Translations under genes and position numbers: made by a program
Assembly (NCBI GenBank): GCA_001942185.1
Contig: MKJV01000044.1
Span: forward strand, 1-64,000
Reading direction: 5' to 3'
Source of the DNA: Pseudonocardia sp. CNS-004
GTDB taxonomy: Bacteria; Actinomycetota; Actinomycetes; Mycobacteriales; Pseudonocardiaceae
DNA: 64,000 nt
Notes under the pieces: model-generated
Seen by the model: only the letters and a program-made list of their open reading frames with translations
Told to the model about the DNA's origin: nothing
Database searches by the model: none
In this document: positions 1-64,000 of the stretch, one piece after another
Layout: each line of letters opens with the position of its first letter
Position numbering within the stretch: the first letter of the stretch is position 1

Positions 1-177
1 GCGCCGACCAACAGCGCGATGGCCGACGCCCTGCGCCGGGCCGGCCTGGCGGGCGGCGACCGGCGGGGACCGCCGCGGAGACGACCGCCGCGGTGGGCAG
101 CGCCAGGGTGCCCCCGCGCCGACCAACAGCGCGATGGCCGACGCCCTGCGCCGGGCCGGCCTGGCGGGCGGCGACCG
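1..177 (+). repeat. 62-bp perfect direct repeat, 115-bp period
   Basis: Bases 1-62 and 116-177 are identical over 62 bases and separated by 53 bases of GC-rich sequence. The repeat lies in the coding tail of the first gene. The period is not a multiple of three, so the copies are read in different frames as the sequence stands. It is either a real tandem duplication or an assembly artefact. Confidence 0.85.
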
Positions 178-187
178 CAAGCGCTGA
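1..187 (+). CDS. 3' end of an unidentified protein
   Basis: Only the C-terminus lies in the window. The frame ending at TGA 185-187 reads an Arg/Gly/Asp-rich stretch and then PTNSAMADALRRAGLAGGDRK, followed by one Arg. The same peptide is also encoded at position 1 but in another frame, because the underlying DNA is duplicated 115 bp apart. If two bases were lost between the copies, the period would be 117 bp and both copies would lie in one frame. I do not recognise the family. The RGG-like low-complexity tail would fit a nucleic-acid-binding protein, but that is a guess. Confidence 0.5.
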   Translation, partial: RRPTARWPTPCAGPAWRAATGGDRRGDDRRGGQRQGAPAPTNSAMADALRRAGLAGGDRKR

Positions 188-230
188 CGGCGAGCGAGAT
201 CCGCGGTATCGGGCTTTCACCGACGGGGTG

Positions 231-291
231 TGATCACCGGGAGTGGTTCGAGAGCGCCGGATGTGACGCCTGGCGCCACTTCCGGCGATCA
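231..291. repeat. Intergenic palindromic repeat, family B
   Basis: An about 61-bp imperfect inverted repeat starting TGATCACCGGGAGTGGTTCGA and ending ACTTCCGGCGATCA. Its reverse complement matches the units at 31.7 kb and 50.4 kb, sharing GGAAGTGG near one end and CTCGAACCA near the other. It sits between the convergent ends of the first two genes. Confidence 0.75.
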
Positions 292-363
292 CGATCCACC
301 GGCCGGCTCGTCACCCGGGGCCTTGATCGCCGACGGCCACCGTCCGAGTTCGGACCTGCTGGT

Positions 364-1172
364 CTACGGCTTGCGGCCGATGCCCCCGTAGGCGTCGACG
401 CCGCGCGCGTCACCGAACGGGTGCGGCTCGGGCCGCCACATCGGGCAGCTGACCACACCCGGCTCGACGAGCTCCAGCCCCTCGAAGAAGCCGGTGATCT
501 CCGCCGGGGGCCGCAGCTGGTACTGCACGGCGCCGCGGTCGTTGTGCTGCCGCTGGGCCGCGATGAGGTCCTCGTTCGTGCTGGTGCCGTCGCAGACCAG
601 CAGGTGGCTGCCCGCCGGGAGCGCGGCGAGCAGCCGTCCGACGATCGCGCGCGCTCCTGGTAGTCGGCGACGTGGCCGAGGATGCCGCTCAGGATCAGCG
701 CCACCGGTTGCGCGAAGTCCAGCGTGTCGGCGGCGTCGGTCAGGATCGACTCGGTGTCGTGCAGGTCGGCGTGCAGGTACGCGGTGGCGCCTCCGGGCGG
801 GAGATCAGCAGGACGCGCGCGTGCGCCAGGACGAGCGGGTCGTTGTCGACGTAGACGATCCGCGCCTCGGGCGCACGCCTGTGCCAGCTCGTGGGTGTTG
901 CCGGCGGTGGGCAGGCCGGTGCCGATGTCCAGGAACTGGCGGATCCCGGCCTCGCCCGCCAGGTGGCCGATGCCACGGCGCAGGAAGGAGCGGAAGGCCC
1001 GCGCGTTCTCCCTGATGTCGGGGAAGTCCGCCACGAACATGTCGCCTGCCGCCCGGTCGGCCGCGTAGTTGTCCTTCCCGCCCAGCCAGTAGTTCCAGAT
1101 CCGCGCCGAGTGCGGCACCGTCGTGTCGACGGCGGGTACCTGCGAACCGGAGGAGGGGGTGTCGTCTGCCAC
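364..1172 (-). CDS. SAM-dependent methyltransferase, DUF574 family (frameshifted)
   Basis: This is a predicted S-adenosylmethionine methyltransferase of the actinobacterial DUF574 (Methyltransf_19) family; substrates of the family are largely unknown. The N-terminus carries the family signature ARIWNYWLGGKDNYAADR, then the SAM-binding FLDIGTGLPT, IVYVDNDPLVLAHAR in a second frame, LILSGILGHV back in the first, and a C-terminus ending GVDAYGGIGRKP before TAG. Missing bases near 880 (two), 800 and 655 explain the frame changes. The GTG at 1172 is chosen because it immediately precedes the conserved region; an upstream start at 1250 is possible. The family assignment is secure, the reading frame as given is not. 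Confidence 0.75.
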
Positions 1173-1325
1173 CCGGCCATCCTGGCCGACCCGTGCCCGG
1201 TGGTCACGCCGGATCGTGAGCGGGCCCGGTGTCGGCGTGATCGCGATCACCTGGGACTATGTGTGGTCGGTGGTGCGTTGGACCACCTGAGACCGCACCG
1301 GCCAGGTAGTTGTCGTGCCGCAGGC

Positions 1326-1377
1326 CCCGCGGGCTCATCCCGCGGGAGCGCCGTCCGTGCTCCCGTCCCTGCGACGG
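1326..1377 (+). promoter_or_regulatory. Two leader hairpins upstream of the DEAD-box helicase
   Basis: An 8-bp perfect stem (1326-1333 with 1339-1346, loop CTCAT) is followed by a second stem, CCGTC/GACGG (1363-1367 with 1373-1377). The second ends 10 bases before the TTG start. Structured leaders are known for cold-inducible DEAD-box helicases, so post-transcriptional control is plausible; there is no T-tract that would make these terminators. Confidence 0.4.
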
Positions 1378-1387
1378 AAGACGATTC

Positions 1388-3121
1388 TTGAGCGAGAACG
1401 AGCAGCCGCTCGACCTGCCCCGCTTCTCCGACCTGCCGCTGCGCGACGAGCTGCTGCGCGAGGTCGAGGAGCTGGGCTATCAGCACCCCAGCCCCATCCA
1501 GGCCCAGTCGATCATCCCCCTGGTCGAGGGCCGCGACCTGCTCGGGCAGGCCGCCACAGGCACCGGGAAGACCGCCGCCTTCGCGCTCCCCATGCTGGAA
1601 CGCCTCGCCGAGCAGCGGCCGGAGCAGGCGAGGGGGGACGCGCCGTTCGGGCTCGTCCTCACCCCCACCCGGGAGCTCGCCCTGCAGGTCGCCGAGGCCG
1701 TCACGCGCTACGGGCGCGGCGTCGGCGCGCGCGTCGTCACCGTGTACGGCGGGGCGCCGGCCGGCCCGCAGTGGCGGGCCCTGCAGCAGGGCGTCGACGT
1801 CGTCGTGGCCACCCCGGGCCGCGCGATCGACCTGATGAACCGCGGCGCCCTGCGCCTGGACGCGCTCGAGACCGTCGTGCTCGACGAGGCCGACGAGATG
1901 CTCGACATGGGCTTCGTCGAGGACATCGAGACCCTGCTGGACGCCACCCCCGACACCCGGCAGGCCGTGCTGTTCTCGGCCACCATGCCGCGGCGCATCG
2001 AGACGCTCGCCCAGAAGTACCTGCGCGAGCCGGTCACGGTCCGGATCCGGCGCGAGGCCGTGCCCGAGGGGGAGGCCCCGAAGGTCCGCCAGACCGCCTA
2101 CCTGGTGCCCCGCAGCCACACCACCGCGGCGCTCGGCCGGGTGCTCGAGGCGGAGCGGCCCACGGCGGCGATCGTGTTCTGCCGCACCCGCCTGGACGTC
2201 GACGCGGTCACCGAGACGCTCACCGCCCGCGGGCTGCGCGCCGAGGCGCTGCACGGCGGCATGGACCAGGAGCACCGCACCCGCGTGGTCGAGCGGCTGC
2301 GCAGCGGGCGCACCGAGCTGCTCGTCGCCACCGATGTCGCGGCCCGCGGCCTGGACATCGACCTGCTCACCCACGTGGTCAACCACGACGTGCCGCAGTC
2401 GTCGGAGGCGTACGTGCACCGGATCGGCCGGGTCGGCCGTGCCGGGCGCGAGGGCGTGGCGATCACGCTCGTGCCGCCGTCGAAGGTGCACGCGATCCGC
2501 GCCGTCGAGCGGCTCACCGGGCAGCCGATCGAGTTCGCCCCCGTTCCGACGGCCGCCGACCTGCGCGCCGCCCGGCTGGAGCGCACGTCCGCCGCCCTGC
2601 GCGAACGGCTCGTCGACGACCTGCTGGACACCGGGTCCGGCACCGACGACGGGGTCGCGGCGATGATCGCCGGGCTCGCGGCCGAGTTCGATCCTGCGGA
2701 CGTCGCCGCCGCGACGGTCCGGCTCCTGCAGGCTGCGACCGGCGCCCCCGACGACGCCGAGGACATCCCGGTCGTCGCGGCCCCGCGCGCGGGCGAGCGG
2801 CGTGAGCCCCGGGGCCGGGGTGGCGCCGCGGGCACCCGCCCGCCGAAGGCGGGCACCACCCGCCTGTTCGTCAACGCGGGCCGTGCGAGCGGCGTGCGCC
2901 CGCAGGACATCGTCGGTGCGCTGGCCAACGAGTCGAGCCTGTCCGGCCGCGACATCGGCGCCATCCAGATCCACGAGCGGCACGCGCTCGTGGAGATCCC
3001 CGAGCACGCGGCCGACGACGTGCTGCGCAGCCTGAGGGGCGGCACCACGCTGAAGGGGCGTCGCACGAACATCCGCCGCGACCGCGGCTTCGCCACGGCC
3101 GGCCGGGGCCGCCGCGACTGA
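1388..3121 (+). CDS. deaD: DEAD-box ATP-dependent RNA helicase, DeaD/CsdA type
   Basis: A cytoplasmic RNA helicase expected to unwind structured RNA during ribosome assembly, mRNA turnover or cold adaptation. From the TTG at 1388 it is 577 residues. The Q motif (HPSPIQAQSI) lies near residue 33, the Walker A ATGTGKT at 56-62, VLDEADEMLDMGF near 160 and FSATMP near 195; the C-terminal RecA lobe has TDVAARGLDID and HRIGRVGRAG. A DbpA/CsdA-type RNA-binding domain (TRLFVNAGRASG) occupies about 495-560, followed by a basic tail. TTG is preferred because the residues before it look like untranslated leader with two hairpins. The gene is uninterrupted. Confidence 0.92.
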   Translation: MSENEQPLDLPRFSDLPLRDELLREVEELGYQHPSPIQAQSIIPLVEGRDLLGQAATGTGKTAAFALPMLERLAEQRPEQARGDAPFGLVLTPTRELALQVAEAVTRYGRGVGARVVTVYGGAPAGPQWRALQQGVDVVVATPGRAIDLMNRGALRLDALETVVLDEADEMLDMGFVEDIETLLDATPDTRQAVLFSATMPRRIETLAQKYLREPVTVRIRREAVPEGEAPKVRQTAYLVPRSHTTAALGRVLEAERPTAAIVFCRTRLDVDAVTETLTARGLRAEALHGGMDQEHRTRVVERLRSGRTELLVATDVAARGLDIDLLTHVVNHDVPQSSEAYVHRIGRVGRAGREGVAITLVPPSKVHAIRAVERLTGQPIEFAPVPTAADLRAARLERTSAALRERLVDDLLDTGSGTDDGVAAMIAGLAAEFDPADVAAATVRLLQAATGAPDDAEDIPVVAAPRAGERREPRGRGGAAGTRPPKAGTTRLFVNAGRASGVRPQDIVGALANESSLSGRDIGAIQIHERHALVEIPEHAADDVLRSLRGGTTLKGRRTNIRRDRGFATAGRGRRD

Positions 3122-3125
3122 TCAC

Positions 3126-3148
3126 GTGGCGCGTGTGCGCGCCGCCAC
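3126..3148 (+). terminator. Stem-loop after the DEAD-box helicase
   Basis: GTGGC (3126-3130) pairs with GCCAC (3144-3148), with an inner GCG/CGC around a TGTG loop, starting 5 bases after the stop codon. It lacks a T-tract, as is common for terminators in GC-rich actinobacteria. Confidence 0.4.
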
Positions 3149-3288
3149 GGAGCGTTCCGATCGCACGAACGGCACGGTCGTCCACACCTACCGGACGGAC
3201 GTGCCGTTCGTCGCATAAGGGATACGGTGTTGATCGTGTGCGCGCGGCCGGGTTAGGTGTGGTCCTCTGATGAGCTCGAGGAGGAGCC

Positions 3289-4643
3289 ATGGCGGACGCG
3301 GGGACCGCGCAAAGCGGAGTGGTACAGGGGGCCGTGCGCAAGGCCATGTGGCGGCTGCTGCCGTTCCTGGGGTTCTGTTACCTGCTGAACTACCTGGATC
3401 GCGTCAACGTCGGGTTCGCCGCCCTCACGATGAACGCGGACCTCGGCCTGTCGGCCGCCGCGTACGGCCTCGGCGCAGGGCTGTTCTTCGTCGGCTACTT
3501 CTTCTTCGAGGTGCCGAGCAACGTCATCCTGCACAAGGTCGGTGCCCGGCTGTGGATCGCCCGGATCATGGTGACCTGGGGGATCATCGCCTCGGCCACC
3601 GCGTTCGTGCAGGGCGAGGTCAGCTTCTACATCGTGCGGTTCCTGCTGGGCGTGGCCGAGGCGGGCTTCTTCCCCGGGATCATCCTGTACCTGCCTACTG
3701 GTTCCCCCGCGTGCAGCGGGCGAAGGTGGTCGCGCTGTTCTTCCTCGCCGTGCCGATCTCGTCGGTCGTGGGCGCGCCGATCTCCACGCTGCTGATCCAG
3801 TACGGCGACGGCGCGATGGGCTTCGAGGCCGGCTGGCGGTTCATGTTCTTCGTCGAGGGCCTGCCCTCGATCCTCGTCGGGTTCCTGGTGCTCCTGCTCC
3901 TGCCCGACCGGCCGCACAAGGCGCGCTGGCTCACCGGCGACGAGCAGCAGGCGCTGGCGAAGCAGATCGCCGACGAGGACTCGGCGCAGGTGCCGCACAC
4001 CACCGGCATCCGCGAGGGGCTGCGTGACTCCCGCGTCGTCGGGCTGTCGTTCATCTACTTCGGGATCGTGTTCGGCAACTACACGCTGGCGTTCTTCCTG
4101 CCGCAGGTCGTGTCGGACCTGCAGGAGCGGTTCGGGGTCGAGTTCTCGCTCGTGCAGATCGGCCTGATCACGGCAATCCCGTACGTGATCACCTGCGTCG
4201 TGATGATCCTCAACGCCCGGCACTCGGACCGCACCGGCGAGCGCAGGCTGCACGTCGCGGTCCCGGCGTTCATCGGGGCGGCGGGCGTCGCGTCGGCGCT
4301 GTTCATGGAATCGCCGTTCCTCGTCATCGCCGCGATGACGCTGTGCGCCGCCGGGGTCAACACGGCGATCCCGGTGTTCTGGCAGCTGCCCAGCACGTTC
4401 CTCACCGGCGTCGGCGCCGCCGCCGGTATCGCGATGATCAACTCGTTCGGCAACATCGGCGGGTTCGCCGGGCCGTACCTGACGGGCTGGCTGCGCGACC
4501 TCACCGGCAACAACGAGGCAGGAATGTTCGTCGTGGCCGCGTTCATGGTGATGGCGGGGATCCTGGTCCTGGTGGTCGGCCGCAGGCAGGAACGCGAGGT
4601 CGTGCGGGCCGCGCCGGTCGTCGCCCCCGAGGAGCATCGGTGA
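3289..4643 (+). CDS. MFS transporter, anion:cation symporter family (one frameshift)
   Basis: An inner-membrane permease of about 451 residues with about 12 transmembrane segments. The N-terminus has LNYLDRVNVGFAALTMNADLG, typical of the anion:cation symporter family that imports organic anions such as galactonate, glucarate or phthalate; the substrate here cannot be told. The reading frame changes near 3696, where 'CTGCCTACTGG' should encode LPYWFPRV, so one base is missing. ATG 3289 follows a strong GAGGAGGAG ribosome-binding site. No catabolic genes adjoin it, and it appears monocistronic. Confidence 0.85.
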
Positions 4644-4690
4644 TGAGGAACCTCCGGCCCCGCAGCGGGTGAGCCGCACCTCGGGGCCGC

Positions 4691-4838
4691 ATGATCATCG
4701 GTTCGGTGCATCAGCGGCCACATGTGGCCGCCCGTGCACCGGGCGGCCGATCAGGGCGGCCAGGCCTCGGGCGTGATCAGCGGATGGGTGCACCCGCGGC
4801 CACATGTGGCCGTCCCCGCACCGAAGCGGTGATCATGG
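4691..4838. repeat. Pair of intergenic palindromic repeats, family A
   Basis: Two units, about 4691-4757 and 4774-4838, each centred on a perfect palindrome GCGGCCACATGTGGCCGC (4714-4731) or its one-base variant (4796-4813). Each begins TGATC, and the second ends GGTGATCA. They fill the gap between the convergent MFS and FrnE-like genes and could also act as a bidirectional transcription stop. Confidence 0.8.
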
Positions 4839-4869
4839 CCGCCGCAGGACCCGGCGGCCACAGGCCCGG

Positions 4870-5571
4870 TCAGATGCTGCAGGAGCCGTCGGCGCAGGCG
4901 TCCGCATCACCGGCCGGGGTGAGGACCTGGAGCGGGTGGGCCTCCGTCCACGCCGTGTCGAGGACCTGCAGCAGCGCCTCCGGCGGCTGGGCGCCCGCCA
5001 CCCCGTACTTGCGGTCGACCACGAAGAACGGCACGCCGGTGATCCCGTAGGCCCGGGCCTGCTGCTCGTCGGCCCGCACCTCGTCGGCGTAGCGGTCGGA
5101 GGCGAGGACATCGCGGGCCTCGTCGGCGTCCAGGCCGGCCTCGGCGCCCAGCCGGGCGAGGGTGTCGTGGTCGGCGATGTGCTCGCCGTCGGTGAAGTAG
5201 CCGCGGAACAGGCGTTCCTTCACCGCGTCCTGCACGCCGCGGTCGGCGGCCAGGTGCAGGAGGCGGTGGGCGTCGAAGGTGTTGCCGCGGCGGGCGCGTT
5301 CGAAGTGGAAGTCCCAGCCGTCGGCGGCGGCCATCTCGGTCATCTGCCGGTGCTTGGCCACGGCCTCCGCGCGGGACATCCCGTACTTCGTGGCCAGGTG
5401 GTCGTTGAGGTCGCCGTCCTGCTCGTGCGGGGCCTCCGGGTCCAGCTCGAAGCTGTGGAAGCTCACCTCGACCTGATCCCGATGGTCGAACCGGGCCAGC
5501 GCCTTCTCGAACCGGTGCTTGCCGACCGCACACCACGGACACACGACGTCGGACCAGATCTCCACCTTCAC
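4870..5571 (-). CDS. DsbA-family oxidoreductase, FrnE type
   Basis: A 233-residue thioredoxin-fold protein of the DsbA/FrnE family. The N-terminus VKVEIWSDVVCPWCAVGKHR holds the CPWC active site, then comes the DsbA alpha-helical insertion with FHSFELDPEAP, and the cis-proline segment GITGVPFFVVDRKYGVAGAQ near residue 185. No signal peptide is present, so it is probably cytoplasmic, as for other FrnE proteins (disulfide isomerase/oxidoreductase, often oxidative-stress linked). The C-terminus DADACADGSCSI adds two cysteines. GTG 5571 is chosen over an upstream GTG at 5586 because homologues begin at the VEIWSDVVCPWC strand. Confidence 0.88.
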   Translation of the reverse strand: MKVEIWSDVVCPWCAVGKHRFEKALARFDHRDQVEVSFHSFELDPEAPHEQDGDLNDHLATKYGMSRAEAVAKHRQMTEMAAADGWDFHFERARRGNTFDAHRLLHLAADRGVQDAVKERLFRGYFTDGEHIADHDTLARLGAEAGLDADEARDVLASDRYADEVRADEQQARAYGITGVPFFVVDRKYGVAGAQPPEALLQVLDTAWTEAHPLQVLTPAGDADACADGSCSI

Positions 5572-5659
5572 GAGCAGGTCAACCACGGGTGCGCGGCACC
5601 TGTTCCCCCGTGGTCCCGACACCGGTTCCACCCGTACCCGCACCGGTGGCCGCGGCTCG

Positions 5660-5720
5660 TGATCATCAGTTGGGAGCGTGGGCGGCCGGATGCGGCCGCG
5701 TGTGCACCCGACCGGCGATC
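5660..5720. repeat. Intergenic palindromic repeat, family A
   Basis: A single unit starting TGATCATCAG and ending CGGCGATC, with the core GCGGCCGGATGCGGCCGCG. It lies in the divergent gap between the FrnE-like gene and the next methyltransferase. Its core follows the 'CGGCCGGATGCGGCCG' subtype found at 40.9 kb. Confidence 0.75.
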
Positions 5721-5765
5721 TTGCCCGGGGCGCTGCGGGGTGAGTTCGGCTACTAGCGTGGCGGC

Positions 5766-6363
5766 ATGGGCGACCTCCCCGCGGACTGGAACAGCTGGCG
5801 TGAACAGGAGGACCTCGGCGCCTACGACGAGCGCTTCCGCCGGTTGGCCGCGGCGGGCCTGAACCCGCACGGTGAGGCCGACCTCGTCGCCTCCTACACA
5901 CCGGCCACCGTGCTCGACGGCGGGTGCGGCACCGGGCGCGTCGCGATCGAGCTGGCCCGGCGGGGGATCGCGGTGCTCGGAGTGGACGCGACCCCGACAT
6001 GATCGCCGCCGCCCGGGCGAAGCGCCCGCGCTGGAGTGGGTCACCGCCGATCTCGCCGACCTCGACCGTCGGGAACGGTTCGACGTGGTGCTGCTCGCCG
6101 GGAACGTCGTCCCCTACATCCCGGCCGAGCGGCGGGCGCGGGCCGTGGCGGCGTGCGTGGCGCACCTCGTGCCCGGCGGCCTGCTGGTCGCGGGCTTCCG
6201 GCTGCGGCCCGGCTGGCCCACCCCCGACGACCACGACCGGTGGTGCGCCGCGGCGGGCGCCGCGCCCGTGGACCGGTTCGCCACGTGGGAGCGGGCACCC
6301 TACGACGGCGGCGACTACCTGGTGGCGGTGCACCGGCGGGATCAGGGGACCGCCGCGACCTGA
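5766..6363 (+). CDS. Class I SAM-dependent methyltransferase (two frameshifts)
   Basis: A small methyltransferase of about 200 residues. The N-terminus MGDLPADWNSWREQEDLGAY leads to the SAM-binding LDGGCGTGRVAIELARRGI. After missing bases near 5993 and 6020 the protein continues MIAAARAK, then ALEWVTADLADLD, VVLLAGNVVPYIP and LVPGGLLVAGFRL, ending GDYLVAVHRRDQGTAAT. The fold is certain from motifs I to III; the substrate is unknown. Its 3' end overlaps the convergent ROK gene by 22 bp. ATG 5766 is the only good start. Confidence 0.75.
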
Positions 6364-7592
6364 TCGTCGCGCGGGCCGAGCAGCAGCGTGGACGGCCGGG
6401 TGGAGAAGGAGTGCTCGAGCACGAGGCACCCGGCGCCGATCGCGCCGACGTCCGGGCCGAGCGCGCTGCCCAGCGCCGTGACCGGGTGCACGTGCCGGGC
6501 CTCGGTGGTGGTGAGCAGCGTGTCGCGCAGGATCGGGAGGTAGACGTGGCCCACCCGGTCCCAGGCCGGGCCGCCGAACACGACCGCGCGCACGTCGAGG
6601 AGGTTGGCGATCGCGGCCGCGGCGCGGGCCAGCCGGGTGGCGCTGCGCTCGAGGACGGGGCGGGCCGCGGGGAGCCGGCACATCGCGGTGAACAGCTCGT
6701 CGATCTCGCGGTCACCGGCGCCCGGCGCGGGCCGGGGCAGCAGGCCGGCATCGGCGGCCTCGGTGACCAGCGTGCGCGGCATGATGGCCGGGCCGACGCA
6801 GCCGCGCCGCCCGCAGCCGCAGACCGGCCCGTCGGTGTCGACCATCAGGTGGCCGATCTCGCCCGCGTTGTCGGTGCTCCCGCCGAGCAGCTCGCCCCCG
6901 CTCACGAGCCCCGCACCCAGCCCGGTGCCCAGGTAGACGAACACGAAGTCGGCGAGGGTGGCGGCCGACCCGCGCCACAGCTCCGCCAGCGCCGCGGCGG
7001 CCGCGTCCTTGTGCAGCACCACCGGGTAGCCGGTGGCCTCGTGCAGCAGCTCGCGCAACCCGACTCGGGTCCAGGCCGGCAGGAGCGGCGGCTCCAGGAC
7101 GACGCCGGTGCCCTGGTCCAGCGGGCCGGGCGCGGCGATGCCCAGGCCCAGCACACGGCCCGCGTCGATCCCGGTGGACGCGACGAGCCCGGCGGCCGCC
7201 TCCGTGATCGCGGTGACCAGCTGCCGAGGGGGTGTGGCCGAGGCCGGCAGCGTCCGGACCGACGCCACGACCTCGCCCAGCAGGTCGAGGAGGGCGACGG
7301 TGGTGACCGTCGGGTCGATGTGCACGCCGATCGCGAAGTGCCCGGTGGGGTGCAGCTGCAGCAGCGTGCGCGGCTTGCCCCGGCCCACGGACACGAGTGT
7401 GCCCGCCTCCCTGATGAGCTCACGGTCCAGCAGCCGCCGCGTGATGTTGGAGACGGCCTGCGCCGACAGCCCGGTGACCTCGGCCAGCTCCACCCGGGAC
7501 AGGCCGTCGGGGGCATGCCGGACGGCGTCGAGGATCACCGCCTGGTTGAAGTCGGCGACGCGCGGCAGATTGGTGCCCCGCCTGCCTTCCAT
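6342..7592 (-). CDS. ROK-family transcriptional regulator
   Basis: A 416-residue protein with an N-terminal winged helix-turn-helix (about 12-75; LSRVELAEVTGLSAQAVSNI) joined to a ROK sugar-kinase fold. The ATP/phosphate segment VFVYLGTGLGAGLVSGGEL and the ROK zinc motif CGCGRRGC, preceded by GEIGH, are intact. Proteins of this layout (NagC/XylR-like) usually repress sugar genes and respond to a sugar ligand. No sugar operon adjoins it, so the target is unknown; the neighbour 21 bp upstream is aroE. The uninterrupted frame supports the ATG at 7592. Confidence 0.88.
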   Translation of the reverse strand: MEGRRGTNLPRVADFNQAVILDAVRHAPDGLSRVELAEVTGLSAQAVSNITRRLLDRELIREAGTLVSVGRGKPRTLLQLHPTGHFAIGVHIDPTVTTVALLDLLGEVVASVRTLPASATPPRQLVTAITEAAAGLVASTGIDAGRVLGLGIAAPGPLDQGTGVVLEPPLLPAWTRVGLRELLHEATGYPVVLHKDAAAAALAELWRGSAATLADFVFVYLGTGLGAGLVSGGELLGGSTDNAGEIGHLMVDTDGPVCGCGRRGCVGPAIMPRTLVTEAADAGLLPRPAPGAGDREIDELFTAMCRLPAARPVLERSATRLARAAAAIANLLDVRAVVFGGPAWDRVGHVYLPILRDTLLTTTEARHVHPVTALGSALGPDVGAIGAGCLVLEHSFSTRPSTLLLGPRDDQVAAVP

Positions 7593-7613
7593 GGCCGGAT
7601 GATAGGCCTCTGA

Positions 7614-8434
7614 TCAGGTGCGGGCAGCCACGGCGGCGTCGAGGGCGTCGCGCATGGCGGCGACGGGCGGGGTCCGACCGGTCATCAGCTCGACCTGCGC
7701 CACGGCCTGGTGCAGCAGCATCTCCAGCCCGCTGACGACGCGCGCCCCCGCGGCCTCGGCGGCCGCCGCGAACGCGGTGGGCCACGGCGCGTAGACCACG
7801 TCGAGCACCACCGCGCCGGGCCGGACCCCGGTGAGGTCGTCGGCGGCTCCCTTCGGGAGCGTCGACACCACCACGTCGGCCTGCGCGAGTGCGGCCCGTG
7901 CGCGTGCGGGGTCGAGCAGACCGTCGCTGATCGCGGGTGTGACGCCGAGCCGGTCGGCGGAGGCCCGCAGCTCGCCCGCCCGCGCCGTGGAGCGCACGAG
8001 CACGTCGATGTCGCCGATCCCGAGCCGGGGCAGCGCGGCGAGCGTGGCCTGCGCCGTGCCACCCGCGCGAGCACCACCGCACGTCCCGCCGGAGGCGCCC
8101 CGGCTCCGCGCAGGGCCGCGACGATCCCGGCCACATCGGTGTTGTCGGCGTAGCGCCGCCCGCCGGTGAGCACCAGCGTGTTGGCCGCGCCGGTGGCGGT
8201 GACCAGCGGCGACACCTCGTGGGCCACGTCGAGCGCCACCCGCTTCAGCGGCATCGTCAGCGAGAGGCCCGCCCACTGCGGCCCCAGCCCGTCGACGAAC
8301 GCCGCGAGGCCGCCCTCGTCGCACTCGTGCACGCCGTAGTGCCAGTCGTCGAGCCCGAGCGCGGTGTACGCGGCGGAGTGCAGCACCGGCGACAGCGAGT
8401 GGGCGACCGGGCTCCCCAACACTGCTGCGCGCAT
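7614..8434 (-). CDS. aroE: Shikimate dehydrogenase (one frameshift)
   Basis: Reduces 3-dehydroshikimate to shikimate with NADPH, the fourth step of the shikimate pathway to aromatic amino acids. The N-terminal substrate domain has GSPVAHSLSPVLHSAAY, SLTMPLK and the NTDVAG segment. After a missing base near 8075 in the glycine-rich NADP loop (expected VVLGAGGTAQATLAALP) the frame continues with VLVRSTARAGELR, VVSTLPKGAADDL and VLDVVYAPWPT, and ends GLEMLLHQAVAQVELMTGR plus a short tail. Because it is a core biosynthetic gene with conserved sequence on both sides of the break, a sequencing deletion is more likely than a pseudogene. Confidence 0.85.
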
Positions 8435-8497
8435 GCCCCCAGTATCTCGCCCGCCCGTCGCGGGATGCGCGCGGCGCCGCTGTGCGACGCTCGTGCG

Positions 8498-9233
8498 ATG
8501 GCGGAGACGATCCTCGTGCTCGGTGGACGCAGCGAGATCGGGCTGGCGGTGGCGCAGCGGCTCGCGGCCGGGAACACGGTGGTGCTCGCGGCGCGGCGCA
8601 GCGGCGACCTCGACGCGCAGGAGAAGGTGCTGCGCGAGGCGGGGGCGGCCGCGGTCGACCGCGTCGAGTTCGACGCCGACGACCTGGACGCCCACCGCGC
8701 GGTGCTGCTGGACGTGGTGCGCAGGCACGGCCGCCTCGACGTCGTGGTGGTGGCGTTCGGGATCCTCGGTGACCAGGCCCGCGCCGAGCGCGACCCGGCC
8801 CACGCCGCGCAGATCGTGCACACCGACTACGTCGCGCACGTCACGGTGCTCCTGCACCTCGCCGCGATCCTGCGCGAGCAGGGTGGCGGCAGGCTGGTCG
8901 TGTTCTCCTCCGTCGCCGGGGCCGGGTGCCCCGGGCCAACTCGTGTACGGCTCGGCGAAGGCGGGGCTGGACGGGTTCGCGAGCGGGCTGGCCGACTCGC
9001 TGCACGGCAGCGGTGTGCGGTTGCTGCTGGTCCGGCCGGGGTTCGTGATCGGGCGGATGACGGAGGGGATGAGCCCGGCCCCGTTCTCGTCCACCCCCGA
9101 CCAGGTCGCCGATGCCACGGTGGCCGCGCTGCGGGCGGGCCGCGGCGAGGTGTGGGTACCGAAGGTGCTGCGCCCGATGTTCGCCCTGCTGAAGCACGCC
9201 CCCCGCGCGCTGTGGCGCCGGATGCCGCGCTAG
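8498..9233 (+). CDS. SDR reductase resembling DprE2 (frameshifted)
   Basis: A short-chain dehydrogenase of about 245 residues. It opens MAETILVLGGRSEIGLAVAQRL (GRSEIG dinucleotide loop), then LDVVVVAFGILGD, VVFSSVAGA and, after two missing bases near 8930, VYGSAKAGLDGFASGLADSL with the YxxxK pair and LLLVRPGFVIGRMTEGM. This pattern matches DprE2, the partner of DprE1 in making decaprenylphosphoryl arabinose for the cell wall, but DprE1 is not beside it. It may therefore be a paralogue. It is divergent from aroE across a 63-bp gap. Confidence 0.75.
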
Positions 9234-9353
9234 CCGGCCCGGCCCCACATTCCGCGCGGGTGGCATCGCGCGTTCATGCCCTGTTGGGAACGCGTGCGTA
9301 ACGCTACGGTCATGCCCTGCTCAGAGGATCATCCGGTCCGAGGGGAGTGCGGG

Positions 9354-10223
9354 ATGGTCGGTCGGGCGCGCGGGGTGGGCGCCGCCGTGGTGTCGTTCGT
9401 GCTGTTGGTGGTGCTGTGGGAGCTGGCGAAGCTCCTGCTGCCCGACGAGGGCGTGCTGGTCGGCGACACGCGGGTGCTGCCGCGCACCGACGAGGCGGCG
9501 ATGCCGCACGTCTGGACCGTCTTCGGGCGGCTGTTCGAGCCGGAGGTGGCCGGTGCGGCCGACCCGCGCACGGTCGGTGCGGCCGTCGCGTCCGGGGCGC
9601 TGTTCACGCTCGGCCTCGCGCTGGGCGGGCTCGTGCTCGGCGGCGTGCTCGGCATGCTGTTGGCCCTGGCGATGCAGCGGTTCGGGCTGCTGGAGCGGGC
9701 GGCATTGCCCTACGTCGTGGCGTCGCAGACGGTGCCGCTGATCGCGATCGCCCCGCTGGTCGCGGGCTGGGGCGGCAAGATCGCGATCATGGGCTGGTCG
9801 TGGCAGCCGTGGGCGAGCGTCATGGTGATCGCGTCGTACCTGGCGTTCTTCCCGGTCGCGGTCGGGATGCTGCGCGGGTTGAACGCGCCGGCGAAGGCCG
9901 ACGTCGAGCTGTTCCGCACGCTCGCGGCCGGTTGGTGGACCACCCTGGTGCGGCTGCGGCTGCCCGCGTCGGTGCCGTTCCTGATCCCGGCGGCGCGGCT
10001 GGCCGCTGCGGCCGCGGTGGTCGGGGCGATCGTCGCGGAGATCTCCACCGGCACCCGCGGCGGGATCGGCCGCTTGATCATCGAGTACCAGCAGTCGGCC
10101 ACGGGCGATCCGTCCCGCCTCTACACCGCGATACTCGGGGCCGCCGTGCTCGGGCTCGTCGCGGCGGGTGCGGTCGGCCTGCTGGACGTCGGGCTGCGTC
10201 GCTACCGGGGGAGTGTCCGATGA
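9354..10223 (+). CDS. ABC importer permease 1 (NitT/TauT-type)
   Basis: A 289-residue binding-protein-dependent permease with a first membrane segment at about 10-28 and a further five in the core. The EAA-like cytoplasmic loop ELFRTLAAGWWTTLVRLRLPAS lies near residue 190. A long loop after the first helix (about 30-75) is unusual for the SsuC/TauC type. ATG 9354 follows GAGGGGAG. The stop overlaps the ATPase start (ATGA at 10220). It works with the following three genes as one importer. Confidence 0.85.
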   Translation: MVGRARGVGAAVVSFVLLVVLWELAKLLLPDEGVLVGDTRVLPRTDEAAMPHVWTVFGRLFEPEVAGAADPRTVGAAVASGALFTLGLALGGLVLGGVLGMLLALAMQRFGLLERAALPYVVASQTVPLIAIAPLVAGWGGKIAIMGWSWQPWASVMVIASYLAFFPVAVGMLRGLNAPAKADVELFRTLAAGWWTTLVRLRLPASVPFLIPAARLAAAAAVVGAIVAEISTGTRGGIGRLIIEYQQSATGDPSRLYTAILGAAVLGLVAAGAVGLLDVGLRRYRGSVR

Positions 10224-10981
10224 CCACCGTCCACCTCGACGAGGTGCAGAAGAGGTTCGGTGACGTCCACGCACTGGACGGCATCGACCTCGAGGTCGCC
10301 GAGGGCGAGTTCGTCTCGCTCATCGGGCCGTCGGGGTGCGGGAAGTCCACCCTGCTGCGCGTGGTGGCCGACCTGGAGCAGCCGACGTCTGGCGGTGTGC
10401 TGGTCGGTGGGAAGTCTCCGCACCAGGCCCGCGTCGACCAGGACTACGGGATCGCCTTCCAGCAGGCGGGCCTCCTGGAGTGGCGCAGCGTCGTCGAGAA
10501 CGTCGAGCTGCCGCTGCACGTCCACGGGGTCGACAAGGCGACGCGCCGCTCCCGGGCCATCGAGCTGCTGGAGCTGGTCGGGTTGGCCGACTTCGCGCAG
10601 TCCCGGCCGAGCGAGCTGTCCGGGGGCATGCAGCAGCGCGTGGCGATCGCCCGTGCGCTCGCGCCGAGCCCGCGCCTGCTGCTGATGGACGAGCCGTTCG
10701 GGGCGCTCGACGAGATGACCCGCGAGCGGATGCAGGCCGAGCTGCTGCGCATCGCCCGCGAGACCGCGGCCGCGGTCCTGTTCGTCACGCACTCGATCCC
10801 GGAGGCGGTCGTGCTGTCCGACCGCGTCGTCGTGATGTCGCCACGGCCCGGCCGGATCACCGACGTCGTCACCGGGGAACGGCCCGGCGTCGACCGGGAC
10901 GTCGACGACGTGCGGGAGTCGAGCGCGTTCTTCTCCGCGATCACGGCCGTGCGCGAGGCGCTGCGCAAGGGGCACCCGTGA
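10220..10981 (+). CDS. ABC importer ATP-binding protein (NitT/TauT-type)
   Basis: A 253-residue ATPase that powers the importer. Walker A is GPSGCGKST near residue 38, the Q loop FQQAG near 83, the signature LSGGMQQRVAIARAL near 133, Walker B LLLMDEPFGALD near 155 and the H loop FVTHSIPEA near 190. The subfamily is that of SsuB/TauB/ThiZ. It overlaps the permease before it (ATGA) and the permease after it (GTGA), showing tight translational coupling. Confidence 0.93.
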   Translation: MTTVHLDEVQKRFGDVHALDGIDLEVAEGEFVSLIGPSGCGKSTLLRVVADLEQPTSGGVLVGGKSPHQARVDQDYGIAFQQAGLLEWRSVVENVELPLHVHGVDKATRRSRAIELLELVGLADFAQSRPSELSGGMQQRVAIARALAPSPRLLLMDEPFGALDEMTRERMQAELLRIARETAAAVLFVTHSIPEAVVLSDRVVVMSPRPGRITDVVTGERPGVDRDVDDVRESSAFFSAITAVREALRKGHP

Positions 10982-11775
10982 CGCGGGCGGTTCCGGGGGC
11001 CGCCGGGGTGGATGCCGGCCCGCGGCGGTCGGGGAGCGGGTGGCCTCCGGTGGCGTTCGGGGTCGGGTTGCTCGCGCTGTGGGAGCTGGTGGTCCGGCTC
11101 GCCGGGGTGCCGGAGTTCCTGCTGCCGGCGCCGAGCGCGATCGCGGAGCAGGTCGGCGCGCAGTTCTCGGTGATCCTCCCGACCACCGCCGTCACCGGGG
11201 GCAACGCACTCGTCGGCCTCGTCGCGGGCTTCGTGCTCGGGGTGGCGCTGGCGCTCTTGGCCGCCGGGGCACGCGTCGTCGGCGAGCTCGTCACGCCGGT
11301 CGTGCTGGCCGCGAGCGCCGTGCCGATCGTCGCGCTGGCGCCGGTGTTCACCACGATGTTCGGCTCGACCACCGAGATCCCGCGCCGGCTGGTGGTGACG
11401 GTGGTGGTCACGGTGCCGGTCTTCGTCGCCACCGCACGGGGGCTGCGCCAGGTGCGGCCGGTGCACGACGAGCTCATGACGGCGCTCGCCGCCACCCCGT
11501 GGCAGCACGCCCGGTTCGTGCGGCTGCCCGGCGCCGTACCGCACATCATGACCGGTCTGCGGCTCGCGGCCCCGGCCGCGGTGATCGCCTCGATCGTCGC
11601 CGAGTACTTCGGCGGCCCGCAGAACGGGCTGGGCAGCCGCATCACCTCGGCCGCCGCCAACACCGCTTACGCACGCGCGTGGGCCTTCGTCGCCGCCTCG
11701 ATCGCGCTGGGGCTGCTGTTCCACTTCGCCGGGCTGCTGGTCGAACGCCTGGTGACCCGCAGCCGCACCACCTGA
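10978..11775 (+). CDS. ABC importer permease 2 (NitT/TauT-type)
   Basis: A second permease, 265 residues, with about six membrane segments. It begins with a hydrophilic 20-residue stretch before LLALWELVVRLAGVPEFLLP, a typical start for ThiX/SsuC-like permeases. The EAA-like loop ELMTALAATPWQHARFVRLP lies near residue 165. GTG 10978 overlaps the ATPase stop. Two different permeases suggest a heterodimeric channel. Confidence 0.88.
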   Translation: MTRAVPGAAGVDAGPRRSGSGWPPVAFGVGLLALWELVVRLAGVPEFLLPAPSAIAEQVGAQFSVILPTTAVTGGNALVGLVAGFVLGVALALLAAGARVVGELVTPVVLAASAVPIVALAPVFTTMFGSTTEIPRRLVVTVVVTVPVFVATARGLRQVRPVHDELMTALAATPWQHARFVRLPGAVPHIMTGLRLAAPAAVIASIVAEYFGGPQNGLGSRITSAAANTAYARAWAFVAASIALGLLFHFAGLLVERLVTRSRTT

Positions 11776-11792
11776 AATCCCGGAGGTCTCCC

Positions 11793-12931
11793 ATGCACCG
11801 CTCCGTCGTCCGCCGCCTCGCGCTGGCGGCCGCGTTCCTCGTGGCGGCCGCCGCGTGCAGCGTCACCCCCGAGGGCGGCGGCACCGCGCCACCGGGCGAA
11901 GGTCCGCAGCCGGTCAAGCTGCAGCTGCAGTGGTTCAAGCAGGGGCAGTTCGCCGGCTACATCGCCGCCGTCGAGCAGGGTTTCTACGCCGAACGCGGGC
12001 TGGACGTGGAGATCCTGGAGGGCGGGGTCGACATCGTCCCGCAGACCGTGCTCGCGCAGGGGCAGGCCGACTTCGCGATCGCATGGGTGCCGAAGGCGCT
12101 CGCGTCGCGGGAACAGGGCGCGGGGATCACCGACGTCGCCCAGATCTTCCAGCGCTCGGGCACCTACCAGGTGTCCTTCGCCGACAAGGGGATCACCACC
12201 GCGGCCGACCTGAAGGGCAAGAAGGTCGGCAACTGGGGCTTCGGCAACGAGTTCGAGCTGTTCGCCGGGATGACGGCGGCGGGGCTCACCCCGGCCACCG
12301 ACGTCACGCTCGTGCAGCAGCAGTTCGACATGCAGGCGCTGCTCTCCGGTGAGATCGACGCCGCGCAGGCCATGTCCTACAACGAGTACGCGCAGGTGCT
12401 GGAGGCGCCCAACCCCGCCACGGGGCAGCTGTACCAGCCCGGCGACTTCTCGGTTATCGACTGGAACGAGACCGGCACCGCGATGCTCCAGGACGCGATC
12501 TGGGCGAGCACGCAGCGGCTGGAGGACCCGGCGTACCAGGACCTCACGACCCGGTTCATCGCCGGCTCGATCGAGGGCTGGGCCTACTGCCGCGACAACG
12601 TGCAGTCCTGCCGGGACATGGTGGTGGCGGCCGGGTCGACGCTGGGCGCCAGCCACCAGCTGTGGCAGGTCAACGAGGTGAACAAGCTGATCTGGCCGGC
12701 GCCGTCGGGTGCCGGTGTGATCGACGACGCCGCGTGGGCCCAGACCGTGCAGGTGGCGCGCACCGCGGTCAACGCCGACGGGCAGACGGTCCTCACCCGC
12801 GACCCCGACGCCGAGGCCCACACCAACACCTACGTGCAGCAGGCCCTCGACCAGCTGAAGGCCGAGGCGTCGACGTCACCGGTGACGGCTACACGCCCAT
12901 GGAGGTCACGCTGAACCCCGGCGGGGCCTGA
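11793..12931 (+). CDS. ABC substrate-binding lipoprotein, NMT1/THI5-like (one frameshift)
   Basis: The extracytoplasmic receptor of the importer, about 379 residues. A lipoprotein signal peptide (RRLALAAAFLVAAAAC, with the lipobox Cys near residue 24) anchors it. The mature part opens with LQLQWFKQGQFAGYIAAVEQ and GFYAERGLDVEI, the NMT1/THI5 hallmark seen in receptors for thiamine-precursor pyrimidines, riboflavin, and sulfonates. A missing base near 12866 moves the true C-terminus to VTGDGYTPMEVTLNPGGA. ATG 11793 follows CGGAGGT. A vitamin or pyrimidine substrate is likely but not proven, and no TPP riboswitch precedes the operon. Confidence 0.85.
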
Positions 12932-14039
12932 GCCGCTCGTACCACACACCGTCGTCGAGGGTGCGGTCCTCGCCGACGCCGACCAGACCGTCCTGGTGGA
13001 CCTCACCGACGAGGGTGAAGCCGGCCCGCTCCGCCACGTGCCTGCTCGCCGCGTTGTCGCGCGACGCCCCGATCTGCAACCGGTTCCGGCCCAGCCCGCC
13101 TGCCTCGACCGGCGTGAACGCGTGGGCGACGACGAGGTCGACCGCCTCGCCGACGACGCCGCGGCCACGCGCGTCCGGGTGGGCCCAGTAGCCGATCTCG
13201 CCGCCGGTCGGGTTCATCGTGTCGTCGAGCTGGAAGACGGAGACGTTCGCGAGCAGCCGGTCGTCGTCACGGTCGGCGACGGCCCACGTGACCCGCTGCC
13301 CGAGTGACTCGCCGAGACGGCAACCCAGCACGAACTCGCGCGCGGTGTCCTGGGTGTAGGGGTGGGGCAGGGTCGCCAGCCAGTGCCTGCTGCGCGGGTC
13401 GGAACAGGCCTCGACGATCCGCGGCACGTCGGCGTCGGTGTGGGCGCGCAGGCGCACCCGCTCGCCCACCAGCTCGCGAGCCCGCCACCACACGGTGCGC
13501 GGGGTCAGCTCCTCGCCGGGGACGAGCGAGGCGAACCAGCCGTCGACGAGCCTGCCGGGGCGGCGCAGCGCCCGGCGGCGGGTGCCCTCGAACGTGAACC
13601 CGCAGGCGTGCGCCACCCGCCAGGACGTGAGGTTGCCGACCTCGGCCCACCAGTGCAGCACCGGCAGCGCCGCCTCGGTGAACGCCCACCGGGCCGCGAG
13701 CCGCAGCGCCCGGGACATGAGCCCGCGCCCCCGCGCGTCCGGGACCAGCCCGAACCCGACGAACGGCGGGTGGTCGACGTGCACGTCCACCTGGCCGGCG
13801 AAGCGGCCCGCCTCCTCCACGACCCAGCGGGCCGCCGTGCCGTCACGCCACCCGGCCGGCACGGTGTGCTCGATCCAGCGCCGGGCGTCGGCAGGCCCGT
13901 ACGGGTGCGGGATCGCGGTCCAGCGGCGCGTCTCCGGGTCGGCCGCGAGCGCCACCAGCCCGTCGACGTCGGCCGGGGTGTGGGCGCGCAGCGTCACGAC
14001 GCCGTCGGTCAGGGTGGGCGCGGAGACGGGCAGCGGCAT
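12906..14039 (-). CDS. Tandem-domain GNAT acetyltransferase
   Basis: A 377-residue protein made of two RimJ/RimL-type GNAT domains. The first (about 10-180) contains GFGLVPDARGRGLMSRALRL and the second (about 195-375) GYWAHPDARGRGVVGEAVDL, both matching the acetyl-CoA pyrophosphate-binding motif. Each half also has the typical HPY..DARRWIE / HPYTQDTAREFV segment. Such proteins acetylate N-termini or small amines; the substrate is unknown. Its 3' end overlaps the convergent lipoprotein gene by 26 bp. Confidence 0.85.
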   Translation of the reverse strand: MPLPVSAPTLTDGVVTLRAHTPADVDGLVALAADPETRRWTAIPHPYGPADARRWIEHTVPAGWRDGTAARWVVEEAGRFAGQVDVHVDHPPFVGFGLVPDARGRGLMSRALRLAARWAFTEAALPVLHWWAEVGNLTSWRVAHACGFTFEGTRRRALRRPGRLVDGWFASLVPGEELTPRTVWWRARELVGERVRLRAHTDADVPRIVEACSDPRSRHWLATLPHPYTQDTAREFVLGCRLGESLGQRVTWAVADRDDDRLLANVSVFQLDDTMNPTGGEIGYWAHPDARGRGVVGEAVDLVVAHAFTPVEAGGLGRNRLQIGASRDNAASRHVAERAGFTLVGEVHQDGLVGVGEDRTLDDGVWYERLRPRRGSA

Positions 14040-14100
14040 CGCGCAATGATCGCCGAGAACGTGGGGGCGGCGCGCGCCGATTTCCCCGATGATGGTCGGC

Positions 14101-14922
14101 ATGAGCGCCGCCCTCCCCACCGCGTACCTCGACCGGATCGGCAACCCCGAGATCACCGGACCGGACCTGGCGTCGCTGCGGCGCATCGTCGCGGGCCACG
14201 CGCAGTCGATCCCCTTCGAGAACCTCGACGCGTTCACCGGCCGGGAGGTGGCCCTCGCCCCGGACGCGCTCACCGCGAAGCTGGTGCGCGGCGGCCGCGG
14301 CGGGTGGTGCTTCGAACAGAACCTGCTGCTCCACGGCGTGCTCGACACGCTCGGCTACGCCACCACCTGCCTCGCCGCCCGGGTGGTGTGGACCCGCCCG
14401 GCCGACGCGCCACCGACGCCGCGCAGCCACATGCTGGTGCGCGTCGACCTGCCGGAGGGACCGCACCTCGTCGACGTCGGCTTCGGCGGGCTCACGCTCA
14501 CCGGCGTGCTGGCGCTGGAACCGGGCGTCGAGCAGGCCACCCCGCACGAGACGTTCCGGCTGCTCCCGGCCGAACGCTCGGGCTACCACATGCAGGCGCT
14601 CGTGGGCGGCGAGTGGAGGACGCTCTACTGGTTCGACCTCACCGAGCAGCTCCTGGCCGACTACGAGGTCTCGAACTGGTACCTCTGCCACCACCCGCAG
14701 TCCCACTTCCGGAGTGGGATCATGATCGCCCGCCCGGAGCCGGACCGCCGCTACGCGCTCGGCGGCACGAGGCTCGCCGTGCACCACCTCGCCGGCCCCA
14801 GCGAGCGCCGGGACCTGCAGTCGCCCGCGGAGATCCGCAAGGTCCTCGAGGAGACGTTCCGGCTCGACACGTCCGGCCTCCCCGACCTGGAGACGGCGCT
14901 GGGCCGGCTCTTCGCGGCCTAG
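14101..14922 (+). CDS. nat: Arylamine N-acetyltransferase
   Basis: Transfers acetyl groups from acetyl-CoA to arylamines, hydrazines or related acceptors; in some actinobacteria NAT homologues instead close ansamycin rings. The catalytic triad is visible: Cys70 in [11 protein letters not shown], His110 in [10 protein letters not shown] and Asp125 in HLVDVGFGG. The protein is 273 residues, the usual length. ATGs at 14089 and 14092 give slightly longer forms; 14101 ([10 protein letters not shown]) best matches the family start. No rifamycin- or sterol-related genes adjoin it. Confidence 0.92.
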
Positions 14923-14929
14923 CGGTCGG

Positions 14930-14984
14930 TGTCAGCAAAGCCACTTTCACGACGTCTGGTGCCATGGAAGTGGCTTTGCTGACA
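14930..14984 (+). terminator. Long perfect stem-loop between nat and rnhA
   Basis: TGTCAGCAAAGCCACTT (14930-14946) is the exact complement of the right arm (14968-14984), with a 21-base loop. It starts 8 bases after the nat stop and ends 17 bases before the rnhA start, so it can stop nat transcription and leaves little room for a separate rnhA promoter. Confidence 0.65.
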
Positions 14985-15001
14985 TCCCGTATCTTGGGCC
15001 C

Positions 15002-15466
15002 GTGTCGGGCAGCGTCGTGGAGATCTACACCGACGGGGCCTGCAGCGGCAACCCCGGTCCCGGTGGCTGGGGTGCGGTGCTGCGGTACGGCGGCGTCGAG
15101 AAGGAGCTGCACGGCGGCGACGCCGGGCCCACCACCAACAACCGCATGGAGCTGATGGCGCCCATCCGGGCGTTGGAGTCGCTCACCCGGCCCGTGGAGG
15201 TCCGGATCTACACGGACTCCACCTACGTCCGCAACGGCGTGCTCAGCTGGATGCCCCGGTGGAAGTCGAACGGCTGGATGACCTCGGCGCGCACCCCCGT
15301 CAAGAACGCGGACCTGTGGCGCAGGCTCGACGAGGCCGCGGCGCGCCACCAGGTCGAGTGGCACTGGGTGAAGGGTCATGCCGGGCACCCGGAGAACGAG
15401 CGCGCCGACCGGCTCGCGGTGCGCGGGGTGGCCGAGGCCACCGGCGCTCAGCCCGCCACCGGCTGA
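15002..15466 (+). CDS. rnhA: Ribonuclease HI
   Basis: Cleaves RNA in RNA:DNA hybrids. At 154 residues it is the normal size for bacterial RNase HI. The acidic active site is complete: Asp in [19 protein letters not shown], Glu in [10 protein letters not shown], Asp in IYTDSTYV and Asp in [11 protein letters not shown], together with the conserved His of [12 protein letters not shown] 15002 is the start. Confidence 0.95.
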
Positions 15467-15485
15467 CCGGCCCGGCCGTCGGAGG

Positions 15486-16000
15486 TCAGGAACCTCCGGG
15501 GCTGTCGGGCGGCTCCTCCGCCATGCGGAGGCGGGGCTTCAGGTCCGCGTCGGAGAGACCGGCCAGGCCGTCGTGCTCGATCCGCCGGGCCAGCGCGTCG
15601 GCGTGCGCCTGGAGCCCGGAGATGTCCAGGCCTGCGGGTGCGGGCGCGGCCCAGCACCCGATCCGGTGGGCGGCGCGCTGCAGCAGCGCCGCCGCGCCGC
15701 GGGCGTTGCCGCGCTGCGCGTGCGTCAGCCCGACGGCGAGCTGGGCGAGGCCGCGCCACAGCTCGCGCTCGTGGTCGGGCGCCGACTTCCACACGGCCTC
15801 CAGCACGTCGTGCGCCGGGAACGGCAGGCCGGCGTCGAGGAGGCGCTGCGCCTCGGTGACGCCCTCGTCGGCGCCGAGCACCAGGTCGTCGGGCACCCGT
15901 TCGCGCCCGTGGTGCCGCGGGGGAGCGGGCGCCCCGCCGCGTCGCGCGGGCGGGCGTTGCGGGGCCGTCCGGCAGGGTCGCGGTCGCGCGCGCTGTCCAC
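15486..16000 (-). CDS. DUF309 family protein (one frameshift)
   Basis: A small helical protein of about 171 residues. The C-terminal part carries the DUF309 signature: [20 protein letters not shown], then [20 protein letters not shown] and [14 protein letters not shown]. The N-terminal [19 protein letters not shown], also typical of actinobacterial members, is in another frame; one missing base near 15905 joins them. The function of the family is unknown. GTG 16000 is the likely start. It is divergent from the dipeptidase gene with 47 bp between. Confidence 0.75.
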
Positions 16001-16047
16001 GCCACCACGGTAGCCACGATCACCGCGGTCGGCGGCAGGATGGCCAC

Positions 16048-17190
16048 GTGGATCACCTTGCCCGCGCCGAGGCGCTGCTCACCGTCCACCCGATCGTCGA
16101 CGGGCACAACGACCTGCCGTGGGCGCTGCGCATCACCGGCGGGCCGGATCCCTCCGCGGCGGATCTCGCGGGCGGGCTGCCGGCGCTGCACACGGACCTG
16201 CCGCGGTTGCGCGGCGGGCGGGTCGGCGTGCAGTTCTGGTCGGTGTACGTACCGTGCTCCTCGAACGGCGGCCCCTTCGCAGGAGCCGACGCCGTGACCG
16301 CCGTGCTCGAGCAGATCGACCTCGTGCACCGGCTCGCCGAACGCCACCCCGCCGACCTCGCGTTCGCCGACACGGCCGACGCCGCGGAGGCCGCCTTCGC
16401 GGGCGGGCGGGTGGCGTCGCTGCTCGGCGCGGAGGGCGGGCACGCGATCGACGGTTCCCTCGGCGTGCTGCGTGCGCTGCGCAGGCTGGGCGTGCGCTAC
16501 CTGACGCTCACCCACAACCGGAACACGAGCTGGGCGGACGCGGCCACCGACGAGCCGGTGCACGGCGGGCTCACCGGGTTCGGCCGCGACGTGGTGCGGG
16601 AGATGAACCGGATCGGGATGATCGTCGATCTCTCGCACGTCGCCGCCACCACCATGCGCGACGCGCTCGCCACGACGAGCGCCCCCGTGCTGTTCACGCA
16701 CTCGTCGTGCCGGGCCGTCACCGACCACCCGCGCAACGTCCCCGACGACGTGCTCGGCGCGCTGCCGGCCAACGGCGGGGTCTGCATGGTCACGTTCGTG
16801 CCGCCGTTCGTCTCGGCGGCCGTCGCGGACTGGGACGTGCAGCTGGGCGACGCGATGGCCGCGGCGGGCCGCGACCACCGGGACCTGGACGCCCGGGCGG
16901 TGTTCGCGGCCACGTGGGACGGCCCGCCGTGCCCGCGCGCCACGCTCGACGACGTGGTCGCCCACGTCGAGCACGCCCGCGAGGTGGCGGGCGTCGACCA
17001 CATCGGCATCGGCGGCGACTACGACGGCACGCCGGAGCTGCCCGTCGGGTTGGAGGACGTCTCGCGCTACCCCGCGCTGTTCGCGGCCCTGCTCGAACGG
17101 GGGTGGAGTGAGCAGGACTGCGCCAAGCTTGCAGGCCGCAACGCCCTGCGGGTCTTGCGGGCGGCCGACGACGTCGCCGCTGCCCGTTGA
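16048..17190 (+). CDS. Membrane dipeptidase-like zinc peptidase (M19)
   Basis: A 380-residue metal-dependent dipeptidase of the renal dipeptidase family. The zinc-site signature [14 protein letters not shown] is at residues 14-27; [12 protein letters not shown] supplies the bridging Glu, and [27 protein letters not shown] and [15 protein letters not shown] give the remaining metal and substrate ligands. There is no signal peptide, so it should be cytoplasmic. GTG 16048 has GGCAGGA 8 bases upstream. Members hydrolyse dipeptides, including D-amino-acid-containing ones. Confidence 0.93.
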
Positions 17191-17232
17191 GAACCACCAG
17201 GCGGAGTACACGCTGCTGGGTCGCTGCCACCA

Positions 17233-17295
17233 TGATCGGTCCGAGCAATACACCACGCTGTCCCAACCGCTGTGCAATGCGGCTCGGACCGATCA
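17233..17295. repeat. Intergenic palindromic repeat, family C
   Basis: A 63-bp unit with perfect 14-bp arms, TGATCGGTCCGAGC (17233-17246) and its complement (17282-17295). It lies in the convergent gap between the dipeptidase and the FMN reductase genes. The GATCGGTCCGAG arm recurs at 31.0 kb. Confidence 0.8.
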
Positions 17296-17330
17296 CGGGC
17301 CGGGCGAGCATGGGGTCGCAGTGCACGCGC

Positions 17331-17948
17331 TCATTCGCCGCGCAGCAGCTGCTCGAACGGCACCGGCGACTCGAACGGGTCCGCCGCGGCAGCTGCCGGC
17401 CGACCGACGACCAGGTCGGCGAGCTCCCCCGCGGCCCGGGCGATGCGCCGGTCCAGCGCGGGCACGCCCGCGGCGCCGCCCGCCCAGTCCTCGGGGGCCG
17501 CGAACACCGCGGTGGGCACGACCACCGCGTGCAGGTACGCCATGAGCGGGCGCACCGCGTGTTCGAGCGCGAGGGAGTGGCGTCCGGTGCCGCCGGTGGC
17601 GCCGATCAGCGTGGGCTTCCCGTCGAGCACGCCGTCCTCCAGCGCGTCGAAGAGGAGCTTGAACAGACCGTTGTAGGACGCCGAGAACGTGGGCGTCACC
17701 GCGATCAGCCCGTCGGCGCCGGTCACCGCGTCCACGACCGGGCGCAGGCCGGGTGCGACGAAGCCGGTGAGCACGGCGTCCACCAGCTCGTGGGCGTGCT
17801 CGCGCAGCTCCACGACCTCGACCTCGGCGGTCACGCCGTGCTCGGCCAGCGCCGCGGTGGTGGCCGCGGCGAGCCGGTCGGCCAGCAGCCGGGTGGACGA
17901 CGGGACACCGATCCCGGCGCTCACGACGGCGATCCTGCGGCTGGTCAT
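17331..17948 (-). CDS. NADPH-dependent FMN reductase (CE1759-like)
   Basis: A 205-residue flavodoxin-fold reductase: IAVVSAGIGVPSSTRLLADRL near the N-terminus is the phosphate-binding loop, and VTPTFSASYNGLFKLLFDAL with LIGATGGTGRHSLALEHA are the flavin-contacting loops. It supplies reduced FMN, almost certainly to the luciferase-like monooxygenase encoded just upstream, with which it overlaps by 4 bp (ATGA). This gene pair is recognised in corynebacteria as the CE1758/CE1759 families. Confidence 0.88.
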   Translation of the reverse strand: MTSRRIAVVSAGIGVPSSTRLLADRLAAATTAALAEHGVTAEVEVVELREHAHELVDAVLTGFVAPGLRPVVDAVTGADGLIAVTPTFSASYNGLFKLLFDALEDGVLDGKPTLIGATGGTGRHSLALEHAVRPLMAYLHAVVVPTAVFAAPEDWAGGAAGVPALDRRIARAAGELADLVVGRPAAAAADPFESPVPFEQLLRGE

Positions 17949-19036
17949 GCCGACACCTTCTCCTGTGCGGCCTTCAGGCTCTCGTGGGTGGGGGCGTCCG
18001 GGACGTGGGCCGGCGTGCGCGCCGCGAACTCCTCGCGCAGGACCGGGATGACCTCCTCGCCCAGCACGTCCAGCTGCTCGAGCACCGTCTTGAGGGGCAG
18101 CCCGGCGTGGTCCATGAGGAACAGCTGGCGCTGGTAGTCGCCCGCCATCTCGCGGAACGTCAGCGTCTTGTCGATCACCTGCTGCGGGCTGCCGACCGTG
18201 AGGGCGGTCAGCTCGGAGAAGTCCTCCAGCGACGGGCCGTGCCCGTAGACCGGTGCGTTGTCGAAGTACGGCCGGAACTCGCGCACCGCGTCCTGGGAGT
18301 TCTTCCGCATGAACACCTGCCCGCCGAGCCCGACGATCGCCTGGTCGGCCGGGCCGTGACCGTAGTGCTCGAACCGGCGCCGGTACAGGCTCACCATCCG
18401 CCGGACGTGCCCGGCGTCCCAGAAGATGTTGTTGTGGAAGAAGCCGTCGCCGTAGAAGGCGGCCTGCTCCGCGATCTCCGGGCTGCGGATCGAGGCGTGC
18501 CAGACGAACGGCGGCACCCCGTCGAGCGGGCGCGGGGTGGCCGTGAAGCCCTGCAGCGGCGTGCGGTGCCTGCCCTCCCAGTCGACGACGTCCTCGCGCC
18601 ACAGCCTGCGCAGCAGCGCGTAGTTCTCGACGGCCAGCGGGATGCCGTCGCGGATGTCCTTGCCGAACCACGGGTAGACCGGCCCGGTGTTGCCGCGGCC
18701 GAGCATCAGGTCGACGCGCCCGTCGGACAGGTGCTGCAGCATCGCGTAGTCCTCGGCGATCTTCACCGGGTCGTTCGTGGTGATCAGCGTCGTCGCCGTC
18801 GACAGCTGCAGGCGCGTGGTGCGCGCCGCGATGTAGCCGAGCATGGTGGTGGGGGAGGACGGCACGAACGGCGGGTTGTGGTGCTCGCCGGTCGCGAAGA
18901 CGTCCATGCCCACCTCCTCCGTCTTCAGCGCGATGGCGACCATCGCCTTGATCCGCTCCGCCTCGGTGGGCGTGCGGCCGGTCGTCGGGTCGGGCGTGAC
19001 GTCACCGACGGAGAACACACCGAACTGCATCCCCAT
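17945..19036 (-). CDS. Luciferase-like flavin-dependent monooxygenase (CE1758-like)
   Basis: A 363-residue LLM-class TIM-barrel oxygenase. It opens MGMQFGVFSVGDVTPDP, followed by GEHHNPPFVPSSPTTMLGYI, LMLGRGNTGPVYPWFG and VWHASIRSPEIAEQAAFYGDG. It uses reduced FMN, presumably from the adjacent reductase, and oxygen to oxidise an unknown organic substrate. ATG 19036 has AGGGGA six bases upstream. The gene pair is divergent from nothing; the AraC gene upstream is on the same strand 65 bp away and might be co-transcribed. Confidence 0.9.
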   Translation of the reverse strand: MGMQFGVFSVGDVTPDPTTGRTPTEAERIKAMVAIALKTEEVGMDVFATGEHHNPPFVPSSPTTMLGYIAARTTRLQLSTATTLITTNDPVKIAEDYAMLQHLSDGRVDLMLGRGNTGPVYPWFGKDIRDGIPLAVENYALLRRLWREDVVDWEGRHRTPLQGFTATPRPLDGVPPFVWHASIRSPEIAEQAAFYGDGFFHNNIFWDAGHVRRMVSLYRRRFEHYGHGPADQAIVGLGGQVFMRKNSQDAVREFRPYFDNAPVYGHGPSLEDFSELTALTVGSPQQVIDKTLTFREMAGDYQRQLFLMDHAGLPLKTVLEQLDVLGEEVIPVLREEFAARTPAHVPDAPTHESLKAAQEKVSA

Positions 19037-19101
19037 CTCGATTCCCCTGCCTCTGGTAGTTGCGCCTGCAATTACCTGCCCCAACGCGCCGGCCCCCGGG
19101 T

Positions 19102-19887
19102 TCATGCCCGCACTGTGCTCGGGGCCACCCCCCGCTCGCGCTTGAACGCCGCGCTGAACGTGAACGCGTCGGAGTAGCCGACGCGCCGCGCCACCGCGCC
19201 GACGGTGACCGCCGGGTCCACGAGGTACTCGGCTGCGAGGGTCATCCGCCAGCTGCGCAGGTAGGCCAGCGGTGCGGACCCGGTGAGGTCGCGGAACCGC
19301 TTCGCGAACGCCGCCCGTCCCGACCCGCCCCGCGCGGCCAGCTCCGCCACCGTCCACTGCCGCGCGGGATCGGCGTGCATCGCCTCGAGCGCGGGCCCGA
19401 CCACGGGATCGGCGAGCGCGGCGAACCAGCCCGGCCGGTCGGGCTCGCGCATCGCGAACCACGCGCTCAGCGTGCAGGTGAGCAGCCAGTCCAGCAGCCG
19501 GTCCGTGACCACCGCCGGGCCGTCGCAGCCGCGGTCGAGCAGTTCGAGCAGGACGATGCAGTCCTCGCCGTCGGGAGGGACGACGGCGGAGGAGGGCAGC
19601 GCGCTCGTCAGCCGGACCCCGCCACCCCGGGACCGGTACCCGCACACCAGCAGGGCCGCGCCCGCATCGCCCGCCCGCACCGTCACGGTGGCACCCGGCT
19701 GGATCATCGCGACGCCGCCCGCGGCGAGCGGCTCGCCCGCCACGCCGACGTCACCCGACACCACGCCGCACAACACCAGCGGTGAGCCCACCGGCACGGC
19801 GTACTCCTCGCCGGGGGTGAGCAGCGTGCGCAGGATCGCACCCTCGTGGGTCCGGATCCCACGGAGCAGGGTCTCCAGGACCGTCAC
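19102..19887 (-). CDS. AraC-family regulator with cupin sensor domain
   Basis: About 261 residues. The N-terminal half is a cupin-type ligand domain (PGEEYAVPVGSPLVLCGVVSG), and the C-terminal 100 residues are the double helix-turn-helix of the AraC/XylS family, with WTVAELAARGGSGRAAFAKRF, GSAPLAYLRSWRMTLAAEYL and VARRVGYSDAFTFSAAFKRE. GTG 19887 is chosen; ATG 19914 would add nine residues. It is divergent from the NmrA-like gene across 84 bp, a common arrangement for an AraC regulator and its target. Confidence 0.87.
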   Translation of the reverse strand: MTVLETLLRGIRTHEGAILRTLLTPGEEYAVPVGSPLVLCGVVSGDVGVAGEPLAAGGVAMIQPGATVTVRAGDAGAALLVCGYRSRGGGVRLTSALPSSAVVPPDGEDCIVLLELLDRGCDGPAVVTDRLLDWLLTCTLSAWFAMREPDRPGWFAALADPVVGPALEAMHADPARQWTVAELAARGGSGRAAFAKRFRDLTGSAPLAYLRSWRMTLAAEYLVDPAVTVGAVARRVGYSDAFTFSAAFKRERGVAPSTVRA

Positions 19888-19971
19888 AGCCGCCGAGCAT
19901 AGACGCGCACGCATCTGGCGCGGACGCGCGAACATGGCCGCGACCGGCGGCCACGAGATCCACTCGTGGGC

Positions 19972-20799
19972 ATGGAACCAGACATCTCGGTGCTCGGCGC
20001 CAGTGGAAAGTCCGGCCGTCGGGTGGCGGCCGCCCTGCGTGCCGACGGCCACCCGGTGCGTCCCGCGTCCCGCACCGCCGCGGTCCGCTTCGACTGGCAG
20101 GACGACGACACGTGGCCCGCCGTGACCGAAGGAGCGGGAGCGCTCTACCTCGTCGCACCCGAGGACCCCACCCCGCTGCCGTCCTTCGTCGAGCTCGTGG
20201 CGGAGGCGGGGGTGACGCGCGTCGTGCTCCTGTCCGGACGGGGCGTCGAGACGTGGAACGGCCGCTTCGGGCACGCCATGGCGGCGGCCGAGGACGTCGT
20301 GCGAGGAAGCGACCTGAGCTGGACGGTCCTGCGGGCCAACAACTTCATGCAGAACTTCACCGAGGACGTGTGGCACGAACCGATGCTCACCGGCCGGCTC
20401 GCGCTGCCCACCGGCGGAGTGGCCGAGCCGTTCATCGACCTCGACGACCTCGCCGCCGTCGCGGCCCACGTGCTCACGACCGACCGGTACGCGGGACGGG
20501 TCCTCGACCTGTCCGGCCCCGCGGCCCTCACCTACGACGACGCGGTGGCCATCATCGCGGCGGCCGCGGGACGACCGATCCGGTTCGAGGAGATCAGCCC
20601 CTCCGCCTACGCGGACGAGCTGCGCGCGGGCGGTCTCCCCGAGGAGTGGGTCGCCGAGCTCGGCGGCATGTTCGACGTGACGAGGGAGGGCGCGGTCGCC
20701 GACCCGACCACGGCGGTCGAGGACGTGCTGGGCCGCCCACCGCGCGCGTTCGCCGACTGGGTGGCGCACGTCGCACCCACGGGGGTGTGGGCGAGCTGA
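19972..20799 (+). CDS. NmrA-like NAD(P)-binding protein
   Basis: A 275-residue atypical SDR. The N-terminus ISVLGASGKSGRRVAAAL is the dinucleotide loop, VVLLSGRGVETW and LRANNFMQNFTEDVWHEPM are core strands, and LAAVAAHVLTTDRYAGRVLDL resembles quinone-oxidoreductase/NmrA proteins. The usual catalytic YxxxK is not evident, so it may sense redox state or reduce quinones. ATG 19972 is chosen; GTG 19966 adds two residues. It is divergent from, and probably controlled by, the AraC gene. Confidence 0.85.
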   Translation: MEPDISVLGASGKSGRRVAAALRADGHPVRPASRTAAVRFDWQDDDTWPAVTEGAGALYLVAPEDPTPLPSFVELVAEAGVTRVVLLSGRGVETWNGRFGHAMAAAEDVVRGSDLSWTVLRANNFMQNFTEDVWHEPMLTGRLALPTGGVAEPFIDLDDLAAVAAHVLTTDRYAGRVLDLSGPAALTYDDAVAIIAAAAGRPIRFEEISPSAYADELRAGGLPEEWVAELGGMFDVTREGAVADPTTAVEDVLGRPPRAFADWVAHVAPTGVWAS

Positions 20800-20852
20800 T
20801 CTCTGTCGGTGCGTCCCGGCATGATGCCACCGTCGAGTGAAAGGAGCGGTGG

Positions 20853-21575
20853 ATGACGGACGCACCGGCAGCGCTGTCGGAGAAGGACCTGGCGGCGGCA
20901 CGCGCGGAGCTGGCGGGCGGGCGGCCGTACCCGGTGTGGTTCACCGCGGCCGCCGTCGGTGTCCCGGTGGGTGGCTCGGCGAAGATCGTGTCGATCGGTG
21001 AGCCTGCCGAGGGCGACTTCGTCGAGGTCCGGCCCACCGGCACCAAGGACACGGTGTTCTGTTCCCCGAACGAGCTCACGGGCACCCGCCCGCCCCGGCG
21101 GCGGGCGAAGCAGACGGCTCCACCCGCCGGCCGGGAGGCCGCCGCGCCGCAGCGAGAGGTGCCCGCACGCGCGGTGTCGGCTCCGCCGCCGGCAGCCCGG
21201 AAGCCGGCGCCGGCGGTCGTGGAGAAGCCGGAGAAGCCGGTCGTGGACAAGCCGGTCGTCGGGGAGACCGTCGCGGAGGAGAAGCCGCCGCGTTCTCGTG
21301 CGGCCGCCCGTCCGGTCGAGGTCACCGTCACGCTGAACAGCACCGCCGAGGGTGAGTGGACGGTGGAGGTCACCACGGGCCGCAAGCGCTCGGTGCGGCC
21401 CACCCCGGTGCAGCCCGCCGACGTGGCCAAGGCCGCCCGGTCCCTGCCCTCGGCCGTGGCCGAGGCGATCGAGTCGTCGCTGGCGGCGGCCCGGCAGCGC
21501 CAGATCGAGCGGGTGGAGCGCCTGCGCGCCGAGCTCGACGCCGCGCAGCGGGCCCTGCAGGACCTGTCGGGCTGA
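20853..21575 (+). CDS. Uncharacterised actinobacterial protein (DUF6319-like)
   Basis: A 240-residue protein in three parts. An N-terminal domain of about 75 residues reads LAGGRPYPVWFTAAAVGVPV and EGDFVEVRPTGTKDTVF; a Pro/Ala/Lys-rich linker (about 80-150) includes repeated EKP/DKPVV motifs; and a C-terminal segment (about 150-240) has strand-rich EVTVTLNSTAEGEWTVEV followed by a coiled-coil-like helix RQIERVERLRAELDAAQRAL. I recall this layout as DUF6319, without known function. A near-perfect GAAAGGAG precedes ATG 20853. Confidence 0.75.
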   Translation: MTDAPAALSEKDLAAARAELAGGRPYPVWFTAAAVGVPVGGSAKIVSIGEPAEGDFVEVRPTGTKDTVFCSPNELTGTRPPRRRAKQTAPPAGREAAAPQREVPARAVSAPPPAARKPAPAVVEKPEKPVVDKPVVGETVAEEKPPRSRAAARPVEVTVTLNSTAEGEWTVEVTTGRKRSVRPTPVQPADVAKAARSLPSAVAEAIESSLAAARQRQIERVERLRAELDAAQRALQDLSG

Positions 21576-21595
21576 CGGCGGCGAGCGCCCGGGGG

Positions 21596-22386
21596 TCAGG
21601 TGTTCGGGCCCACCGGCTTGCGCAGCACGGTGCCCTGCGCGCGGCCCTTGCGGGCGAGCCTTGCGGCCGTGCGGAGGGTGCGCTTCGGCAGCTCGAGCAC
21701 GTCCACCACGGCGCGGTAGCGCCACCCGGGCACCGAGAGGGTGCGGCCCTTGGCGAGGTCGGCGAGGCAGGTGTCCACCACCGCGGCGGGGTCCAGCCCG
21801 TCGCGCGACGCGTCGGCGGCGCGGGGAACATCGCGTTCCGCAGCTGCCCCGCCACCAGCGCGATCATCCGGACGCCGCTGCCCTCGAGCGAGGCGCCCAC
21901 CGTGTCGCTGAACGACAGCACCCACGCCTTGCTCGCGGCGTACGCGTCGCCGCGCCCGGCGAGGTAGCCGGCGAAGCTCGCGACGTTGATCACCGCGCCG
22001 CGGTGCCGGTCGATCATCCCGGGCAGCGCGGCACGGGTCAGGCGCATCAGGGCCGTGATGTTGATGTCGATCTCGGCCTGCAGCTTCGCGACGTCGGCCA
22101 CCGTGAACTCGGTCTCGCCGCTGACGCCCGCGTTGTTCACCAGCAGGTCGACCGGCCGGTCCCGGTCCTCGAGCCTGGTCTGCACCGCGGCCAGGCCCTG
22201 CTCGCCGCTCAGGTCGGCCACCAGCACCTCGACCGACCTCCCCGACGCGCGGATGAATCCCGCGACGCGTTCCAGCCCGGTGTGGTCGCGGTCCACCAGC
22301 ACGAGGTCGTGCCCGTCGCGGGCGAGTCGTCCGGCGAAGGCGGCACCGAGCCCGCGGCTGGCACCGGTGACGAGGGCAGTAGGCAT
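21596..22386 (-). CDS. Short-chain dehydrogenase (one frameshift)
   Basis: A classical SDR of about 264 residues: TALVTGASRGLGAAFAGRLA, LLVNNAGVSGE (NNAG), INVASFAGY and YAASKAWVLSF with the catalytic Tyr and Lys. After a missing base near 21825 the C-terminus continues DGLDPAAVVDTCLADLAKGR and ends RKPVGPNT. The type resembles DltE/SadH-like ketoreductases; the substrate is unknown. It follows the flippase gene by 9 bp on the same strand, so the two are probably co-transcribed. Confidence 0.82.
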
Positions 22387-22395
22387 GCCGGGAGG

Positions 22396-23715
22396 CTAAT
22401 GCCCACGCGCAGGCGCCCGGCCGTGCCCCCGGAGCCGGACCACGCCGACGTACGCCGCGACCGCCAGCTGCACGATCGCGTATCCCGCCGCGACGGGCAG
22501 CAGCGCCTCGTCCGGGGGGCCGCCCGCCGCAGGCACGAGGACGACGGTCGCCAGCACGAGGAGTGTGCTGGTGAGGTGCAGCCCCGCGTACGCCATGCCG
22601 CGTCCCGCCGCGGTGCGCACGGCGAGTTCGTGCACGACGATCAGGCGGAACGCCTGCCCGATCAGCAGCACGCGCAGCACGTCGGCGGCCGCCGCGTACC
22701 CCGTCCCGAAGATCGACAGCCCGGGCCCGGCGAGCAGCGCACCCACCGCGAGCAGCGGCAGGAAGATCACCAGGAGGCGCTTGCGGGACGAGGACGTGAG
22801 CTCCGCGGCGCGTTCGGGTGCCCTGGCCCACGCGGCCGAGATCGAGTGGGTGTAGTAGGTGGCGGCGGTCTCCACGACGACGGTGGCCTGCCACGCGATG
22901 AAGAAGGCCGCCCCGGCCTCCGGCCCGAACCGCAGGATCACGACCAGCGGCACCTGGTTGAGCAGCAGCGTGTACCCCATCTGGGCCGCCGCCGTCGGCC
23001 CGAGGTAGCGCACCACGTCCGCCCGGTAGGGCATGACCCCGCCGCAGGCCGTGCGTGCGTACCGGCGTACCGCGACCAGGAGGACGACGGAGCCGCCGAC
23101 GATCCACACCACGATGGGCCCGACCCACGACAGGACGATCCCCTTCGCACCCAGCGCGCTTCCCAGCACGACGAGCAGCGTGATGCGCACGACCGCGAAC
23201 AGGCCGTTGCGCCACACGCACCACCACGGCTTGCCGATCGCCATCAGGACGTAGTCGTGGACGACGAACGCGCCCCAGCCCGCGGCGGCGAGCGTGAACA
23301 GGAACACCCCGACGAGGTGCGGCCACTCCGCACCGGCGGCGGTGCGGGCGAGCTCGGGAACTGCCGACACGTAGCCGAAGCCGACCAGCCCGGCCAGCGG
23401 CATGATCAGGAGCAGGCTCCGCCACACCAGCGGCGGGGCGTGGCAGCCCGCGGCCGGGAGCCAGCGCATCAGCCCGAGGCCGAGGTTCAGCTGGGTCATG
23501 CCGGCGATCAGGATGAACGCGGACACGACGGCGGCCGCGAGCCCCACCTCGGCCTGGGGCAGGAGTCGCGCCGCGATGAGCCAGCTCGCGAGCCCGGCGA
23601 GCGCGCCCAGCGCCGAGCTGATCGACATCGCGGCTCCGCCGCCTGCCCCGTCGGCCGGTCGCGCGTCGTCGCCCCGCACCTTCGAGATGGGTCGCGTCGG
23701 CGGCCCGCTGACCAC
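22396..23715 (-). CDS. Polysaccharide flippase (MOP superfamily)
   Basis: A 439-residue integral membrane protein with about 12 hydrophobic segments. It opens with a short cytoplasmic leader and then MSISSALGALAGLASWLIAARLLPQAEVG, resembling Wzx/MurJ-type lipid-linked oligosaccharide flippases. The GTG at 23715 is used because the conserved first helix starts only about 28 residues in. No glycosyltransferases adjoin it here, so the exported glycan is unknown. It precedes an SDR gene in a likely two-gene operon. Confidence 0.75.
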   Translation of the reverse strand: MVSGPPTRPISKVRGDDARPADGAGGGAAMSISSALGALAGLASWLIAARLLPQAEVGLAAAVVSAFILIAGMTQLNLGLGLMRWLPAAGCHAPPLVWRSLLLIMPLAGLVGFGYVSAVPELARTAAGAEWPHLVGVFLFTLAAAGWGAFVVHDYVLMAIGKPWWCVWRNGLFAVVRITLLVVLGSALGAKGIVLSWVGPIVVWIVGGSVVLLVAVRRYARTACGGVMPYRADVVRYLGPTAAAQMGYTLLLNQVPLVVILRFGPEAGAAFFIAWQATVVVETAATYYTHSISAAWARAPERAAELTSSSRKRLLVIFLPLLAVGALLAGPGLSIFGTGYAAAADVLRVLLIGQAFRLIVVHELAVRTAAGRGMAYAGLHLTSTLLVLATVVLVPAAGGPPDEALLPVAAGYAIVQLAVAAYVGVVRLRGHGRAPARGH

Positions 23716-24045
23716 GAACCAGCTCTCCGGCGTCCACGACGCACCGCAGACGCGGATCGCGTCGTCGCCACGTCGTGCCCGGGATCGGGCCGGCGACGCA
23801 CCGCCGCGGTCGCGAATGCGACGTCACCGGAGACACGATCAGACCAGGCGTAGCCGGATCGGGTGACGCCGTACGGCGCGTGGGATCGGTCACGAGGCCG
23901 CGTCCAGGCGCGACGGCATGTTCTGGGCCTCCCGATACGTGCCCCGCAAGAGCTGTTGCGGCACCCTATCGGGGGAGCCGGGATGGTCTCAGTGGACCCT
24001 CAGTTATCAGGAGGAGAGCTCGGCCACGCATGCGAGTGGCCGGGT
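23716..24045. other. 330-bp gap with no gene recognised
   Basis: The gap lies between the flippase start and the end of the LAGLIDADG-like gene, both on the minus strand. Open frames exist but show no family motif, ribosome-binding site or plausible composition. It should hold the flippase promoter, but no clear -35/-10 pair stands out. Confidence 0.5.
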
Positions 24046-24816
24046 TCAGGCCTTCGGGCCGACCGCCGCATCCAGCATGGCCACGGCCTCCCGGCGGGCC
24101 ACCGAGATCGTGTCGGGGCGGGGAAGCGGTGGGCGATGCCGAGCCGATCAGGCGATGCGCTGCAGAGCCCGAGGATGTCGGTGGACTTGTTGGTGAAGAA
24201 CCAGCGCGGTACTCGTAACGCCTGGTGACCCCGGCCACGGTACGACGGGTCCAGTCGGTCATCCGGCAGCCGTCGGAGTGGAACAGGCCGCGGAGGAACG
24301 CTCCCGTGTGCTCGGCGACGAGCTCCTCCTGCCACGGCTCGAGCACGATCGGGCGAGTGTGCTTCATGCCCGGGCCGTGCTGGGGGAAGAGCCAGGGCCA
24401 ATGCTTCCAGCGTGCGGTCACGTACGTGCAGCCCTGTCGGCGCAGCCGGCTCACCGTGTGGTGTGGCCGGAGCGACCGGATGGCCTCCGTGCATTGGGCC
24501 ATGATCGCCGGCCATGCATCGGGACATGCGATGCGCAGGGACCACACGTTCCCGCGCCCCCGGCTCAGCGTGCCATCACCGGGGTACTGCACGAGGAGGT
24601 AGGAGTATGCCGGCCCAGGGGTGGGGAGCATCGTCGCCGGGCCGCAGCGCGGGCAGTCGAACGGATCGAACCCGGCGCGCTCCGTCGCGCCGGCTGCGCA
24701 GGGGCCGACCGGCTGATCCCGGTGGACCTGCTGACAGCCGAGATGCTCTGACCGGAGCGGATGGCCGCCACCGTGGCCCGGCGCACCTCAGCGTCGTACG
24801 CGGGATCACTCTTGCG
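24046..24816 (-). CDS. HTH / LAGLIDADG-like DNA-binding protein (several frameshifts)
   Basis: Reassembled over four frames, the protein has a homeodomain-like HTH (KSDPAYDAEVRRATVAA then SISAVSRSTGIS), a zinc-ribbon-like FDCPRCG, and a LAGLIDADG-type core with a degenerate first motif (AYSYLLVQYPGDG) and a second motif AFLRGLFHSDG. CLFPQHGPGMKHTRPI lies between them; FFTNKSTDILGL and a C-terminus ISVARREAV...VGPKA follow. Missing bases are needed near 24690, 24217 and 24135. No ATG, GTG or TTG lies between the tRNA 3' end and the conserved N-terminus, so the start is unclear. Homologues in actinobacteria are often called transcriptional regulators; the fold suggests a domesticated homing endonuclease. 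It lies 27 bp downstream of the tRNA on the same strand. Confidence 0.65.
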
Positions 24817-24843
24817 GACGGCGCCGACGATTCCGTGACCTTC

Positions 24844-24919
24844 TGGTGCCCCCGGTGCGATTCGAACGCACACTGAACGGGACTTGAATCCGTTGCCTCT
24901 GCCGTTGGGCTACGGGGGC
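24844..24919 (-). tRNA. Class-I tRNA with CAA (leucine) anticodon
   Basis: A 76-nt cloverleaf with encoded CCA. Acceptor arms are GCCCCCG / CGGGGGC, the T arm is GTGCG-TTCGAAT-CGCAC, the D loop contains GG, and the discriminator is A. The anticodon loop TTCAAGT reads CAA, which decodes the leucine codon TTG. The variable region is only five bases (TCAGT), whereas normal bacterial tRNA-Leu is class II with a long variable arm. The top of the anticodon stem has an A-C mismatch (positions 31-39). The identity as leucine is therefore formal, from the anticodon only. Confidence 0.88.
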
Positions 24920-25063
24920 TGACCGGTCACAGACTTTAGCGCCTGCCTGCGGCCGAGACGTTCTCGACCCCGTGGGGGATCGGCGGGATCACAGTTCGGC
25001 AGCGCGACCAGCCGGTATTCTGAATCCTTCCGGTACAACCCTCCGGCGAAGGAGAGCAGCCCT

Positions 25064-25696
25064 GTGAGCCAGCAGGTGTCCGAGCAGCAGTCCGCGGACG
25101 AGGCCCGACCGGCCGCCGGTCTGCGGGTGCTCGTGGTGGAGGACGAGGCACTGATCCGTCTCGACCTCACCGAGATGCTGACCGAGGAAGGCTACGTCAT
25201 CGCGGGCGAGGCCGGTGACGGAGAACAGGCGGTGGAGCTCGCGCGCGAGCTCAAGCCCGACCTGGTGATCATGGACGTGAAGATGCCGAAGGTGGACGGC
25301 ATCGCCGCAGCGGGCTCGATCGTGGAGGAGAAGATCGCCCCGGTCGTCATGCTCACGGCTTTCAGCCAGCGCGACCTCATCGAGCAGGCCCGCGACGCGG
25401 GTGCGATGGCGTACCTGGTGAAGCCGTTCGCCCGGCACGAGCTGGTGCCGGCCATCGAGCTCGCGGTGTCGCGGTTCGCGGAGAAGCGGGCGCTCGAGGA
25501 CGAGGTGGCCACGCTCACCGACCGGCTCGAGACGCGCAAGACCGTCGACCGCGCCAAGGGCCTGCTCATGACGCGCCAGAACATGAGCGAGCCCGACGCG
25601 TTCCGCTGGATCCAGCGCACCGCGATGGACCGCAGGACCACGATGAAGGCGGTCGCCGAGGCCGTCGTCGACGGGCTCGCCGCACCGAAGTCCTGA
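25064..25696 (+). CDS. pdtaR: ANTAR-domain response regulator, PdtaR type
   Basis: A 210-residue two-component regulator that binds RNA rather than DNA. The receiver domain (about 20-135) has the acidic pair VVEDEAL, phospho-acceptor Asp71 in LVIMDVKMP and Lys in YLVKPFARHEL. The ANTAR domain (about 145-205) has LETRKTVDRAKGLLMTRQNM and AFRWIQRTAMDRRTTM. In mycobacteria PdtaR acts with the kinase PdtaS by antitermination; no kinase gene is in this window. GTG 25064 follows AAGGAGAGC. It sits directly upstream of the liv operon and could control it, although I see no clear ANTAR double hairpin. Confidence 0.93.
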   Translation: MSQQVSEQQSADEARPAAGLRVLVVEDEALIRLDLTEMLTEEGYVIAGEAGDGEQAVELARELKPDLVIMDVKMPKVDGIAAAGSIVEEKIAPVVMLTAFSQRDLIEQARDAGAMAYLVKPFARHELVPAIELAVSRFAEKRALEDEVATLTDRLETRKTVDRAKGLLMTRQNMSEPDAFRWIQRTAMDRRTTMKAVAEAVVDGLAAPKS

Positions 25697-25705
25697 CGGG
25701 CCCGT

Positions 25706-25738
25706 CAACGTTGCGGTCCGGTAAAGGACCCGCCGTTG
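25706..25738 (+). terminator. Bipartite hairpin after pdtaR
   Basis: Nested stems CAACG/CGTTG (25706-25710 with 25734-25738) and GGTCC/GGACC (25715-25719 with 25726-25730, loop GGTAAA) lie 10 bases after the pdtaR stop. A perfect palindrome TGACGGGCCCGTCA (25694-25707) overlaps the stop codon. Together they should end the pdtaR transcript or fold the leader of the liv operon. Confidence 0.5.
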
Positions 25739-25838
25739 ATGATGACTCTGTTGGTCGCTTTCCCTTAACGTCCGCCCGTCTCCCGGATCGGGAGTGGTCC
25801 CGCGGGGAGTCCGGGGGCGGCAGGGAAGGACTGAGGAC

Positions 25839-27068
25839 ATGAGTCGGAATCGGAAGGTGCTCGCGGTCGCCGCGGCACTGGCGGGGGCCATGGTGCTCTC
25901 GGCGTGTGCTGGTGGCGGCGACGCCGGTGGGTCCTCCGCCGGCGGTACCACCTCCGCGCCACGTGCGGAGCCGACACAGGCGCCGTTCACGCCGCCCGCC
26001 GACGCCGAGCTCCCGGCCGGTGACGGTCAGGGGCAGTGCAGCGGTGACCCGTCGATCGCCTACGTGGGCACGATCGCCGGTGCGAACGCGGGGCTCGGCA
26101 TCGCGATCAAGCAGGCCATCGAGCTCGCCATCGAGGAGCACAACGAGGCCAACGCCGGGTGCCAGGTCACCTACAAGGAGTTCGACACCGCCGGCTCCCC
26201 GCAGACCGCGCTCGCTCCCACGGTCGCCGCGATCAACGACCCGTCGATCCTCGGGGTCGTCGGCCTGCCGTTCTCCGGTGAGTCCGAGGCCGTCGGCCCG
26301 GCGCTCACCGAGGCGGGCCTCGTCGGGCTGACCCCGTCGGCGACGCGGCCCGACCTGTCGCAGAAGGGCTGGACGCACTTCTTCCGCGGTCTGGGCAACG
26401 ACTCGGTCCAGGGCCCGGCTGCCGCGAAGTTCATCACCGAGACCCTCGGTGCGCAGAACGTCTGCGTGATCCGCGACGACAGCGCATACGGCCAGGGCCT
26501 CGCCACCGAGGTGACCAAGGCCCTCGGCGAGGGCGCCTCGTGCGAGGAAGAGATCAAGACCGGCCAGACGGAGTTCTCGGCCGCGATCGGCACGATCGAG
26601 TCGGCGTCGCCCGACGCGATCTTCTTCTCGGGCTACTACGCCGAAGGTGCGCCGTTCGCCCAGCAGCTGCGCGACGCCGGCATCGAGGCCCCGCTGGTCG
26701 TGCCGGACGGCGTCAAGGACCCGATCTTCGTGCAGAACGCGGGGGAAGCCTCCGAGGGCGTCTACATGACCTGCCCGTGCCTGCCCGGTGAGGTGTTCCC
26801 GGAGTTCCTCGAGGCCTACAAGGCGCGGTGGAACGTCGACCCGCAGACGTACTCGGCCGAGGCGTACGACGCCACGACGATCCTGCTGCGCGGGCTCGAC
26901 CAGGGCATCTCCGACCGTGCGGGTCTGCTCGAGCACGTCCGCAACTACCAGGGCCAGGGCCTGACGAAGCAGTTCGCGTGGAACGCGCAGGGTGAGCTGA
27001 ACGAGACACCCGTGTGGAGCTACGTCGTGAAGGACGGCCAGATCCAGCGGCTGTCGCCGATCGACTAG
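25839..27068 (+). CDS. livK: Branched-chain amino acid ABC receptor lipoprotein
   Basis: A 409-residue extracytoplasmic binding protein of the LivJ/LivK (Peripla_BP_6) family. The lipobox is MVLSAC (Cys near 23), followed by a Gly/Ser/Thr-Pro-rich linker to about 60. The fold begins SIAYVGTIAGANAGLGIAIK, with VVGLPFSGESEAVGPALTEA and VCVIRDDSAYGQGLATEV; two Cys pairs suit an oxidising exterior. ATG 25839 has AGGACTGAGG just upstream. The ligand is expected to be leucine/isoleucine/valine or a related compound. It is followed by a strong stem-loop and then the permease. Confidence 0.9.
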   Translation: MSRNRKVLAVAAALAGAMVLSACAGGGDAGGSSAGGTTSAPRAEPTQAPFTPPADAELPAGDGQGQCSGDPSIAYVGTIAGANAGLGIAIKQAIELAIEEHNEANAGCQVTYKEFDTAGSPQTALAPTVAAINDPSILGVVGLPFSGESEAVGPALTEAGLVGLTPSATRPDLSQKGWTHFFRGLGNDSVQGPAAAKFITETLGAQNVCVIRDDSAYGQGLATEVTKALGEGASCEEEIKTGQTEFSAAIGTIESASPDAIFFSGYYAEGAPFAQQLRDAGIEAPLVVPDGVKDPIFVQNAGEASEGVYMTCPCLPGEVFPEFLEAYKARWNVDPQTYSAEAYDATTILLRGLDQGISDRAGLLEHVRNYQGQGLTKQFAWNAQGELNETPVWSYVVKDGQIQRLSPID

Positions 27069-27101
27069 GAATACGGGTCGAAGCGCTAACACTGATGGTG
27101 G

Positions 27102-27141
27102 CGGAACGCGGTCCAGGGGGTAGTCCCGGGACCGCGTTCCG
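27102..27141 (+). terminator. Stem-loop between livK and livH
   Basis: CGGAACGCGGTCC (27102-27114) pairs exactly with GGACCGCGTTCCG (27129-27141) around a 14-base loop, 34 bases after the livK stop and 25 before the livH start. In binding-protein operons such a hairpin commonly stops part of the transcription or protects the upstream mRNA, so the receptor is made in excess. Confidence 0.65.
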
Positions 27142-27165
27142 TCACGTGAAGACGGGAAACACCCT

Positions 27166-28170
27166 GTGATCACCCACGTCACGAGCGTGCTTGCGCAGGA
27201 CAGCCTGATCGACTTCAACTTCGAGTTGCTGATCGACCGGTTCTGGGCCAATACCATCGACGGCCTGTCCTACGGCTCCATCTACGCACTGGTGGCCATC
27301 GGCTACACGCTGGTCTACGGCGTGCTCAAGCTGATCAACTTCGCGCACAGCGAGATCTTCGTCATCGGCATCTTCGCCGCCTATTTCACGTTCTTCGCCC
27401 TCGGGTACGCGCCGGGTGAGACGGCCGACCTGGGTTTGTTCGCCCTGATCGGGTCGCTGCTGCTCGCCGGCGTGGTGGCGATGGCCGCCTCGGGCGGCTC
27501 CGCGGTGCTGCTCGAGCGGGTGGCCTACCGGCCGCTGCGCAAACGCGGAGCGCCCCGCCTGGTCTTCCTGATCACCGCGATCGGCGCGTCGTTCGCCATC
27601 CAGCAGCTGTTCTTGATCTTCCTCGGTGGCAACGCGCAGCCCTCGATCCGGCTGCTGCGCCCCACCGAGGCCTTCGAGATCTTCGGCGCGCGGGTCACGA
27701 ACATCCAGATCATGACGGTCGTCGCGGCCGTCGTGCTGATGTTCGTCGCCGACACGTTCGTCAACCGCACCCGGCTCGGGAGGGGGATCCGGGCGGTGTC
27801 CCAGGATCCCGACACGGCCACGCTGATGGGCGTCAACCGCGAGCGGGTCTTCATGCTCACGTTCCTGCTCGGCGGGGTGCTGGCCGGCGCTGCGGCCCTG
27901 TTCTACCTGATGACGATCCCGGCGGCCGCGATCTTCAACGGCGGCTTCCTGCTCGGCATCAAGGCGTTCACCGCCGCGGTGCTCGGCGGGATCGGGAACC
28001 TGCGCGGCGCGCTCGTCGGAGGGCTCCTGCTGGGTGTCGTGGAGAACTACGGACAGTCCTTCTTCGGCGGGGAGTGGCGCGACGTCATCGCGTTCGTGCT
28101 GCTGATCGTCGTGCTGATGTTCCGGCCGACCGGCATCCTCGGCGAGTCGCTCGCGAAGGCCCGCGCATGA
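27166..28170 (+). CDS. livH: Branched-chain amino acid ABC permease LivH
   Basis: A 334-residue permease with about eight membrane segments. DGLSYGSIYALVAIGYTLVYG and LINFAHSEIFVIG near the N-terminus are typical of LivH, and the cytoplasmic loop RGIRAVSQDPDTATLMGVNR near residue 205 contacts the ATPases. GTG 27166 is the start. It overlaps livM by 4 bp (ATGA). Confidence 0.93.
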   Translation: MITHVTSVLAQDSLIDFNFELLIDRFWANTIDGLSYGSIYALVAIGYTLVYGVLKLINFAHSEIFVIGIFAAYFTFFALGYAPGETADLGLFALIGSLLLAGVVAMAASGGSAVLLERVAYRPLRKRGAPRLVFLITAIGASFAIQQLFLIFLGGNAQPSIRLLRPTEAFEIFGARVTNIQIMTVVAAVVLMFVADTFVNRTRLGRGIRAVSQDPDTATLMGVNRERVFMLTFLLGGVLAGAAALFYLMTIPAAAIFNGGFLLGIKAFTAAVLGGIGNLRGALVGGLLLGVVENYGQSFFGGEWRDVIAFVLLIVVLMFRPTGILGESLAKARA

Positions 28171-29301
28171 ACGCCGCGCCCGCCGCCGCCGTGCCGTTCG
28201 GCACGCGCCTCCGGAACTGGTGGGGATCGCTCGACCGCTGGCAGCAGTGGGCGATCCTGATCCCCGCGGTCGTGCTGATCTACCTGTTGCCGGTGCTCAA
28301 CCCGCCGCTGCTCACGACCGAGCCGGGTACCGACTTCCAGATCACGCTGTTCAACGCAGCGAGGATCGCGCTGATCGCGATCGGGCTGAACATCGTGGTC
28401 GGGCAGGCCGGTCTGCTCGACCTGGGCTACGTCGGGTTCTTCGCCGTGGGCGCCTACACCACGGCGGTGCTGTCGAGCCCCGACTCGTTCCTGGACTCGC
28501 GGTACCCGTGGCTGATCTGCGTGCCGATCGCGATGGCGGTCACGGCCGTATCCGGGCTCATACTCGGGACACCCACCCTGCGATTGCGCGGCGACTACCT
28601 CGCGATCGTCACGCTCGGCTTCGGCGAGATCGTCCGCCTGCTCGCGGACAACCTCGACCCGCTGCGCGGGCAGCGCGGCTTCTCCGCGGTGCCCGGGCCC
28701 ACGGTCACTCGTGAGGACGGCTCGGCGGTGTTCACCTCGTCGGACGGCACGCCGTGGTACTGGCTGACCGTCACGGTGATCATCGTGGTGCTGGTGCTCG
28801 TCGGGAACCTGGAGCGCAGCCGGGTGGGTCGCGCGTGGGTCGCCATCCGCGAGGACGAGGACGCGGCCGAGGCCATGGGCGTGCCGACGTTCCGGTTCAA
28901 GCTGTGGGCCTTCGCCATGGGCGCCCGGTCGGCGGCTGTCCGGATCGATCTACGCCGGCCAGGTCGGCTTCATCAACAGCCAGGGCTTCGACGTCATCAC
29001 GTCGATCCTCTTCCTCGCCGCGGTGGTGCTCGGCGGGTCGGGCAACAAGGTCGGCGTGATGTTGGGGGCCTTCCTCATCGTCTACATCCCGGACCGGTTC
29101 CAGGTGATCGCCGAGTACCGGTTCCTGATCTTCGGTATCGCCATCATGGTGCTGATGGTCTTCCGCCCGCAGGGCCTGCTCGGTGCCCGGCAGCGGCTGC
29201 TCACCTACGGCCGCCAGGCCTACCAGCGCCTGATCGGCAAGCCCGAGCAGATCAGCAGCGAGAGCGCGCTGGCGACGCACGAGAACGGGGTGGTCCGGTG
29301 A
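28167..29301 (+). CDS. livM: Branched-chain amino acid ABC permease LivM (frameshifted)
   Basis: About 378 residues with about ten membrane segments. The LivM pattern [25 protein letters not shown] and [22 protein letters not shown] is clear, as is the loop [18 protein letters not shown]. Near 28930 the expected [17 protein letters not shown] needs two extra bases, after which the frame continues [20 protein letters not shown] and ends NGVVR. Both stop and start overlap neighbours by 4 bp. Confidence 0.87.
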
Positions 29302-30231
29302 ACCCGCAGGAACCGCCCACCGAGGAGATCGGTGCGGGGGCGGCGGACGGTGGACTGGTCGCCGAGCTGCAGCGGATGTCCCCGCAGGAGCGCGCCGCGC
29401 ACGAGGCCGAGGTGGCCGCGGTGGCCGCCACCGATCGGGAGATCGCGGTCGAGGTCGGTGACACGCTGCTCGAGCTGCGCGACCTCACGATGCGCTTCGG
29501 CGGTCTGACCGCGCTCGACGCCGTGTCGTTCTCGATCCGCCGCGGTGAGATCCTCGGGCTGATCGGGCCGAACGGCGCCGGGAAGACCACCTGCTTCAAC
29601 GCGATGACCGGTGTCTACCGCCCGACGTCGGTGACGTGCTGCTGGAAGGGCGGTCGCTCGCCCGCCGCCAGCGCTTCGAGATCACCCAGCTGGGCATCGC
29701 ACGGACGTTCCAGAACATCCGCCTGTTCGGCGAGATGACGGCGCTCGAGAACGTCATGGTGGGCACCGACGCCCGGCACCGCACCAGCGTGCCGGGCGCG
29801 CTCTTCCGCATGCCGCGCCACTACGCCGAGGAGCGCGCCGCCACCGAGAAGTCGATGGCGCTGCTCGAGTTCGTCGGGATCGCCGACCGCGCCGCCGACA
29901 AGGCCCGCAACCTGCCCTACGGCTACCAGCGCAGGCTGGAGATCGCGCGTGCGCTGTCCACCGAACCGAAGCTGCTGTGCCTCGACGAGCCGGCTGCCGG
30001 GTTCAACCCCGCGGAGAAGGACGAGCTCGTCGCCCTCATCCGCAAGATCAGGGAGGACGGGTACACCGTGCTCGTCATCGAGCACGACATGCGGGTGGTC
30101 ATGGGTGTCACCGACCGCATCGTCGTCCTCGAGTTCGGACGGAAGATCGCCGACGGGGAGCCGGAAGCGATCCGTGAGGATCCCGCCGTCGTGGCGGCGT
30201 ACCTGGGGGTGCCGACGATGGCCTTGCTTGA
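29298..30231 (+). CDS. livG: Branched-chain amino acid ABC ATPase LivG (frameshifted)
   Basis: One of two importer ATPases. A roughly 55-residue acidic extension precedes [21 protein letters not shown], longer than usual for LivG. Walker A is GPNGAGKTT; one base is missing near 29630, after which [16 protein letters not shown] (Q loop), [20 protein letters not shown] (signature) and [15 protein letters not shown] (Walker B) follow. As written the frame runs on into LivF without a stop. Restoring one base near 30215 gives a normal end YLGVPDDGLA at TGA 30229-30231, overlapping livF; I prefer this to a true fusion. Confidence 0.82.
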
Positions 30232-30937
30232 GCTGGACGGTGTGGCCGTGCACTACGGCCGTATCCAGGCGTTGGCCGGCGTCTCGGTCAGCGTGGAGGC
30301 CGGCGAGATCGTCGCGCTGATCGGGGCGAACGGCGCCGGCAAGACCACCACGATGCGCGCGGTCTCCGGGCTGCGGCCGCTCAGCGAGGGCCGCGTGGTC
30401 TTCGACGGGGAGGACATCACCCGGCTGCGGGCCGACCTGCGCGTCCGTCGTGGCATCTGCCAGGCCCCCGAGGGGCGCGGGGTGTTCCCGGGCCTCACGG
30501 TGCTGGAGAACCTCGACATGGGCGCCTACACCCGCAAGGACCGGCGCTCGGCGGCGTACCGCGATGACCTGGACCACGTGTTCGAGCTGTTCCCCCGCCT
30601 CGCGGAGCGGCGCGACCAGGCGGGCGGCACGCTGTCGGGTGGCGAGCAGCAGATGGTGGCCATCGGCCGCGCGTTGATGGCCCGGCCCCGGGTGCTGCTG
30701 CTCGACGAGCCGTCGATGGGGCTCGCCCCGCAGATCATCCAGCAGATCTTCCGGATCATCAGCAGCATCAACGAGCAGGGCACCACGGTGCTGCTCGTGG
30801 AGCAGAACGCCAGCCAGGCACTGGCGCTGGCCCACCGCGCGTACGTGCTGGAGACGGGGCGGGTGGTGCAGCACGGCACCGGCCGCCAGCTGCTGGACGA
30901 CCCGTCCGTGCGCAACGCCTACCTCGGCGTCGCCTAG
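30218..30937 (+). CDS. livF: Branched-chain amino acid ABC ATPase LivF
   Basis: A 239-residue ATPase, standard LivF length from ATG 30218 ([19 protein letters not shown]). Walker A is GANGAGKTT, the family segment RGICQAPEGRGVFPGLTVLENL follows, the signature is LSGGEQQMVAIGRALMARP and Walker B LLLDEPSMGLAP. It ends RNAYLGVA. The given sequence shows no stop between LivG and LivF, but each is full length and each matches its separate family. It is the last gene of the liv operon. Confidence 0.9.
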   Translation: MALLELDGVAVHYGRIQALAGVSVSVEAGEIVALIGANGAGKTTTMRAVSGLRPLSEGRVVFDGEDITRLRADLRVRRGICQAPEGRGVFPGLTVLENLDMGAYTRKDRRSAAYRDDLDHVFELFPRLAERRDQAGGTLSGGEQQMVAIGRALMARPRVLLLDEPSMGLAPQIIQQIFRIISSINEQGTTVLLVEQNASQALALAHRAYVLETGRVVQHGTGRQLLDDPSVRNAYLGVA

Positions 30938-30997
30938 GAGCTTTCGCTGAACCACTTCTGGAGTGCCAGGGCCGTGGCTCGCGCGGACTGGCACTGG

Positions 30998-31133
30998 TGA
31001 TCGATCCGAGATGCGGCAATCTGCCCTCACGAGGGCATTGAGGGCGTTCTCGCAACGATCAATGCCGCATGATCGGTCCGAGGTGCGGCGGATCGTCCCG
31101 CCTCGGGCGCTGAGCGTGCTCTCGCAACGATCA
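30998..31133. repeat. Pair of palindromic repeats, family C
   Basis: Two 64-bp units, 30998-31061 and 31070-31133, eight bases apart in the same orientation. Both start TGATCG(A/G)TCCGAG(A/G)TGCGGC and end TCTCGCAACGATCA. They occupy the convergent gap between livF and the thioesterase gene. A weaker inverted repeat AGTGCCAG/CTGGCACT (30962-30995) just before them may help end the liv transcript. Confidence 0.85.
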
Positions 31134-31165
31134 TGCCCCGTCCGCACCGCCACGCGCCCACATGG

Positions 31166-31609
31166 TCACATGCCGTCCGGGCCTCGCGGTGAGCCGCCGA
31201 CCGGCTGGGTGTCGCGGTGCAGGCAGGTGAGCCTGGCCGTGCAGGTGCGCCTGCCCTCCGCGTCGGTGATCACGATCTCGCAGGTGGAGGTGCTGCGGCC
31301 GACGTGGATCGGCCGCGCCACCCCGGTGACGAGCCCCTCGGTGGCCGCGCGGTGGTGCGTGCACGAGAGCTCGAGCCCGACCGGGAAACGGTCGGGCAGG
31401 GCGTGCAGTGCCGAGAGCGTGGAGCCGAGCGTCTCGGCGAGCACGGCGTTGGCGCCGCCGTGCAGCAGCCCGAACGGCTGCCGGTTGCCCGCCACCGGCA
31501 TCGTGCCGACCACCTCGTCGAGGCTCAGCGAGACGTACTCGATCCCCATCAGCTTCGGGAGCTGCTCGGGGGCGTCGGGGAGTGTCAGGTCAGCGGGGTC
31601 GATCGGCAC
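31166..31609 (-). CDS. PaaI-family hotdog thioesterase
   Basis: A 147-residue acyl-CoA thioesterase-like protein. The hotdog helix QPFGLLHGGANAVLAETLGS holds the HGG motif and the acidic residue typical of the PaaI/4-hydroxybenzoyl-CoA thioesterase group; VGLELSCTHHRAATEGLVTG follows. GTG 31609 (VPIDPADLT) gives the normal length. A thioesterase at this place, between pdtaR/liv and rpsA, is common in relatives. The physiological acyl-CoA is unknown. Confidence 0.88.
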   Translation of the reverse strand: MPIDPADLTLPDAPEQLPKLMGIEYVSLSLDEVVGTMPVAGNRQPFGLLHGGANAVLAETLGSTLSALHALPDRFPVGLELSCTHHRAATEGLVTGVARPIHVGRSTSTCEIVITDAEGRRTCTARLTCLHRDTQPVGGSPRGPDGM

Positions 31610-31726
31610 CGCGCGACTGTATGTCAGCCTGGTCGACACGGACGGTGGTGGCGCCGAGCAGTGCGCCGTAGCGCTCGGCGTGCCCCCAGCGCCGCGTCCC
31701 GGACCCGCGCGGGGAGCGGAGGCTCC

Positions 31727-31858
31727 TGACCGTCGGAAGTGGTGCCGCGACGACAGATCTGTCGCTACGGCACCACTCGCGGCGATCAGGTTCGCATGAT
31801 CGGCAGAAGTGGTGGCTGAACGGCAGAGCCGTCGCTCCGGCACCACTTGCGATGATCA
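31727..31858. repeat. Pair of palindromic repeats, family B, within a 327-bp gap
   Basis: Two 62-bp units, 31727-31788 and 31797-31858, with eight bases between. Each pairs a GGAAGTGGTGCC-like left arm (AGAAGTGGTGGC in the second) with a right arm GGCACCACT, and each ends GATCA. They fill most of the gap 31610-31936 between the thioesterase and methyltransferase genes. The rest (31610-31726) has a minus-strand open stretch reading RRWGHAERYGALLGATTVRV, which could be the tail of a lost gene but matches nothing I recognise. Confidence 0.85.
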
Positions 31859-31936
31859 CGGCTGGCGACTCGGCGAAGCCTTGATCATGGGCATGGGACC
31901 GCCTTCGGTGGCGTCGCGCGTCCGGAGGGCAGGTTG

Positions 31937-32752
31937 CTACGGCTTGTGCGTCGCGAAGATCGCGGTGCCGGGGAAGAGGCGGCCGCGCAGCGGTGACCAC
32001 TGGCCCCACACCGTCTCGCGGTCCTCCGGCCATTCCGGCTCCACCAGGTCGTCGAGCACCAGGCCCGCGGCCACGAGGTCGCGGACGCGGTCCCCGAGCG
32101 TGCGGTGGTGCTCCACGTAGGTGGCGTGGCCCGCCGCGTCGATCTCGACGTAGGGGGTGCGGTCGAAGTACGACTGCTGGACGGTGAGCCCGCCGGGGCC
32201 GGGGTCGTCGGAGAACATCCAGCGCATGGGGTGGTTGACCGCGAACACCCACCGCCCGCCGGGGCGCAGCACACGCGCGACCTCGCGCATCACCCGCTCG
32301 GGCTCGGCCACGAACGGCACGGCCCCGAACGCGGAGCAGGCGGTGTCGAACGAGGCGTCGGCGAACGGCAGGCGCTCGGCGCCGGCCTGCACGAGTGGTA
32401 CCCGGAGCCCGGTGGCGGTGCCGAGGGTGGCGGCGTGGCGCAGCATCGCGGCGGACAGGTCCAATGCCACCACGTGCGCTCCCTGCGCGGCGAGCCACCG
32501 CGCGCACGGCGCCGAGCCGCAGCCGACCTCGAGCACGCGCCTGCCCGCGACCTCGCCGAGCAGCCGGGCGTCGGCCTCGCGCAGGCCCTCCGGCCCCCAG
32601 ACGAAGTCGGCATCGCCGATGTCGCGACCGTGTTCTGCCAGGTAGTCGTCGGCGTCGGCGTCCCACCACAGCCGGCTCGCACGCTCCGACTCCGCGCTGC
32701 CGACGGCCCGCCGGGCCACCCCGGCCGTGCCCAGCAACTCTTCAGCACTCAC
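31937..32752 (-). CDS. Class I SAM-dependent methyltransferase
   Basis: A 271-residue methyltransferase of the type-11 group. Motif I is VLEVGCGSAPCARWLAAQG, then VVALDLSAAMLRHA, the post-I segment GAERLPFADASFDTACSAFG and VLRPGGRWVFAVNHPMRWM. The N-terminal helix WWDADADDYLAEHGRDIGD is characteristic of a group conserved near polA and rpsA in actinobacteria. GTG 32752 (VSAEELLG) is the start. The substrate is unknown. It is divergent from rpsA. Confidence 0.88.
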   Translation of the reverse strand: MSAEELLGTAGVARRAVGSAESERASRLWWDADADDYLAEHGRDIGDADFVWGPEGLREADARLLGEVAGRRVLEVGCGSAPCARWLAAQGAHVVALDLSAAMLRHAATLGTATGLRVPLVQAGAERLPFADASFDTACSAFGAVPFVAEPERVMREVARVLRPGGRWVFAVNHPMRWMFSDDPGPGGLTVQQSYFDRTPYVEIDAAGHATYVEHHRTLGDRVRDLVAAGLVLDDLVEPEWPEDRETVWGQWSPLRGRLFPGTAIFATHKP

Positions 32753-32891
32753 CGTACGGCCTCGCGGGCGCTCGGCCGACCCAGAGAGAAACAACGCAGC
32801 GCGCACACGCTGCGCCGATGGTTCACTCGCTGCCGCTCGCTCACGTGGGAATCATGGGGGAGCAGCGGCGGTTGAGCACGAGGTACCCGCA

Positions 32892-32921
32892 TTGCCTGGC
32901 TGATCGAGCGGGGCGTAGCAT
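32892..32921 (+). promoter_or_regulatory. Candidate rpsA promoter in a 335-bp divergent gap
   Basis: TTGCCT (32892-32897) and TAGCAT (32916-32921) are spaced by 18 bases, a plausible sigma-A-type pair, giving a leader of about 160 bases before rpsA. The leader is A/C-rich with many CAC and CCA triplets. Nothing else is recognised in 32753-33087. Confidence 0.45.
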
Positions 32922-33087
32922 GATACTCGCGGTGTGGTCCACGTCGCGGGCACGACTCGCGCTTCGGTCCGGCCAGTCATCGCGTTGTTCTCCACGATCC
33001 ACAAGCAAGGGTGACAGCACCACGTCACGAGACGCACCCCACACAGACCGCACCACCAGCCCATCCACCACCGGAGCACCCCACTAC

Positions 33088-34554
33088 ATGTCCACCGACA
33101 CCACCGCCGCCCCGACCACGCCGCAGGTCGCCGTCAACGACATCGGGTCGGAGGAGGATTTCCTCGCCGCCATCGACCAGACGATCAAGTACTTCAATGA
33201 TGGTGACATCGTCGAAGGCACGATCGTCAAGGTCGACCGGGACGAGGTCCTGCTCGACATCGGCTACAAGACCGAGGGTGTCATCCCCTCGCGCGAGCTC
33301 TCCATCAAGCACGATGTCGATCCCGCCGAGGTTGTGTCGGTCGGTGAGTACGTCGAGGCCCTCGTCCTCCAGAAGGAGGACAAGGAAGGCCGGCTGATCC
33401 TGTCCAAGAAGCGCGCGCAGTACGAGCGCGCCTGGGGCACGATCGAGGCGCTCAAGGAGGCCGACGAGCCGGTCGAGGGCACGGTCATCGAGGTCGTCAA
33501 GGGTGGCCTGATCCTCGACATCGGGCTCCGTGGCTTCCTCCCGGCCTCGCTGGTCGAGATGCGTCGCGTCCGCGACCTGCAGCCGTACGTCGGCCGCAAG
33601 ATCGAGGCCAAGATCATCGAGCTCGACAAGAACCGCAACAACGTGGTCCTGTCGCGCCGCGCCTGGCTGGAGCAGACCCAGTCCGAGGTCCGCAGCGAGT
33701 TCCTCAACCAGCTCAAGCAGGGCCAGGTCCGCAAGGGCGTGGTCTCCTCGGTGGTCAACTTCGGTGCGTTCGTCGACCTGGGCGGGGTCGACGGCCTGGT
33801 GCACGTCTCCGAGCTGTCCTGGAAGCACATCGACCACCCCAGCGAGGTCGTCGAGGTCGGCCAGGAGGTCACGGTCGAGGTCCTGTCCGTGGAGATGGAC
33901 CGCGAGCGCGTCTCGCTGTCCCTCAAGGCCACGCAGGAAGACCCGTGGCGGCTGTACGCCCGCACCCACGCGATCGGCCAGATCGTGCCGGGCAAGGTCA
34001 CCAAGCTCGTCCCGTTCGGTGCGTTCGTGCGCGTCGAGGAGGGCATCGAGGGCCTGGTGCACATCTCCGAGCTGGCCGAGCGCCACGTGGAGATCCCGGA
34101 GCAGGTCGTGCAGGTCGGCGACGACGCCATGGTCAAGGTCATCGACATCGACCTCGACCGGCGCCGCATCTCGCTGTCGCTCAAGCAGGCCAACGAGGGC
34201 ATGACGGTCGACACCGAGTTCGACCCCACCCGCTACGGCATGGCGGCCGAGTACGACGACCAGGGGAACTACATCTACCCCGAGGGCTTCGACGTCGACA
34301 GCGGCGACTGGAAGGAAGGCTTCGAGTCGCAGCGCGAGGCGTGGGAGAAGGAGTACGCCGAGGCGCACGCCCGCTACGAGCAGCACATCGCGCAGATCCG
34401 CAAGACCGCGGAGGCGGAGGCCGAGGCCGCTGCCGACGGCGGGGCTGCCAACTACTCGTCCGGTGGTGAGGCGGCTCCGGTGCAGACCGGTGGCTCGCTC
34501 GCCAGCGACGAGCAGCTGGCCGCGCTGCGGGAGAAGCTCTCCGGCGGCGCCTGA
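33088..34554 (+). CDS. rpsA: 30S ribosomal protein S1
   Basis: The mRNA-binding ribosomal protein, 488 residues, as in other actinobacteria that have four S1 repeats instead of six. The repeats lie at about 36-105, 123-188, 209-277 and 294-363; examples are GDIVEGTIVKVDRDEVLLDIGYK and VNFGAFVDLGGVDGLVHVSELSW. The acidic, Glu/Ala-rich C-terminal tail (about 380-488) carries no S1 fold. No frameshift interrupts it. ATG 33088 has GGAG about 10 bases upstream. A strong terminator follows. Confidence 0.97.
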   Translation: MSTDTTAAPTTPQVAVNDIGSEEDFLAAIDQTIKYFNDGDIVEGTIVKVDRDEVLLDIGYKTEGVIPSRELSIKHDVDPAEVVSVGEYVEALVLQKEDKEGRLILSKKRAQYERAWGTIEALKEADEPVEGTVIEVVKGGLILDIGLRGFLPASLVEMRRVRDLQPYVGRKIEAKIIELDKNRNNVVLSRRAWLEQTQSEVRSEFLNQLKQGQVRKGVVSSVVNFGAFVDLGGVDGLVHVSELSWKHIDHPSEVVEVGQEVTVEVLSVEMDRERVSLSLKATQEDPWRLYARTHAIGQIVPGKVTKLVPFGAFVRVEEGIEGLVHISELAERHVEIPEQVVQVGDDAMVKVIDIDLDRRRISLSLKQANEGMTVDTEFDPTRYGMAAEYDDQGNYIYPEGFDVDSGDWKEGFESQREAWEKEYAEAHARYEQHIAQIRKTAEAEAEAAADGGAANYSSGGEAAPVQTGGSLASDEQLAALREKLSGGA

Positions 34555-34575
34555 CCCGAACGGGTCGACAGTACG

Positions 34576-34616
34576 ACGGGGCGGCCCCGGTGACCGAAGG
34601 CACCGGGGCGCCCCGT
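34576..34616 (+). terminator. Terminator of rpsA
   Basis: ACGGGGCGGCCCCGGTG (34576-34592) pairs with CACCGGGGCGCCCCGT (34601-34616) with a single bulged G and an eight-base loop, 22 bases after the stop codon. It is followed by TCTCG rather than a long T-tract. Confidence 0.75.
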
Positions 34617-34699
34617 TCTCGGGGGAAGCATTGTCACGGTTCGGTGAGCGGGCGGGCGCGTCAGGTGATTCCCACTCGATTCCGATCTACCGTGGAACC

Positions 34700-35403
34700 A
34701 TGCGCGGGGCGGGAGGCGGCCGCGGCGTCGGGCGGATCGCAGGGGCGCTGCTGGCGGCCGCGATCGTGATGGTGTCGGCGGCGTGCGGTGATCCGGACGC
34801 GAGCCGACGGCCGTGCCCACGTTCCCGACGGCGTCGGGGAGCAGCCCGTCCGCCACGGCTGCCGACGACGGCCGTGTCATCCCCGTCGACTGCGGCCGGA
34901 TCCTCGGGCCCCCCGATCTCGAGGCCGTGATGGGGCTCCCGCTGGGCTCCGTCGCGGTGCGCACCACGATCGGTATCCCACAGCCGAAGGTGGGCCGCAC
35001 CGAGCGCGTGTCCTGCCGCTACACCCGCTCCGGCGAGGGCGGCGGGCGGGTACTGCTGGACGTCAACGCCACCGCCTACGTCGACGCCGCCGCGGCGTCC
35101 GCGCAGTGGGAGGTGAACGCCCGCGCCGAGTCCGGGGAGCGGCGCGACATGCGCCTCGGCAGCGCACCGGGCGCGCTCTTCGAGAAGCGCGGCCAGGCCG
35201 TGCTCATGGTCGCCCACTCCACGAGCAACCTCACGCTGGTGCTGCCCGACCAGCCGCTTCCCGGCGGGAAGAGCCGCGCCGACGCGCTCGTCGACCTGGC
35301 GCTGCGGGTGCTGCCGGCCGTCGCGATCATGCCCACCAGCGCGCCGGCCCCGCAGCCGGCGCCGCCGTCCGGGCCGATGTCCCAGGCGGGCGCCGCCGGG
35401 TGA
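34700..35403 (+). CDS. Putative lipoprotein (one frameshift)
   Basis: About 234 residues. The signal peptide GALLAAAIVMVSAACGD ends in a lipobox Cys near residue 29. One missing base near 34803 moves the frame to TFPTASGSSPSATAADDG, then VIPVDCGRILGPPDLEAVMG, VSCRYTRSGEGGGRVLLDV and a C-terminal Pro/Ala tail. Two further Cys in the mature domain could form a disulfide. The layout resembles DUF3558-type secreted proteins, but the match is weak and no function is known. Confidence 0.65.
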
Positions 35404-35434
35404 CCGACCGGGTGATCGAGTAGCCTCGGTCGTC

Positions 35435-36604
35435 GTGCTGCGGGTGGGACTCACCGGGGGAATCGGGTCGGGCAAGTCGACGGTCGCGCGCCGTCTCGTG
35501 GCCCGCGGCGCGGTGCTCGTCGACTCGGACGTGCTGGCGCGTGAGGTGGTGGCCCCCGGCACCGAGGGGCTCGCCGAGGTGGCCGCCGCGTTCGGTGACG
35601 GCGTGCTGGACGGGGCGGGTGCTCTCGACCGGCCTGCGCTGGCGGCCGTCGTGTTCGGCGACCCGGACGCCCGGGAGCGCCTCAACGCGATCATCCATCC
35701 CCGGGTGCGGGCGCGGTCCGCCGAGCTGATCGCGGCGGCGCCCGCGGACGCCGTTGTCGTGCAGGACGTCCCGCTGCTCGTCGAGGGCGGGATGGCGGCC
35801 CGGTTCCCGCTGGTGGTCGTCGTGCACGCGGACGTGGAGGAGCGGGTGCGGCGCCTCGCGCTGCGCGGTACGCCGGAGGCGGATGCCCGCGCCCGGATCG
35901 CCGCGCAGGCGAGCGATGCCGAGCGCCGTGCCGCCGCCGACGTCTGGCTGTCCAACGACGGCTCGGAGCGGGAGATCGAGGCCGCGGTCGACGCGCTGTG
36001 GGAGCGGCGGCTCGTCCCGTTCGAGGTGAACCTGCGGGAACGGCGGATCGCGCAGGCGGGGGCGCCGCGGCTCGTCGAGCCCGATCCGGAGTGGCCCGCG
36101 GCGGCCGGGCGGCTGAAGGCGCGGGTCGCGGCGGCCGCCGGAGAACTGGGCCGCGGGGTGGCGCACGTCGGGTCGACGGCGGTGCCGGGGCTACCCGCGC
36201 AGGACGTCATCGACCTGCAGTTGGGCGTCGAGTCGCTCGCCGACGCCGACGCCGTGCGGGACGCGCTGCAGGACGCGGGCTTCCCGCGGCATCCGCGCAT
36301 CGACCACGACGACCCGCGGCCCGCCGGCTCGCCGCCGCGACCCAAGCGCCTCCACGGCAGCGCCGACCCGGGCCGCGCGGTGAACCTGCACATCCGTGAG
36401 GTCGGATCGCCCGGGTGGCGGGACGCGTTGCTCGTCCGCGACTGGCTGCGTGCCGACGCCGCGGCCCGCGCCGAGTACCTCGCCGCCCATCGGACGGCGG
36501 CCGAGCGCGACCCCGACGACCCCGGGGAACCGTGGCTCGACGCATGCTTCGATCGAGTTGGCGCATGGGCCGCAACTTCCGCATGGGTCCCGTCGTTGGA
36601 CTGA
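35435..36604 (+). CDS. coaE: Dephospho-CoA kinase fused to a GrpB domain
   Basis: Phosphorylates the ribose 3'-OH of dephospho-CoA, the last step of CoA synthesis. The N-terminal 200 residues are CoaE: LRVGLTGGIGSGKSTVARRL (P-loop), VDSDVLAREVVAPG and VVQDVPLLVEGG. The remaining part, from about residue 205 (RLVEPDPEWPAAAGRL), is a GrpB/UPF0157 nucleotidyltransferase-like domain with VAHVGSTAVPGLPAQDVIDL. The total of 389 residues is normal for the actinobacterial fusion. GTG 35435 is the start. Confidence 0.95.
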   Translation: MLRVGLTGGIGSGKSTVARRLVARGAVLVDSDVLAREVVAPGTEGLAEVAAAFGDGVLDGAGALDRPALAAVVFGDPDARERLNAIIHPRVRARSAELIAAAPADAVVVQDVPLLVEGGMAARFPLVVVVHADVEERVRRLALRGTPEADARARIAAQASDAERRAAADVWLSNDGSEREIEAAVDALWERRLVPFEVNLRERRIAQAGAPRLVEPDPEWPAAAGRLKARVAAAAGELGRGVAHVGSTAVPGLPAQDVIDLQLGVESLADADAVRDALQDAGFPRHPRIDHDDPRPAGSPPRPKRLHGSADPGRAVNLHIREVGSPGWRDALLVRDWLRADAAARAEYLAAHRTAAERDPDDPGEPWLDACFDRVGAWAATSAWVPSLD

Positions 36605-36705
36605 ACGGAGGACACTGCCGGTAACAGACCGGAGTAGTCCGGCGATGGAGGAGGCAGAGCGATCTCCGTTCGGGTGATGATGGGGCGGTCGGGGAGGGCC
36701 GAGCT

Positions 36706-37407
36706 GTGACGGCATCGGTCTCCCAGCGTGCCGACCTCGACGACGTGTCGGACGGCACCGAGCTGGTGCGCAGGCCCACCGCGGGCACTCCTGCCGAGCT
36801 GAGGGCCGACTTCGGCGCGCACCTCGAGGCCAACTACCAGCGGCTCGTGGCCCAGCTCTACGCCATCACGCTCAACCCGGGCGAGGCCCACAACGTCGTC
36901 CAGGACGCGTACTCGCGGGCATGGCACAGCTGGGTGGCGATCGGCCGCACGCCCGACCCGAGCGCGTGGATCCGCCGGGTGGCGGTCCGTTCCACCATCC
37001 GCAGCTGGCGGGGGGCGATGGCTCGCTTCGGCATCGGCCGCCCCCGGGCCATCGTCGCCGGGGTCGACGACCGCACGCGCGCCATCCTCAAGTCGCTCGC
37101 GCGGCTGTCGCCCGCGGAGCGCCGCGCCGTCGTGCTCCACCACATGGCCGGCGCCTCGATCGAGGAGATCGCGGCCATCGAGCAGGCCTCCGAGACGCTC
37201 GTCAACGCCCGCCTGACCCGTGGCCGGCACGTCGTCACCGAGGGGATGGCCGACGTGCTGCCCGACGTGCTGGGCGACGCGGCAGCCACCGGTTACGCGC
37301 CCGGCCTCGACGGCGCGGGCTCCGGGGCGTACGGCAGCGAGCACGGATCCGATGACTACGGGCTCGACGACCCCGACGCCCGCGACTACGAGGGAGGTCG
37401 TCGGTGA
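36706..37407 (+). CDS. ECF-type sigma-70 family protein
   Basis: A 233-residue RNA polymerase sigma factor-like protein. Region 2 is AHLEANYQRLVAQLYAITLN followed by VVQDAYSRAWHSWVAIGR, and region 4 is LSPAERRAVVLHHMAGASIE followed by EIAAIEQASETLVNARLTRG. An acidic/Gly-rich C-terminal tail of about 45 residues is extra. The region 4 helix-turn-helix is less canonical than in typical ECF factors. GTG 36706 is the start; its stop overlaps the next gene by 4 bp, so the next protein is the likely regulator. Confidence 0.85.
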   Translation: MTASVSQRADLDDVSDGTELVRRPTAGTPAELRADFGAHLEANYQRLVAQLYAITLNPGEAHNVVQDAYSRAWHSWVAIGRTPDPSAWIRRVAVRSTIRSWRGAMARFGIGRPRAIVAGVDDRTRAILKSLARLSPAERRAVVLHHMAGASIEEIAAIEQASETLVNARLTRGRHVVTEGMADVLPDVLGDAAATGYAPGLDGAGSGAYGSEHGSDDYGLDDPDARDYEGGRR

Positions 37408-38075
37408 CGGACGGCTACGAGCGCATCACTGATGAGCTGCGCAGACTCGACGACGAGCTGGCCGCTGCCGTCTCCCTGCCGTCGGTGGACACCGTCATCC
37501 GCAGGGCGCGCACGCTCAGCCGCGCCAGCACGGCGGCCGCTGCGGCGGTCCTCACCGTCGGTGCGCTCGGCGCCACCACCGCGGTCGCCCAGCTCACCGC
37601 GCCCGCCCCGCAGATCGACCCGGCGGCTGCGATCTCGGCGGAGCCCGAGCCGTCGACGCGAGTCGGGGTGGGCGCGTCGCTGCCCGTCGTCGAGGAGGGC
37701 ACGCCTTCCGTCGAGGAGCAGACCTCGGAGGAGGAGCCGGTGCCGGTCGTCGACGACCCGGTGGCGGGCCCGGCGCCCGACCCCGCGCTCGCAGCGCCCC
37801 CGCCGCCCGTGCTCCCGCCGCCGCCCGTGGTGGTTCCCACCAGCGAGCGGCCGGAGCGCACCACCACGACGTCCGAGAAGCCGGACAACGACGAGGGCGA
37901 AGAGGACGACGACAAGCCGACCAAGCCGACGAAGCCCGAGAAGCCGACGACCACGCGGACGACCGAACCGGACCCGACCGAACCGGACCCGACCGAGACC
38001 GACACGTCCGAGCCCACGAGCCCGGGTGACGGCGGTGGCGGGAACGAGGACGACCCGCCTCCGTCCTCGTCCTGA
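37404..38075 (+). CDS. Single-pass Pro/Thr/Glu-rich membrane protein, candidate anti-sigma partner
   Basis: A 223-residue protein with a cytoplasmic N-terminal helix (YERITDELRRLDDELAAAV), a stretch SVDTVIRRARTLSRAS, one membrane segment at about 47-68, and a long disordered exterior rich in Pro, Thr, Glu and Asp, including repeated KPTKP and EPDPT motifs. The layout (short cytoplasmic domain, one membrane helix, low-complexity exterior) and the GTGA overlap with the sigma gene suggest an anti-sigma or sensor role. No zinc HxxxCxxC motif is present. Confidence 0.7.
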   Translation: MTDGYERITDELRRLDDELAAAVSLPSVDTVIRRARTLSRASTAAAAAVLTVGALGATTAVAQLTAPAPQIDPAAAISAEPEPSTRVGVGASLPVVEEGTPSVEEQTSEEEPVPVVDDPVAGPAPDPALAAPPPPVLPPPPVVVPTSERPERTTTTSEKPDNDEGEEDDDKPTKPTKPEKPTTTRTTEPDPTEPDPTETDTSEPTSPGDGGGGNEDDPPPSSS

Positions 38076-38083
38076 CCGCAAGA

Positions 38084-38605
38084 TCATCCCAATGGCTCGG
38101 AGCGGTTCCTCCACGTCAGGGTGATGCCGAGCGTGGCGAGCCATGCGTCGAGGTCGTGGTCGTGGCTCGCGAGGCCGTCCACCGCGCGGTAGGCGGTGTG
38201 CATCGCCGACTCGGCGGCCGCCGGGGTCAGCAGCCCGAGCGCGACCGCCGCCACGAACTCGTCGACGTCCACCACGGTGGCGTCGCGCCCGGTGCGCACC
38301 ACCAGGTCGAGGTAGTGGTCGGTGAGCACCCAGCGCCCGCCATCCCGGACGATCTCGCAGACGTCGAGGTAGAAGTCCTGTTCACGGGCGTGGCCGGGGT
38401 TCCACCACCAGTCGGTGACGCACAGCCCGAGGTCGGGCAGGAGCCACGACTCGACCCAGTGCGCCGTCGGCCGGTCGACCATCGGGCGGCTCATGTACAG
38501 GCCGAACGGTGTCACGCGGTACTCGTCCACCGGGCGCTTCACGCCCTTGGTATCGGTGTTGACACGGGCCGGGACGTCGAAGATCGCGAGCTTCGGCGGG
38601 TGCAC
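38084..38605 (-). CDS. DUF402 domain protein
   Basis: A 173-residue protein of the DUF402/FomD-like fold. It begins VHPPKLAIFDVPARVNTDTKG, continues with VESWLLPDLGLCVTDWWWNP and EQDFYLDVCEIVRDGG, then VLTDHYLDLVVRTGRDATVV with the acidic YLD and VDVDEF residues that bind metal in this fold. Members include a diphosphatase and fosfomycin-pathway hydrolase; this one is unassigned. GTG 38605 is chosen. It is divergent from uvrB with 51 bp between. Confidence 0.85.
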   Translation of the reverse strand: MHPPKLAIFDVPARVNTDTKGVKRPVDEYRVTPFGLYMSRPMVDRPTAHWVESWLLPDLGLCVTDWWWNPGHAREQDFYLDVCEIVRDGGRWVLTDHYLDLVVRTGRDATVVDVDEFVAAVALGLLTPAAAESAMHTAYRAVDGLASHDHDLDAWLATLGITLTWRNRSEPLG

Positions 38606-38656
38606 GGAAGGTGATGCTGCCAGTTCCTGTCGGGCCCGGCTCGTACCCTGGACGGC

Positions 38657-40839
<2,183 letters not shown>

Positions 40840-40876
40840 GGCCGTCGCCGCTCGGGAGGGGTGCCGGGCCGGCGCC

Positions 40877-41020
40877 TGATCGTCGGGTGGGTGCCGGTTC
40901 GGCCGGATGCGGCCGTGTGTGCGCCGGGCTGGTGATCTTGCCGGCGTGCATGCCTGTGTGATCGTCGCGTGGGTGCGCCGACGGCCGGATGCTGCCGCTT
41001 GCGCACCAGGTCGCTGATCA
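40877..41020. repeat. Pair of palindromic repeats, family A
   Basis: Two units, 40877-40937 and 40959-41020. Each starts TGATCGTCG(G/C)GTGGGTGC, has a core CGGCCGGATG(C/T)GGCCG or one-base variant, and ends GATC(A). They occupy most of the 282-bp gap between uvrB and the GT87 gene, on the same strand as both. Confidence 0.8.
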
Positions 41021-41121
41021 TGGTCAGCGAACCGGGGCCGGGAGCCCACAGGGGTGGGGGTCGTGCGGGCACACGGTCGGGCTACCGTGGCAAGGGGAGA
41101 GGCGACGGGGAGGGGATCGGC

Positions 41122-42398
41122 GTGACGGTTGTCGGCGCCTCGACCGCACGCACGCCAGCCGCCCCACGGTTGCTGCAGGTCCTCCGCACGCCGTCGCGCG
41201 TCCTGCCGGTCACCGTGCCGCTGCTGGCGCTCGTGCTGGCGGGGCTCATCGCGCACACCGGTGGCCGGCACATCGACCTGGAGGTCTACCGGTTCGGGGT
41301 GCAGGCCTGGCTGGCCGGCGGCGACATGTACGGGTCCCTCCCCGAGACGTCGGGGCACATCGCGCTGCCGTACATCTACCCGCCGTTCGCGGCGCTGCTG
41401 ATGGTGCCGCTCGCGGTGGTGCCGTGGGTCGTCGCGTGGGTGGGCCTGCTGGGGCTCTCGACGCTCGCCTGGGTGCCACGCTGTACGCGTTCGCGCGGCG
41501 GCTGTGGCCGTCGGGCGGGTGGGGTGGGGCGCTGTCGGTGGCGTCGATCGGGCTGCCGCTCGCGCTGGCGGTCGAACCCGGCCGGGCCATCGACTTCGAC
41601 CATCCGGTCGCGGGCCGGCCCGCGCTCGGGCTCGAACCGGTGCTGCAGACGGTCGAGTTCGGCCAGATCAACCTGGTGCTGATGGCGCTGGTCGCCCTCG
41701 ACTGCCTCGTCGCCCGGCCGAAATGGCCGCGCGGCATGCTCATCGGCATCGCCGCCGCGATCAAGCTGACGCCGGCCGTGTTCGTCCTGTACTTCCTGCT
41801 GCGCCGCGACTACCGGGCGGCGGTCACCTCGGCCGTCTCCGGGGTGGTCGCCACGGCGATCGGGTTCGTGGTGGCGCCCGCCCAGTCGTGGGCGTTCTGG
41901 TCCGACCCGGCCGGTGGGGTGAGCGGGTCGCCGTTCTTCACGAACCAGACGTTCGAGGCGATGCTGGTCCGCGCGGGCGTCGACGGCATCCCCCGCACCG
42001 TCGTCTGGCTCCTGCTGTCTGCCGGGCTGCTCGCGCTCGCCGTGCCGGCGATCCGGCGGGCACCCGCCCCGCTCGCGCTGGTCACGCTCGCGGCCGTCGG
42101 GCTGCTCGTGTCCCCCACGTCCTGGTCGCACCACTGGGTGTGGGTCGCCCCGGCGCTGCTCGTCGCCGCGGCCACGGCCTGGTCGAAACGGTCTGCGGCG
42201 TGGACGGCGGCCACGGTGGCGATGGCGGCGGTGTTCGTGATCGCCCCGCACCAGTTCGTCCACCCGCGCGGCGGCGAGCAGGAGCTGACGTGGACGCCGT
42301 TGCAGCAGTTCGTCGACGGCACGTACGTCTGGTTCACGGTGCTGCTGATCGTCCTGTTGTGGTCGGCCCGCCGGTCGTGGCCGCCGGTCGCCCGGTGA
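41122..42398 (+). CDS. GT87-type polyprenol mannosyltransferase-like protein (one frameshift)
   Basis: A multi-pass membrane glycosyltransferase of the DUF2029/GT87 family, about 425 residues with around ten hydrophobic segments. HIDLEVYRFGVQAWLAGGDMYG holds the acidic residue expected to be catalytic; after a missing base near 41475 come VLQTVEFGQINLVLMALVALD, GIAAAIKLTPAVFVLYFLLR and LVSPTSWSHHWVWVAPALL. Relatives add alpha-1,2-mannose to phosphatidylinositol mannosides or lipomannan from polyprenyl-phosphate mannose, outside the membrane. GTG 41122 follows GGGGAGGGGA. It overlaps the next gene by 4 bp. Confidence 0.85.
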
Positions 42399-42730
42399 CC
42401 CACGACGAGCTCGTCGCCTACTGCCTGGCCAAGCCGGGCGCGGTCGAGGACGAGCCGTGGGAGGGCGACGTCGTCGCCAAGGTGGGCGGGAAGATCTTCG
42501 CGTTCCTCGGTGGCGGTGGTCTGGGCGTCAAGTGCGGGCGCGACGCCGACGAGGCGGCGGAGCTGCGCCACCGCTACCCGGACCACGTCACGGTGATGGC
42601 CTACATCGGTCGGCACGGCTGGAACAGCGTGCGTCTCGACGGCACGATCCCGGACGAGGAGCTGCGCGAGATCGTCGACGTGTCGTACGACGCGATCGTC
42701 GCGAAGCTCCCGAAGCGGCTGCGGCCTTAG
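42395..42730 (+). CDS. MmcQ/YjbR family protein
   Basis: A 111-residue protein of the MmcQ/YjbR DNA-binding-like fold (CyaY-like). It reads VTHDELVAYCLAKPGAVEDE, then KVGGKIFAFLGGGGLGVKCG, VTVMAYIGRHGWNSVRLDG and EELREIVDVSYDAIVAKLPK, which covers the whole family. GTG 42395 overlaps the GT87 stop (GTGA). Function is unknown. Its stop overlaps the convergent NmrA-like gene. Confidence 0.88.
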   Translation: MTHDELVAYCLAKPGAVEDEPWEGDVVAKVGGKIFAFLGGGGLGVKCGRDADEAAELRHRYPDHVTVMAYIGRHGWNSVRLDGTIPDEELREIVDVSYDAIVAKLPKRLRP

Positions 42731-43639
42731 CCCTGCAGGTGCTCCCGCGCCCAGTCGGCGAAGCCGGTGAGCGGGATGCCGAGGTCCCGCGCGTACTGCG
42801 GGCGGGCCGGCTGGGGGGCCGCGTTCAGCCACTCGTGCGAGGCGCCCATCGGCGGCATCCCGGCCGCGAGGGCCTCCTCCTCGGTCATGTCGGGGGCGGA
42901 CAGCCGGGTGTCCAGGGCCCGGGAGAGCACCTCGACGATCTCGGTCATCGACAGCCAGTCGCTCGCCAGCTCCAGCTCGACACCGTGGAACCGGTCGGGA
43001 TCCGCAATGGCCGCCGCGGCGGCACGCCCGATGTCGTCGACCGCGACGAGGGACAGCCGGGTCGCCGGGTCGAGCACGCTGACCAGGCCGCCTTCGACGC
43101 GCGCGGGAACAGGAACGCCATGGACGGCAGGAAGTTCACCATGAAGAAGCCCGGCTTGAGGATCGTCCACCGAGCGAAGCCCGCCGAGCGGACCCGGTCC
43201 TGGATCGCGGTCTTCGCGGTCAGGCTGGGCTCCACCGACCAGCGGCCCTCGGCCCACGCGGGGTGGTGGACGTGCTGGCCGGCCCCGGTAACGGACGTGT
43301 GCACGAACTGGGGCACCCCGGCCGCCCTGGCCCCCTCGACGAGGTTGACGCCCTGGGCCACCTCCCCGTCGAAGTCGAACCCGTCGGCGGTGAAGCCGGG
43401 CATCTGCACCGAGAAGACGGCTCGGGCGCCTCGGCCGCCCGCGTCACGGAGTCGCGGTCGTGCAGGTCGCCGGTGACGAGCTCGGCGCCGAGCGCCTCGA
43501 CGGCCCTGGCTCGTTCGGTGGTGGGATCGCGCACGAGTGCGCGGACCGGTACGCCCGCCGCGAGCAGGGCGCGGGCGGTGGCGCCGCCCTGCCTGCCGGT
43601 GGCGCCGGTGACCAGGACGGGTGCGGGTTCGGTGGACAC
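42727..43639 (-). CDS. NmrA-like NAD(P)-binding oxidoreductase (two frameshifts)
   Basis: About 304 residues over three frames. The N-terminus [20 protein letters not shown] is the dinucleotide loop, [15 protein letters not shown] follows, then (after a missing base near 43395) [33 protein letters not shown] and [15 protein letters not shown], and (after another near 43105) [20 protein letters not shown] to the end. It belongs with NmrA and quinone-reductase-like redox proteins. GTG 43639 is the start. It is divergent from a TetR gene, with two palindromes in the gap, so TetR control is likely. Confidence 0.8.
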
Positions 43640-43656
43640 GGGTGTCTCCTCACAGT

Positions 43657-43708
43657 AAACGGCGGGGGCCGCCGTTTCTTCTCCGCTACGATATGGCGGA
43701 CCCCGCCA
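43657..43708. promoter_or_regulatory. Twin operator palindromes in the NmrA/TetR divergent promoter
   Basis: AAACGGCGG-GGG-CCGCCGTTT (43657-43677) and TGGCGG-ACC-CCGCCA (43694-43708) share the form GGCGGnnnCCGCC. Between them TACGAT (43687-43692) is a likely -10 element for the TetR gene. The first site would overlap the -35 region and the second the transcription start. This is the expected arrangement for a TetR repressor acting on itself and on the divergent NmrA-like gene. Confidence 0.65.
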
Positions 43709-43746
43709 CTTAGCAACCGGCCACCGAGCAACCAGGAGATCGCGCC

Positions 43747-44331
43747 ATGCCCGGCCACCAGCGCGCCGACGCCCGGCGCAACTACGCGCGGATCCTCGCC
43801 GTGGCCGAGGAGGAGGTCGCTGCACACGGGGCCGCCGCCTCCCTGGAGCAGATCGCCCGCGTCGCCGGCGTCGGCTCGGCGACCGTGCGCCGCCACTTCC
43901 CCACCCGGCACGCGCTGCTGGAAGCGGTGTCGAGGCAGCGGATCGACGCCCTGTGCGTGCGCGCGCAGGAGCTGGCGGGCGCCGGCGACAGCCGCGACGC
44001 CCTGCTGTCCTGGCTGGGTGAGGTCGTCGCCTACTCCGCCACCGCACGGGGCCTCGCGGCCGCGCTGTCCTACCCCGACGTCGGGGACGGCGCGGTGCAC
44101 GCCAACTCCTGCTCCTCGGCGATCGTGGAGGCGGCGGGTCCGCTGCTGCGCCGCGCCGCCGCGGACGGCGTGGTCGCGGCGCACGTCACGGCCGATGACC
44201 TGATCACGATGATCGTCGGCCTCGTGCTCGCCACCGAGCACCACCCCGACCCCGCAGCGGGTGCCGACCGGCTGTTCCGGCTGGCGGTGGAGGGCGTGAG
44301 CCCGGCCCGTGAGAACCGGCAGGATGCAGCC
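43747..44331 (+). CDS. TetR-family transcriptional regulator
   Basis: About 195 residues. The N-terminal DNA-binding domain reads [20 protein letters not shown], then [20 protein letters not shown] and [12 protein letters not shown]; the C-terminal helical domain ([20 protein letters not shown]) binds an unknown ligand. As written the frame has no stop before the following VOC protein, giving a 328-residue fusion. Because the junction [13 protein letters not shown] is linker-like and the VOC gene has its own ATG and GCAGGA, I treat them as two genes with a probable missing base near 44300. Confidence 0.8.
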
Positions 44332-44733
44332 ATGGCGATCCCACTCCAGATCACCGTGGATGCGCGCGACCCCCGGCGGCTCGCTGCGTTCTGGGCGTTG
44401 GCCCTCGGCTACGTGGTACAGCCACCACGGCCCGGATACCTCGTGAGCAGCGGCGACGGTGCGGGGGAGGCGCAGTACACCGCGGTCGTCGACCCCGCGG
44501 GGTTCGGGCCGCGGATGTTGTTCCAGCGCGTGCCCGAGCCGAAGGCGATCAAGAACCGCGTGCACCTCGACGTCAACGCGGGCCACGGCGCGATCGACCG
44601 GCGGGCCGCCGTCCGAACGCACGTGTCGCGGCTCGTGGCGGCGGGCGCCACCGTCGTGCGGGAGATGCAGGAGGAGAGCGGCTGGTGGGTCGTGCTCACC
44701 GATCCCGAGGGGAACGAGTTCTGCCTGCAGTGA
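44332..44733 (+). CDS. VOC-family (glyoxalase-like) protein
   Basis: A 133-residue vicinal-oxygen-chelate protein: PLQITVDARDPRRLAAFWAL, LGYVVQPPRPGY, MLFQRVPEPKAIKNRVHLDV and VVLTDPEGNEFCLQ. The HLDV and NEFCL segments are the usual metal-site strands. Substrate unknown. In the given sequence it is in frame with the upstream TetR protein; ATG 44332 with GCAGGA upstream supports a separate start. Its 3' end overlaps the convergent LysR gene by 38 bp. Confidence 0.8.
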   Translation: MAIPLQITVDARDPRRLAAFWALALGYVVQPPRPGYLVSSGDGAGEAQYTAVVDPAGFGPRMLFQRVPEPKAIKNRVHLDVNAGHGAIDRRAAVRTHVSRLVAAGATVVREMQEESGWWVVLTDPEGNEFCLQ

Positions 44734-45627
44734 TCGCGCCGGCCTCGGCCCGCAGCGCATCGAGCACGGTCGCAACCGCCGGTCGCTCGGCTGTGGTCGT
44801 GCGCATCACCGCCTCGATGAGCCGGCCGGCGCGCACCCCGGAGAGCGGCCGGCGCACCAGCCTGCGGCCGCCCCGGTCGCCGGTGGAGTAGCGGGGCAGC
44901 AGTGCGATCCCGTGCCCCGCCGCCACGAGCTCCTCGGTGACGCCGAAGTCGTTGATCCGCTGGACCACCCTCGGGGTGGCGCCGGTGGCCACGGCCAGCG
45001 AGCGCAACACGTCGTCGACGGGCCAGCCGACCGCGACGCTGATCCAGGCCTCGTCGGCGAGCTCCTCGAGCCGCAGCGACCGGCGGCGCGCGAGCGGGTG
45101 CCGGGGCGGGAGCGCCACGTCGAGGGGTTCGCGCAGCAGCGGCACCACCCGCCACCGGGTCGTCCCCGGGGCGGGCGCCGTCTCGTCGCGGTGGCTGACC
45201 ACGACGTCGAAGTCGGCCGCGAGGGCGGGCAGGTCGGCCGGGGTCAGGTCGACGTCGCGGCACACCACGTCGATGCCGGGAACCGCATCCAGTCGCTCGA
45301 GCAGCCCGGGCAGCAGCATCCGGGCACCGGACGGGAAGAGCGCCAGCCGGACGAGCCCGCGCGGCTCCGTGCGCAGTCGTTCCACCGCGGCGTCGGCCCG
45401 GGCGAGCGCGGCGAGCACGCCCTCCGCCTCGGCGACGAGGGCGTGGCCGGCATCGGTGAGGCGCACACCCCTGCCCGCGGGCTCGGTGAGCGGCACCCCG
45501 ACCTCGTCGGCGAGCGTCCTGAGCTGCTGGGAGATCGCCGACGGGGTGAACGACAAGCCGCGGCGACGGCCGTGACCGAGCCGCGGTCGGCCAGCTCGCG
45601 CAGCACCCGCAGCCGTTGGACATCCAT
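44696..45627 (-). CDS. LysR-family transcriptional regulator (one frameshift)
   Basis: About 310 residues. The N-terminal helix-turn-helix is MDVQRLRVLRELADRGSVTA, interrupted by a missing base near 45555 and continuing SFTPSAISQQLRTLADEVGV. The effector domain starts VRLALFPSGARMLLPGLLER with IDVVCRDVDLTPADLPALA and HGIALLPRYST. It is divergent from the EamA transporter gene with a 71-bp gap, a classic LysR/transporter pair. Confidence 0.88.
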
Positions 45628-45698
45628 GTAGCCAGCCTAAACAGTCGTTTCAGAACATTTCGCTGGTCTGAGCAGTCCGCGCCGGGGACCGTGGGGAC

Positions 45699-46600
45699 GT
45701 GACCACCCGAGACCGCCTGCTCGCCGGCGTCGTCGCCACGCTCTGGGGCGGGAACTTCATCGCCATCCACTTCGGGCTGGAGCACTTCCCGCCGCTGTTC
45801 CTCGCGGCGATCCGGTTCGTCGTGCTCGCGGTGCCCACGCTCCTGCTCGTGCCGCGGCCGCAGGTGCCGTTGCGCTGGCTGCTCGCCTTCGGCATGGGGT
45901 TCGGCACCGTGCAGTTCATCTTCCTGTTCATCGCGATGGACATCGGGATGCCGACCGGGCTCGCGTCCCTGGTGCTCCAGGCGTCCGCCCCCTTCACGGT
46001 GCTGCTGGGGGTGCTGTTGCTGCGCGAGCCGATCTCGGCCCGGCAGGGGATCGGGATCGCGATCGCCATGCTCGGGCTCGCGGCGATCGCGGTGTCCCGC
46101 GCGCAGGTCGCGGCCGTGCTGCCGGTGCTGCTCACCCTCCTCGGGGCGCTGTCCTGGGCACTCGGCAACCTCGCGGGCCGGCTCGCCGCGCCGCCGAACC
46201 CGATGCACCTCACCTTGTGGATGTGCGTGGTGCCGCCGATCCCGCTGCTCGCGATGTCACTGGTGTGGGAGGGGCCCGCGGCAGGCTGGGAGGCGCTGCG
46301 CACCGCCATGACCCCCTCGGGGCTGGTCGGCGTCGCGGCGGTCGGGTACATCGCCCTGCTGGGCACGCTCGCCGGTTCCGGGATCTGGGTCGGGCTCATG
46401 CGGCGCTACCCGGCGGGTGTGGTGGCGCCGTACTCGCTCCTCGTACCGGTGGTCGGGATGGCGCTGGCCGCCGCGCTGCTGGGGGAGCGGCCGAACGTCG
46501 TGGAGCTGGTGGCCGGGGTCGTCATCGTCGGCGGGGTGCTGCTGGGCACGCCGAGACCGGCCCGGGCCGACGTATCGACTCAGGCGCCGTCTCTGCCTAG
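45699..46600 (+). CDS. EamA/DMT-family transporter
   Basis: About 300 residues with ten predicted membrane segments in two EamA halves: LLAGVVATLWGGNFIAIHFG opens the first, and LLTLLGALSWALGNLAGRLA the second; LRRY-like MRRYPAGVVAPYSLLVPVVG and LLGERPNVVELVAGVVIVGG follow. It probably exports a metabolite such as an amino acid. As given the frame runs on into the next regulator. A missing base near 46575 would end it at TAG 46598-46600 (DSGAVSA), which I prefer. GTG 45699 is the start; the divergent LysR gene is the likely regulator. Confidence 0.82.
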
Positions 46601-46614
46601 TGTGGCCGCAGGTG

Positions 46615-47873
46615 ATGCGGATGACGGACGAAGGTGTCTGCGCGGTCCGGCCCGGCACGGACATCGGCCGGCACGCCCGCATGCTCTCCCGCGTCCACGA
46701 CGCCCTGCTCTCCGGCGACCGACCGCCCGCCCGGCCGCGCAGGCTCGTCGCGCGGTCGTGGGAAAGGGTGCGTGCGCAGGGGGTCGACCCCGAACGCGGC
46801 CACCCCACCGGGCCGCTGCCCACCGCGGAGGTGGAGCGGCTGCGGGTTACGAGCCCGCTGCAGCGGGTGCTGCCCGAGCTGCGCGCGGCGCTCACCTCGG
46901 TGGCCGACGACGCCTCGCACATCATGGTCATCACCGACTCCGCGGGCAGGCTGCTGTGGCGGGAGGGTCGGCGCAGGTGCGCCGCCGCGCCGACTCGCTC
47001 GGCTTCACCGAGGGCGCCGACTGGTCCGAGGGCAGCGTCGGCAGCAACGCGATCGGCACCGCGCTCGCCGAGGCGGCCCCCGTGCAGATGTTCGCCGCCG
47101 AGCACTTCGTGCGCTCCCACCACGTCTGGACCTGCACCGCCTGCCCCGTGCACGACCCGCGTTCGGGTGAGCTGCTCGGCGTCGTCGACGTCAGCGGGCC
47201 GGCCCACACCGTGCACCCCACCACGGTGGCGCTCGTCGGCACCGCGGTGAAGCTCGCCGAAGCGAGCCTCTGGCGCCAGCACGAGGGCCGCCTCGAGGCG
47301 CTGCGCGGGCTCGCCGCCCCGATCCTGTCCCGCCTGCACGGGGCCGGGCTCGTCGTCGACGAGCACGGCTGGGTCGCCGCCGTCACCGGGATGCCCGGCG
47401 TGGAGCGGGTCGCGGCGCCGCGCGCGGACCGGCCGATCTCGGTGCACGGCGTCGGCGTGTTCCTGCCCGAGCCGGTGCCCGGCGGCTGGCTGCTCCGGGT
47501 GGAGGACACCGCGCGGATCCGGCTCACGCTCGATCTCGACGCCCGGCCGCCCCGCGCGGTCGTCACCGGGTCGTCGCGGTGGGTGCACCCGCTGTCCACC
47601 CGGCACGTCGAGGTGCTCGTGCTGCTCGCCGCCGCCGGTACCGACGGCATGGACGCGGGCGCCCTCTCGACGGCGCTCTACGGCGACCGCGACCACCTCG
47701 TCACCGTGCGCGCGGAGATGTCGCGGCTGCGTCGCTCGCTGGGTGGGCTCCTGCTGGCGCGGCCCTACCGGATCGCGCCCGACGTGGACGTGTCGGTGCC
47801 GGATCCCACCACCTCGTCGTTGCTGCACCGGTCCACGGCCCCGGGTGTCCGCCGTCTCGCGACGGGCGGCTGA
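46615..47873 (+). CDS. GAF-domain transcriptional regulator, AcoR-like but without AAA+ domain
   Basis: About 419 residues. The N-terminus (HARMLSRVHDALLSGDRP, then RLVARSWERVRAQGVDPERG) and the GAF sensor (HIMVITDSAGRLLWREG and, after a missing base near 46975, GFTEGADWSEGSVGSNAIGT, VRSHHVWTCTACPVHDPRSG) match the sensor half of AcoR acetoin regulators. The sigma-54-activating AAA+ module is absent; the C-terminus instead holds a winged-helix-like domain (VHPLSTRHVEVLVLLAAAGT and VRAEMSRLRRSLGG). ATG 46615 or 46621 can start it. It is upstream of an acetoin gene cluster on the same strand, so it is the obvious candidate regulator. Confidence 0.8.
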
Positions 47874-47910
47874 TCGGCGCTCCCTTCGGAACGTCCCCGG
47901 CGGAGACTCA

Positions 47911-47942
47911 TTGCCTGTGATTGTCGGACAGCCATACAATCA
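47911..47942 (+). promoter_or_regulatory. Promoter with overlapping operator upstream of the MBL gene
   Basis: TTGCCT (47911-47916) and TACAAT (47935-47940) are 18 bases apart, the best -35/-10 pair in the window. An inverted repeat TGATTGT/ACAATCA (47918-47924 with 47936-47942) lies across the spacer and the -10 box, and TTGTCGGACAG within it resembles a GntR/FadR-type half-site pair. Binding there would block transcription. Confidence 0.6.
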
Positions 47943-47969
47943 GACAGCACCCGACCCGATGGAGCAGAG

Positions 47970-48764
47970 ATGCACGGCGCAGGCCTCGAAGTCGTCCAGG
48001 TCAAGTACGGCGAGCGGATGGTCAACCGCAGCGTCGTGTTCCACGACTACGGCCAGTACGGGCTGCCCGACGCCGAGCTGCACATGGAGTACAACTTCTG
48101 GGTCATCCGCGACGGGCAGACCGTGATGCTGCTCGACACCGGCTACGACATCCCGGCGCGCGACTGGCTCGGGGAGATCCCGCTCGTGTCGCCACCCGAC
48201 GGGCTGGCGTTGCTGGGCATCGACCCGGCCGACGTGTCCATGGTGATCACGTCCCACTTCCACTACGACCACATCGGTTATCTGAGGCTGTTCACCAACG
48301 CGCGGGTCGTCAGCGGTCAGGCGGAGTACGACTACTGGTTCGGCAAGTGGCGGCGCGACGAGCTCGAGGGCGAGTTCACGATCGCCGAGCACCTCGAACC
48401 GGTGAAGCGCGCCGAGGACGAGGGCAGGCTGTGGCTGATCGGTGAGGAGACCGAGGTCCACCCCGGGATCACCGTCCACCCGGTCGGCGGCCACTGCCCC
48501 GGTGAGCTGCTCACGACGGTCCGGGGCCGCTCCGGCCCGTTGATCCTGGCGGCCGACGCCGCGCACTTCTACGAGCAGATCGAGAACGAGTGGCCGTTCT
48601 TCGCCCACACCGATCTGCAGGAGATGCGGGCCGCGCTGTCGTTCATCAACAAGCTGGCCGCCGAGACCGGCGCCACGGTCGTACCGGGCCACGACGGCCG
48701 CGTGCGAGACAGGTTCCCCGCGGTCGAGGGCGAGGCGGCCCGGATCGCCACCGTTCTCGGCTGA
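47970..48764 (+). CDS. Metallo-beta-lactamase-fold hydrolase
   Basis: A 264-residue MBL-fold protein, similar in layout to N-acyl-homoserine lactonases. The metal motif is SHFHYDHIGYLRLF, with LLDTGYDIPARDWLG before it, and HPVGGHCPGELLTTV, ILAADAAHFYEQIE and VPGHDGRV supplying the other ligands. It may hydrolyse a lactone or ester. ATG 47970 follows GGAGCAGAG. With the next two genes it forms a likely operon of lactone-type chemistry. Confidence 0.88.
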   Translation: MHGAGLEVVQVKYGERMVNRSVVFHDYGQYGLPDAELHMEYNFWVIRDGQTVMLLDTGYDIPARDWLGEIPLVSPPDGLALLGIDPADVSMVITSHFHYDHIGYLRLFTNARVVSGQAEYDYWFGKWRRDELEGEFTIAEHLEPVKRAEDEGRLWLIGEETEVHPGITVHPVGGHCPGELLTTVRGRSGPLILAADAAHFYEQIENEWPFFAHTDLQEMRAALSFINKLAAETGATVVPGHDGRVRDRFPAVEGEAARIATVLG

Positions 48765-48801
48765 GTAGACGACGGTTGAAGAAGACGCGAGGAGACGAAC
48801 G

Positions 48802-49581
48802 ATGACGCTGACCGCGGAGCAGGAAGCGCTCAAGAAGGAGTTCATCGAGGTGCGCGGCACCTGGGGAGAGCACTGGGAGGGCATGCTCCGGTTGGATCCG
48901 GCGTTCCTGCGCTCGTACCTGGAGTTCTCCGCCGTCCCGTGGCGCAAGAACCACCTCGACGACAAGACCAAGGCGTTCATGTACATCGCCGTGGACGCCG
49001 CCGCCACCCACATGTACCTGCCCGGCGTCCGGCAGCACATCAAGGCGGCACTGAAGTTCGGCGCGACGCCGCAGGAGATCATGGAGGTGCTCGAGCTGAC
49101 CAGCACGCTGGGCATCCACGCGATGAACATCGGCGTGCCGATCCTGGTGGAGGTGCTCGAGGAGAAGGGCCTGCGGGACGGGCCGGCCGCCCTGGACGAC
49201 TACCAGGAACGGCTCAAGGCCGAGTTCACGAAGACGCGCGGCTACTGGCACTCGTTCTGGGACGAGATGCTCGAGCTCGACCCCGAGATCTTCGACGCCT
49301 ACACCGAGTTCAGCTCCGTCCCGTGGCGCGGTGGCACCCTCGAACCGAAGGTGAAGGAGTTCGTCTACATCGCCTTCGACACGGCCGCCACGCACCTGTA
49401 CGTCAAGGGGCTGAAGCTGCACATCGAGAACGCGATCGGCTACGGCGCCACGCCCCAGGAGATCCTCGAGATCATGGAGATCGCCTCGGTCATCGGCATC
49501 CACGCCGCGACGTCGGCGGTGCCGATCCTGATCGAGGAGGCCGAAGCGGCGGGGGTGGATCTCCCGGACGGGAGGTCCTGA
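48802..49581 (+). CDS. Tandem carboxymuconolactone-decarboxylase-like protein
   Basis: A 259-residue protein with two copies of the CMD/AhpD fold. Copy 1 (about 10-120) has YIAVDAAATHMYLPGVRQHI and FGATPQEIMEVLELTSTLGI; copy 2 (about 140-250) has YIAFDTAATHLYVKGLKLHI and YGATPQEILEIMEIASVIGI. Neither copy has the CxxC of peroxidase-type AhpD, so a decarboxylase or lactone-acting role is more likely than antioxidant activity. It starts at ATG 48802, 38 bp after the MBL gene, and is followed 5 bp later by an SDR. Confidence 0.88.
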   Translation: MTLTAEQEALKKEFIEVRGTWGEHWEGMLRLDPAFLRSYLEFSAVPWRKNHLDDKTKAFMYIAVDAAATHMYLPGVRQHIKAALKFGATPQEIMEVLELTSTLGIHAMNIGVPILVEVLEEKGLRDGPAALDDYQERLKAEFTKTRGYWHSFWDEMLELDPEIFDAYTEFSSVPWRGGTLEPKVKEFVYIAFDTAATHLYVKGLKLHIENAIGYGATPQEILEIMEIASVIGIHAATSAVPILIEEAEAAGVDLPDGRS

Positions 49582-49586
49582 CTCCG

Positions 49587-50315
49587 GTGGCGGACCGTCT
49601 GCAGGGCAAGGTCGCGCTCATCACGGGCGCCGCCCGCGGCCAGGGCCGGGAGATGGCCGAGCTGTTCATGCGCGAGGGGGCGAAGGCCGTCGTGTCGGGC
49701 GACGTCCTCGATGCCGCCGACACCGCGGACAGCGAGGTCACCTTCGTGAAGATGGACGTCACGCAGGCCGGCCGGTGGAAGGCCGTCGTGGCCGATGTCG
49801 TCGCCGAGCACGGGCGGATCGACATCCTGATCAACAACGCGGCGGTGTGCGAGTACGAGCCGATCCTCGAGACCACCGAGGAGCAGTACGACCGGCTGCT
49901 CGACATCGACCTGAAGAGCATCTTCCTCGGCATGCGCGAGGTCCTGCCGCACATGATCCGGCAGCAGGCCGGCTCGATCATCAACGTCTCGTCCATCTGG
50001 GGACTGGCAGGTGTGCCCAACTCGTACGCGTACCAGGCCGCGAAGGGGGCCATCCTCAACGTCAGCAAGAACGTCGCGGCCACCCACGGGAAGGACGGGG
50101 TGCGCTGCAACTCCCTGCACCCCGGCTACATCCTCTCGCCGATGAACGAGCACCAGGCGCCCGAGATCAACGAGGCGCTCATCGCGGGCACCGTGCTCAA
50201 GCGTCCGGGCGTGCCGATCGAGACCGCGTACGCGGCCTTGTTCCTCGCCAGCGACGAGGCCAGCTACGTCACCGGCACGTCCCTCGTCGTCGACGGGGGG
50301 TACCTCGCGCCCTAG
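49587..50315 (+). CDS. Short-chain dehydrogenase
   Basis: A 242-residue classical SDR: KVALITGAARGQGREMAELF (cofactor loop), LINNAAVCEYEP (NNAA), IINVSSIWGLAGVPNSYAYQ with the catalytic Ser and Tyr and AAKGAILNVSKN with the Lys, and the C-terminal YVTGTSLVVDGGYLAP. It should oxidise or reduce an alcohol/ketone with NAD(P). GTG 49587 has GGGAGGTCC about 10 bases upstream. It completes the MBL-CMD-SDR unit. Confidence 0.9.
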   Translation: MADRLQGKVALITGAARGQGREMAELFMREGAKAVVSGDVLDAADTADSEVTFVKMDVTQAGRWKAVVADVVAEHGRIDILINNAAVCEYEPILETTEEQYDRLLDIDLKSIFLGMREVLPHMIRQQAGSIINVSSIWGLAGVPNSYAYQAAKGAILNVSKNVAATHGKDGVRCNSLHPGYILSPMNEHQAPEINEALIAGTVLKRPGVPIETAYAALFLASDEASYVTGTSLVVDGGYLAP

Positions 50316-50379
50316 CGACCCTGCCGAACGTGGCCCCGGTGGACGATCAGGGCCGGGGTGATGAGTCGGCCCCTACTCA

Positions 50380-50512
50380 TGATCGTCGGAAATGGTGCCG
50401 GGGCGACGTATCTGTCGTCGTGGCGCCATTGGCGGCGATCGACGTGTGCATGATCGGCGGAGGTGGTGTGAGGGCGTCACATTCGGCGCCCTCGAACCAT
50501 TTCCGGTGATCA
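50380..50512. repeat. Pair of palindromic repeats, family B, in a 520-bp gap
   Basis: Two units, 50380-50440 and 50451-50512. The first starts TGATCGTCGGAAATGGTGCC; the second ends CTCGAACCATTTCCGGTGATCA, the form also seen at 231-291. They lie just after the SDR stop, in the gap 50316-50835 upstream of acoX. The remainder of that gap holds only a candidate operator and no gene. Confidence 0.82.
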
Positions 50513-50668
50513 TGCCGCCCGGGCCCTGCCACGCTCCCGCCGCCGGGAGGCTGAGGGACCGGCCGGATCGATCATGCGGTCGTGCGCGGTCCGAGCGCCC
50601 GCGACCGCTGATCGGTTCGGAGTCACCCGTCCGGCGCCGCCTCCCGCCCACGCGTCCTCAGCACGGGT

Positions 50669-50690
50669 GCAACCCCGCTGCAACTGTTGC
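50669..50690 (+). promoter_or_regulatory. Candidate regulator site upstream of acoX
   Basis: GCAAC at 50669-50673 is repeated 11 bases later at 50680-50684, and the second copy forms a perfect palindrome GCAAC-T-GTTGC (50680-50690). One-turn phasing and a centre about 150 bases before the acoX start fit an activator site for the GAF-domain regulator. This is inference from pattern only. Confidence 0.4.
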
Positions 50691-50835
50691 CCCATCCCGC
50701 CGACCGGAGTGAAGTGGGTCACGCGGGGCGACGCGGCCTCGCGTGAGCACGGAGGCGCGGGTGCAGCAGGGCGGGTCGAACGGGCGGGTGGTGCCGTCCG
50801 GGAGCACGGAGCTGCCGGTCACACCGGGCTCGTGC

Positions 50836-51857
50836 ATGGGCGTCGTCGCAACCCCATGTCGGGGCGCGACATCCGCAGGCTCGTCGCGCAGGCCTCGGTC
50901 TTCCCGAACGCGGAGAAGACCAACATGGCGCTGCGGCTGATCGCCGCGGCGGGGGCAACGGGCGTGGACCGCGTGCTGATGTCGACCGACGCGATGGGTG
51001 TCGCCGCCGGGGTGCTGCGTGCCCGGGACAAGCGCCGCCCCGGCGCCGCCCGCTGGCCGGACCTGGGGTTCGTCGAGCTGGCCGAGATCAGCGGCACGGC
51101 CGACGACACCCGCGAGCTGGTGCGCCGGATGGTGGACGCGGGGGCGTCGGTGATCGTGCTGCTCGGCGGGGACGGCACCGTGCGTGCGGCCGCCGCGGCG
51201 AGCGGGGACGTAGCGCTGCTGCCGCTGTCCACCGGCACCAACAACGCGTTCCCCGAGATGTGGGAGGCCACGGTCGCGGGCACGGCGGCCGGGCTCGTCG
51301 CGACCGGCCGCGTGCCCGTCGACGAGGCCACCTACCGGGCGAAGGTGCTGCACGTGGTCGCGGGCGCGCAGCGCGAGCTCGCACTCGTCGACGTCTGCGT
51401 CTCCACCGTGTCGCACGTCGGCTCCCGCGCGCTGTGGCAGCCTGCCACGCTGCGGGAGCTCTACTGCGCGTTCGCCGAGCCGCACGCCATCGGCCTGTCC
51501 AGCATCGCGGGGCTGCTGCACCCGGTCGGCCGCACGGCCCCGGACGGGGTGTTCGTCCGCCTCGCCGAGCAGGCGCCGCAGACCGTGCTGGCCCCGATCG
51601 CGCCCGGCGTCGTCGCGCCGGTCGGGGTGCGGCACGCCGGTCCGCTCGCCGCCGGGCTGCCGCACCCGGTCGAGCTCGAGCGCGGCACCGTCGCCGTCGA
51701 CGGGGAGCGGGAGATCGAGTTCGGGCCGTCCACACCCGTCACGGTCACGCTCGCGCCGGACGGGCCGCGGGTGCTCGACGTCCGCACCGTCCTCGCCGCC
51801 GCGGCGCAGCGGCGGCTGCTCGACCCGGACGCGATCACGCAGGAGGTCCGATCATGA
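50836..51857 (+). CDS. acoX: AcoX-like NAD kinase-family protein (one frameshift)
   Basis: About 340 residues of the ATP-NAD kinase-like AcoX group found in acetoin operons, role unproven. One base is missing near 50850, so MGVVA joins NPMSGRDIRRLVAQASVFPN; then come MSTDAMGVAAG, VIVLLGGDGTVRAAAAASGD (nucleotide loop), LLPLSTGTNNAFPEMWEATV and a C-terminal segment of strands. The GGDGT and NNAF motifs are those of NAD/diacylglycerol kinases. ATG 50836 restores the expected N-terminus. It overlaps the dehydrogenase gene by 4 bp (ATGA). Confidence 0.8.
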
Positions 51858-52921
51858 GGGCGGCGCGCTTCCACGGCAGGGGCGACATCCGCATCGAGGA
51901 CGTCCCGGACCCGCAGGTCGGGCCGGGCCAGGTCGAGGTGAGCGTCGACTGGTGCGGGATCTGCGGCACCGACCTGCACGAGTTCCTCGAGGGCCCGATC
52001 TTCATCCCGCCGAAGGGTGCACCGCACCCGATCACGGGCTCCGAGCTGCCGGTCGTCATGGGGCACGAGTTCGCGGGCGTCGTGTCCGCCGTCGGCTCCG
52101 GGGTGAGCGGCGTACGGGAGGGCGACCGGGTCGCGGTCGAGCCGTACTACGTGTGCGGCGAGTGCGTCGCCTGCGCGGCAGGCCGCTACAACATCTGCCG
52201 CAAGCTCGGTTTCGTCGGGCTGTCCGGGCAGGACGGCGGGTTCGCGGAGCGGTGCGTCGTGGACGCGCGGTGGGTGCACCCGCTCGGTGACCTCCCCACG
52301 GACATCGGGGCGCTCGTCGAGCCGCTCGCGGTCGGCTACCACGCCGTGCGGCTGTCCAGGCTGGCATCCGGCGGCACGGCTGCGGTGTTCGGGGCCGGCC
52401 CGATCGGCCTGGTCACCACAGCGGCGTTGAAGGCCGCGGGCGCCGGGCGGGTGGTCGTGGTCGAGCCCGCCGCCGCGCGCAAGGCCAAGGCGGTGGGTGC
52501 GGGTGCCGACGAGGTCATCGACCCGACCGGCTCCGACGTGCCCGACGCGATCCGCGACCTGACCTCAGGTGTGGGGGCCGACGTCGCCTTCGAGTGCGCG
52601 GGCGTCGACGCCGTGCTGGCCGCCGCGATCGGCTCGGTGCGCCCCGGCGGCACGGTCGTGAACGTCGCGATCTGGGGACACGTGCCGCAGGTGTCGATGA
52701 ACGAGCTGGTGTTCTCCGAGGTCAACGTCATCGGCTCGCTCGCCTACTGCGGCGACCACGCCGACACCATCGCCCTGCTCCGCGACGGCACGGTCGACGC
52801 GCAGCAGTTCATCACCGGCCGGATCGGACTCCCCGACCTCGTCGACGGCGGCTTCCGCGAGCTGATCGACAACAAGGAGGAGAACGTGAAGATCCTCGTG
52901 TCGCCGAAGGGCCTGGCGTGA
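51854..52921 (+). CDS. Zinc-dependent 2,3-butanediol dehydrogenase
   Basis: A 355-residue medium-chain alcohol dehydrogenase of the (R,R)-butanediol dehydrogenase type, which interconverts 2,3-butanediol and acetoin. Catalytic-zinc ligands are in [17 protein letters not shown] and [10 protein letters not shown]; the structural zinc site is [15 protein letters not shown]; the NAD loop is [20 protein letters not shown]. The insertion [17 protein letters not shown] is characteristic of butanediol dehydrogenases. Overlaps on both sides (ATGA, GTGA) tie it to the acoX and SDR genes. Confidence 0.92.
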
Positions 52922-53685
52922 GCGCGGCTGTGGTGACCGGGGCCGGCCGGGGGATCGGGCGCGGGATCGCGCTGCGGCTCGCCCGCGACGGGCACGCGGT
53001 CGCCGTCAACGACGTCGACAAGGCCACGGCGGAGGCGGTCGCGCGCGAGATCACCGACGCGGGCGGGCGCGCGATCGCCGTCCCGGTGGACGTCACCGAC
53101 CGGGACGCGGTGTTCGCCATGGTCGACCACGTCGCCGCCGAGCTGGGCAGCGTCGACGTCATGGTCGCCAACGCCGGGATCGCCCAGGTCAAGACGCTGC
53201 TCGAGGTGGCGCCCGCGGACCTGCAGCGCATGTTCGAGGTGAACGTCTTCGGCGTCGTGTACTGCCTGCAGGCCGCGGCGGAGCGGATGATCGCGCAGGG
53301 CACCGGCGGCAAGATCATCAATGCGGCGTCGATCGCCGCCCACAGCGGGTTCGACCACCTCGGGCACTACAGCGCCACCAAGTTCGCCGTCCGCGCGCTG
53401 ACGCAGGCGGCCGCCAAGGAGCTCGCGCGCCACCGCATCACGGTGAACGCGTACTGCCCCGGGATCGTCGGCACGGAGATGTGGAACCAGATCGACGAGG
53501 GCCTCGGCGCCTACCTCGGCACCGGGAAGGGCGAGGCCCTCGCCCAGTACTCCCAGCTCATCGCGCTGGGTCGGGTGCAGACACCGGAGGACGTCGCCGG
53601 GTTCGTCTCGTACCTCGCAGGACCGGATTCGGACTACATGACCGGGCAATCGGTCATGATCGACGGAGGGATCGTGATGTCATGA
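52918..53685 (+). CDS. SDR, acetoin/diacetyl reductase type
   Basis: A 255-residue SDR with [60 protein letters not shown] and [20 protein letters not shown], and the C-terminal [15 protein letters not shown]. The GYW-like central part and length match BudC/ButA acetoin reductases, which act on 2,3-butanediol of the other stereochemistry. GTG 52918 overlaps the dehydrogenase stop, and its stop overlaps acoA (ATGA). Confidence 0.88.
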
Positions 53686-54677
53686 CCGGAACTCTCCCCA
53701 CCCCCACCTCGCAGGAGCTGACTCCGGACCAACTCCTCGACGCCTACCGCGTGATGCGCACGATCCGCGACTTCGAGGAGCGGGTGCACGAGGAGTTCGC
53801 AGGCGGGGACATCCCCGGGTTCGTGCACCTCTACGCGGGCGAGGAGGCCTCCGCGGCGGGCGTGTGCGCGCACCTCGACGGCCGCGACGCCATCGCCTCC
53901 ACCCACCGCGGCCACGGCCACTGCATCGCCAAGGGCGTGGACATCGTCGGGATGATGGCCGAGATCTACGGCAAGAGCACCGGCTCGTGCCGCGGCAAGG
54001 GCGGCTCGATGCACATCGCCGACCTGTCCAAGGGCATGCTCGGCGCCAACGGCATCGTCGGCGGCGGGCCGCCGCTCATCTGCGGCCGTGCGCTGGCGTC
54101 CAAGCACAAGGGCGACGGCGGGGTCGCCGTCGCGTTCTTCGGCGACGGCGCCTCCAACCAGGGCACCACGCTCGAGTCGCTGAACCTCGCGACGGTGTGG
54201 AACCTGCCCGCGATCTTCGTGGCGGAGAACAACGGCTACGCCGAGGCCACGTCGTCGAGCTGGTCGGTCGCCACCGACGACATCGCCGACCGGGCCGCGG
54301 CGTTCGGCATGCCCGGCGTGATCGTCGACGGCTTCGACTTCTTCGCGGTCCACGAGGCCGCGGGCGAGGCGGTGGCCCGGGCCCGTGAAGGCGGCGGCCC
54401 GACGCTGATCGAGGTCAAGTTCACCCGCTACTTCGGCCACTTCGAGGGCGACCAGCAGCTCTACCGCGCTGACGAGGTCGCGAACGCGCGCGAGAAGCTC
54501 GACTGCCTCAAGCGCTTCCGCGCCAACGTCACCAGCGGCGGGCAGCTGACCGGCACCCAGCTCGACCAGATCGACTCCGAGGTCGCCGCCGCCGTCGACG
54601 AGGCGGTCGTCGCGGCGAAGGCCGCGCCGAAGCCGGACGCCGCCGACCTGCTCACCGACGTCTACGTCTCGTACTGA
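53682..54677 (+). CDS. acoA: Acetoin dehydrogenase E1 alpha subunit
   Basis: A 331-residue thiamine-diphosphate E1 alpha subunit. It has [40 protein letters not shown], and the ThDP/Mg motif [20 protein letters not shown] ending [12 protein letters not shown]. The short N-terminus without mitochondrial or branched-chain extension suits acetoin dehydrogenase, which splits acetoin to acetaldehyde and acetyl-CoA with AcoB and AcoC. Assignment to acetoin rather than pyruvate rests mainly on the neighbours acoX, butanediol dehydrogenase and the acoC-type E2. Confidence 0.9.
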
Positions 54678-54691
54678 GGGGAGAGCCCGAC

Positions 54692-55701
54692 ATGGCACGC
54701 AGCATCACCTACCGCGAGGCGATCAACGAGGCGCTGGCGAGTGAGATGGAGCGCGACGAGCGCGTCATCGTGATGGGCGAGGACAACGCGGGCGGCGAGG
54801 GTTCGCCCGGCGAGCAGGACGCCTGGGGCGGTGTCCTCGGCGTCACGAAGGGCCTGTACAGCAGGTTCCCCGGCCGGTCCTGGACACCCCGATCTCGGAG
54901 TCCGCGTTCATCGGGGCCGCCGTCGGCGCCGCGACCGGCGGCCTGCGCCCGGTGGCCGAGCTGATGTTCATCGACTTCATGGGCGTCTGCTTCGACCAGA
55001 TCTTCAACCAGGCCGCGAAGTTCCGGTACATGTTCGGCGGACACGCCGTGACACCGGTCGTGGTGCGCACGATGTGGGGCGCGGGCCTGCGCGCCGCCGC
55101 GCAGCACTCGCAGTCGCTGCTGTCGGTGTTCACGCACGTCCCGGGCCTGAAGGTCGCAGCGCCGTCCAACGCGTACGACGCGAAAGGCCTGATGATCGCC
55201 GCGATCCGCGACGACGACCCGGTGATCTTCGCCGAGCACAAGATGCTCTACGACACCTCCGCCGACGTGCCGGAGGAGAGCTACGTGCTGCCGTTCGGCG
55301 AGGCCAACGTCGTACGCGAGGGAGGCGACGTCACGATCGTCGCGATCGGCCGGATGGTGCACACCGCGCTGGAGGCCGCCGAGGAGCTCGCGGGCTCCGG
55401 CGTGCAGGCGGAGATCATCGATCCGCGCACGACCAGCCCGCTCGACGTCGAGACGATCCTGGAGTCGGTCGAGAACACCGGGCGCCTCGTTGTCGTGGAC
55501 GAGTCGAACCCGCGCTGCTCGCTGGCCACGGACGTCGCGGCGACGTCGCACAGGACGCGTTCGGGTCGCTGCGGGCGCGAGTCCAGCTGGTCACCGGCCC
55601 GCACACCCCGGTGCCGTTCGCCGACCCCTCGAGGACCTGTTCATCCCGGACGCGCGAAGATCGCCGGTGCGGTGAAGACGGCGGTGGACTATGCCCGATG
55701 A
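54692..55701 (+). CDS. acoB: Acetoin dehydrogenase E1 beta subunit (four frameshifts)
   Basis: About 337 residues read over several frames. It begins ITYREAINEALASEMERDER, VIVMGEDNAGGEGSPGEQDA and VTKGLYSRF; after a missing base near 54872 LDTPISESAFIGAAVGAATG, MFIDFMGVCFDQIFNQAAKF and the transketolase C-domain AEIIDPRTTSPLDVETILES follow; three more missing bases (about 55550, 55630, 55660) are needed to reach PLEDLFIP and AGAVKTAVDYAR. All conserved E1-beta blocks are present, so the gene is probably intact in the organism. It overlaps acoC by 11 bp. Confidence 0.87.
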
Positions 55702-56797
55702 GGACCGCATCCAGCGGGTGACGATGCCCAAGTGGGGCCTGTCGATGAAGACGGGCAAGATCGTCGACTGGTTCGTGTCGGAGGGCGACACGATCGCCAA
55801 GGGCGACGACATCGTCGACATCGAGACCGACAAGATCGCCGGCACCCTGGAGTCGTCGGTGGAGGGGCCGCTGCGGCGGATCATCGCCGAGCCGGGGTCG
55901 GACCTGCCGGTCGGGGCCGTGCTCGCCGTCGTCGCGCCCGCGGACGTGCCCGACGCGGAGATCGACGCCGTCGTCGAGGAGGCGAAGGCCGCCATCGAGT
56001 CCGGCGCTCTCGAGGAGGGGGACGAGCCGGAGCCGCAGCTCGTCGAGGTCGGCGGACGGACGATCTCCTACCTGTCCCTCGGCCCTGAGGAGGCGGGCGA
56101 CCCGGTCGTCCTCGTGCACGGCTACGGCGGGGACAAGAACTCCTGGCTGTTCGTGCAGCAGCCGCTCGCCGAGGACGGGCACCGGGCGGTCGCCCTCGAC
56201 CTGCCCGGGCACGGGGCGTCCGGCAAGGACGTGGGCGACGGGTCCCTGCAGACGCTCGCCGACACCGTCACCGGGTTCCTCGACGCGCTCGACATCGGGC
56301 GGGCCCACCTCGTGGGGCACTCGCTCGGCGGGGCCGTCATCGCCGCGGTCGCGAAGGCGGCGCCGGGGAAGGTGGCGTCGCTGACGCTGATCGCCCCGGC
56401 CGGGTTCACCCCGGAGGTCGACGCGGAGTACCTGCGCGGGTTCGCGTCCGCGTCGTCCCGGCGAGAGCTGAAACCGCTGGTCGGGAGGCTGTTCGCGGAC
56501 GAAGCCCTCGTCACCCGCCAGCTCGTCGACGACCTGCTGCGCTACAAGCGGCTCGACGGCGTCGACAAGGCGCTCACCGCCGTGCTCGGCACCCTGCTCG
56601 GCGAGGGCGACCGGCAGGCCATCGACACCCCGGCCATCCTGGCCGGCGTCGACGTGCCGGTGACGGTGGTGTGGGGCGAGTCCGACCGGATCGTCCCGGT
56701 GCCGGACGGTGTGGAGCTGACCCGGGTGCGGGCAGGCCACATGCCGCAGATGGAGGCGGCGGGCGAGGTCCTCGGGCTGGTGAAGGCCCGCCTCTGA
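55691..56797 (+). CDS. acoC: Acetoin dehydrogenase E2: lipoyl domain plus alpha/beta hydrolase
   Basis: A 368-residue E2 of the AcoC type. The lipoyl domain occupies residues 6-85, with lipoylated Lys48 in DIETDKIAGT. An acidic linker leads to an alpha/beta-hydrolase-fold domain (about 120-368): VVLVHGYGGDKNSWLFVQQP, Ser211 in LVGHSLGGAVIAA, Asp in VWGESDRIVPVP and His in RAGHMPQME. This replaces the usual CoA-acyltransferase core of E2 subunits and is the clearest marker that the cluster acts on acetoin. No E3 gene lies nearby. A strong terminator follows. Confidence 0.93.
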   Translation: MPDEDRIQRVTMPKWGLSMKTGKIVDWFVSEGDTIAKGDDIVDIETDKIAGTLESSVEGPLRRIIAEPGSDLPVGAVLAVVAPADVPDAEIDAVVEEAKAAIESGALEEGDEPEPQLVEVGGRTISYLSLGPEEAGDPVVLVHGYGGDKNSWLFVQQPLAEDGHRAVALDLPGHGASGKDVGDGSLQTLADTVTGFLDALDIGRAHLVGHSLGGAVIAAVAKAAPGKVASLTLIAPAGFTPEVDAEYLRGFASASSRRELKPLVGRLFADEALVTRQLVDDLLRYKRLDGVDKALTAVLGTLLGEGDRQAIDTPAILAGVDVPVTVVWGESDRIVPVPDGVELTRVRAGHMPQMEAAGEVLGLVKARL

Positions 56798-56801
56798 CGG
56801 T

Positions 56802-56843
56802 CGTGAGTGGATACGAGTGCTCCGGCACTCGTATCCACTCACG
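56802..56843 (+). terminator. Perfect 19-bp stem-loop after acoC
   Basis: CGTGAGTGGATACGAGTGC (56802-56820) is the exact complement of 56825-56843, with loop TCCG, starting four bases after the acoC stop. It closes the acoX-acoC operon. The unusually long perfect stem is comparable to the one at 14930-14984. Confidence 0.8.
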
Positions 56844-56919
56844 GGCGTACGTAGTTTTCCGAATACCGCGTCGATCTCGGCGGCCCTACTCTGCGCATCC
56901 TCGATGGAGGGGGTGTGCC

Positions 56920-57547
56920 ATGACGGCGGAGACCGTGGCGACGACCTACGACCTGGAGGGCAGGCTGCTCGAGGTCTGCACGTGCAACGTCCTGTGCCCG
57001 TGCTGGGTGGGCGAGGACCCCGACGGTGACGGCACCTGCGACTCGATCCTCGGCTGGTACGTCGACCGGGGCACCGTGCAGGGCGTGGACGTGTCGGGCC
57101 ACTGCATCTGCGCGTCGAGCCACATCCCCGGGAACGTACTGGCCGGCAACTGGAAGGTCGCCCTGTTCGTGGACGACCGGTGCAGCGACGAGCAGCAGAC
57201 CGCGCTGCTGAACGTCTTCACCGGCCAGCTCGGCGGTGCGGTGGCCGACCTCGCGGCCTGATCGGGGAGGTCGTGACGGTCGAGCGGGTGCCGATCATCT
57301 TCGACGTCGTGGAGGGCAAGGGCTTCATCAAGATCGGCGACGTCGCCGAGGCGCGTCTCGTGCAGTACCTGGGGCCGACGGGCAACCCCACCACACTGCA
57401 CGAGTCGATCTTCTCCACGATCCCCGGCGCGCCCGCGTACGTCGCAAGGCCGAGAGCTTCCGGCGCGACGGCGGCCGGTACGGCCTGCCGGACGTGGCGG
57501 TCGCCGGGCAGAACGCCATCCAGGGCCTCTTCCACTTCGCGGCCTGA
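56920..57547 (+). CDS. DUF1326 protein (two frameshifts)
   Basis: About 209 residues. The N-terminal signature LEVCTCNVLCPCWVGEDPDG is Cys-rich and typical of DUF1326; SGHCICASSHIPGNVLAGNW and VALFVDDRCSDEQQ follow. Missing bases near 57258 and 57448 join VPIIFDVVEGKGFIKIGDVA and the C-terminal AGQNAIQGLFHFAA. The CxCxxxCPC cluster could bind a metal, but no function is established. It is followed 2 bp later by a DUF2182 membrane protein, a pairing I recognise from many bacteria. Confidence 0.8.
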
Positions 57548-57549
57548 CC

Positions 57550-58320
57550 GTGCCGGGCATCGCTTCCGCGGCGATGCGCGCCCGTCACGATCCGGGGGTC
57601 GTTCTCTGGGTCGTGGCGGGAGTGTGCTGGGTCGCCGCCGTGTCGCTCGTCGTCACGAGCCCGGACGGGGCGGGCCATCACGGGGTCGCGTCCGCGGGCT
57701 CCGCACCGCCGTGGCGGCTCGGCGCCTCGCTCGCCGTCTGGCTGGTCATGATCGGCGCGATGATGCTGCCGACCGTGGTGCCGATGGTGCGGATGTTCGA
57801 CGTCGTGACCGCGCGGGCCCCGCGGCCCGCACCCGCGCGTGCGAGCTTCCTGGCCGGGTACCTCGCGATCTGGACCGCGTTCGCCGGGGTCGCCCTGCTC
57901 GGTGACGCGGCGGTGGACGCGCTCGTCGCCGGGTGGGCGTGGCTCGCGGCCCGGCCGGGGCTCATCCTCGGGGTGGCGCTCGTGGTGGCCGGGGCCTTCC
58001 AGTTCAGCCCCCTGAAGAACGCCTGCCTGACGGCGTGCCGCAACCCGGTCGGGTTCCTGTGGCAGCACTACCGCCGCGGCGCCGCCGGCGCATGGCGGCT
58101 CGGGCTCCGGCACGGCATGTCGTGCCTGGGTTGTTGCTGGGCGCTGATGCTCGTGATGGTCGCGACCGGCGTCGGCAGCCTCGTCTGGATGACCGGGCTC
58201 ACCGCGGTGATGGTGATCGAGAAGACGGCCAGGCGGGGCGCCCGGCTGGTGGTACCGGTGGGGGGCGCCTTGCTCGCGGCCGGGGTCTCGCTGGCCCTGT
58301 CGGCTCTCCTCAGCTCGTGA
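57550..58320 (+). CDS. DUF2182 integral membrane protein
   Basis: A 256-residue protein with about six membrane segments. WLVMIGAMMLPTVVPMVRMF holds the Met/Pro-rich motif of the family, and KNACLTACRNPVGFL and MSCLGCCWALMLVMVATG carry paired cysteines facing the membrane surface, suggesting metal handling. GTG 57550 is just after the DUF1326 stop, so the two are translationally coupled and probably act together. Its end overlaps the convergent ABC permease gene by 11 bp. Confidence 0.88.
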   Translation: MPGIASAAMRARHDPGVVLWVVAGVCWVAAVSLVVTSPDGAGHHGVASAGSAPPWRLGASLAVWLVMIGAMMLPTVVPMVRMFDVVTARAPRPAPARASFLAGYLAIWTAFAGVALLGDAAVDALVAGWAWLAARPGLILGVALVVAGAFQFSPLKNACLTACRNPVGFLWQHYRRGAAGAWRLGLRHGMSCLGCCWALMLVMVATGVGSLVWMTGLTAVMVIEKTARRGARLVVPVGGALLAAGVSLALSALLSS

Positions 58321-59218
58321 CGTCCTTGTGCTGGAAGCGCCAGATCGCCGCCGTGCCCAGGACCAGGGCGTAGATCATCGCGGAGAGGGTGCCCCGTGTC
58401 ATGCCGTCCCAGTCGACCGGGTCGCCCAGCAGACCGGCCCACGCGTCGCCGAAATGGGTGGGCAGGAAGTCGCGCAGGCCCTCCAGCGCGGTGATCTGGT
58501 CGAGGATCTGCGACACGATCGACACCATCACCGCCCCGCCGACGGCACCGAGCGGGGCATCGGTCGACACCGACAGCAGCAGCGCGAGCGCGGCGACCCA
58601 GCCGAGGTGCACCGCGAGGTACACCGCGCCGGACAGGACCCGGGCGACGCCGGGCGCGTAGTCGAGCGAGACGCCCGTGGGGCTCACCATGTCGCCCGCG
58701 CCGTAGGCGAGCGTGCCCACGGCGAGCGACACGACCGGCAGCAGGAGCAGCGCCGCCAGCGACAGCGCTGCCGCCACCACGGCCTTCTGCCGCAGCAGGC
58801 GTGCCCGCGGCACCGGCGCCGCCAGCAGGTAGCGCAGGCTCGACCAGGACGCCTCGGCTGCCACCGTGTCGCCGAAGAACAGCGCCACGACCACGACCAT
58901 CAGGAACGACGACGACGCGAACATCGCGAACACCGTGAAGTTCAGCCCGCTGCTCGTGGCCAGGTCGACGAGCGAGAGCGACCCCGTCGGCGGGGCGTCC
59001 GGGGCCAGCTCGAACGCCACCCACAGCAGCACCGGCAACAGCACGACCAGGCCGAACACCACCTGTGTCCGGCGGCGCCGCAGCTGGCGTTCCAGCTCCA
59101 CCCGCAGCGGCAACGTGCGTTCGGGCCGGAACGGCCTTCGCGTCACGGGGGAGGGCGGCCTCGTGCTGCTGGTGGGTGGGGTGCTCGTGGGTGGGGTGCT
59201 CGTGGGTGGGGTGCTCAT
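58310..59218 (-). CDS. ABC-2 type exporter permease
   Basis: A 302-residue permease with six membrane segments. Its N-terminus is unusual: a Pro/Thr/Ser tract of repeated STPPT units encoded by a 15-bp tandem repeat, then LRVELERQLRRRRTQVVFGL, where the first membrane helix starts. WSSLRYLLAAPVPRARLLRQ is the conserved ABC-2 cytoplasmic loop. ATG 59218 overlaps the stop of the fused hydrolase/ATPase gene (ATGA), so they form one exporter; its cargo is unknown. Confidence 0.88.
   Translation of the reverse strand: MSTPPTSTPPTSTPPTSSTRPPSPVTRRPFRPERTLPLRVELERQLRRRRTQVVFGLVVLLPVLLWVAFELAPDAPPTGSLSLVDLATSSGLNFTVFAMFASSSFLMVVVVALFFGDTVAAEASWSSLRYLLAAPVPRARLLRQKAVVAAALSLAALLLLPVVSLAVGTLAYGAGDMVSPTGVSLDYAPGVARVLSGAVYLAVHLGWVAALALLLSVSTDAPLGAVGGAVMVSIVSQILDQITALEGLRDFLPTHFGDAWAGLLGDPVDWDGMTRGTLSAMIYALVLGTAAIWRFQHKDVTS
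59172..59216. repeat. 15-bp tandem repeat, three copies
   Basis: GTGGGTGGGGTGCTC is repeated three times almost perfectly at 59172-59186, 59187-59201 and 59202-59216 (the last copy with full identity). On the coding (minus) strand it gives the peptide STPPTSTPPTSTPPTS at the start of the ABC permease. The length may vary between strains. Confidence 0.9.
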
Positions 59219-61930
59219 GGTGTGCGGTCCTCCCCGACCAGCTGCAGGAACGCGTCCTCGAGACGGCGGCGCGGACCGGCCGCCGCCACCTCCACCCCGG
59301 CGTCGACCAGCGCACGCACGGCCTCGGCGCGCGGCGTGCCGTTCAGCTCCGCGTGCACCGTGCCGGTGCCGGGGCCGTCGACCACCTCGACCGAGCGGAC
59401 ACCCGCGAGTCGGCGAGCACGGCAGCGGCGCGCTCCGGGGCGTCGACGGTGAACGTGGCGGCCCCGCCGCCCGCGATGATCTCCTCGACGGTGCCGTCGG
59501 CCACGACCTCCCCCCGGTGCATCACGACGACGTGCGTGCACGTCTGCTCCACCTCGGCCAGGAGGTGGCTCGACACCACGACCGTGCGGCCCCGCATCGC
59601 GTAGCGGCGCAGGACGTCGCGCATCGTGAAGATCTGGGGCGGGTCCAGCCCGTTGGTCGGCTCGTCGAGGACCAGGAGGTCGGGGAGGCCGAGCATCGCC
59701 TGCGCGATCGCGAGCCGCTGACGCATGCCCTGGCTGTACGTGCCGACCCGGCGGTCGAGTGCGGAGCCGAGCTCGGCGATCTCGAGCGCCTCCTCGACGT
59801 GGGCTTCGGCGGCCGGGCGGCCGGTGGCGGCCCAGTACAGGCGCAGGTTCTCCGCGCCGGACAGGTGCGGGAGGAAACCCGGGCCCTCGACGAACGCGCC
59901 GATCCGGGCCAGCACCGGGGCCCCGGGCCCGATCGGCTGCCCGAACGCGCTGACCGAGCCCGCGGTGGGGCGCACGAGGCCCATGAGCATGCGCAGCACG
60001 GTGGTCTTGCCCGCCCCGTTGGGGCCGAGCAGACCGAGCACGACACCCTCCTCGACGGTGAAGGACACGTCCTTCACCGCCTGGAAGCCGCCCGCGTAGG
60101 TCTTGGCGAGGCCGGTGACGCGGAGCGGCGGCCCGTCGCCACCCGCCGGGTGGGCCGCCGCGCGCCGGCCGCGCAGCCGCGCGAGGAGCCACCCGAGCAC
60201 GGCGAGTGCGAGCACCACGACGATCCCGACGAGCGGCCCGAGCGGCACCGTGGACGCGGTCGCGCTGCTGCCCGGCACGACCGGCACCGTGAGCTCACCG
60301 GTGACGCCGACCTGCCACACAGCGGGCTCGACCGGGCCGCTGAAACCCTGGTCGGTCGTCGCCACGGACACCGCGAGCCGGTTGCCCGACTCGACCGGTG
60401 CCACCACACCGGGCAGCGCCACGGTGACGGTCACGGGGGTGCCGTCCGCGGGAACCGCCACCCGCATCGGCGCGACCGCGCCGCCGAGCACGGTGCGCCG
60501 CCCGTCCGGCGACAGCTCCGCGATCCGCGCGAACAACACCGCCTCCGCCGGGGCGGGCTGCCCGGGCACGCGGGCGACGCTCACCTGCACCCGTGGCGCG
60601 CCCGCCACCACGAGGGACGCCGCGAGCGGCGCCGTGGTGAAGGTGGCGGACTGGCCCGCGGGGTCGGCCGCGAACGCCGAGATCCGCCCGGCGGCGGAAC
60701 CCAGCGCACCCCCGATCCCGGGCAGCGAGGTGATCGCCGCCGGATGACCACCCGCGGGGTGCACGACCTGCTGCGCGTCGCCGTCCAGCGGGATCGGGGT
60801 GGTGAGCAGTGGTGCCGTGCCGGGCAGCCCGGGTAGGCGGGTGCGGACAGGGTGCGGCTCGTGGGGGTGTCCGACCCGGCCCGCACACCGCTCGGCACGA
60901 CGTAGGAGAAGCCGTCGCCCGGGTCGTCCCCGGTGCCTGCGAGGTGGAAGTCGAACCAGTCGCCGACGGCGTCGCGGACGGAATCGCCGGGGACGCTGCC
61001 GTCGTGACCACCCCCGAACCACTGCACCTTCACCCGGCCACCCGCTGCCGCGATCTGCCGGGCCGTCGCGTCGGCCTGGTCGAGCCCGAACAGCGTGTCC
61101 TGCTCGCCCTGCACCAGCAGCGTCGGGGCCGTCACCCGGTCGGCGACGGAGGCCGGTGACGAGCGGCGCAGCAGGTCGGCGGTGGCAGGCGAGATCCGCC
61201 CGGTCGTGGCCGCCTCGGCGTACGCGGCGCAGATCTCGGCGGTGAACCGGCCGCACGGGTCCGCGGGCGTGGCCGGCGCGGGTGGTGTGGGCGTTGTGGC
61301 CGGCGGGGTCTGCCCGGACGGCTCGCCGCCCGCGGAGAACAGCAGCCCGGCCCAACCGCTCTTGAACACCCCGTCCGGGCCCGCGACGCCGTGAGCGGGC
61401 GTCTCGGCCGGCGGCGGTGCCGCCGCGGCCGAGTTCGGGAACAGCGCCTGCCCGAGATCGTTCCAGGCGATCACCGGGGCGAGCGCGTCGACGCGCGGGT
61501 CGTACCCCGCCAGCAGCAGCGCGAGCGCCCCACCGTACGAGGCGCCGGTGACCCCCACGCGCGGGTCGCCCGGCCCGTCCTGCTGCACCTCCGGGAGCGT
61601 GGCGAGCCGATCGACGAGCAGTCGTGCGTCGGCCACCTCGTGGTCGGGCGAGTCGAGCGCGATCCGGCCGGTGCTCGCGCCGAACCCGCGTGCCGACCAG
61701 GTGAGCACCGCGAACCCGCGTGCGACGAGCGCGCGGGCATCGGCGTCGACCGAGGCCTTGCTCCCCCCGAAGCCGTGGGCCACCAGCACCGCCGGGGCCG
61801 GGGTGACGGCCGGGAGGTAGAGCGACGTGTCCAACTCGACGCCGTCGGTGGTGGTGACCCGATCCTCGGTCACCCGCACGTCCGCGGGCGCCGCGCCCGT
61901 CAGCAGCAGGCCACCCACCACGGCGAGCAC
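59215..61930 (-). CDS. Alpha/beta hydrolase (CocE/NonD type) fused to ABC exporter ATPase (two frameshifts)
   Basis: About 905 residues. After a signal-anchor (LAVVGGLLLTGAAPADV) comes an S15/CocE-like hydrolase: VLVAHGFGGSKASVDADARA, the nucleophile Ser in VGVTGASYGGALALLLAG, LLVQGEQDTLFGLDQA and GGHDGS. A jelly-roll domain follows, then a membrane helix LVGIVVVLALAVLGWLLARL, and a full ATPase with [37 protein letters not shown] and LLVLDEPTNGLDP. Missing bases near 60832 and 59403 split the frame, but the hydrolase-to-ATPase junction itself is unbroken, so the fusion is real. The hydrolase should face outside. It pairs with the next permease gene. Confidence 0.85.
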
Positions 61931-62020
61931 GACGCTGAGCGCGAATGATGGCCGGGCGCGCGGGCGGGGTGCACGGGACGACGTTACGGGGTGGCTGTCG
62001 GTGACGCCCTCAGTCGGCTC

Positions 62021-62332
62021 TCAGCCCGCCGCTGGACCGGGCAGCGCCACCTCGTGGAAGTGCTCGACGCGGGGTTCGCCCGCCAGGTACGGGCCGATGT
62101 ACTCGCGCCAGCGTCCGAGGTTCTCCGACTCCCGGAAGCCGACCGTGTGGGCCTCGATGTTGTCCCACTCGATCATCAGCACGAATCGGTCGGGCGACTC
62201 GATGCTCCTCGTCAGCCGCGCGTTTCCGAAGCCGGGCGTGTCGGCGACGTACCGGATGCCGGTGCGGACGGCGGCGGCGAAGTCCTCGCCGGTGCCGGGG
62301 TGCACCGCGATGTCTGCGATCTCCAGGACCAT
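62021..62332 (-). CDS. Antibiotic biosynthesis monooxygenase (ABM)-domain protein
   Basis: A 103-residue ferredoxin-like-fold protein: VLEIADIAVHPGTGEDFAAA, TPGFGNARLTRSIESPDRFV, LMIEWDNIEAHTVGFRESEN and YLAGEPRVEHFHEV. The C-terminal VEHFHEV is typical of ABM proteins, which include small heme- or quinone-acting monooxygenases. ATG 62332 has no competing start. Divergent from the cupin gene with 52 bp between. Confidence 0.87.
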   Translation of the reverse strand: MVLEIADIAVHPGTGEDFAAAVRTGIRYVADTPGFGNARLTRSIESPDRFVLMIEWDNIEAHTVGFRESENLGRWREYIGPYLAGEPRVEHFHEVALPGPAAG

Positions 62333-62384
62333 GCCCGGGATCCTCCCACGAGTGGAACCGCGGCGATCCGGGCACAGAATCGGC

Positions 62385-62777
62385 ATGGAGCACTTCACCA
62401 TCGCCACCGTCGCGGAGCGGAGCGGCGACTTTCGCCGCGTCCTCTGGACGGGTGAACACACCCAGCTCGTGATCATGACGATCCCGCCAGGCGGGGAGAT
62501 CGGCGAGGAGGTCCACGACGGGATCGACCAGATCCTCACGTTCGTCAGCGGCACCGCCGAGGCACGGGTGGCCGGCGAGTCGAAGGCCGTGGAGGCGGGC
62601 GACCTGGTGGTCGTGCCGGCGGGCACGAAGCACAACTTCGTGAACACGGGCCCGAACCCGCTCGTCCTCTACACCGTCTACGGCCCGCCCGACCACGCCG
62701 ACGGCGCCGTGCACCGCACGAAGGAGGAGGCGGACGCGGCCGAGGAGTCGGGGGCGGACGAGCCGCCGACCTCGTGA
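62385..62777 (+). CDS. Single-domain cupin
   Basis: A 130-residue cupin: VIMTIPPGGEIGEEVHDGID with the first metal motif, FVSGTAEARVAGE, and GDLVVVPAGTKHNFVNTGPN with the second, ending YGPPDHADGAVHRTKEEADA and an acidic tail. The HxH of the first motif is reduced to GEEVHDGIDQ (one His), common in actinobacterial members. Probably a small-molecule binding or isomerase-like protein; role unknown. Confidence 0.88.
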   Translation: MEHFTIATVAERSGDFRRVLWTGEHTQLVIMTIPPGGEIGEEVHDGIDQILTFVSGTAEARVAGESKAVEAGDLVVVPAGTKHNFVNTGPNPLVLYTVYGPPDHADGAVHRTKEEADAAEESGADEPPTS

Positions 62778-62802
62778 CCGGAGACCCGATCCAGGTCACG
62801 TG

Positions 62803-63342
62803 ATGTCCACGGGCGAGCTGCCCCCCGTGCCCGACCCGTCGGGCCAACCCAGGCCGCCGGCCGCGCCGCGGGTGGAGGGTGCTTGGCAGGGCGATCGTTG
62901 CCGGTTGAGGGTCGGTCACCACCAGGTCGTCGACCAGTTGTTCGTGGGCCCGAGAGGGCAGCGGCACCCTCTTCTGGAGAGCGTTGGGGCCCGGCGCCGC
63001 CGCTGTGGTCGCGCTGTTGTTCTTCTGGCGCAACACCTCGGACACCACCGTCGTGCTGCGGGCCGGGGCTCGCGCCGTCGCCAAGGTCAACATCGAGGCT
63101 CCGGCCTCGACCTGCCGCTCTACGAGCTGCGCTCGATCAGCGTGAAAGGCCCACCGCGAGGCCTGGTGCTGCGGCTGGTCGGGCCCGACAAGCACCGCCT
63201 CACGCTCCCGTTCGGGTTGCTGGAGGCCAACCAGCAGCTCTGGGACCTGGTGTACAACGGCATCCGGCACTCGGAGGCCGCCGGAGCCGAGATCGACGCA
63301 CGAACCCGCCAGTTGCTGGTCCTGCCGCCACGCGAGGGGTAA
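62803..63342 (+). CDS. Hypothetical single-pass membrane protein (frameshifted)
   Basis: About 180 residues. A Pro-rich N-terminus (STGELPPVPDPSGQPRPP) precedes, in a second frame, a hydrophobic helix GAAAVVALLFFWRNTSDTTV and VVLRAGARAVAKVNIEA, and then, back in the first frame, LPLYELRSISVKGPPRGLVL, LRLVGPDKHRLTLPFGLLEA and NGIRHSEAAGAEIDARTRQL. Three missing bases (two near 62970, one near 63105) would join them. I do not recognise the family. The hydrophilic part, strand-rich, should lie on one side of the membrane. Confidence 0.5.
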   Translation: MSTGELPPVPDPSGQPRPPAAPRVEGAWQGDRCRLRVGHHQVVDQLFVGPRGQRHPLLESVGARRRRCGRAVVLLAQHLGHHRRAAGRGSRRRQGQHRGSGLDLPLYELRSISVKGPPRGLVLRLVGPDKHRLTLPFGLLEANQQLWDLVYNGIRHSEAAGAEIDARTRQLLVLPPREG

Positions 63343-63380
63343 CCGCACCGGCGACCGTGACGTGCTGCTCGGTGGGACCA

Positions 63381-64000
63381 CTACGCCGGCGGCTGCTCGG
63401 TCACCCGGATCCGGAGCGCGTCGAGCAGCGAGGTGGCCAGCGGGAGGATCTGGTCCGGGCTGATCCGCGAGCCGCGCAGGGAGAGTGCGCCCCGGACGTC
63501 GTCGACGGTGGAGCCGTGCAGGTCGACCTCGCGCAGCCGGGCGGCGTCGAAGCTCGCCTCGCCCAGGTCGCACCCGAGCAGCGCGCAGTGCTCGCCGTCG
63601 AACTCGTAGAGGTCGGCGCCGTGCAGCGAGGTGTTCTCCACGAGGAGGAACCGCGCCTCCGCCATCCGGAACCCGGCGAGGTCGGCGGTGCTGTCGGTGA
63701 TGCGGACGTCGGTGAGCCGCGCCCCGTCGAACGCGGTGCCGGTGAGCCGGCAGTCGGTGAACACGACCCGGGTGAGCTGGGCCTCCTCGAGCCGGGCACC
63801 GGACAGGTCGCACTGGACGAACTCCACGTCGCGGCACTCCAGGCCGGTGAAGCGGACGCCGGCCAGCTGCCCGCCCACCCAGCGGCTCTCCTGGATCCGC
63901 AGGTCGGCCACCCGCTCGGGCACCCGGACCTGGGCGTCGGCCTCGACGCAGTCCCACAGCTCGCCGCCCTCCACCACCGGTGGAGCGGCGTCCAGATCGG
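63381..64000 (-). CDS. Pentapeptide-repeat protein (5' end outside the window)
   Basis: At least 206 residues. Repeats of the form A(D/N)LxX are seen across its length: CDLSGARLEEAQLTRVVFTD, LTGTAFDGARLTDVRITDST, ENTSLHGADLYEF and GCDLGEASFDAARLREVDLH, building a right-handed quadrilateral beta-helix. It ends SLLDALRIRVTEQPPA. The frame stays open to base 64000 with DLDAAPPVVEGGELWDCVEA, so the start is probably beyond the window, although an internal GTG at 63977 exists. Some members resemble DNA and protect gyrase; that is not shown here. Confidence 0.85.
   Translation of the reverse strand, partial: DLDAAPPVVEGGELWDCVEADAQVRVPERVADLRIQESRWVGGQLAGVRFTGLECRDVEFVQCDLSGARLEEAQLTRVVFTDCRLTGTAFDGARLTDVRITDSTADLAGFRMAEARFLLVENTSLHGADLYEFDGEHCALLGCDLGEASFDAARLREVDLHGSTVDDVRGALSLRGSRISPDQILPLATSLLDALRIRVTEQPPA

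Follow-up and report, generated by a model that had tools for sequence, protein, structure and literature searches.

A LAGLIDADG endonuclease gene and the leucine tRNA gene beside it: a probable homing cassette in actinobacteria and viruses

In the 64,000-nucleotide stretch of Pseudonocardia sp. CNS-004 DNA that was analyzed here (contig MKJV01000044.1, positions 1 to 64,000; the window), a class-I tRNA-Leu(CAA) gene, i.e., one with a short variable arm, is followed by the remains of a gene for a LAGLIDADG protein. This raises the question of whether the tRNA has left ordinary decoding and what such a gene is doing beside it. The features concerned are collected in Table 1. The complete 76-nt cloverleaf of the original prediction, with anticodon CAA, five variable-loop bases, and an A-C mismatch in the anticodon stem, was confirmed by ARAGORN, Rfam, and the sequence itself; the Rfam tRNA score was 49.2 bits (24847-24919) against a cutoff of 29, and the mismatch was read as A31-C39. 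Among 25 aligned sequences of the tRNA family, pairing is kept through two-sided changes at 16 of the 21 base pairs, so that the cloverleaf is conserved beyond chance, and pair 15-48 is A-U in some members and G-C in others. Within the window, Rfam found the tRNA as its sole match and the tRNA gene is uninterrupted by any intron, on which grounds we rejected an intron-encoded homing endonuclease for the window. The genome yields 45 tRNA matches, of which the seven long ones represent two Leu (GAG and CAG), four Ser, and one Tyr tRNA, although, at a completeness rating of 83%, the absence of further long tRNAs is weak evidence.

Table 1. Features at the tRNA-Leu(CAA) locus of the window
Feature	Coordinates	Strand	Basis
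Class-I tRNA-Leu(CAA), 76 nt with CCA	24844..24919	minus	ARAGORN, Rfam, sequence, family covariation
Decayed HTH plus double-LAGLIDADG endonuclease pseudogene	24046..24801	minus	Three-frame translations, intact relative L002
Largest open pseudogene piece, 161 codons, with zinc-ribbon-like motif and both LAGLIDADG motifs	24224..24706	minus	Search query
pdtaR-like response regulator, divergent from tRNA	25064..25696	plus	ORF; same neighbor in L053

Downstream of the tRNA and on the same strand, the HTH, a CPRC-like motif, and two LAGLIDADG-type motifs are present as had been described, but they are spread over different frames and the gene is broken. The HTH lies in the first frame, the LAGLIDADG stretch (24706-24224) in the second, and later pieces in the third and then the first again, with several frameshifts in all and a stop codon at 24048-24046. 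The reported lack of an obvious start codon was borne out, the window having GCG where its closest relative, L002, starts with GTG; the gap to the tRNA, given as 27 bp, is wider than that, with the HTH starting about 42 nt past the CCA. The largest open piece is 81% identical to its counterpart in genome G259, with which the 3.5-kb region around the pseudogene shares 82.6% nucleotide identity. The window gene is a frameshifted remnant and would represent a decayed stage of the cassette proposed below. The gene on the other side of the tRNA is named pdtaR-like here; judging by resemblance, we take its product to be of the ANTAR type.

With the 161-residue piece as the query, matches were found in 15 of 297 Pseudonocardiaceae genomes. 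The fifteenth (L015; E value of 2e-4 over 52 residues), where there is no tRNA, was taken as a chance match; at all 14 true matches, tRNA-Leu(CAA) adjoins the gene. A scan of 84,980 species (one genome each) with nine intact relatives gave at least 571 coding places, and at the best 80 of these at least 571 loci, tRNA-Leu(CAA) was present within about 230 bp upstream in 80 out of 80, the tRNAs of the same best 80 being class I in 77 cases and class II in 3. Likewise, all 59 gene-positive genomes among 81 sampled Streptomyces have tRNA-Leu(CAA) beside the gene. The adjacency on which the original prediction turned is therefore consistent across genomes, and it extends to ten Pseudonocardiaceae loci and Kribbella catacumbae, where gene and tRNA diverge but remain a pair.

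As for the wider locus, the order in S. noursei is pdtaR, tRNA, endonuclease, and pyruvate kinase, and in 176 of 197 loci (with some genomes counted twice), pdtaR and the tRNA are arranged divergently. In the genus of the window, the orientation of the tRNA relative to pdtaR in L004, L012, and L153 is opposite to that in L001, L002, and L160, which points to at least one inversion of the tRNA. In one of these genomes (G155, locus L153), the endonuclease gene is reduced to its C-terminal part, and two Streptomyces genomes (G342 and G354; L237 and L227) contain two full-length endonuclease genes in tandem behind one tRNA-Leu(CAA). We rejected an element of plasmids or isolate phages, since a tblastn search with the L005 protein, from Pseudonocardiaceae, found no match among 72,556 records of plasmids and 50,697 of phages, the viral relative L259 found none in the same collections, and the viral relative L265 gave, against the phage records, only a weak partial match, which was confined to a single uncultured phage, cr116_1 (two records).

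The form of the tRNA at this locus varies. In the 81 Streptomyces genomes, the class-I model matched in 56 and a class-II Leu(CAA) pattern occurred, once each, in 24 others, with zero overlap; the one genome left, G338, has neither form and also no pdtaR match. A second, weaker class-I match was noted in G316 (C1:4014654-4014728, 78.4 bits). Class-II Leu(CAA) lies immediately 5' of the gene in all 19 gene-bearing Streptomyces without class I and is also found beside the gene in K. catacumbae, which has no class-I match; in two Pseudonocardia (one of them a metagenome assembly), the remaining class-I matches are the UAA and UAG tRNAs. One and the same Streptomyces gene for Leu(CAA) thus occurs in either a class-I or a class-II form, the tRNA having been replaced rather than added. 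While the absence of class II from 41 gene-less loci suggested that it occurs only together with the gene, those loci had been picked by the class-I model, and five gene-less Streptomyces, reached via a search for the pdtaR neighbor, do have class II, which led us to discard that idea. With G338 left out, class II is present in 19 of 59 gene-bearing and 5 of 21 gene-less Streptomyces, so that, inside this genus, tRNA class is not associated with the presence of the gene.

The replaced tracts can be delimited by comparing loci with similar surroundings. An upstream-flank identity of at least 92.5% was shared by 36 pairs of gene-bearing loci; tRNA identity was at most 85% in 20 of these, above 97% in 11, and between these values in 5. 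In 11 non-overlapping pairs of the kind with at most 85% tRNA identity, sequence identity drops 60 to 120 bp before the tRNA and returns 220 to 940 bp past the tRNA start; the replaced tracts end within the endonuclease gene, and what has been replaced in every one of the 11 is the tRNA together with the DNA immediately before it. Loci L088 and L194, for example, have flanks that are 97.1% identical, endonuclease proteins of only 54% identity, and tRNAs of different classes. The corresponding values for L026 and L246 are 98.5% (flank), 95.7% (endonuclease), and 77% (tRNA), from which it follows that the tRNA can change along with just the start of the endonuclease gene. Across gene-bearing loci, median tRNA identity was 0.77 even where pdtaR was at least 95% identical (43 pairs), as against 0.96 at a pdtaR identity of 80 to 90% (51 pairs) for 18 gene-less Pseudonocardiaceae loci, a set chosen by tRNA score and therefore favoring conservation; 13 gene-less Streptomyces loci fell in between. 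As a control, tRNA-Leu(CAG) of the 81 Streptomyces was compared with the S. noursei query and was at least 98% identical in 55 and 84 to 87% identical in 24, with 2 unlisted for best match, making this control only partly clean. Identity of Leu(CAA) to that of S. noursei was at least 98% in 9 of 74 loci and below 70% in 19, by an identity measure that differs from that of the CAG control and with gene-less loci included.

On FastTree trees of 116 loci, tRNA class required 7 changes on the endonuclease tree, where 200 shuffles gave a minimum of 15 and a mean of 17.9, versus 18 changes on the tree of the two flanks, where the shuffle mean was 17.8. When tRNAs were instead divided by type (ten groups), 34 changes were counted on the endonuclease tree and 48 on that of the flanks, the latter value being slightly under the shuffle mean of 51.1 (minimum, 46); with the upstream flank only (117 loci), the numbers were 7 for the endonuclease and 17 for the flank. 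Mantel tests agreed with this picture (tRNA-endonuclease, r = 0.32, P = 0.005; tRNA-flank, r = -0.01, P = 0.58). Hence, tRNA class follows the endonuclease tree independently of the flanks, whose own mutual correlation is only moderate (0.41).

We consider it probable that the pair is a homing cassette, in which a free-standing endonuclease directed at tRNA-Leu travels with a tRNA-Leu that resists it. The HTH-LAGLIDADG enzyme would cut tRNA-Leu genes, which in actinobacteria means the gene for Leu(CAA), at a putative target within the tRNA gene, while the cassette would carry an allele left uncut by its own enzyme, and repair of the break off the cassette would copy both the tRNA and the endonuclease into the recipient. 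The needed tRNA would in this way be replaced and not lost, with the carried tRNA acting as the rescue, and at a later stage the endonuclease gene would decay and vanish as the tRNA allele stays. That the Leu(CAA) tRNA is needed is likely, given its single occurrence and the late role of bldA, which encodes the tRNA-Leu(UAA), in Streptomyces. In favor of a homing cassette are the observed adjacency, the exchange of tRNA alleles at one site and the shape of the tracts, the joint inheritance of tRNA class and endonuclease, purifying selection, the fold, and the decay of the gene, from which cleavage and resistance are inferred. A number of findings sit less easily with it. One endonuclease does not always mean one tRNA (L026 and L246), and the gene at L008 adjoins a tRNA with the common anticodon arm, for which reason we also dropped a simple anticodon-arm signature of gene-bearing tRNAs. 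Moreover, no tRNA fragments flank the actinobacterial cassettes at any of 145 same-strand loci (a T-arm-like site occurs in 8 of 985 control windows), and the lack of a link between class and gene presence, the nonuniform CAG control, and the only moderate correlation between the flanks count on the same side.

Viral contigs (viral origin being the collection's own classification) bear on the pairing from outside the bacterial chromosome. The subfamily is present on nine of them and tRNA-Leu lies beside the gene in 9 of 9, three of which, having nearly the same endonuclease, are not independent; on 14 contigs with more distant LAGLIDADG genes, no tRNA was found in the stretch covered, which spans about 2.5 kb on each side of the gene in all but L292. 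Single-protein scans for further viral cassettes returned only the queries themselves. In L278, the gene lies among five tRNA-Leu genes, its end overlapping the start of a class-I Leu(CAA), and in L260 (CAA) and L265 (UAA), the endonuclease frame encloses a complete tRNA in the segment that separates the HTH from the LAGLIDADG domain. Both of the latter cassettes are preceded by the 5' portion of a second tRNA-Leu, which resembles class II. In L260, the corresponding 3' portion lies beyond the stop codon and shares its acceptor stem with the inner tRNA; no such 3' portion was found in L265. To judge by this arrangement, L260 and L265 look like cassettes that inserted into a tRNA-Leu gene and brought a replacement tRNA with them. 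Another of the viral contigs with a tRNA-Leu and an endonuclease gene, L259, also carries a tmRNA gene (105-469).

The protein itself, as judged from its intact relatives, consists of an HTH followed by two LAGLIDADG repeats (mean pLDDT of 92.4 for a model from 36 sequences) in the repeat fold alpha-beta-beta-alpha-beta-beta-alpha. The best PDB structures in a Foldseek search are homing endonucleases, including I-Tsp061I, I-AniI, and I-DmoI, with the bI3 maturase also among the fold matches. Pfam recognizes LAGLIDADG_3 in 34 and HTH_23 in 29 of the 36 members; a GIY-YIG family is absent from the 12 Pfam families that match these members, and we therefore rejected membership of the SegB (GIY-YIG) family. 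Nothing informative over the full length was obtained with NCBIfam, PHROGs, or PADLOC. The GDG (75) and SDG (176) motifs are invariant in the 36 aligned proteins, and of 129 full-length copies, 120 have the strict first-motif pattern and 128 the SDG. Motifs, fold, and Pfam thus agree with the earlier assignment of the gene to the homing-endonuclease type. With a median dN/dS of 0.16 and a maximum of 0.22 over 13 non-overlapping pairs, the intact relatives are under purifying selection.

It is unlikely that the gene is a mere passenger at a locus that recombines frequently for another cause, such as selective pressure that phages, anticodon nucleases, or toxins directed at tRNAs exert on the tRNA. 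Such a locus would account for the same tRNA forms, including class II, in gene-less Streptomyces and for the change of tRNA between L026 and L246 while the endonuclease stayed nearly constant; however, tRNA class tracks the endonuclease tree and not the flanks, the tRNA varies little at the gene-less Pseudonocardiaceae loci (the set chosen by tRNA score), the same subfamily adjoins tRNA-Leu in viral contigs, and the protein is kept by purifying selection. We regard as very unlikely an action at the RNA level, with the protein attacking foreign tRNA-Leu(CAA) itself and the linked tRNA serving as an insensitive antidote. This would likewise couple the form of the tRNA to that of the protein and favor tRNA replacement, but the fold and catalytic motifs are those of a DNA endonuclease, and tracts centered on the tRNA are what break repair would be expected to leave.

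Of the 59 Streptomyces copies, 44 are full length and open, 2 contain one stop, and 13 are split or truncated; no match was found in the other 22 of the 81 genomes, and four gene-less loci (L207, L210, L212, and L213) keep a short C-terminal piece. Patchy presence and decay at one locus are what one would expect from the life cycle of homing endonuclease genes, and at this constant site they are found together with catalytic motifs, the repeat fold, and conversion tracts incongruent with the flanks, as in a free-standing LAGLIDADG homing endonuclease. The same observations make it highly improbable that the protein is a domesticated DNA- or tRNA-binding regulator of the neighboring tRNA gene. 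Its adjacency is constant, it has an N-terminal HTH, and maturase-type LAGLIDADG proteins, of which bI3 is among the fold matches, do bind RNA, but the catalytic aspartates are retained, the orientation relative to the tRNA flips, and the tRNA persists where the gene is missing (22 of 81 Streptomyces), damaged (15 of 81), or, as in Pseudonocardiaceae, confined to 14 of 297 genomes. Domestication, which had been among the roles proposed for the protein, is unlikely on this account, with 15 of 59 Streptomyces copies damaged, and nothing was found pointing to another of them, processing of the tRNA. A regulator of the WhiA type was set aside as well: WhiA has its LAGLIDADG domain before the HTH and has lost the catalytic residues, whereas the present proteins have the HTH in front and retain the catalytic motifs.

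The tRNA, finally, turned out to be less exceptional than its short arm suggests. At an E value of 1e-6, the class-I model matched in 297 of 297 Pseudonocardiaceae genomes, a figure that does not equal the count of CAA genes, since the model also matches class-I Leu tRNAs with UAA and UAG anticodons; the 27 loci topping the class-I list (L139 to L165), three of them gene-bearing, are all Leu(CAA). The UAA and UAG leucine tRNAs are class I in several Pseudonocardiaceae, as is the UAG tRNA in S. noursei, and those with CAG and GAG are class II (loci L123, L124, L125, L130, L131, L137, and L138 taken together); Actinopolymorpha alba (L178) has an 82-nt tRNA-Leu(UAA) with an intermediate variable region. 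As a single CAA gene with an intact cloverleaf at a conserved site, the short-armed tRNA-Leu(CAA) is the ordinary Leu(CAA) tRNA of the conserved actinobacterial locus pdtaR/tRNA/pyk. A non-canonical or regulatory tRNA outside ordinary leucine decoding, which the original prediction had read from the class-I form and which the short variable arm and the mismatch in the window copy might suggest, can practically be dismissed in view of these matches, of a covarying cloverleaf in which pair 15-48 alternates, and of the alternation of classes in Streptomyces, where the short-armed form is the sole Leu(CAA) tRNA found in 56 of 81 genomes and a long-armed form takes its place in 24.

In open-licence articles, judged by titles and starts of abstracts, we found no description of bacterial LAGLIDADG genes that occur as a pair with tRNA-Leu. 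A gene of T4 invites comparison, segB, for which a 2008 paper reportedly announces in its title the preferred inheritance of a tRNA region. SegB is the nearest precedent, being encoded by a free-standing endonuclease gene among phage tRNA genes (PMC2988022, PMC13096335) and having a tRNA intergenic region listed as its target (PMC2988022). It differs in belonging to the GIY-YIG and not the LAGLIDADG proteins, and the passages on it describe no pairing with one isoacceptor, in-frame tRNA, or chromosomal home (PMC2988022). A mycobacterial tRNA cluster offers another likeness, with a short-loop tRNA-Leu, in this case tRNA-Leu(UAG), and homing endonuclease genes, those in such clusters being of the HNH family (PMC6582537); there, however, the tRNAs are extra copies, and pairing with Leu(CAA) or replacement of a standard gene is not described in the passages on these clusters (PMC6582537). 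I-Tsp061I, I-DmoI, and I-AniI share the fold and catalytic motifs with the present family but are intron encoded, in contrast to a free-standing protein with an N-terminal HTH and a complete tRNA gene as its partner. A comparison of another kind is with Cleave-and-Rescue (ClvR), which is engineered, eukaryotic, and does not require homing. In a single cassette, it joins a nuclease to a version of a needed gene that resists cutting (PMC7951863). For the tRNA pair, nuclease-tRNA linkage and tRNA replacement are observed, with putative cleavage, resistance, and essentiality, and the proposed rescue would differ from ClvR in operating in bacteria and viruses and in taking over the very site of the resident gene.

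Few parts of a genome would be expected to be as conserved as a one-copy tRNA gene, but the one described here is swapped faster than its neighbors, and across the divide between class I and class II. We tentatively put forward, as quite possible, that a homing endonuclease family specialized on leucine tRNA genes acts as a natural home-and-rescue drive, destroying the resident tRNA-Leu and supplying a resistant one (in viruses even in frame), and that the class-I leucine tRNAs of actinobacteria may stem from recurrent sweeps of these cassettes. If true, this would be a natural counterpart of engineered cleave-and-rescue drives, would provide a large ready-made set of pairs of nuclease and resistant target, and would offer an explanation of why actinobacteria have leucine tRNAs without the long variable arm.
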